From positions 1 through 21,117 of IMG/VR virus record IMGVR_UViG_3300025133_000711: DNA of 21,117 nt. One strand, given 5' to 3'. Of the stretch, positions 1 through 21,117 are shown piece after piece (the first letter of the stretch is position 1; the number at the start of each line of letters is the position of its first letter). Both the position numbers and the translations under genes were made by a program. The notes below the pieces were generated by a model. The model had not been told where the DNA came from. It ran no database searches and saw nothing but the letters and a program-made list of their open reading frames with translations. This DNA comes from a virus.

Positions 1-214
1 CCACTCCTGTAGCCCACTCAGCATAGCCCCTTCTCAGGCGTAACCCGTCCTCAGAAGGCATGATGTTATAGGTGTATATGCAGTCCTGCGGAGGCATGGC
101 AATGAGCGCATCAAGGGCGTTTACGCCACCAACAGATGCTGGAACCGTCACAATCTCCGCCGTAGGCTTTACTGCCCTTCCCAGTCGCCCTGCATTGTTC
201 CTATATACACTCAT
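1..214 (-). CDS. Virion structural protein, possibly DNA-stabilisation (P22 gp10-like) type, N-terminal part only
   Basis: The frame is open from ATG at 214-212 to the window edge, giving 71 residues. It reads MSVYRNNAGRLG, then VPASVGGVNALDALIAMPPQD and YNIMPSEDGLRLRRGYAEWATG. The pattern 'VPAxVGGxNAxDxLxxMPPxD ... LRxRxGYxxxATG' matches, from memory, the N-terminus of large structural proteins that follow the neck gene in short-tailed phages and are often annotated as DNA-stabilisation or tail proteins. The start lies 2 nt after the stop of the upstream neck gene, so translation is probably coupled; the Shine-Dalgarno site is weak. The rest of the gene lies left of the window. The family call comes from sequence pattern plus position, not a search. 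Confidence 0.7.
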   Translation of the reverse strand, partial: MSVYRNNAGRLGRAVKPTAEIVTVPASVGGVNALDALIAMPPQDCIYTYNIMPSEDGLRLRRGYAEWATGV

Positions 215-216
215 TT

Positions 217-948
217 TCAGGAACCATAATTCGTATCTGGCATATTGCGCCAGCCGAGATAGTGAGGCCCATTCCTGCCGCCTGAAGCACTGAGAATACC
301 AGCACCTTCGTCTTTACCAGAGCGGCTGTTAAATGTGTTCTCAAAATCCATCCTCGCAGCAGAAGCATCCATGCCTTTAGAGTCAAGGAACTTCACTTTG
401 AGGAACTTCTGCACAAGAAGCGGATCAAGGCGGACAACATCTGACTGTGCATCTGTCCAGTCCTTGCCTGTACCGCCTGAATCCTCCGCCCAGTTGCGGG
501 ATATGTACTCAAACCTGAGCGTTATGGCATCAGGTGGAGGCTGGGGGTATATTTCCAACTTGTTTTCAGCCAACCTGAATGAAGCGTAGATGGTAGAGGT
601 GGTCAAACCCCTGCCTTCAAGATATGACCATACCTGACCCGATAATGGGCCACCAATAGGGACGTTATTGGTCTTGTCCCATGCAGCTTGGTCAATCATA
701 TAGCCGAAATCAGTGGGTAAGTCGTAGATTCCAGTGATGTCTGCTACGGCATCAGTGGTGAATTCCCACTCCTCACGCAGTACCTGCCACGGGTGTAGCT
801 CGACAAGCTCCTGTCCTGCCGTATTGAGCAGGGAAGTGAGCTGCGTAAACATCTCATCTGTAGACGAATAGGGGTCGGCAGAGGCTGTTATAGCTAACTC
901 AGCCGCAGCCCTGTTAATAATCGTCTTTGCAGTTTCCTGTCGAGCCAT
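217..948 (-). CDS. Neck / head-tail adaptor protein
   Basis: This 243-residue protein starts at ATG with AGGAG 6 nt upstream. The N-terminus is helical (IINRAAAELAI). It is followed by 'LLNTAGQELVELHPWQVLREEWEFTT', then 'YDLPTDFGYMID', 'GPLSGQVW', 'LEIYPQPP' and 'FEYISRNW', in an order characteristic of adaptor proteins that sit under the portal of short-tailed phages (P22 gp4-like or T7 gp11-like neck proteins). Such proteins close the packaged head and join it to the tail. It lies between the 200-residue conserved protein and a gp10-like structural gene, which is the expected place. No truncation is seen. The role is well supported; the exact structural class is not. Confidence 0.72.
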   Translation of the reverse strand: MARQETAKTIINRAAAELAITASADPYSSTDEMFTQLTSLLNTAGQELVELHPWQVLREEWEFTTDAVADITGIYDLPTDFGYMIDQAAWDKTNNVPIGGPLSGQVWSYLEGRGLTTSTIYASFRLAENKLEIYPQPPPDAITLRFEYISRNWAEDSGGTGKDWTDAQSDVVRLDPLLVQKFLKVKFLDSKGMDASAARMDFENTFNSRSGKDEGAGILSASGGRNGPHYLGWRNMPDTNYGS

Positions 949-957
949 TACCTACTC

Positions 958-1560
958 CTATGCAGCCGCGTCAGCTTCCATCTCAGCCTTGGTACGGCGT
1001 TTACGCTTGGGCTTCTCTTCAGTTGGCATCGGAGCCGCCGCTTCAGCAGCAGCAATCAACTCAGCAATCTGCTTTTCCTGTGCCGCGAGCTTCTTGCTCA
1101 GCTCTTCGTTGGACATGGCAGAATCAAGGAACTTGGCTGCTTTCTGCTTTAAAGTCGCTACACCGCGCATGTTCTGTGCGTTGACATCACTAATAGCTGC
1201 CAACTGCTCAACCGTGCGGACATGGTAGAACTTCAACTCCTCAACCTGAGAGCGGGTGACTTGAGGCCACTCCTCCAGCAATGTGCCTTCAATGGACTCG
1301 TCATCACCTGTACGCTTCTGGTACGCATCCCAGTGACGGGGGAATCTACCCTTATCGTGCTCACGAACTGGCCTACAGACAACATTACCTTTGTCGCCAG
1401 GGGTCATGATCTCGATATACTCGGTTTCCTCAAAGATGGGTCGCCCTGCCTCTTCAGATTTGGCCTGATTTTCCTGTGGGTGCTTGAAGAACCGAACCAG
1501 TAAGGACTCGTCCTCATTGCCGCCGTATGCTGCTTGTGTTTGCCCGTATGTTGCTTCCAT
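958..1560 (-). CDS. Conserved phage protein with helical C-terminus, probably virion or assembly associated
   Basis: This 200-residue protein starts at ATG with GGGAG upstream. Residues 18-60 contain 'LLVRFFKHPQENQ' and 'EYIEIMTPGDKGNVVCRPV'. Residues 85-145 carry 'GTLLEEWPQVTRSQVEELKFYHVRTVEQLAAISDVNAQNM', which looks like a helix-hairpin-helix or SAP-like module. The C-terminus is charged coiled-coil, then Ala/Glu-rich, and ends in a basic KRKRRTKAEME segment. I recognise this layout from conserved proteins between capsid and neck genes in many tailed phages; to my knowledge no function is established. The stop overlaps the Shine-Dalgarno site of the neck gene (TAGGAG). A role in head completion is inferred from position only. 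Confidence 0.7.
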   Translation of the reverse strand: MEATYGQTQAAYGGNEDESLLVRFFKHPQENQAKSEEAGRPIFEETEYIEIMTPGDKGNVVCRPVREHDKGRFPRHWDAYQKRTGDDESIEGTLLEEWPQVTRSQVEELKFYHVRTVEQLAAISDVNAQNMRGVATLKQKAAKFLDSAMSNEELSKKLAAQEKQIAELIAAAEAAAPMPTEEKPKRKRRTKAEMEADAAA

Positions 1561-1613
1561 TTTAATACTCCCGAGGTCTTCGCCTCTGTTGTGGCCTTAT
1601 GGCCGAAATCGCT

Positions 1614-3971
1614 TTATGCTTTACTTATAGTAAAGTTCTTAATGCAGGAGGAGGTAGCACCATCCCCACTTCCGTCTGTACCAACACTGAAGTTAGTACC
1701 GCTGGACAGAACTGCCACGGTAGCGTCAGGCGTACCCTCAGTGTCATCAAACCAAATACGCATTCCGTCAGCAGTTGTATTAGTTGCCTTCACTGCGTAT
1801 GCGGTTCCAGCAGAAATCGAGATCGCAGAGGCTGTGGCTGTGTCTGTGCTTCCGCCTGTTTTGCGGATAAAATCTAAATCCGTGCCGTCATAAGTAATTT
1901 CCCAATAGTTATTACTATCGTCAAAAGACCCTGCAAGGGATGTTGTGCCTATATCATCACTCAAGGGAGTCCACTTAAACTCTATAGATACGTCTTGTGA
2001 TTGGAGGTTGTCTGCTACAGGATAAGTAAGTGTGTCTTTACTGCGAGTGACTGCAATGGCCTCTGTTTTAATGTACATGGAGGCATGTGACCCCTCTTCT
2101 ACCTGCCACCCCCACACATAACATCCTTGCGTTGCCACAGCGAATGACTCTGGGACAATCCTCGGCTCATATTTGTTCGAGGCTCCTGATGCCGTTGTCG
2201 TAAATGGCATAATAATGCGATACCAGCCATTACCGTAGTCCTCGACAGTACCGTTTGCGAATATAGATGGCACTCCATCAACCCAAATAGCAGTAGCTGA
2301 AACCAGAGTAGCGGAGGCATCAGCATCGTAGACCACTACTGAACTGGCGGTTGCATCTACGTTCTTAACAAACACCGACAATACATAATTTGTTTCAGCA
2401 GCCAGCACTATATCGGACTGATAAAGACTGTCTGAAGTCGCTGTAGCTTGCTCGCAATGAAACGCGGTAGTAGTGCCATCGGGTGCTACACCTGACGCTG
2501 TGGCCTCATGGGTGGCAGTACCAGTCCATACAGCATCACTCATGTCCTCCGAATGAAAGCACAGGTTTTCTCTCTCACTTTCGGAGATACGCCCACGCAG
2601 GGTGGCTTCGGCAAGCTGGGTAGGCGCAGTAAATCCGTTGAAGGTTATGTCGTATGTTTCTTCGTCCTCCATCGCAATATCCATATACTCAGGTATCGTG
2701 AGGTCAGGACGCCACAACCACGCTGTAGCATCGTCCTGCGAATTTATCACAGTTTCTGAATCTGCTGTGAGATACGTTACACCTCGGATAGTGACGGACT
2801 CAAACAAGTCTTTAGGGTATAGCTCAGTCGGAGTATCTGGTGGGTTATCTATAACAATCCTGACAAGGGGGGTGTACAGCGTTGGATCAATCCCTGTTAG
2901 GATAGACCTCACATCATACCCACCTATCTTTATTATTGGTGTACAGGTTCCTTCACCAGTATACCTCTGATAGCCAGTACCCTCACCTGCCAAGACACTG
3001 ACAACAGCTTCATCTCCACCGTCTTGTGTGCCTACTACAAGGTTGTTGTTATCTACAGTGTTCCAGTTAGGCGTATCGAAATACTTAACCCGTGGGACAT
3101 TGGCTCCGTGATCTCCTTCTGTGGTGGTAATGGAAACTATTTCTACCGTTCCGTATGAGCCAAAACCTGCGAGAAGGCGAATGTCTCCATCGGCAGTATC
3201 TATAACTTTTGTTCCAGTGTATGTGCCATCCCCTGTCATTAATACTGCGGCACCACCACCACCAATAATTAAAGAAAGATTCTGTCCAGAGTGACCTGTT
3301 AATATTACCTCATAGTCTACTGAAGTACCTATATCTAAACCTGTTAGATATGCCCATTCAACTTTACTTACGATCGCATTAGTAGCAGTGTATGTGTTGT
3401 CCCCATTGTCTTCCCAACCAGCCCCCACTTCATCAGGCGTTCTATCTGCAAAAGGAACTCTAACTATGCCAACGTATTCGGCAGGAGATTGGTTAGACTG
3501 CCCTGTTACATCCTCTATCTGGAAGTTTGAGCAAGTGCCAGAAGTTACCGAATGCGTAAGAGTGGTTGTGCTTGCGGTGAATACGTCCATAGCTGACCGC
3601 TCACCTGTTGTCCCAGCCAGAGAGTCCGTCACAGCCCCTGTAAGCCCTACCGTACCAGTCCCTTCAAAACTCACCCGATAATCTTGTCCCACGACCACTG
3701 TCGTAGTTGCTGGTAGGGTCGTGTCGCTGTTGCCTGTTACCAGATTCTCAACCCTTCTGGCACCATAAAACCGTGCCTCGTTCGCAAGGGTGTGACGGAT
3801 AATACTGTCCTGATCGACAACAGTGGCTGTTGCGTTTGCTCTGGTGAATGTTGGAGGGGTGTCACCCTTGCCACTTGCGGTCAAAGAGGTCGTCAGGGGT
3901 GCAAAGAAGTACGTGGATAGCCCTTTAGCGGCCCCTGCGCCTAGTTTGTTTAAAGTCCCCAGTCCAAGCAT
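1614..3971 (-). CDS. Large lectin-like virion surface protein (concanavalin/LamG-type modules)
   Basis: This 785-residue protein is rich in Thr, Ser, Ala, Gly and Asp with few charged helices, as in beta-sandwich fibre proteins. Residues 40-75 ('FTRANATATVVDQD ... ANEARFYGAR') match the common N-terminal region of phage concanavalin-like structural proteins. Residues 468-635 ('ENLCFHSEDMSDAVW' to 'YVWGWQVEEG') form a typical carbohydrate-binding-like module. Residues 75-165 look like a shorter, diverged copy. Residues 650-785 resemble a LamG/concanavalin sandwich ('VSIEFKWTP', 'NNYWEITYDG', 'MRIWFDD'). Its ATG overlaps the stop of the upstream gene by one base (TAATG). A virion fibre or host-surface-binding role is inferred. 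Its place between capsid and neck genes suggests a head-exposed protein as an alternative to a tail fibre. Confidence 0.72.
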   Translation of the reverse strand: MLGLGTLNKLGAGAAKGLSTYFFAPLTTSLTASGKGDTPPTFTRANATATVVDQDSIIRHTLANEARFYGARRVENLVTGNSDTTLPATTTVVVGQDYRVSFEGTGTVGLTGAVTDSLAGTTGERSAMDVFTASTTTLTHSVTSGTCSNFQIEDVTGQSNQSPAEYVGIVRVPFADRTPDEVGAGWEDNGDNTYTATNAIVSKVEWAYLTGLDIGTSVDYEVILTGHSGQNLSLIIGGGGAAVLMTGDGTYTGTKVIDTADGDIRLLAGFGSYGTVEIVSITTTEGDHGANVPRVKYFDTPNWNTVDNNNLVVGTQDGGDEAVVSVLAGEGTGYQRYTGEGTCTPIIKIGGYDVRSILTGIDPTLYTPLVRIVIDNPPDTPTELYPKDLFESVTIRGVTYLTADSETVINSQDDATAWLWRPDLTIPEYMDIAMEDEETYDITFNGFTAPTQLAEATLRGRISESERENLCFHSEDMSDAVWTGTATHEATASGVAPDGTTTAFHCEQATATSDSLYQSDIVLAAETNYVLSVFVKNVDATASSVVVYDADASATLVSATAIWVDGVPSIFANGTVEDYGNGWYRIIMPFTTTASGASNKYEPRIVPESFAVATQGCYVWGWQVEEGSHASMYIKTEAIAVTRSKDTLTYPVADNLQSQDVSIEFKWTPLSDDIGTTSLAGSFDDSNNYWEITYDGTDLDFIRKTGGSTDTATASAISISAGTAYAVKATNTTADGMRIWFDDTEGTPDATVAVLSSGTNFSVGTDGSGDGATSSCIKNFTISKA

Positions 3972-4270
3972 TAGTTCATTTCCGTGATGTTCAACGCACC
4001 TGAGGCACCAATACCAGCAACCTTCTCGCCGGGAAACACACTGATGTACTCAACTACGTTTCCGGGTAGGTACGTGGAAGCGGCAGTAGCTGTTGGGGAA
4101 GCCCCCAGCACATAGTTCACCGCGGCATCACACACGAGACGCACAACTGTAGTGTTGGCTCCAAAGGCAGTACTTGATACTGAAGAACCTGTCATTGTTT
4201 TATTCTCAGACGAGAGAGGTCTAAGTACTGGGATTGGTTGTCTGTTTACATCTGTTGGCAGCTTAGCCAT
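3971..4270 (-). CDS. Small head protein, possible capsid decoration protein
   Basis: This 99-residue protein has GAGGAAA upstream of its ATG. The sequence is beta-rich with 'VVRLVCDAAVNYVLGASPTATAASTYLP', 'VEYISVFPGEKVAGI' and the ending 'GALNITEM'. This layout recalls small virion proteins encoded next to major capsid genes in tailed phages. It is separated from the capsid gene by a terminator-like hairpin, so it is probably made at a lower or separately controlled level, and it is coupled to the 785-residue protein downstream. Decoration, cement or fibre-base roles are possible; the sequence does not decide between them. Confidence 0.65.
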   Translation of the reverse strand: MAKLPTDVNRQPIPVLRPLSSENKTMTGSSVSSTAFGANTTVVRLVCDAAVNYVLGASPTATAASTYLPGNVVEYISVFPGEKVAGIGASGALNITEMN

Positions 4271-4297
4271 AATTGTTTCCTCGTTGTTAAAATAACA

Positions 4298-4336
4298 CTT
4301 GCGTTATACCTCGGTTGACCAAAGGGTTAACGCAAG
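4298..4336. repeat. 9-bp inverted repeat between capsid terminator and next gene
   Basis: CTTGCGTTA (4298-4306) is repeated in perfect inversion as TAACGCAAG (4328-4336) with a 21-nt gap. It lies in the leader of the 99-residue gene, immediately downstream of the capsid terminator on the minus strand. It could be an operator or an RNA stem. A weak promoter-like TTAACC-16-TATAAC runs through it on the minus strand, which I do not consider proven. Confidence 0.4.
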
Positions 4337-4342
4337 GGTTAT

Positions 4343-4390
4343 GAAAAGTAAAAAGGCCCCAAGCGTCCACTTGGGATACTTGGAGCCTTT
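4343..4390 (-). terminator. Rho-independent terminator-like hairpin after the capsid gene
   Basis: On the minus strand AAAGGCTCCAAG (4390-4379) pairs with CTTGGGGCCTTT (4363-4352) over 12 positions, including one U-G wobble. The loop is 15 nt and is followed by a short T tract and then TTTT. The hairpin begins about 12 nt after the capsid stop codon. A partial terminator here would let capsid mRNA exceed that of downstream virion genes, a common arrangement in phages. Confidence 0.75.
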
Positions 4391-4402
4391 ATAGGACTAT
4401 AC

Positions 4403-5383
4403 CTAGGCTTCAGGTACAGCGATTACAACACCATTTTCTGGACGGTACACTTGCTTTCCGTAGATACGGTCAGCGGTGAACAGCGTAGCCAAATGTTCCT
4501 GCTTGTACTGTGTCTGTGTACGCACACCAACTTGCTCCGCTAGGACAAAGGCGTCCTTGTGCAGCAAGAAAGCACCACGAGTAGTACAGTCACCATTAAG
4601 GTTTTGGCCTGTAGTCTCCAGCGTAGGGCAGTTTGTTGAGATGTAAACGTCTACACCATACAAACGACCAATCTTACCATTCTCGATTCCCTTGTTCACT
4701 GCGAAATCTTGGTTGTGGTAATCGGTCATACCACGGATTGCGTTACAGAGTGAAGGTGGGATGATAAGAGCACGATTCAGCATTGGCACGTCATCATCAT
4801 CAAGCATCTGCATTGAATAACGCAGGAGAGCATCGGTGAATACGTTTTCTGCCAGCACCATCTCGTCCGCGTCCCATGCCTCAAGGACACCGTTGTCACT
4901 CTGGACAACGTGATCGTGTTCCCAGTCCGCAGGGACCACAGCAGATGGGTTTACAAAAGCACCCCCATTACCAAGACCAGTACCTAGCGTAAACATATCT
5001 GAGTCTACTTGCTTAGCCATAGCGTAGCCAGCGTCACTGGTGTAGAAACTACGCATAGATGCCAGAGCTTGCACATCGGCAATATCTTCGATCATACGTG
5101 AGTATTCCCAGTGCTCAACGATATTAATGTCAACGACATCGTTAGTCGGTGCCTGTAGGTTTACAGATTCTTCCATAACTTTAAGGGAAGCAGTACCACG
5201 AGAAGGCTTCGGAATGTGAATTGTATCACCTTTCTTACCTTTCATAGACATCTTTTTAACGAGCGGTGCCATAACGAGATTGCTCTCATAGGTACCGATA
5301 ACCTCGTCACTCCAGAGTTCTGGAATGAAGTTATTACCTATTGTGGTTGTTACTTGGTCAGTAACGTTTGCAAAATGAGCCAT
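4403..5383 (-). CDS. Major capsid protein
   Basis: This 326-residue protein directly follows the scaffold gene. It has a strong AGGAGA site upstream of ATG. The N-terminus 'VTTTIGNNFIPELWSDEVIGTYESNLVMAPLVKK' followed by 'KGKKGDTIHIPKP' is the typical start of HK97-fold coat proteins, where an N-arm precedes the E-loop. The C-terminal part ('GRLYGVDVYISTNCP', 'AFLLHKDAFVLAEQVGVRTQTQYKQEHLATLFTADRIYGKQVYRPENGVV') matches the P-domain/A-domain region of phage coat proteins of this type. No extra domain or truncation is seen. The HK97 fold is inferred from family resemblance. The hairpin around its ribosome-binding site is listed separately. Confidence 0.9.
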   Translation of the reverse strand: MAHFANVTDQVTTTIGNNFIPELWSDEVIGTYESNLVMAPLVKKMSMKGKKGDTIHIPKPSRGTASLKVMEESVNLQAPTNDVVDINIVEHWEYSRMIEDIADVQALASMRSFYTSDAGYAMAKQVDSDMFTLGTGLGNGGAFVNPSAVVPADWEHDHVVQSDNGVLEAWDADEMVLAENVFTDALLRYSMQMLDDDDVPMLNRALIIPPSLCNAIRGMTDYHNQDFAVNKGIENGKIGRLYGVDVYISTNCPTLETTGQNLNGDCTTRGAFLLHKDAFVLAEQVGVRTQTQYKQEHLATLFTADRIYGKQVYRPENGVVIAVPEA

Positions 5384-5402
5384 AGTATATTTCTCCTATA
5401 CT
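5384..5402 (-). promoter_or_regulatory. Hairpin presenting the capsid Shine-Dalgarno in its loop
   Basis: In the mRNA, AGUAUA and UAUACU form a 6-bp stem around a 7-nt loop containing GGAGAA, with the stem ending directly against the AUG (5383). The Shine-Dalgarno site is therefore in a loop while flanking bases are paired. The stem is AU-only and weak, so its role in capsid translation is a hypothesis. Confidence 0.4.
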
Positions 5403-5416
5403 TTAAGCAATGACCT

Positions 5417-6247
5417 CTACCGTACTCTACCTTCTGCATACGCCTTTTGTATCTCTGGCGACAGGGCCTCGTATCGACTAGGGTCGTTTTTCATGAGGTT
5501 GATTATGTCAGCTCTACGGTATATCTTACCCCCTGAGGTACTTCCAGTTGCGCCTGTGGCACTCCCTGTACTCGCGGCCTTCACTTGTTGCGTGCGGGAC
5601 GTTTGTTCAGATCGCGCTGCTTCTGCAACTACCTTGGTACGCTCCTTGTACTGTGAGAACAATTCGTCCGCACTATCAAAGTCGTACTGCTGGTCCGCAC
5701 GTACAAACAGTTCTCTTCGGATTGGTGAACCCGCGATCCACTCGCTGAATTTAGGGTCACTTGCGATTGCCTTCATATCAGGGTGTTTCTGTTCCAATCG
5801 ACTAACGGAAGTAACCTTTTGGTGTTCCCTTGCCGATTCACGTGCAGCTATTACATCTGGGTGTTTAGATATTTGTTGAGTGACTGCGCCCTCAGGGTCC
5901 TCAAAGAAGTCCACAGGTTCTGCGGCTACTTCAGGGGCTGGGGTGCCTTGTGTTGGAAGTTGATTCTGTATAAACCCATCGACCACCTTGCGGAGCTCAC
6001 CTACTTCACCGGAGTGCTTACCAATGAGCTGTTCAGCTGCTTGATGCATTCCTATGACTTCCTTGATGGTTTTCCCTTGGTACTTATCGGGGACATCAGG
6101 GACATCACTGGGTGTTGGAGTTACCTCTGGGGCTGCTTCCTCTAAGGAGGTCGCAAGGGCCTGAGGGTCCAAGGCTTCTGTATCAGGTGGGATCGTAGAC
6201 TCTTCGTTAGGGTCTACTACGTCATCTTCTATAATTGTTGCTGCCAT
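5417..6247 (-). CDS. Capsid scaffolding protein
   Basis: This 276-residue protein lies immediately upstream of the capsid gene and has GGAGA before its ATG. The first 60 residues are very acidic and Pro/Glu-rich. 'KYQGKTIKEVIGMHQAAEQLIGKHSGEVGELRKVVDGFIQNQL' (about 54-97) is a helical segment typical of phage scaffolds. The C-terminus is basic and ends 'YRRADIINLMKNDPSRYEALSPEIQKAYAEGRVR', a signature I associate with scaffolds of short-tailed phages, where a basic C-terminal helix-turn-helix binds coat protein. It would direct procapsid assembly and then leave or be degraded. The spacing to the upstream zinc-ribbon gene is 3 nt, so the two are co-translated. Confidence 0.85.
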   Translation of the reverse strand: MAATIIEDDVVDPNEESTIPPDTEALDPQALATSLEEAAPEVTPTPSDVPDVPDKYQGKTIKEVIGMHQAAEQLIGKHSGEVGELRKVVDGFIQNQLPTQGTPAPEVAAEPVDFFEDPEGAVTQQISKHPDVIAARESAREHQKVTSVSRLEQKHPDMKAIASDPKFSEWIAGSPIRRELFVRADQQYDFDSADELFSQYKERTKVVAEAARSEQTSRTQQVKAASTGSATGATGSTSGGKIYRRADIINLMKNDPSRYEALSPEIQKAYAEGRVR

Positions 6248-6250
6248 AAT

Positions 6251-6493
6251 CTAGTCTCCGTGCTCATTAGCATTATGAAGTTCTTCTTTTAACTTAGCCT
6301 CTCGCCGCTTTTGCCACTTCATGGCCGCACCAGGAAAAGACCCAGTAACACCCTCAAGGTGGAAACGTATTGGCTTAATTATCTTCGTAGCAAGACAGTT
6401 GCACTCTTGGCATTGAATATGCTTAGTCTCGTTATCTGCAAAGTATTCGTTGGTGTGCCCCTCTGGGCACGTGAAATCATTCAGGACTTTCAT
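6251..6493 (-). CDS. Small zinc-ribbon-like conserved phage protein
   Basis: This 80-residue protein carries C9-x3-H13 and C28-x2-C31-x-C33, which could form one zinc-binding ribbon. It is followed by 'FHLEGVTGSFPGAAMKWQKRREAKLKEE'. The layout 'zinc ribbon, then FHLEGVxGxFPxAAxKW' is one I recognise from genes just upstream of scaffold genes in short-tailed phages; no function is known to me. It overlaps the end of the upstream gene by 17 nt and stops 3 nt before the scaffold start. A role in head assembly is inferred from this conserved position only. Confidence 0.7.
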   Translation of the reverse strand: MKVLNDFTCPEGHTNEYFADNETKHIQCQECNCLATKIIKPIRFHLEGVTGSFPGAAMKWQKRREAKLKEELHNANEHGD

Positions 6494-6725
6494 CTAGTTC
6501 ACTTTCGGAAAACTTGGTTGTTTCCTCAAGGTTTAGCACGTTGCTTATGATAGCCAACTGCCCCTTGCGGAACCAGAGGTCCGTCAGGTCTGATGTGTCC
6601 TCGACTGAGTTAATGTATGCCGCATTGTCCGCAAGTTCCGTCAGGAATACCTGCCAACCTTTGGTTGAAAACATCGTTCTCAGGTGATCGAAGTAATCTT
6701 CGTCACTTAGGTTTTCTAAGTCCAT
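6477..6725 (-). CDS. Conserved small phage protein, first gene after the internal promoter
   Basis: I place the start at ATG 6725-6723, preceded by AGGGGG, giving 82 residues that begin MDLENLSDEDYFDHLRTMF. The open frame extends upstream to 6800 without a good ribosome site and with unlikely sequence. The core 'MFSTKGWQVFLTELADNAAYINSVEDTSDLTDLWFRKGQLAIISNVLNLEE' resembles a widespread uncharacterised family encoded near portal or scaffold genes ('INSVEx ... LWFRKGQL ... NLE'). The protein is acidic and helical. It is the first gene downstream of the promoter at 6947-6975, with a leader of about 215 nt. Confidence 0.75.
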   Translation of the reverse strand: MDLENLSDEDYFDHLRTMFSTKGWQVFLTELADNAAYINSVEDTSDLTDLWFRKGQLAIISNVLNLEETTKFSESELDESPE

Positions 6726-6833
6726 ATTGCCCCCTTGTTGGGTATGGTTGGTGCCACTTATGTCACCATAGACCCTATAAAGGCCTTTAAGATGACACAA
6801 GTGGTTTATTAGGTGAATTGTATTGTGTAATAT

Positions 6834-6852
6834 ACATTAGAGCCTCTAATGT
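6834..6852. promoter_or_regulatory. Perfect 19-bp palindrome in the leader of the internal late promoter
   Basis: ACATTAGAG and CTCTAATGT flank a single central C. Because the arms abut, this is better explained as a protein-binding dyad than an RNA hairpin. It lies about 90 bp downstream of the predicted start of transcription and 110 bp upstream of the first gene. I infer an operator; no copy was seen elsewhere in the window. Confidence 0.5.
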
Positions 6853-6883
6853 TAAATATATTAGACATACGTTTGTTTGAGTG

Positions 6884-6917
6884 CCTACCACGACACTAGG
6901 GACCTAGCTGTGGCAGG
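6884..6917 (-). promoter_or_regulatory. Two-tier hairpin in the leader RNA of the internal late promoter
   Basis: In minus-strand RNA, CCUGCCAC pairs with GUGGUAGG over 8 positions with one G-U wobble. Inside this outer stem CUAG-GUCC-CUAG forms a second stem (CTAGG/CCTAG at DNA level). It starts about 23 nt after the predicted transcription start and has no U tract, so it is not a terminator. An RNA-stabilising, protein-binding or regulatory role is inferred. Confidence 0.45.
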
Positions 6918-6946
6918 GCTTATGTATTCTATTGTACCTTAAGTAC

Positions 6947-6975
6947 ATTATAACACAGTTTTCCCAAAACGTCTA
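6947..6975 (-). promoter_or_regulatory. Internal late-arm sigma-70-like promoter
   Basis: On the minus strand TAGACG (6975-6970), a 17-bp spacer and a perfect TATAAT (6952-6947) with an extended -10 TG are present. The spacer (TTTTGGGAAAACTGTGT) nearly matches that of the promoter at 11688-11716. The -35 begins with the stop codon TAG of the 60-residue gene. It should drive the scaffold and capsid operon independently of the terminase promoter. Confidence 0.8.
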
Positions 6976-7155
6976 CTTTTTCTTAATTAAATCTGCTTCA
7001 ACGTCAGTTTTTTTCGGTCTGCCGCGCTTTTTGGGCTTATTTAGGTCCTCTATAGCCTCTATTCGGGCATTTAGAGTCTCAATGCGGTCAAAGGCCGTTT
7101 TTAGGACTTTGTTGACTTCTTCGATGATTTTGTTAAGGTCTCCACGCATTAGCAT
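6973..7155 (-). CDS. Small coiled-coil protein with AT-hook-like tail
   Basis: This 60-residue protein starts at ATG with AGGAGA upstream. Residues 5-40 form a heptad-like helix (LNKIIEEVNKVLKTAFDRIETLNARIEAIEDL). Residues 41-50 are PKKRGRPKKT, containing the GRP core of an AT-hook, and the protein ends in lysines. Comparable small 'coiled coil plus GRPKK' proteins occur in this position in related phages as I recall; function is unknown. It overlaps the upstream HTH-like gene by 7 nt. DNA binding as a small oligomer is an inference from the two segments. Its stop codon is part of the -35 of the following promoter. Confidence 0.7.
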   Translation of the reverse strand: MLMRGDLNKIIEEVNKVLKTAFDRIETLNARIEAIEDLNKPKKRGRPKKTDVEADLIKKK

Positions 7156-7397
7156 AGGGATTCTCCTCTTTTAGTGGGTTGTGGGTGTAACTCTACTACT
7201 TTTGTTCTCCTTTCACCACCCGCTAAGGTGGCTAATTGGACTATATAAGCCCTGAAGTTCAATGAACTCAATGAACGATCTACAATTGACCAGTCAAAAC
7301 CAAGTTTCTTAGCGGCCTGTTTTACTGTGTTGCCTTTTTGTATCTCCACCAGCAACATTACCTCTTGCTTTGAACTTAGTAGCTCATCTCGATCCAT
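7149..7397 (-). CDS. Small helix-turn-helix-like protein
   Basis: This 82-residue protein overlaps the membrane-protein gene upstream by 14 nt and the coiled-coil gene downstream by 7 nt. Residues 14-48 ('VMLLVEIQKGNTVKQAAKKLGFDWSIVDRSLSSLNF') fit a helix-turn-helix: a helix, 'TVKQAAKKLG' as helix two and 'DWSIVDRSL' as recognition helix. The rest is basic (GGERRTKVVELHPQPTKRG). It could be a regulator or a packaging accessory. No family name is assigned. The ribosome site is weak, so translation probably depends on coupling. Confidence 0.65.
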   Translation of the reverse strand: MDRDELLSSKQEVMLLVEIQKGNTVKQAAKKLGFDWSIVDRSLSSLNFRAYIVQLATLAGGERRTKVVELHPQPTKRGESLC

Positions 7398-7758
7398 CTA
7401 CATGTCTTTCGAGGTTTCTGATTCGCTGGTCTTGGAGGTTGTCCCTGTCGTTTTGCTTCCTGTGGTCTTGCGCGGCATCTTCAGTCGTATAGCGATACTG
7501 GGTCTTTTCAAGCATGAAGTTGTTAAGTCTTGATAACTCATCCCCGTGCTGAGCCGCAATGTCAATAGCGATCTTGCTCTGGTCGAGGGCAACATTTGAT
7601 TGGTCGATGCAAGATGATAATGCCTTTTCCTCCAGTTGTGGGGTGATGAGAGAAAAGCCACCGCCCCCCAAACCAGCAGCAGAAACGATAAGAGTAATAA
7701 GAAGTGTGGGAGATATAATAATATGGTTCCCAAGTTCATCCGACTTTGCCTCTGTCAT
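7384..7758 (-). CDS. Membrane-anchored coiled-coil protein
   Basis: This 124-residue protein has a polar start (MTEAKSDELGNH) and one hydrophobic segment at about 13-40 (IIISPTLLITLIVSAAGLGGGGFSLI). A long, charged, mostly helical C-terminal domain follows, with 'RYTTEDAAQDHRKQNDRDNLQDQRIRNLERHVD'. The layout resembles small inner-membrane proteins next to portal genes, and also the general form of an i-spanin, but there is no lysis neighbour to support that. Its ATG lies 8 nt after the portal stop. A second, nested reading frame in the same strand is discussed under findings. Function unknown. Confidence 0.65.
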   Translation of the reverse strand: MTEAKSDELGNHIIISPTLLITLIVSAAGLGGGGFSLITPQLEEKALSSCIDQSNVALDQSKIAIDIAAQHGDELSRLNNFMLEKTQYRYTTEDAAQDHRKQNDRDNLQDQRIRNLERHVDGSR

Positions 7759-7766
7759 ACATCAAT

Positions 7767-9866
7767 TCAACCTATAGGTAGTTGGGGTAGTTGGGGTTGC
7801 TGGGGTTGCTGAGGTTGCTGAGGTTGCTGAGGTTGCTGAGGTTGCGGGGGTTGCGGGGGTTGCTGTCGTCTGAACTGGAGGTCCTCTGCCTTCATATTCA
7901 AGTCCTTCTCTTTCAAGCGAGTCTCAGCTATCTTAAGCCTGCGAGTGAACTCCTGATCTTCAGCGGCTCCTGGTTGCAGGTTCTTGGTGATAGCGTCAAT
8001 CTTCTTGATTTCAATCTCCTTAGGCAACATCTCAGTCTCTTGGGCGTACTTAGCGGCCCTAGAGTTGCTTTCGTTGGCCTGAGCACCCACGGCCTCTACC
8101 TGAGCCTTCTGTAGGCCCATGGATATCTCGTGGGCTTCCTTCTCTCTCTGCTGTGCCTCAGGATTGGGCTCACCGGCCTTCTTAAGGGTAGCTACCAGCT
8201 CCTCGCGGTTATTAATGTTCATATTGTCCACGATTGACTCAATCAGGGCAGGGTACAGAGGGGACTCAGGTGACATGGTTTGTAACAATTGTACCAGCTG
8301 AGTTACTTCGTACTCTCGTGCCATGATGCCCAAAGAGCTACTAGCGATAAACTTGTAGTCCTTCACTGGGTAGTGATCTGGGTCAAACTGCATGTACCTC
8401 CACGCAGCCTTCTCTATATAGGGTAGCCAGAATCCCTCTTGGAAGTTCAACAGGGTTCTTTTTTGACGTTTGATGATGGCACCAAGGGACATAGAGATAC
8501 CAGCTGCCGTGGCTTCTCCGTTCACGGTTCCCGGCAGGCCGCTTGCGTCCACGGCCCCCGTAGACTGTTGCACCATCTTTTGTAGTTCACCTGCTTGGGC
8601 AAATGTGATGTCACTTACATTACCAAAATTAAATGGCTGAAGGACTTCGGAGGGTTTACCATTGGTCAACAGCATCTTTCCTGGGCGCACTTCTGGTTTG
8701 TGGCCCCTAGGGATGCGTGTGGCGTCCATAGCCAGCATTGGGTGAATCGTGAGGGCCAAGGCATCAATACGTGCCCTAATCTCAGCGTCAAGGGCTTTCT
8801 GACTGTTGTAGCCCTTCTCACAGATACCACGGCCCCAGAATAATCCCGGTACTATGTCCCACTGGAAGGCCACTACTGATCTGTCCTGCATCATGAAGGG
8901 GTTAGACTCAGCCTTTAAGAGGACACCTTCGTTGCCTATGATGACCACAGCCTCCACCAAATCGTCATCATCATCCTCTGGTGCATCACTAGGGATCACA
9001 ATATCACTGTCATCTACGGCATCTGGGTCAACATCTGTGGACGTACCTTGTTGTGCCAATTTGAGTAGCTTTTGAGGGACTAACCCGAAGTACTTGAGTA
9101 ACCTTACCTTCCCTTCATCTGCGTTTACGTTGAGTTCACTATCGGGTTCAATGTCTTGGTCACTGGGGGCTGACCCCACGTACCCCTCACGATATACGCC
9201 TGATTTCTGTAGTGATGTTACAAAATGTGCGGGGACAAACTCATCAATGGCACAACCATGGGCCGATTCAATGGTAGTAGCCACAGGGTCAATAAGGAAG
9301 TTCTTTGGTTGGATGGGCCTCAGGGTGACTATGGTTCTGTCTGTGACGTTCACACCCACAGCTTTCATCTGTCCGTCCATGATGGGTTCGGACGCTGGGG
9401 CCATCTCCTTGATTTCCTCTAGGACAATCTCAGCTATACCTGTACCATACACAGCTGCATTGATAAGGACTTCACCGGCATTCTTTCGTATCTTGTGTTT
9501 ACGGAAGTCCTCGTCCAGCTGATTACGTAACTGTTGCATATCTAGGTCATCTGGGTCCATAACATCGTCCCTGATGTCAAACAACTTACCTTGGGCAAAT
9601 GTAGCTTCCTCAATCTCAGCCACACTGGATTCCACGGCCTGTTGTAATGCAGGGGTGACGATGCGTGACCTTTCTGAGTCACGTGTTTTGTCTTGACTGG
9701 ACCACTGACCCCTCCAGAGGCGATTGTACTCGTCCCACTTGGTGTGGAAGTTTGACTCAGTGAAGTCGGCCCACCCTTGGGTCTTTGAGAGGACATAACC
9801 AACCAAAGATTGCTCTGATTGGTAAAGAGGGTCCCTAACGGGATCAACATTGTCAACAATAGGCAT
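7767..9866 (-). CDS. Portal protein
   Basis: This 699-residue protein follows the large terminase gene and starts at ATG with AAGGAAC upstream. The N-terminal part ('FTESNFHTKWDEYNRLWRGQWS ... RSRIVTPALQQAVESSVAEIEEATF') and 'GEVLINAAVYGTGIAEIVLEE' are typical of large portals of short-tailed phages. The centre carries 'VVAFQWDIVPGLFWGRGICEKGYNSQKALDAEIRARIDAL' and 'GAVDASGLPGTVNGEATAAGISMSLGAIIKRQKRTLLNFQEGFW'. The C-terminus has a long helix (about 590-665) resembling the barrel, then a Pro/Gln repeat. It would form the dodecameric DNA channel at one capsid vertex and bind terminase. Assignment is strong by order and sequence. Confidence 0.9.
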   Translation of the reverse strand: MPIVDNVDPVRDPLYQSEQSLVGYVLSKTQGWADFTESNFHTKWDEYNRLWRGQWSSQDKTRDSERSRIVTPALQQAVESSVAEIEEATFAQGKLFDIRDDVMDPDDLDMQQLRNQLDEDFRKHKIRKNAGEVLINAAVYGTGIAEIVLEEIKEMAPASEPIMDGQMKAVGVNVTDRTIVTLRPIQPKNFLIDPVATTIESAHGCAIDEFVPAHFVTSLQKSGVYREGYVGSAPSDQDIEPDSELNVNADEGKVRLLKYFGLVPQKLLKLAQQGTSTDVDPDAVDDSDIVIPSDAPEDDDDDLVEAVVIIGNEGVLLKAESNPFMMQDRSVVAFQWDIVPGLFWGRGICEKGYNSQKALDAEIRARIDALALTIHPMLAMDATRIPRGHKPEVRPGKMLLTNGKPSEVLQPFNFGNVSDITFAQAGELQKMVQQSTGAVDASGLPGTVNGEATAAGISMSLGAIIKRQKRTLLNFQEGFWLPYIEKAAWRYMQFDPDHYPVKDYKFIASSSLGIMAREYEVTQLVQLLQTMSPESPLYPALIESIVDNMNINNREELVATLKKAGEPNPEAQQREKEAHEISMGLQKAQVEAVGAQANESNSRAAKYAQETEMLPKEIEIKKIDAITKNLQPGAAEDQEFTRRLKIAETRLKEKDLNMKAEDLQFRRQQPPQPPQPQQPQQPQQPQQPQQPQLPQLPIG
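7780..7863 (-). repeat. 9-bp minisatellite encoding the Pro/Gln tail of the portal
   Basis: About nine imperfect copies of a 9-bp unit, GGTTGCTGA on the plus strand, encode PQQ-type triplets on the minus strand. They produce the last roughly 30 residues of the portal (PPQPPQPQQ...LPQLPIG). Central copies are identical. Such units change copy number by slippage. Confidence 0.85.
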
Positions 9867-9884
9867 AATGTTCCTTTATGTGGG

Positions 9885-11150
9885 CTAATAGCCCGTTAAT
9901 ATGTCAATGGGTTCCCATTCTTCTATTTCGTCAAATGCGCTGGGATACGCAAATTCCGCTAGTTGATCTATGTAACTTAGGGAGTCAATGAGGTCATCGT
10001 GGGTCAATTTAGAGGGGAATTGAAATAATTGGTCCATGAACGTAGCATTCCAATCGCCCACCTCTAGGGTAATCCTCTTGTTCTCCATACGGCCCTGTAG
10101 GGCCCAGACTATACGGTCTGTCTTCTTTTGGTTACCGTGGGACAGGAGGTCAACCCTAAAGTACCTTGCTTTCTGCCTCATGAGGTCCGTGAGCGGTGAC
10201 ATGATGGCCTGTTGGGCGATACCCTTCTCTATACCTACGGATATTGGCTTGTACTCAGCCACAGCATCAAAGATTCTACGAGCAGTTTCTTTAAGGTCCC
10301 ATCGCCCATGTATGATGGTCTTTACGTACCAGCCCACTTGGGTCACGTTGACGACTGAAATAGCTGTCTCATCTAATCTTGATTTATTAGAGGTAGTGCC
10401 TGTTTGAGCAAAACCAGCGGGGTCCACGGTGATGTACCAGTCCCCCTCGAATTTACGGTTCTCATCGGGTTCCTCGAACTTTAACCATTCCTCTTTAAAC
10501 AACATGGAGTCTTTGGCCTCAAAAGCTGCCATGAACTCCTGTCTGAATGCAAAGGCGGACATTGACCCCTTGGCCCTGTCGATCTCACTTGCCTTCAGGG
10601 TGGGGTTGTCATAGGATGTCAGGTGCCAGGATTTCCAGTAAGGATCGCTGCCCAAAGAGGCAAATTGGTACAGTTCCCAGAAGTGATTCCTACCCTTGGG
10701 TGTCCCAATGAACAGGGCTCCACCTTCGAGGTCTGTGAGGGCCGGTAGTAAGATTTCCTCCCATACCTCAGGTTTCATAGTGCCGTACTCATCCAACACC
10801 ACGTACTGTAGGGAGACACCACGCATGGTATCTGGCCTATCGGAGCCCTTTAGGGATATGGTGGCTCCGTTTACCAAAGTAATCTGTAGATTGTTGATAT
10901 GGGCTGTTTTAATGACACCCCTACCGAGTTCAATCAACATAGACCACATAACGTCCCTAGCCTGCCCTTGGGTCTCAGCCACATAGAATATATGGGAGAA
11001 TTGAGACTTGCACGATAAGGCCTCTACGAGGAGCTTGTAGGCTGCATAGCGGGTTTTTCCGCAGCGTCTGCCAGCTGCGATTACTTTAAAGCGGGTAGGG
11101 TCCTCCCAGACATCCTGCTGCCATGGTAAGAGGGATATGTTAAGTTCCAC
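9885..11150 (-). CDS. terL: Terminase large subunit (packaging ATPase-nuclease)
   Basis: I choose GTG at 11150-11148, preceded by AGGGGG at 6 nt, giving 421 residues. An upstream TTG at 11186 would add 12 residues. The ATPase domain shows an adenine-binding WQQDVW, Walker A AAGRRCGKT (about 25-33), Walker B YVVLDEYG (D120, E121) and coupling motif FIGTPKG. The nuclease domain has ITVDPAG, VGIEKG and HDDLIDSLSYI, which supply the acidic metal ligands of the RNase H fold. All motifs are intact. The enzyme cuts concatemers and pumps DNA through the portal encoded next. It overlaps the small-subunit gene by 11 nt. Confidence 0.92.
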   Translation of the reverse strand: MELNISLLPWQQDVWEDPTRFKVIAAGRRCGKTRYAAYKLLVEALSCKSQFSHIFYVAETQGQARDVMWSMLIELGRGVIKTAHINNLQITLVNGATISLKGSDRPDTMRGVSLQYVVLDEYGTMKPEVWEEILLPALTDLEGGALFIGTPKGRNHFWELYQFASLGSDPYWKSWHLTSYDNPTLKASEIDRAKGSMSAFAFRQEFMAAFEAKDSMLFKEEWLKFEEPDENRKFEGDWYITVDPAGFAQTGTTSNKSRLDETAISVVNVTQVGWYVKTIIHGRWDLKETARRIFDAVAEYKPISVGIEKGIAQQAIMSPLTDLMRQKARYFRVDLLSHGNQKKTDRIVWALQGRMENKRITLEVGDWNATFMDQLFQFPSKLTHDDLIDSLSYIDQLAEFAYPSAFDEIEEWEPIDILTGY

Positions 11151-11541
11151 TAGGGTCCCCCTCGAAACTGCTAGGGACCACCTCAAAAGAGGCGTCTATG
11201 GGGTTATCATCTTTTTTATCACTTTCAATATCAACTTTGGTCCCTACCCCAGATATGTTGACCTGAATGGCGGACCTACCTAAAGACCCAGCATCCTTCT
11301 CGAACCCACTTACAGGGGCTATACGGTCCATGACCAGTTTCCAAGCTGCTGCTTGGTTTTTATGGTTGTCATCCAAGGCGGCACTAAAGATAGACTCTAA
11401 GACCTTAGAGGACTTAGGTGAATTGAGCATCCTTGCTCTATATTCTTTCATAATCCCAGCTTCGCCCTTAGGACGACCCACGGGGTTTTTGTCTACTTTC
11501 TTAGGTGGTCTCCCTCTAGGGTTCCCTGTTGGCTTAGTCAT
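11140..11541 (-). CDS. Probable terminase small subunit
   Basis: This 133-residue protein is the first gene of the left arm and overlaps the large terminase gene. ATG is preceded by AGGAGA. The N-terminus is Pro/Arg/Lys-rich with two AT-hook-like GRP cores (NPRGRPPKK at 7-15 and GRPKG at 22-26). The middle is helical: 'MLNSPKSSKVLESIFSAALDDNHKNQAAAWKLVMDRIAPVSGFEK'. This resembles small terminases in which a DNA-binding arm precedes a helical oligomerisation core. The C-terminus is acidic and low-complexity. The call rests on position, size and these segments; a generic DNA-binding packaging accessory is the main alternative. Confidence 0.68.
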   Translation of the reverse strand: MTKPTGNPRGRPPKKVDKNPVGRPKGEAGIMKEYRARMLNSPKSSKVLESIFSAALDDNHKNQAAAWKLVMDRIAPVSGFEKDAGSLGRSAIQVNISGVGTKVDIESDKKDDNPIDASFEVVPSSFEGDPSGT

Positions 11542-11687
11542 AGGTTCTCCTGAATGGGCCTACTTGAGTTTACTCTTGGGTACTCTCTTTTGAAGTGCTC
11601 TTAAGTGTTTAAAAAGAAGTGGTAAGAGATATCTCAATTGTATCACTAGAGACCCCCTTCAAACTAAAGAGCATGTAACTTAAGTAT

Positions 11688-11716
11688 AGTATAACACACT
11701 TTTCCCAAAGTGTCTA
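11688..11716 (-). promoter_or_regulatory. Left-arm sigma-70-like promoter upstream of the terminase genes
   Basis: On the minus strand TAGACA (11716-11711), a 17-bp spacer and TATACT (11693-11688) with an extended -10 TG are present. An A/T-rich stretch lies just upstream of the -35, as in UP elements. The spacer TTTGGGAAAAGTGTGT closely matches that of the promoter at 6947-6975. The predicted leader to the small terminase ATG is about 140 nt. Confidence 0.8.
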
Positions 11717-11900
11717 CTTTATTTTACATTATGGCCACATATGATACAAAATAAATAATAAAGTTACCTGTGGTATAACTATTTGAACCACTCAAGGGTT
11801 CCCTATTTACCCCCTTTTACCCTATTTAACTCAAGTGGCCTTATAACCACTAGTTATGGGCCCCCTAGAGCACTATTCGAGGAGGGAATATCACTAGTTT

Positions 11901-11960
11901 TAACTTCGGTTAACTTCGTTCATCTTCCGTTAACTTCGTTCATCTTCGGGTAACTTCGGA
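11901..11960. repeat. Six tandem 10-bp repeats (iteron-like)
   Basis: Six consecutive decamers fit the consensus YAWCTTCSKN: TAACTTCGGT, TAACTTCGTT, CATCTTCCGT, TAACTTCGTT, CATCTTCGGG and TAACTTCGGA. There is no gap between them, so each copy faces the same side of the helix. Such phased arrays are typical binding sites for replication initiators or co-operative regulators. Confidence 0.85.
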
Positions 11961-11980
11961 TTTCACCTAAATTGTGCGGA

Positions 11981-11993
11981 AGTGGTTACCACT
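11981..11993. promoter_or_regulatory. 13-bp palindrome next to an A7 tract
   Basis: AGTGGT and ACCACT flank one T in a perfect palindrome. It is followed at once by seven A residues, then the C-rich block. It may be a protein-binding site; the short centre argues against an RNA hairpin. Confidence 0.4.
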
Positions 11994-12000
11994 AAAAAAA

Positions 12001-12027
12001 CCCCAAGCCCCAGGCCCCCCCGGCCCC
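12001..12027 (-). other. G-quadruplex motif
   Basis: The minus strand has four G runs of 4, 7, 4 and 4 separated by loops of 2, 3 and 3 nt (plus-strand C runs at 12001-12004, 12008-12011, 12015-12021 and 12024-12027). This exceeds the usual G3+N1-7 rule and predicts a stable quadruplex on the strand that templates rightward early transcripts. Confidence 0.8.
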
Positions 12028-12033
12028 TCCTGG

Positions 12034-12115
12034 GTTCCAAAGTGGAACTCACCCTGCCCCTTGCGTGGCCCTGAGTCAGTTCCAAAAGGGAACCGAGTCA
12101 GTTCCAAAAGGGAAC
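12034..12115. repeat. Three GTTCC-N5-GGAAC dyads at helical spacing
   Basis: Dyads lie at 12034-12048 (spacer AAAGT), 12079-12093 and 12101-12115 (spacer AAAAG). Centre-to-centre distances are 45 and 22 bp, close to four and two helical turns. The last two form an exact 21-bp direct repeat beginning GAGTCA (12073-12093 and 12095-12115). They look like operators for a dimeric protein that binds co-operatively. Confidence 0.8.
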
Positions 12116-12123
12116 GCAAGTGG

Positions 12124-12232
12124 AGGGGGTACCACACCGGCACCACCTATGTCAATTCATGTGGTGAATAGTGGATATTCATGCGGTGAATGGTTCAGAG
12201 GTAGACAAGGGGGGACACATGTGGTACCCCCT
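12124..12232. repeat. 13-bp inverted repeat enclosing the ATTCA dyads
   Basis: AGGGGGTACCACA (12124-12136) recurs in perfect inversion as TGTGGTACCCCCT (12220-12232) with 83 bp between. Each arm contains the palindrome GGTACC. The pair encloses the two ATTCA dyads, with its centre at about 12178. Confidence 0.75.
12155..12191. repeat. Two ATTCA-N5-TGAAT dyads with 22-bp pitch
   Basis: ATTCATGTGGTGAAT (12155-12169) and ATTCATGCGGTGAAT (12177-12191) differ at one central base. Arm length, spacer length and 22-bp pitch are the same as in the GTTCC pair, although the arm sequence is different. Confidence 0.78.
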
Positions 12233-12273
12233 AGGGACTACTGGGGCCACACCTTAGGGACTACTGGGGCCAC
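12232..12273. repeat. Exact 19-bp direct repeat with 23-bp pitch
   Basis: TAGGGACTACTGGGGCCAC occurs at 12232-12250 and 12255-12273 with a 4-nt gap. It lies between the dyad clusters and the early promoter. It does not contain a dyad of the type seen in the neighbouring pairs. Confidence 0.8.
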
Positions 12274-12302
12274 GCCCGATAGCACAGATAACATGAGAAT
12301 AC

Positions 12303-12320
12303 AATGGTAATAATACCATT
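12303..12320. promoter_or_regulatory. Operator-like dyad just upstream of the early promoter
   Basis: AATGGTA and TACCATT flank ATAA. The dyad ends 7 bp before the -35 hexamer of the rightward promoter, a position suited to an activator or a repressor. Confidence 0.55.
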
Positions 12321-12327
12321 AAAACAT

Positions 12328-12357
12328 TAGACACTTTGTTTGACCTGTGAGTATAAT
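12328..12357 (+). promoter_or_regulatory. Rightward early sigma-70-like promoter
   Basis: TAGACA (12328-12333), an 18-bp spacer and a perfect TATAAT (12352-12357) are present. TAGACACTTTG is shared with the leftward promoter at 11716, and ACCTGTG before the -10 is shared with the rightward promoters at 16852 and 18415. It should start the early operon about 52 nt before the first ATG. Confidence 0.82.
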
Positions 12358-12366
12358 GCCCTCACA

Positions 12367-12382
12367 CCACGAAACAGCGTGG
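12367..12382 (+). promoter_or_regulatory. Short hairpin at the 5' end of the early transcript
   Basis: CCACG and CGTGG form a 5-bp stem with loop AAACAG, beginning within a few nucleotides of the predicted transcription start. A role in mRNA stability is possible; the stem is short. Confidence 0.35.
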
Positions 12383-12416
12383 CCACAGAGACCACAACAA
12401 ACAAAGGGTTATTAAC

Positions 12417-12647
12417 ATGGACACAGTAACAAGAGAGTTTAGCTACAAGGGTAAGGACAAGCGGTACCATCTAGCTACAGGTATCGATAGTGATGGTAAA
12501 GCTTACCTGTATCAAGAGTCTAGCAATAGGGACGGTGGGGACCATAGAGCACACCGCCACGAGTACTACCCACTACTATTATGGACTGCTAACAAGGATT
12601 TCGAGAGCCTTGTACAAGCAATCATAAACAATGAAATTGGAGCGTAA
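12417..12647 (+). CDS. Early protein of unknown function, first gene of the right arm
   Basis: This 76-residue protein has AAGGG upstream of its ATG and is the first gene after the early promoter. It contains 'YHLATGIDSDGKAYLYQESSNRDGGDHRAHRHEYYPLLLW', a His/Asp/Arg-rich stretch, and ends in a short helix. No family is recognised. First early genes of lytic phages often encode host-takeover or anti-defence factors, so that is a possible role by position alone. Confidence 0.7.
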   Translation: MDTVTREFSYKGKDKRYHLATGIDSDGKAYLYQESSNRDGGDHRAHRHEYYPLLLWTANKDFESLVQAIINNEIGA

Positions 12648-12650
12648 CTT

Positions 12651-12896
12651 ATGACTATCAAGACCCATACCACCATACAGACACAGGACCACACTACCGG
12701 AGAGTATAGCTCCGAGTTTCTAGGGGCTTTCACAGATGGTACTAGGGACCTATGTGCTATTAGTATCCATGATGTACTAGGCATAACACAGAGGTCTAAA
12801 ACCCTCGATAACGGCACCGTAGTGGTTACGGTCCAAATTGAGACCACTGGCGGCACACTAGATGTGTCGTGCTTTCACACCAACGATGTACAATAG
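12651..12896 (+). CDS. Early protein of unknown function
   Basis: This 81-residue protein starts 3 nt after the previous gene with GGAG upstream. The sequence is Thr-rich and predicted beta ('TIQTQDHTTGEYSSEFLGAF', 'GTVVVTVQIETTGGTLDVSCF'). No motif or membrane segment is seen. It is co-transcribed with its neighbours. Function unknown. Confidence 0.65.
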   Translation: MTIKTHTTIQTQDHTTGEYSSEFLGAFTDGTRDLCAISIHDVLGITQRSKTLDNGTVVVTVQIETTGGTLDVSCFHTNDVQ

Positions 12897-12908
12897 GGAG
12901 TAAACGAA

Positions 12909-13070
12909 ATGTTAACACCGGCTGAATATGCACAATATGTAGTAGATATGGGTTTTACACTGGCTGATTTTATTAACCAGTCTAATATCTGGAATACGTC
13001 AGATGAATATAGGGCGGCGACTATTTTAGAGCTTAAGGCCCTAGAGTCTGCCGCTAAGGGAGAGCAATAA
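12909..13070 (+). CDS. Short acidic early protein
   Basis: The frame from ATG 12909 encodes 53 residues, from MLTPAEYAQYVVDMGFTLADF to the end KALESAAKGEQ. GGAG lies 8 nt upstream of ATG. It is helical and acidic, without cysteines or a membrane segment. The tight fit between its neighbours (12 nt before, 1 nt after) supports a real gene. No family recognised. Confidence 0.65.
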   Translation: MLTPAEYAQYVVDMGFTLADFINQSNIWNTSDEYRAATILELKALESAAKGEQ

Positions 13071-13071
13071 C

Positions 13072-13353
13072 ATGACTACCATTACAATAGGGACCACAAC
13101 AAAGGGTCACCGCGTATGGCTACAGGGTACAGCTAACAAGGGCTGGCCTGTAGGGGCACGGTATCACACTACCTATGGCACAGAGGCCATAGAGTTACAG
13201 CTGGCCCCAGAGGGTAAGCGTAAGGTGGCCGCAGCTAAAGGCGGCATCATAGACCTAGTGGGCCGTAAGGTCTCACAATGGGCACAGGGCCACACTAGTG
13301 CGCTTGTGGTCCACGACAGGGCACGTGGTCGCATAGTTATTACACGTACATAA
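13072..13353 (+). CDS. Basic early protein of unknown function
   Basis: This 93-residue protein has GGGAG before ATG and starts 1 nt after the previous gene. Charge is strongly positive. The beta-rich text 'TTITIGTTTKGHRVWLQG ... ARYHTTYGTEAIELQL' is followed by 'GKRKVAAAKGGIIDLVGRKVSQWAQG' and 'ALVVHDRARGRIVITR'. It could bind nucleic acid, but no family is recognised. Confidence 0.68.
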   Translation: MTTITIGTTTKGHRVWLQGTANKGWPVGARYHTTYGTEAIELQLAPEGKRKVAAAKGGIIDLVGRKVSQWAQGHTSALVVHDRARGRIVITRT

Positions 13354-13368
13354 CAGGGGCACAGAGTA

Positions 13369-14214
13369 ATGAATATATTTGATACCATCACACTACAGGA
13401 CGTCTGGAATACTGACCTGATTACTTATGCCGCTAAGGTATGGTGCAGGGATAACATGGCATATCTGAATAAGCCTATACAGCTATTTGGGACCAGTCTC
13501 AAAGTGGAAAAAGGCCGTAAATACAAGCGTGAAACATATGTAATGTACTTACAGCCAGCGGGTAAGGTAGCCACAGAGACCTTATGTGCCGGTGCGCGTA
13601 GTGCTGGATGTGAGGGCCCTTGCCTTATCAGCAGCGGTCAGCTAGGCATGACAACGGGGCAGAATGCGGCTACTAAGCGTACAGTACTGATGTTGCTACG
13701 TCCTGCGTGGTTCGAGGCGCAGCTGCTAACAGAAATTGATAGGGCTGAGCGCAAAGCCACCAAAACAGCTGTAAAAGCCTTATTCCGATTGAATGGTACA
13801 GCTGATATTGATTTTGGCCACATAATGGCACAACGGCCTAACAGTAGTTTTTATGATTATACGAAATTACTGTCTAGGGTACGTAAAAATACCCTAGGGA
13901 ACTACCACCTGACGTTTAGTGGTTCTATGTACTCCGAGCCCTCACGTAGGGCCCTTAGGAAGGCCGTACAACGCGGGTACAATGTAGCAGTGGCGTACAA
14001 TACCAAGGGCCTTACAAGCGATAACATAGCCATACCAGAGGGCCTAGAGGATTTTGATACAACGGACCTACGTCCTATGGACGCTGTAGGGGCCATAGGG
14101 GCCCTTAAGCGAAAAGGTAGCAACAAAGGCCAGAGGGCCGCAGAGGGTTTAAATAGTTTTTTTGTGACAGCTGCGAATGAACATATATTCAATGACATTA
14201 TCGCCGTAGGTTAA
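13369..14214 (+). CDS. Gp88-like phage protein with a three-cysteine cluster
   Basis: This 281-residue protein contains C73-x7-C81-x3-C85 inside 'TETLCAGARSAGCEGPCLISSGQLG'. It then has 'RTVLMLLRPAWFEAQLLTEI', 'FRLNGTADIDF' (139-149), 'FYDYTKLLSR' (161-170) and 'NYHLTFSGSMYSE'. From memory this matches a phage family related to mycobacteriophage Gp88 (Pfam family GP88 or a sister family), whose members keep the Cys cluster, the 'R-L-N-x-x-x-D' motif and 'F-Y-D-Y-T-K'. The function is not established. The cysteines could bind a metal or an iron-sulfur cluster. It is the largest protein of the front early operon. The family name should be confirmed by profile search. Confidence 0.75.
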   Translation: MNIFDTITLQDVWNTDLITYAAKVWCRDNMAYLNKPIQLFGTSLKVEKGRKYKRETYVMYLQPAGKVATETLCAGARSAGCEGPCLISSGQLGMTTGQNAATKRTVLMLLRPAWFEAQLLTEIDRAERKATKTAVKALFRLNGTADIDFGHIMAQRPNSSFYDYTKLLSRVRKNTLGNYHLTFSGSMYSEPSRRALRKAVQRGYNVAVAYNTKGLTSDNIAIPEGLEDFDTTDLRPMDAVGAIGALKRKGSNKGQRAAEGLNSFFVTAANEHIFNDIIAVG

Positions 14215-14252
14215 ATACTACGGTTTTTCCTGGCCACTATAAGGTAAACATT

Positions 14253-14585
14253 ATGAGAGCATATAAGTTATTTAAACGTAGGAGTAATGGTACGCTAGGG
14301 CCCCTGTTTATTAATGCTAGACAGATAATCCCCATAGGGGAGACCATGATAGCAGAGAGTCACCCTACAAAGGGTTTCGCAGTCCGTGAGGGGTGGCACG
14401 CCACTCTAGAGCCCATAGCACCACATCTGTCAATGGCCCCTAGAGGTGGCTGTGAGAGAGTATGGTGTGAGGTGGAGCTAGGTGGCACGGTGCTACACAA
14501 ACGACCAGAGTCACAGGGTGGCACGTGGGTACTGGCAGATACATTAAAAGTTATTAGGATTATGGAAGGGTATAGCCATGAATGA
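14253..14585 (+). CDS. Conserved phage protein, unknown function
   Basis: This 110-residue protein starts at ATG with AAGG upstream. 'AYKLFKRRSNGTLGPLFINARQIIPIGETMIAESHPTKGFAVREGWHATLEPIAPHLSM' and 'RPESQGGTWVLADTLKVIRIM' recall a conserved family I have seen in phages and prophages ('LGPLFIN ... GFAxRxGWHxTxxPxAPHLS ... GGTWVLA'). No catalytic role is known to me. The conserved His, Glu and Trp residues suggest a folded, possibly enzymatic domain. It overlaps the next gene by 8 nt. Confidence 0.75.
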   Translation: MRAYKLFKRRSNGTLGPLFINARQIIPIGETMIAESHPTKGFAVREGWHATLEPIAPHLSMAPRGGCERVWCEVELGGTVLHKRPESQGGTWVLADTLKVIRIMEGYSHE

Positions 14586-14760
14586 TGAACAGAGAGAGAG
14601 GGCCACAGAGGCGGTGCGATTAGTGGAGTCTAGTGCTATGGAACTTATTTTGTGTTTCTCGTGCATGTCAGACGATGTTATAGCCATTGAGTGGACACAA
14701 TTACAGGCGGATTTTAATGCCTTATCTAGGATAATGGAACAATCGGAGGGCGAGTTATGA
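14578..14760 (+). CDS. Small helical early protein
   Basis: This 60-residue protein overlaps both neighbours (8 nt upstream, ATGA downstream). GGAAGGG precedes the ATG. The sequence is amphipathic helix ('RERATEAVRLVESSAMELILCFSCMSDDVIAIEWTQLQADFNALSRIMEQ') with two cysteines spaced C-x2-C. No family is recognised. Confidence 0.62.
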   Translation: MNDEQRERATEAVRLVESSAMELILCFSCMSDDVIAIEWTQLQADFNALSRIMEQSEGEL

Positions 14761-15554
14761 AATTTGACAAACAGAAGTTTATTAATTTTTTGTCTAATAG
14801 GAGGGTTCCAGCAATGAAACCAACAGTTTTGTTTTTGTTTAACTCCAGCGACTACGCTGTACAGCCATGGCTAGACGATGGCAGGTTTAACGTGGTATCC
14901 GTAGACTATGATGATACGGACCATAGTGGAGCCCACACGAAGCCAACAGAGGGGCATCATAGGTTGTCCATAGACTTGTCCCGCTATGGCTCTCTCACGG
15001 TCTCTAGTGAGCTCACGCATATAGGTATGGCACAACCTAGCCTAGTGATATCGTTTGCCCCATGTACGGACCTAGCTGTCTCTGGAGCGGCACATTTTGC
15101 ACGTAAGAGAGAGCGGGACCCCCAATTTCAAGAGAAGGCCACACGTATGGCTAAACTGGCTAGTGAATTTGGATGCCCATACATGGTAGAGAATCCCGTG
15201 TCCGTACTGGCCACTCTGTGGCGCAAACCGGACCACTACTGGCACCCACATGAGTACAGCGGGTACTGTCCTGAAGGGCCCCATCCGGAGTTCCCAGAGG
15301 TGATCCCACCACAGGACAACTACTGTAAGAAGACTTGTCTCTGGACAGGTAATGGGTTTGTTATGCCCCTTAAGAAGGACCACTATATACCTCGGAAAAC
15401 TACTGTTTTTCCTGGCCACGCTAAGCTGGGGGGCAAGTCTGCACGTACTAAATACATTAGGTCATTGACTCCCAGAGGGTTTGCACGAGCTATTTATGAG
15501 GCTAATTGTGAAAATATTGTGACATTTAGTAAAAACCCGTGTTATAATGCGTAA
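14757..15554 (+). CDS. Cytosine-C5 DNA methyltransferase-like protein
   Basis: This protein has 265 residues from ATG 14757, or 246 from ATG 14814; both starts have strong ribosome sites. 'TVLFLFNSSDYAVQPW ... FNVVSVDYDDTDHSG' fits a Rossmann SAM-binding start. 'LVISFAPCTDLAVSGA' aligns with motif IV, with the Cys in a P-C pair as candidate nucleophile. 'PYMVENPVSVLATLW' aligns with motif VI, with ENP in place of the usual ENV. 'YCKKTCLWTG' is typical of phage and prophage members. The C-terminal 'SLTPRGFARAIYEAN' fits the terminal helix that rejoins the SAM domain. The target-recognition region is short. It could methylate phage or host DNA, or modify cytosine otherwise; activity is inferred. 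Confidence 0.75.
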   Translation: MKFDKQKFINFLSNRRVPAMKPTVLFLFNSSDYAVQPWLDDGRFNVVSVDYDDTDHSGAHTKPTEGHHRLSIDLSRYGSLTVSSELTHIGMAQPSLVISFAPCTDLAVSGAAHFARKRERDPQFQEKATRMAKLASEFGCPYMVENPVSVLATLWRKPDHYWHPHEYSGYCPEGPHPEFPEVIPPQDNYCKKTCLWTGNGFVMPLKKDHYIPRKTTVFPGHAKLGGKSARTKYIRSLTPRGFARAIYEANCENIVTFSKNPCYNA

Positions 15555-15702
15555 AAAGCAGCACATTAATCGTTTAAATAGAGGTAATATTGTGTCTAAA
15601 CCTAGTATTTTAATGAGAATTGAGGCTTTAATAGCTGTATTTGTTTTATGGCTAGTGGGCCATTTTGATGATAACAATGAGGGGCAACCTGATGAAGAAT
15701 GA
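15547..15702 (+). CDS. Tiny single-pass membrane protein
   Basis: The frame from ATG 15547 encodes 51 residues, overlapping the methyltransferase-like gene by 8 nt. A basic N-terminus (MRKKQHINRLNRG) leads to one hydrophobic segment at about 25-40 (IEALIAVFVLWLVGHF) and an acidic tail DDNNEGQPDEE, which suggests N-in orientation. A GTG at 15592 with AGAGGT 6 nt upstream would give a 36-residue form and has the better ribosome site. No family is recognised. Confidence 0.55.
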   Translation: MRKKQHINRLNRGNIVSKPSILMRIEALIAVFVLWLVGHFDDNNEGQPDEE

Positions 15703-15907
15703 CATAGAAAACACACAAGTGGAGCCCATTGGCCCCATGACCATGGCTGAAATAGCTCAACATATGGGGGTCTCTAGGGCACAGGTGTACAATATCTACT
15801 CTACAGCCCTTATGAAGCTCAAAAAGGGTTTAGAGGAGCGTGGGTACTCCATAGAGGACCTAGAAACCACGTTTACTGAAGTGCAGGAGCCTACTAGCCA
15901 TGAATAA
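15692..15907 (+). CDS. Sigma-70 region 4-like HTH mini-protein
   Basis: I start at ATG 15692 (GAGGGG upstream), giving 71 residues; an in-frame ATG at 15665 lacks a good site. Residues 15-49, 'PMTMAEIAQHMGVSRAQVYNIYSTALMKLKKGLEE', match region 4.2 of sigma-70 factors ('LTLEEIGxxxGVTRERVRQIExxALxKLR'), including both helices and the basic end. No region 2 or 3 is present, so it cannot act as a full sigma factor. It may modulate host RNA polymerase at the -35, or act as a small HTH regulator. It overlaps the membrane gene by 11 nt and the next gene by 8 nt. Confidence 0.75.
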   Translation: MKNDIENTQVEPIGPMTMAEIAQHMGVSRAQVYNIYSTALMKLKKGLEERGYSIEDLETTFTEVQEPTSHE

Positions 15908-16040
15908 TTTAGATACATTACACTATGTTTTGATTTCGTGGTCTATTTGGTCTACGTGTATGTGGTGGATGTGGGAGCGCAGGTCTAACAAATACAGGGA
16001 TATCATTATCCTTAAACGCAGGGAGCCGACTGATGTCTAA
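15900..16040 (+). CDS. Tiny Trp-rich membrane protein
   Basis: The frame from ATG 15900 encodes 46 residues and overlaps both neighbours by 8 nt. Residues 7-25 are hydrophobic and hold five tryptophans (LHYVLISWSIWSTCMWWMW). A basic C-terminus with 'ERRSNKYRDIIILKRRE' follows. The charge pattern predicts N-out, C-in. No family is recognised. Overlap on both sides and the lack of room for other frames support it as real. Confidence 0.55.
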   Translation: MNNLDTLHYVLISWSIWSTCMWWMWERRSNKYRDIIILKRREPTDV

Positions 16041-16320
16041 GGTATATAGAGTACAAAAGAGCAGCTATGGCCTAGGCTGTGGTATGATTACCACACATGA
16101 GCTCTTACGTAGTACTGAGCACAGCGTATGGGTGCCTGTGTACTATCTCCGTGACGGTGAGAGGTGTCTACGTAATTGTTCCTCTTACAGGTGGTTTGAG
16201 GACCGCACAGAGGCCCTAGCGTACGCCAAGGAGCTGCTGGATCAAGAGGAGCGCAAGGCTCTTAAAACATTAGAATACATTAGACTAGAGAGAGAGAATA
16301 ACCATGGGACACAAGCGTAA
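16033..16320 (+). CDS. Early protein of unknown function
   Basis: This 95-residue protein has AGGGAG before ATG. The first half is beta-like with 'YGLGCGMITTHELLRSTEHSVWVPVYYLRDGE'. The second half ends in a long charged helix ('TEALAYAKELLDQEERKALKTLEYIRLERE'). No family is recognised. It overlaps the following basic protein by 17 nt. Confidence 0.66.
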   Translation: MSKVYRVQKSSYGLGCGMITTHELLRSTEHSVWVPVYYLRDGERCLRNCSSYRWFEDRTEALAYAKELLDQEERKALKTLEYIRLERENNHGTQA

Positions 16321-16465
16321 AACAGAAGACAAGCGGCGCAGTAACTTAGTTGCTAAGCACGCACGGAAGTTTACACTGGCGCATACTTTCGAGGACCGTA
16401 AGAAGGCCCAGAAACGTGGCAAGCGTAAGCACAAGCTACAATTGACTAACTTTAGAGGTGAATAA
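16304..16465 (+). CDS. Small, very basic conserved phage protein
   Basis: The frame from ATG 16304 encodes 53 residues, of which 20 are Lys, Arg or His (MGHKRKTEDKRRSNLVAKHARKF, then DRKKAQKRGKRKHK). The pattern 'NxVAKHAxxFxxAxxxxDRKKxxKRGxxKHK' resembles a short uncharacterised family I have seen in T7-like and related phages. Nucleic acid or ribosome binding is suggested by charge only. It overlaps the gene upstream by 17 nt. Confidence 0.65.
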   Translation: MGHKRKTEDKRRSNLVAKHARKFTLAHTFEDRKKAQKRGKRKHKLQLTNFRGE

Positions 16466-16467
16466 TT

Positions 16468-16713
16468 ATGCTCAAGGTATATAGAAGTGACTTAGATAAA
16501 GACGCATGGTACGTGGAGCAATCCCCCGTGGAAGCTGAGCTGGTAGCTCCGATATCACAGTGGAATTCCAGTACTATGGGCGCAAACGTCTATAAGACAT
16601 CACGGCTAGGTGGGTTCCTTACAACGCCCCTAGAGAGCTCTTATGTGGGTGAACACATAGGGTACTTAGACGTGGACGGTAGGGTGTTCCTGGCCACTGG
16701 GGTGGCCTCATGA
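16468..16713 (+). CDS. Early protein of unknown function
   Basis: This 81-residue protein has GAGGTG upstream of ATG and starts 2 nt after the preceding gene. The sequence is mixed beta/turn: 'KVYRSDLDKDAWYVEQSPVEAELVAPISQW', then 'GYLDVDGRVFLATGVAS'. Its stop is shared with the next start in an ATGA overlap. No family recognised. Confidence 0.65.
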   Translation: MLKVYRSDLDKDAWYVEQSPVEAELVAPISQWNSSTMGANVYKTSRLGGFLTTPLESSYVGEHIGYLDVDGRVFLATGVAS

Positions 16714-16883
16714 GGTGCCGTGCGTGCGATACCCTCTTGACTGACAATGAGGCTACGTCTAAAGACCTAGAAACAGGGGAATATCTAGACCTGTGTACTC
16801 TATGTAAGCGAGAGCACTACTACGTGAAAAAGGTTTACATAGAAAATAATTTAGACACTCCCAAGAAACCTGTGGTATACTAA
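16710..16883 (+). CDS. Four-cysteine zinc-ribbon mini-protein whose 3' end forms a promoter
   Basis: The frame from ATG 16710 encodes 57 residues: MRCRACDTLLTDNEAT, then 'GEYLDLCTLCKREHY', ending PKKPVVY. C3-x2-C6 and C29-x2-C32 form a zinc-ribbon pair. Proteins of the form 'MRCRACDxxLTxxEAT ... YxDLCxxC' are common in phages and recall DksA/TraR-type zinc fingers, without their coiled coil; function is unknown. The last codons CCT GTG GTA TAC TAA double as the -10 region of the promoter at 16852-16881. Confidence 0.7.
   Translation: MRCRACDTLLTDNEATSKDLETGEYLDLCTLCKREHYYVKKVYIENNLDTPKKPVVY
16852..16881 (+). promoter_or_regulatory. Internal early promoter overlapping the end of the zinc-ribbon gene
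   Basis: TAGACA (16852-16857), an 18-bp spacer and TATACT (16876-16881) with an extended -10 TG are present. A 19-bp stretch, AAACCTGTGGTATACTAAC (16866-16884), is identical to 18429-18447 in the next promoter. It would restart transcription for the 118-residue gene and those beyond. Confidence 0.78.
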
Positions 16884-16948
16884 CCCTAAGGGAAAAGGGA
16901 AACCATTTAGTTTTATCATTAAGTAAATTAACAAAAGGATTAAAAGAT

Positions 16949-17305
16949 ATGAAAGTTACTTTAGACCCAACAAAAGAGTTCACTAGTGTACCACAAGAGA
17001 GGCTAGTGGATGCCCTAGGGTTTATCCCTGAGTTCGTAGTAGCTGCCTTTGAACTGTTCCCAGAGGGGGACTCAGCGGAGGATGTCTACAACGCTATGGT
17101 CAAGGTGTACCGCTATGGGGACTATAGATTCCTTAGCACCAACGGGGGAGAAGTGGACTCTGAGGGGGTCTACCGCTACCCCGAAGACCCCGATCTGCAC
17201 CCTTTGGTCTGCTTTGAGCAGGGGGACGTTAAGGTCTTTGTTTATCAACATGCTATAATATCTGTAAGAGACAGCAGAGACACTATTGTGTCGCGGATGG
17301 ACTAA
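16949..17305 (+). CDS. Acidic early protein of unknown function
   Basis: This 118-residue protein is the first gene after the promoter at 16852-16881 and has AGGA upstream of ATG. It is acidic with 'ALGFIPEFVVAAFELFPEGDSAEDVYNAMVKVYRYGDYRFL' and 'VYRYPEDPDLHPLVCFEQGDVKVFVYQHAIISVRD'. No family is recognised. The long 5' leader (about 60 nt, A-rich) differs from the overlapping genes upstream and suggests separate control. Confidence 0.68.
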   Translation: MKVTLDPTKEFTSVPQERLVDALGFIPEFVVAAFELFPEGDSAEDVYNAMVKVYRYGDYRFLSTNGGEVDSEGVYRYPEDPDLHPLVCFEQGDVKVFVYQHAIISVRDSRDTIVSRMD

Positions 17306-17511
17306 TGGCTATGTATATGTGTGCAGAGTGTGACTCATGGCTTGACGATGATTATTACCCATGTCAGGAGCACCCAACGAGTAAAACAGAGCTAATCTGT
17401 CCTGATTGTCTCCTAGAGCTAGAGGAGCGCATGGAGGAAGAGATCAATGGGGAGGACTACATACCCCCACGACCTAAGGTAACACCATTCCCACAGGAGG
17501 GGAACCAATGA
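17305..17511 (+). CDS. Small zinc-ribbon protein
   Basis: This 68-residue protein overlaps the previous stop by one base (TAATG). Cys and His at C6-x2-C9, C20, H23 and C32-x2-C35 could hold one or two zinc ions. The C-terminal half is an acidic helix (LLELEERMEEEIN) followed by a Pro-rich tail. In-frame ATGs at codons 3 and 5 are possible starts. No family recognised. Confidence 0.66.
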   Translation: MAMYMCAECDSWLDDDYYPCQEHPTSKTELICPDCLLELEERMEEEINGEDYIPPRPKVTPFPQEGNQ

Positions 17512-17837
17512 GTGACTATAGAGACCAAGATGACCACGGAGCACGTGAGGACTATGAGTTTTCTCGGCTACGTGAGAAGGAGTCACCGGAGGAGACCGAG
17601 GCACGCCACAAGAGGCTCGACAATGCGCTCGCGTACACGATAACACTCACAGTACGACACGGTAACCCTCTGGTGCTCACCTACGACCACAGGAGCGAGG
17701 CCATGGATGACTGGGACAGGACAGTGGACAACATGCTTCCTGGTGACAGGGCAGTCCTGAGGGGGCCTAAGGGTATCCTCAGTGAATATAACGTAACAAC
17801 TAATGTAACCTCTAGAAGGAGTAACAACTATGCTTAA
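17508..17837 (+). CDS. Early protein of unknown function
   Basis: This 109-residue protein has a strong AGGAGG upstream of ATG and an ATGA overlap with the previous gene. The N-terminal 40 residues are highly charged and likely disordered or helical (DYRDQDDHGAREDYEFSRL). They are followed by a compact beta-like part, 'YTITLTVRHGNPLVLTYDHRSEAMDDWDRTVDNMLPGDRAVLRGPKG'. No family is recognised. Confidence 0.66.
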   Translation: MSDYRDQDDHGAREDYEFSRLREKESPEETEARHKRLDNALAYTITLTVRHGNPLVLTYDHRSEAMDDWDRTVDNMLPGDRAVLRGPKGILSEYNVTTNVTSRRSNNYA

Positions 17838-18414
17838 CATTAAAAAGTCTAACCAAGACAGCAACGGACAGATTTACGTTGTCAAGGACAATGGAGGTCC
17901 CTTTAATATAGGCGATCATGTTCGCTTGTGGTACGATGACAACACCAGCTGCCCTTGGTTTTGTAGCACAGCCGATGAATACTGCTATGGGAACGCATGG
18001 TCCATGCTTTGGGATCAACTAACACCTATCGAACCTGAAACCACCAGCACCTATGTGGACGACATATACAAGGGTCTTTCAGAGGGGCAACGTGTGCATA
18101 TGTTGAACAAACTTGCGAAGCACGGCTACGACCACCGCAAGTGGGCTACCATGCGTAAGCACATGACCACAGAGCAGCTGGAGGATGCACACAAGTGGGG
18201 TAACACCTACGGCACATCCCCTGAGGCTGATAGAAACCGGACTTATAAGGTGGGCCAAAGGGTTATTGTACAGGGTAACGAGTTACTTATCACACGTGTT
18301 AATGTGAAGGACGTGCAACTGACGTGCTTGCAGACAGGTAACCGCTGGAGTGGTTCTACTACACCCAAGAGCATGAAGAAGATCACCGAAGCAGAATTTA
18401 AACGCATAAGTTAA
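17830..18414 (+). CDS. Unknown protein with two beta modules and a helical linker
   Basis: This 194-residue protein has AAGGAG upstream of ATG and overlaps the previous gene by 8 nt. 'FNIGDHVRLWYDD' (about 25-37) and 'YKVGQRVIVQGNELLITRVNVKDVQLTCLQTGNRW' (about 138-173) each resemble small SH3/KOW-like beta modules, which often bind nucleic acid or protein. Between them is a helical stretch 'GLSEGQRVHMLNKLAKHGYDHRKWATMRKHMTTEQLEDAHKWG'. It ends directly at the next promoter, ahead of the replication genes. The module call is by pattern only. Confidence 0.66.
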   Translation: MLNIKKSNQDSNGQIYVVKDNGGPFNIGDHVRLWYDDNTSCPWFCSTADEYCYGNAWSMLWDQLTPIEPETTSTYVDDIYKGLSEGQRVHMLNKLAKHGYDHRKWATMRKHMTTEQLEDAHKWGNTYGTSPEADRNRTYKVGQRVIVQGNELLITRVNVKDVQLTCLQTGNRWSGSTTPKSMKKITEAEFKRIS

Positions 18415-18444
18415 CTGACACTTTAAGTAAACCTGTGGTATACT
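18415..18444 (+). promoter_or_regulatory. Promoter of the replication genes
   Basis: CTGACA (18415-18420), an 18-bp spacer and TATACT (18439-18444) with an extended -10 TG are present. The -10 region is identical over 19 bp to that at 16866-16884. The direct repeat GGTATAC follows at the predicted start. The leader to the SSB ATG is about 35 nt. Confidence 0.78.
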
Positions 18445-18485
18445 AACGGTATACCGCAAGGGAAACACAACGAGAGGTAGTAAAT

Positions 18486-18878
18486 ATGAAATATGAAATG
18501 ACTGAAGGCACAGTGGCTTTTTCAAACGTAGACGAGTGTGATGTCTACAATGGCAAATCCACGGGCCGATACACCTTGGTAGTTACCATTGATGAAGCCG
18601 ATGCATCCAAGATGCGTGACAAAGGTATCAAGGTGAAGATGTACCAGCCGGAAGAGGGTCCCGCGTCACCTCAGCGCAAGTTTGCGTCCAACTTTAAGCC
18701 ACCTGTGGTGGACTTGGATAACAACCCAGTCACAGGGGAAATCCCCTTTGGTTCCAAGGTGCGTATAGCGTGGGAAGCTGGACCTGATAACCCCCAGTAC
18801 GGCGTGCCCTGCTACATGGCCCGTGTGCGTGTTCTTGAGCGTGCTGAGAGCCTTAGCGACATACCGGAGGAGTTCTAA
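18486..18878 (+). CDS. Single-stranded DNA-binding protein (T7 gp2.5-like or related OB-fold)
   Basis: This 130-residue protein follows its own promoter and has GAGAGG before ATG. The sequence is beta-rich ('GRYTLVVTIDEADASKMRDKGIKVKMY', 'FKPPVVDLDNNPV', 'IPFGSKVRIAWEAGPDNPQYGVPCYMARVRVLE'), as in phage OB-fold ssDNA-binding proteins. It ends in the acidic tail ESLSDIPEEF, whose terminal Phe is the known mark of T7-like SSBs that dock on polymerase and helicase. It is shorter than T7 gp2.5 (232 residues). It would coat single strands during replication and recombination. The primase-helicase lies one gene downstream. Confidence 0.72.
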   Translation: MKYEMTEGTVAFSNVDECDVYNGKSTGRYTLVVTIDEADASKMRDKGIKVKMYQPEEGPASPQRKFASNFKPPVVDLDNNPVTGEIPFGSKVRIAWEAGPDNPQYGVPCYMARVRVLERAESLSDIPEEF

Positions 18879-18881
18879 ACC

Positions 18882-19133
18882 GTGTATGGCAATGGCATCT
18901 ACCTCATAACGCAGGACGTAGTATGCGGCTATGACACTTACGACAGTGCCGTAGTTGTCGCTGAGTCCGAAGAGGACGCACGCACCATCCACCCTGAAGG
19001 GGGCCACACGGCCTCTGAGGGGTCAGGAGGGCACACGTGGTGCCTCCAGAAGGACGTAGAGGTCCAGCGCATAGGTGTGGCTTGCGAAGGCGAGGGTCGT
19101 GGAGTAATCTGCGCCTCGTTTAACGCAGGATGA
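18882..19133 (+). CDS. Conserved phage protein ending in SFNAG
   Basis: This 83-residue protein starts at GTG 18882, with GGAGGAG about 10 nt upstream. 'YLITQDVVCGYDTYDSAVVVAESEEDARTIHPEG' and the ending 'GVICASFNAG' match a common small phage family of the form 'YLVTxxxxxGYDxYDxxVVxAxxxxxAR ... SFNAG', as I recall. Function is unknown. It lies between SSB and primase-helicase and overlaps the latter by 4 nt (ATGA), which suggests a replication-related role. Confidence 0.75.
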   Translation: MYGNGIYLITQDVVCGYDTYDSAVVVAESEEDARTIHPEGGHTASEGSGGHTWCLQKDVEVQRIGVACEGEGRGVICASFNAG

Positions 19134-20686
19134 AGGGACCCTGTGATGAATGCGGCTCCAGTGATGGGGTCGAAACTTACGAGGATCACACCCACTGCTA
19201 CGTATGTGAGCATCAGGTGTGGTTCAAGGACTCTACAACTCCAGTAGCACCAAGGAAAACGACAATGGAACGTATGGGATTCACCAGTAAAATAGCGGAT
19301 CGTAAGATATCTCTTGCGGCCTGTGAGAAGTACGGGGTTACTGTCGAGGTGGACCCTAGTAGCAGTAAGATAACTAAGCACTTCTATCCTTATTTCAATA
19401 CACAGACAGAGGAGCTAACAGCTGTCAAGAAGCGCGTATGTGCGTCTAAGGACTTCCCATGGAGCGGGGATCGTACTAACATAGGGCTCTTCGGTCAACA
19501 GACGTGCTCTGGACGTGGTAAGTACATTACGATCACTGAGGGGGAGCTTGATGCTCTGGCTGTCAGTGATATGTTCGACAACAAGTTTGACGTAGTGTCC
19601 CTGAGGGACGGTGCGAAGTCCGCCCTCAAGAGTTGCAGGGAACAGCTGGAGTTCCTCGAAGGATACGACAACATTGTCCTATGTTTTGATAATGACCTAG
19701 AAGGTAAGAAAGCTGAGGTGGCCGTACAGGACCTCTTCAGCCCAGGAAAACTCAAGATTGTGTCCCTCACCAGTAAGGACGCAGGTGCTATGTTGGAGCA
19801 GGGAAAGATAAGGGAGTTTACCAAGAACTGGTGGGACGCCCGTGGATATACTCCAGCTGGCATTATAAACGCCTCAGACACGTGGGACGAGGTACTGAGC
19901 TACCGTGACACACCCTCTAATCCTTACCCTTGGGATGGTCTCAATGATCTACTCTTGGGGCAGAGGGCTCAGGAGGTGGTCATATGGGCCGCTGAGACAG
20001 GGGTGGGTAAGAGTCAGACCATGCGGGAGGTCATACACCATATCATCCTGAGCACGGACCAGCAGGTAGGGTGTCTCATGTTGGAGGAAAGCGTAGCTAA
20101 GTCTATGCTGGGGTGGATGTCCTTCCACGCGGGTAGACCTTTACACAAACAACTTGACAACATCCCTGACGATGAACTTAAGAAGTATTGGGAAGCAGCC
20201 TCAGCAGGTAACAGGTTTGTACTTCTGGATCACAGAGGGTGGCAGAGTGACATAGAACAGCTAAAGGCCCGTGTGAGATACATGGCTAAAGCTATGGGGT
20301 GTAAGACAATCATCCTAGATCACCTCCACATAGCCCTCTCAAGTGTATCTGGGGCCTCAGGGGACTGGAGTGGCATTGACGAGCTAGTGACACAGTTGTG
20401 CGTGTTGGCACAGGAGTGTGACATATGCTTGCACGTAGTGAGCCACGTGAGCGAAGGTAGAGCCCTGAGGGGTTCCAAGGGCATTGCTAAGCTGGTGGAC
20501 GCAGTGATATTCCTAGAGCGTGACAAACACAATGAAGATGAAATCCTGGCGAACACTACCACGGTAGTTGTGGATAAGAACAGGTTTGCGGGGGACGTGG
20601 GTGTGGCGTGTTACTTGGAGTACGACAGGGCAACGGGACGTATGACAGAGACCAGTAAACCCTTGGAGGCACCTGATGAATTCTAA
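19130..20686 (+). CDS. Primase-helicase (T7 gp4-type)
   Basis: This complete 518-residue fusion has a zinc ribbon C5-x2-C8-x14-C23-x2-C26 for template recognition, a primase domain with TOPRIM motifs EGELDA (E137, D141) and FDND (D187, D189), a short linker, and a DnaB/RecA-type helicase with Walker A AAETGVGKS (287-295) and LDHLHI (D397) as Walker B region. 'VVSHVSEG' and 'GSKGIAKLVDAVIFLERD' are later helicase motifs. It is slightly shorter than T7 gp4 (566 residues). The C-terminus EAPDEF is acidic with a terminal Phe. It would unwind DNA 5'-3' and make RNA primers at the fork. All key residues are intact. Confidence 0.93.
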   Translation: MKGPCDECGSSDGVETYEDHTHCYVCEHQVWFKDSTTPVAPRKTTMERMGFTSKIADRKISLAACEKYGVTVEVDPSSSKITKHFYPYFNTQTEELTAVKKRVCASKDFPWSGDRTNIGLFGQQTCSGRGKYITITEGELDALAVSDMFDNKFDVVSLRDGAKSALKSCREQLEFLEGYDNIVLCFDNDLEGKKAEVAVQDLFSPGKLKIVSLTSKDAGAMLEQGKIREFTKNWWDARGYTPAGIINASDTWDEVLSYRDTPSNPYPWDGLNDLLLGQRAQEVVIWAAETGVGKSQTMREVIHHIILSTDQQVGCLMLEESVAKSMLGWMSFHAGRPLHKQLDNIPDDELKKYWEAASAGNRFVLLDHRGWQSDIEQLKARVRYMAKAMGCKTIILDHLHIALSSVSGASGDWSGIDELVTQLCVLAQECDICLHVVSHVSEGRALRGSKGIAKLVDAVIFLERDKHNEDEILANTTTVVVDKNRFAGDVGVACYLEYDRATGRMTETSKPLEAPDEF

Positions 20687-20951
20687 ACAAACAGTAAAAC
20701 CAGAAGAGAGGCTTGGGCGTATGTCTTGGAACTACAGAGTGATGCAGGATGGTTATGATGGACTAACCATACGTGAGGTTTTCTATAGCGGTGGCAAAGT
20801 GCGGCTTTGGACACGGGAACAGGAGCCCTATGGTGAGGACATGGATGAGCTAAGGGATTGCCTTAAGTTGATGCTGGGGGCCTGTGATAAGCCCATTCTT
20901 ATGGAGAAGGAACTTGAGGAGAAACTGTGGAGGCAGAAGGGCGATGAGTGA
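20676..20951 (+). CDS. Conserved small protein of the MSWNYRV family
   Basis: This protein has 91 residues from ATG 20676 (GGAGG 6 nt upstream), overlapping the helicase end by 11 nt. A second ATG at 20721 starts MSWNYRVMQDG, which is where family members normally begin; that form has 76 residues. The rest, 'LTIREVFYSGGKVRLWTREQEPYGEDMDELRDCLKLMLGACDKPIL', fits a widespread uncharacterised family in bacteria and phages ('MSWNYRVxxxxDGxxxIxEVYYDExGKVxxWTExPxxPxGETxEELxxDLxxMLxAxDKPVL'). The longer start may add a phage-specific tail. Confidence 0.75.
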   Translation: MNSKQTVKPEERLGRMSWNYRVMQDGYDGLTIREVFYSGGKVRLWTREQEPYGEDMDELRDCLKLMLGACDKPILMEKELEEKLWRQKGDE

Positions 20952-21117
20952 AATGCAGACAGGCACTGCCATATTTTTACACAAGCAGGTGGCTAAACTG
21001 AAGGCAGAACTGGAGGGACTGACTGAATACAACCAAAACGCACAGTCCCTTAATGGACTATTGGAGCTAAGGGTAGAGGCACTGGAAGCAATAAGGGATG
21101 CAGCGCAACCTGTGGTA
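20944..21117 (+). CDS. Small coiled-coil protein, 3' end cut by the window
   Basis: The frame from ATG 20944 is open to the last base and gives 58 residues. It overlaps the previous gene by 8 nt. The text from HKQVAKLKAELEGLTEY to NGLLELRVEALEAIRDAAQPVV is a heptad-like helix. The final codons CCT GTG GTA repeat those at the end of the gene at 16710-16883, so the next bases are predicted to be TAC TAA. No family recognised. Confidence 0.65.
   Translation, partial: MSEMQTGTAIFLHKQVAKLKAELEGLTEYNQNAQSLNGLLELRVEALEAIRDAAQPVV
21107..21117 (+). promoter_or_regulatory. Truncated copy of the early-promoter -10 context
   Basis: AACCTGTGGTA matches the first 11 bases of the -10 box and its upstream flank found at 16867 and 18430. 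The -35 expected 18 bp upstream (21092-21097, TAAGGG) is poor, so promoter activity would rest on the extended -10. The -10 itself lies beyond the window. Confidence 0.4.

Follow-up and report, generated by a model that had tools for sequence, protein, structure and literature searches.

What purpose is served by a gene-free interval from which the two transcriptional arms of a phage genome diverge, and which is crowded with ordered repeats? This question is raised by positions 11542-12416 of the window, the whole stretch of DNA analysed here, a linear virus contig of 21,117 bp. Genes for tail, capsid, scaffold, portal, TerL and a TerS-like protein run leftward, whilst the rightward genes include those for a methyltransferase, a gp2.5-like SSB and a T7-gp4-like primase-helicase. 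The interval separates the late arm (TerS-like/TerL/portal/capsid) from the early arm (primase-helicase) and its borders are two divergent ATGs, that of the TerS-like gene on the left and that of the first early-arm ORF on the right. A first-pass annotation had proposed it as a replication origin and transcriptional switch. It contains a conserved core that matches the left terminal-repeat end of T7-type phages, and the region is therefore best read as a concatemer junction: on sequence comparison, it very probably represents the junction of a T7-type marine phage with a direct terminal repeat (DTR) of ~244 bp, flanked by outward promoters. In kind this is ordinary, a T7-type junction; the unusual part is the arrays.

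Gene layout and relatives

No ORF within 11542-12416, the interval first described as gene-free, exceeds 81 aa. The first gene of the late arm (11140-11541, minus strand) encodes a DUF5681-like protein of 133 aa with two AT-hook-like GRP motifs and directly precedes TerL (9885-11186, minus strand). Its match to PF18932 is weak (E 8e-4, below cutoff) and it is called TerS-like by position; homologues that are 45-77% identical lie beside TerL in relatives. The first ORF of the early arm (12417-12647, plus strand; 76 aa) has no family match, and Rfam and tRNA scans found nothing. Relatives, ~160 contigs, were collected by TerL searches of viral_contigs, while a DNA-level search of GenBank phages with the window returned no match. 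The relative L002 and the window share 99.87% identity across 14.2 kb. The divergent layout and a gap of several hundred bases are kept in most relatives, and these gaps have little DNA in common apart from a bipartite core. A host was sought through nine metagenome-assembled-genome (MAG) contigs with relatives (L200-L208), but these gave no assignment: they span mixed phyla, their bins being labelled Acidimicrobiaceae, Sphingobacteriales, Euryarchaeota and others, and are probably misbinned.

A conserved core and its second copy

Comparison of the interval among related phages had been suggested with the first-pass annotation. Layout, position and core proved to be conserved, whereas the repeats are lineage-specific; the deeply conserved core itself (11957-12027) and its second copy (12199-12235) had been overlooked. 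In its family form the core comprises a T-tract, TCTGRGTGGCTAC and a C-run ~26 nt further on, and its consensus in relatives is bipartite, with TTCTAATTTNRCTCTTTTTTGTRTCTGGGTRGSTACTAC followed by ~16 variable nt and then CCCCCTCCCCCGCCCC. It lies mid-gap in about 100 uncultured relatives (clearly so in the long contigs L030, L065 and L112), is recognised in 108 loci at E<1e-2 and is located just outside the TerS-like gene, on the opposite strand, in 95 of the 95 loci having that gene. The core columns have an information content of as much as 1.9 bits, vs ~0.05 to the right, and all nine hits of a blind pattern search fall at the core position.

In the window, this element (box A with its C-run, 11957-12027, plus strand) reads ATTTCACCTAAATTGTGCGGAAGTGGTTA/CCACTAAAAAAACCCCAAGCCCCAGG (26 nt) CCCCCCC, where the slash, here and below, marks a known or predicted end; the predicted left terminase cut at 11988/11989 (+/-3 nt) is drawn from the family consensus, with L003-L005 as a bridge. 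The motif of box A recurs as box B, GTGGTACCCCCT/AGGG, recognised by profile match at 12199-12235 (plus strand), which places the predicted right DTR end near 12232. The window's own core is weak against the family profile (2.8 bits, equalled by 28 of 500 shuffles), and its box B scores 5.7 bits with a profile built without the window, a value equalled by 7 of 1000 shuffles; for L003 and L004 the corresponding count is 0 of 1000. The window harbours a divergent form of both boxes, tied to the family via L003-L005. A box B is present further right of the core in 58 of 79 non-redundant loci.

Terminal-repeat ends of cultured phages

The C-run offset and junction likenesses in cultured phages are the grounds for placing the predicted left cut at the core and the right one at box B. 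The offset was surveyed in fourteen cultured-phage records with a known or exact DTR, and in ten the C-run starts at +24 to +26 from the left end: +25 in T7, T3, phiKMV and TR020, +26 in gh-1, P-SSP7, A-4L, Pf-WMP3 and LPP-2, and +24 in Syn5. The deviating records are SP6 (+28, CCCC only), Pf-WMP4 (+19), LPP-1 (+22) and Dor1 (+14). No C5 run starts at any of 5,472 background positions (eight records; Autographiviridae and HMO-2011 stretches). This signature, a C-run ~25 nt inside the left end, was derived in the present analysis. Within the family the C-run lies 26 or 27 nt from a conserved GG in 54 of 78 cases, and in the window it lies 26 nt from the predicted 11989, a position that was itself partly chosen by that alignment. 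The sequence TGAGTG adjoins the cut in T7 (TCTGAGTGACTA/TCTC), in A-4L (TTGAGTGAG/TCTA) and in many family members (TCTGAGTGGCTAC), and on the right the ACCCT/ATAG of box B resembles the T7 right junction GTCCCT/ATC (GTGTCCCT/ATC). Boxes A and B bracket a predicted repeat of 244 bp in the window (11989-12232), coordinates that are good to a few bases at best. The family-predicted repeats measure 112-460 bp (median 209), and known DTRs measure 160 bp in T7, 234 bp in Pf-WMP3 and 810 bp in A-4L.

T7 and T3 (Autographiviridae) share with the window family the C-run inside the left end (+25 in T7 and T3), TCTGAGTGACTA before the left cut and CCCT/AT at the right cut and, with the window, host promoters just outside the DTR and short repeats (CCTAAAG) inside it and on both sides. 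They differ in that both arms of the window face away from the junction, and in that the place of CCTAAAG is taken by lineage-specific repeats, dyads and decamers in the window and DnaA or sigma54 sites in relatives. A phage-encoded RNA polymerase, typical of Autographiviridae, may be a further difference: PF00940 (single-subunit RNA polymerase) had no match in 15 long relatives but none in the controls either, and the window is a fragment.

The Saffermanviridae (A-4L, Pf-WMP3, Pf-WMP4, LPP-1/2) have the same genome plan, with the terminase by the right end, and those of their linear records that carry an exact DTR have both ends at the junction equivalent to that of the window. As in the maps of A-4L, Pf-WMP3 and Pf-WMP4, the interval of the window has the terminase side of the late arm on one flank and the beginning of the early arm on the other. 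CCCCCC occurs at +25/26 in four of seven exact-DTR records, compared with +26 predicted in the window. However, their capsid proteins are only 26-31% identical, their TerL is distant and, unlike in relatives of the window, no DnaA or sigma54 array was noticed in those of their DTRs that were read (by eye, not counted). The marine T7-like phage P-SSP7 appeared as a circle at first assembly, and a DTR of 206 bp was demonstrated afterwards (PMC3350473). Its C-run is located inside the DTR at +26, as is predicted for the window, but it is an Autographivirus with another gene plan.

A model for the concatemer junction

Because a genome with terminal repeats closes into a circle on assembly, late and early arms are joined in the contig; the junction would consist of the late-arm end, one DTR copy and the early-arm start. 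From the two boxes we infer that TerL, probably together with the TerS-like protein encoded beside it, would cut box A at ~11988/11989, and that the repeat would be duplicated before box B is cut at ~12232, yielding linear genomes with a DTR of ~244 bp at each end. Promoters just beyond the repeat would then serve the late genes in the leftward and the early genes in the rightward direction. The contig ends overlap in some long relatives, giving circular maps, for which the first assembly of P-SSP7 is a precedent; none of the contigs examined by inspection begins at the predicted cut, and the contig ends compared share no single breakpoint.

Circular assembly is also compatible with headful packaging and circular permutation. 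In that case the core would be a pac site at which packaging starts, and the genomes would have no fixed terminal repeat, a scheme with which the adjacent TerS-like gene, its AT-hook-like motifs and the T-tract in the core are also in keeping. The second copy in box B and a C-run offset common to fixed-DTR phages nevertheless fit two fixed ends better, and a headful pac site is considered very unlikely.

Promoters and ordered repeats

Nearly all elements first described in the interval were confirmed. The promoters at its two ends are sigma70-like and point outward: TAGACA-17-TATACT with an extended -10, predicted for the late arm (11716-11688, minus strand), and TAGACA-18-TATAAT, an 11/12 match, for the early arm (12328-12357, plus strand). 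The window by itself has no significant excess of promoter matches (4 vs 2.3 +/- 1.7 expected). Across the family, a leftward promoter of at least 10/12 is present left of the core in 63 of 78 relatives vs 10 of 78 shuffles.

Dyads are found within the predicted DTR, and decamers and a 23-bp repeat flank it. The six phased decamers (11899-11958; [GT]T[TC]A[AT]CTTC[GC]-like) lie immediately left of the predicted left end, and a similar array is found in L005. Two dyad sets occupy the predicted DTR, GTTCCN5GGAAC at 12034-12048, 12079-12093 and 12101-12115, and ATTCAN5TGAAT at 12155-12169 and 12177-12191; the common 15-bp, 22-bp-pitch geometry ascribed to them holds except for the first GTTCC copy, which sits at pitch 45. 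Dyads of the 5-5-5 form number 7 vs 1.1 expected from 500 dinucleotide shuffles, and the GTTCC dyad was not found in other loci scanned. The enclosing inverted repeat is perfect (13/13; 12124-12136 and 12220-12232), its right arm belonging to box B, and the long direct repeat comprises two 23-bp copies (12226-12271, 91%) at and immediately beyond the predicted right end. Repeats at lags 20, 22 and 23 were reached in 0 of 500 dinucleotide shuffles. The G-quadruplex block corresponds to the C-runs at 12001-12027 and is the sole such motif of the window, although 24 of 500 shuffles also have one. These lineage-specific repeats in and around the predicted DTR are comparable in position to the short-repeat arrays of T7, for which we know of no agreed function; the decamers correspond in place to the CCTAAAG repeats outside the T7 DTR.

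Putative host-factor arrays in the predicted repeats of relatives

The interior of the predicted DTR in many relatives carries DnaA boxes or sigma54-type -24/-12 sites, and the ordered repeats are therefore probably protein-binding platforms. The DnaA and sigma54 consensus sequences served for the site counts. Within 400 bp right of the core, the 79 non-redundant loci together have 102 perfect DnaA boxes, spread over 26 of the loci, whereas 762 kb of background contain 5. Sigma54-type sites (TGGCAYR-N4-TTGCW) number 165 vs 3 in the background; of the 165, 142 are directed toward the early genes and 23 in the opposite direction. DnaA boxes recur at a pitch of 11, 22 or 33 bp and sigma54-type sites often at 26-29 bp, and in a dozen loci the first DnaA box lies at most ~10 bp from the C-run. 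In loci with both boxes, these sites are confined largely between them: the 13.2 kb between box A and box B hold 73 DnaA and 128 sigma54-like sites, compared with 7 and 14 in 20.7 kb of right flank and none in the left flank. The window has neither DnaA boxes nor sigma54-type sites and carries its own dyads instead. The right flank of the core is not enriched in array-like fashion for LexA, CRP, FNR or CtrA motifs. In L149 and L012, Fur-box-like repeats (AATGATTCTCATT-like) occupy the position of the DnaA and sigma54 arrays right of the core, an anecdotal observation of few copies.

When tandem pairs of sigma54-type sites were sought in viral_contigs, 38 of 42 newly fetched loci belonged to the window's phage family. 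DnaA arrays of three boxes at 11-bp pitch also occur in 80 other viral contigs (among L209-L322) without recognised family genes. A search of the open-licence literature gave no account of phage terminal repeats that carry DnaA or sigma54 arrays.

The type of array appears to be readily exchanged. Two phages with identical TerL (100%) differ in their arrays, L097 having DnaA and L098 sigma54 sites, and 24 class changes are needed on the TerL tree. In four of five pairs, late-arm identity breaks off at the core or shortly beyond the C-run, box B aside; since identity stops there, the early arm seems to have been exchanged at this point. Array class showed no convincing association with any early phage protein in 33 loci, uncorrected for phylogeny. 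In the pairs L097/L098, L067/L068 and L113/L120 the late arms are 94-99.7% identical as far as the core or C-run, the early sides are unrelated and box B is common.

Several roles could fit exchangeable arrays, namely entry by host RNA polymerase (RNAP), end protection, pausing during repeat duplication and the start of replication. One tentative proposal, to which we would give somewhat less than an even chance, is that the terminal repeats are exchangeable landing pads at the genome ends for host DNA-binding proteins, presented as DnaA boxes, sigma54-type promoters or other operators. These would be swapped together with the early arm at the conserved terminase cut, and the recruited protein used for entry, end protection, pausing in repeat duplication or first initiation; the GTTCC and ATTCA dyads of the window would then be operators of some host protein. 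Alternatively, the arrays might have no role at genome ends and only soak up or recruit DnaA and sigma54-RNAP for takeover or early transcription. The excess and orientation of the sigma54-like sites and the free exchange of array types agree with such titration, as does the finding of neither a sigma54 activator nor, in a search without a positive control, a phage RNA polymerase in relatives. Yet it leaves the core, the C-run offset, the second box and the confinement of sites between the boxes unexplained and, as a sole explanation, is quite improbable, although titration or regulation may be true in addition to a genome-end role.

The proposed replication origin and transcriptional switch

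Of the proposal that one region serves replication and both arms, the non-coding hub, the outward promoters, the ordered repeats and the conserved position stand, but not the origin; a transcriptional switch (regulator or operator logic) stays only a proposal. The GC-skew test suggested for the origin gives no support: GC and AT skew flip sign at the gap, and the minimum there is also where transcription diverges. Near-complete relatives have their skew maximum at the junction where the genes converge, 22-24 kb along the late arm, and since the skew turns again at this junction it follows gene strand and is uninformative on the origin.

An origin would require that an initiator binds the arrays, host DnaA in many relatives and another protein in the window, and that the AT-rich DNA to the left unwinds to establish bidirectional forks. 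Some relatives do resemble bacterial oriC and its basal unwinding system, with DnaA boxes beside a GC cluster and an AT-rich flank (PMC8287927), and the abundance, pitch and proximity to the C-run of these boxes, together with a skew minimum at the intergenic gap, could be cited in favour. However, DnaA boxes are lacking right of the core in the window and in two thirds of relatives, they differ between phages with identical TerL, and no DnaA-trio was recognised, the conserved TAC-TAC being unlike the published consensus by inspection (PMC8287927). Furthermore, the DTR-end signature accounts for the GC cluster, and core and C-run recur at the DTR starts of T7, T3, phiKMV and others. An origin at this site is consequently judged unlikely, although the arrays of DnaA-box-rich relatives may have a replication role. 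A DnaA origin of the basal-unwinding type had been the first hypothesis once DnaA boxes were seen beside the GC cluster, and was dropped as the main reading because of the C-run at cultured DTR starts and the exchangeable array type. A mitochondrial-style G-rich R-loop primer was also considered and set aside, transcription from the outward promoters not running across the C-run.

Implications and other repeats of the window

The physical ends of phage genomes are usually lost in assembled contigs, and the signature described here, a C-run ~25 nt inside the left end with a repeated cut motif, predicts those of uncultured T7-type phages from contigs. The function of the T7 short repeats also becomes testable: comparable repeats in this family are recognisable host-factor sites, and the binding protein can therefore be guessed and removed in the host.

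Three further repeats were observed outside the interval. Approximately ten tandem 9-bp units (GGTTGCTGA-like) at the 3' end of the portal gene (7777-7866) form the strongest repeat of the window besides the junction. A 50-bp direct repeat (16854-16903 and 18417-18466, 74%) contains AAACCTGTGGTATACTAAC and probably represents early promoters ([TC][AT]GACA ... TATACT) that recur with their spacer conserved. A 30-bp direct repeat (14214-14243 and 15396-15425, 87%; CTACNGTTTTTCCTGGCCAC) has one copy just after a gene and the other within the methyltransferase gene.
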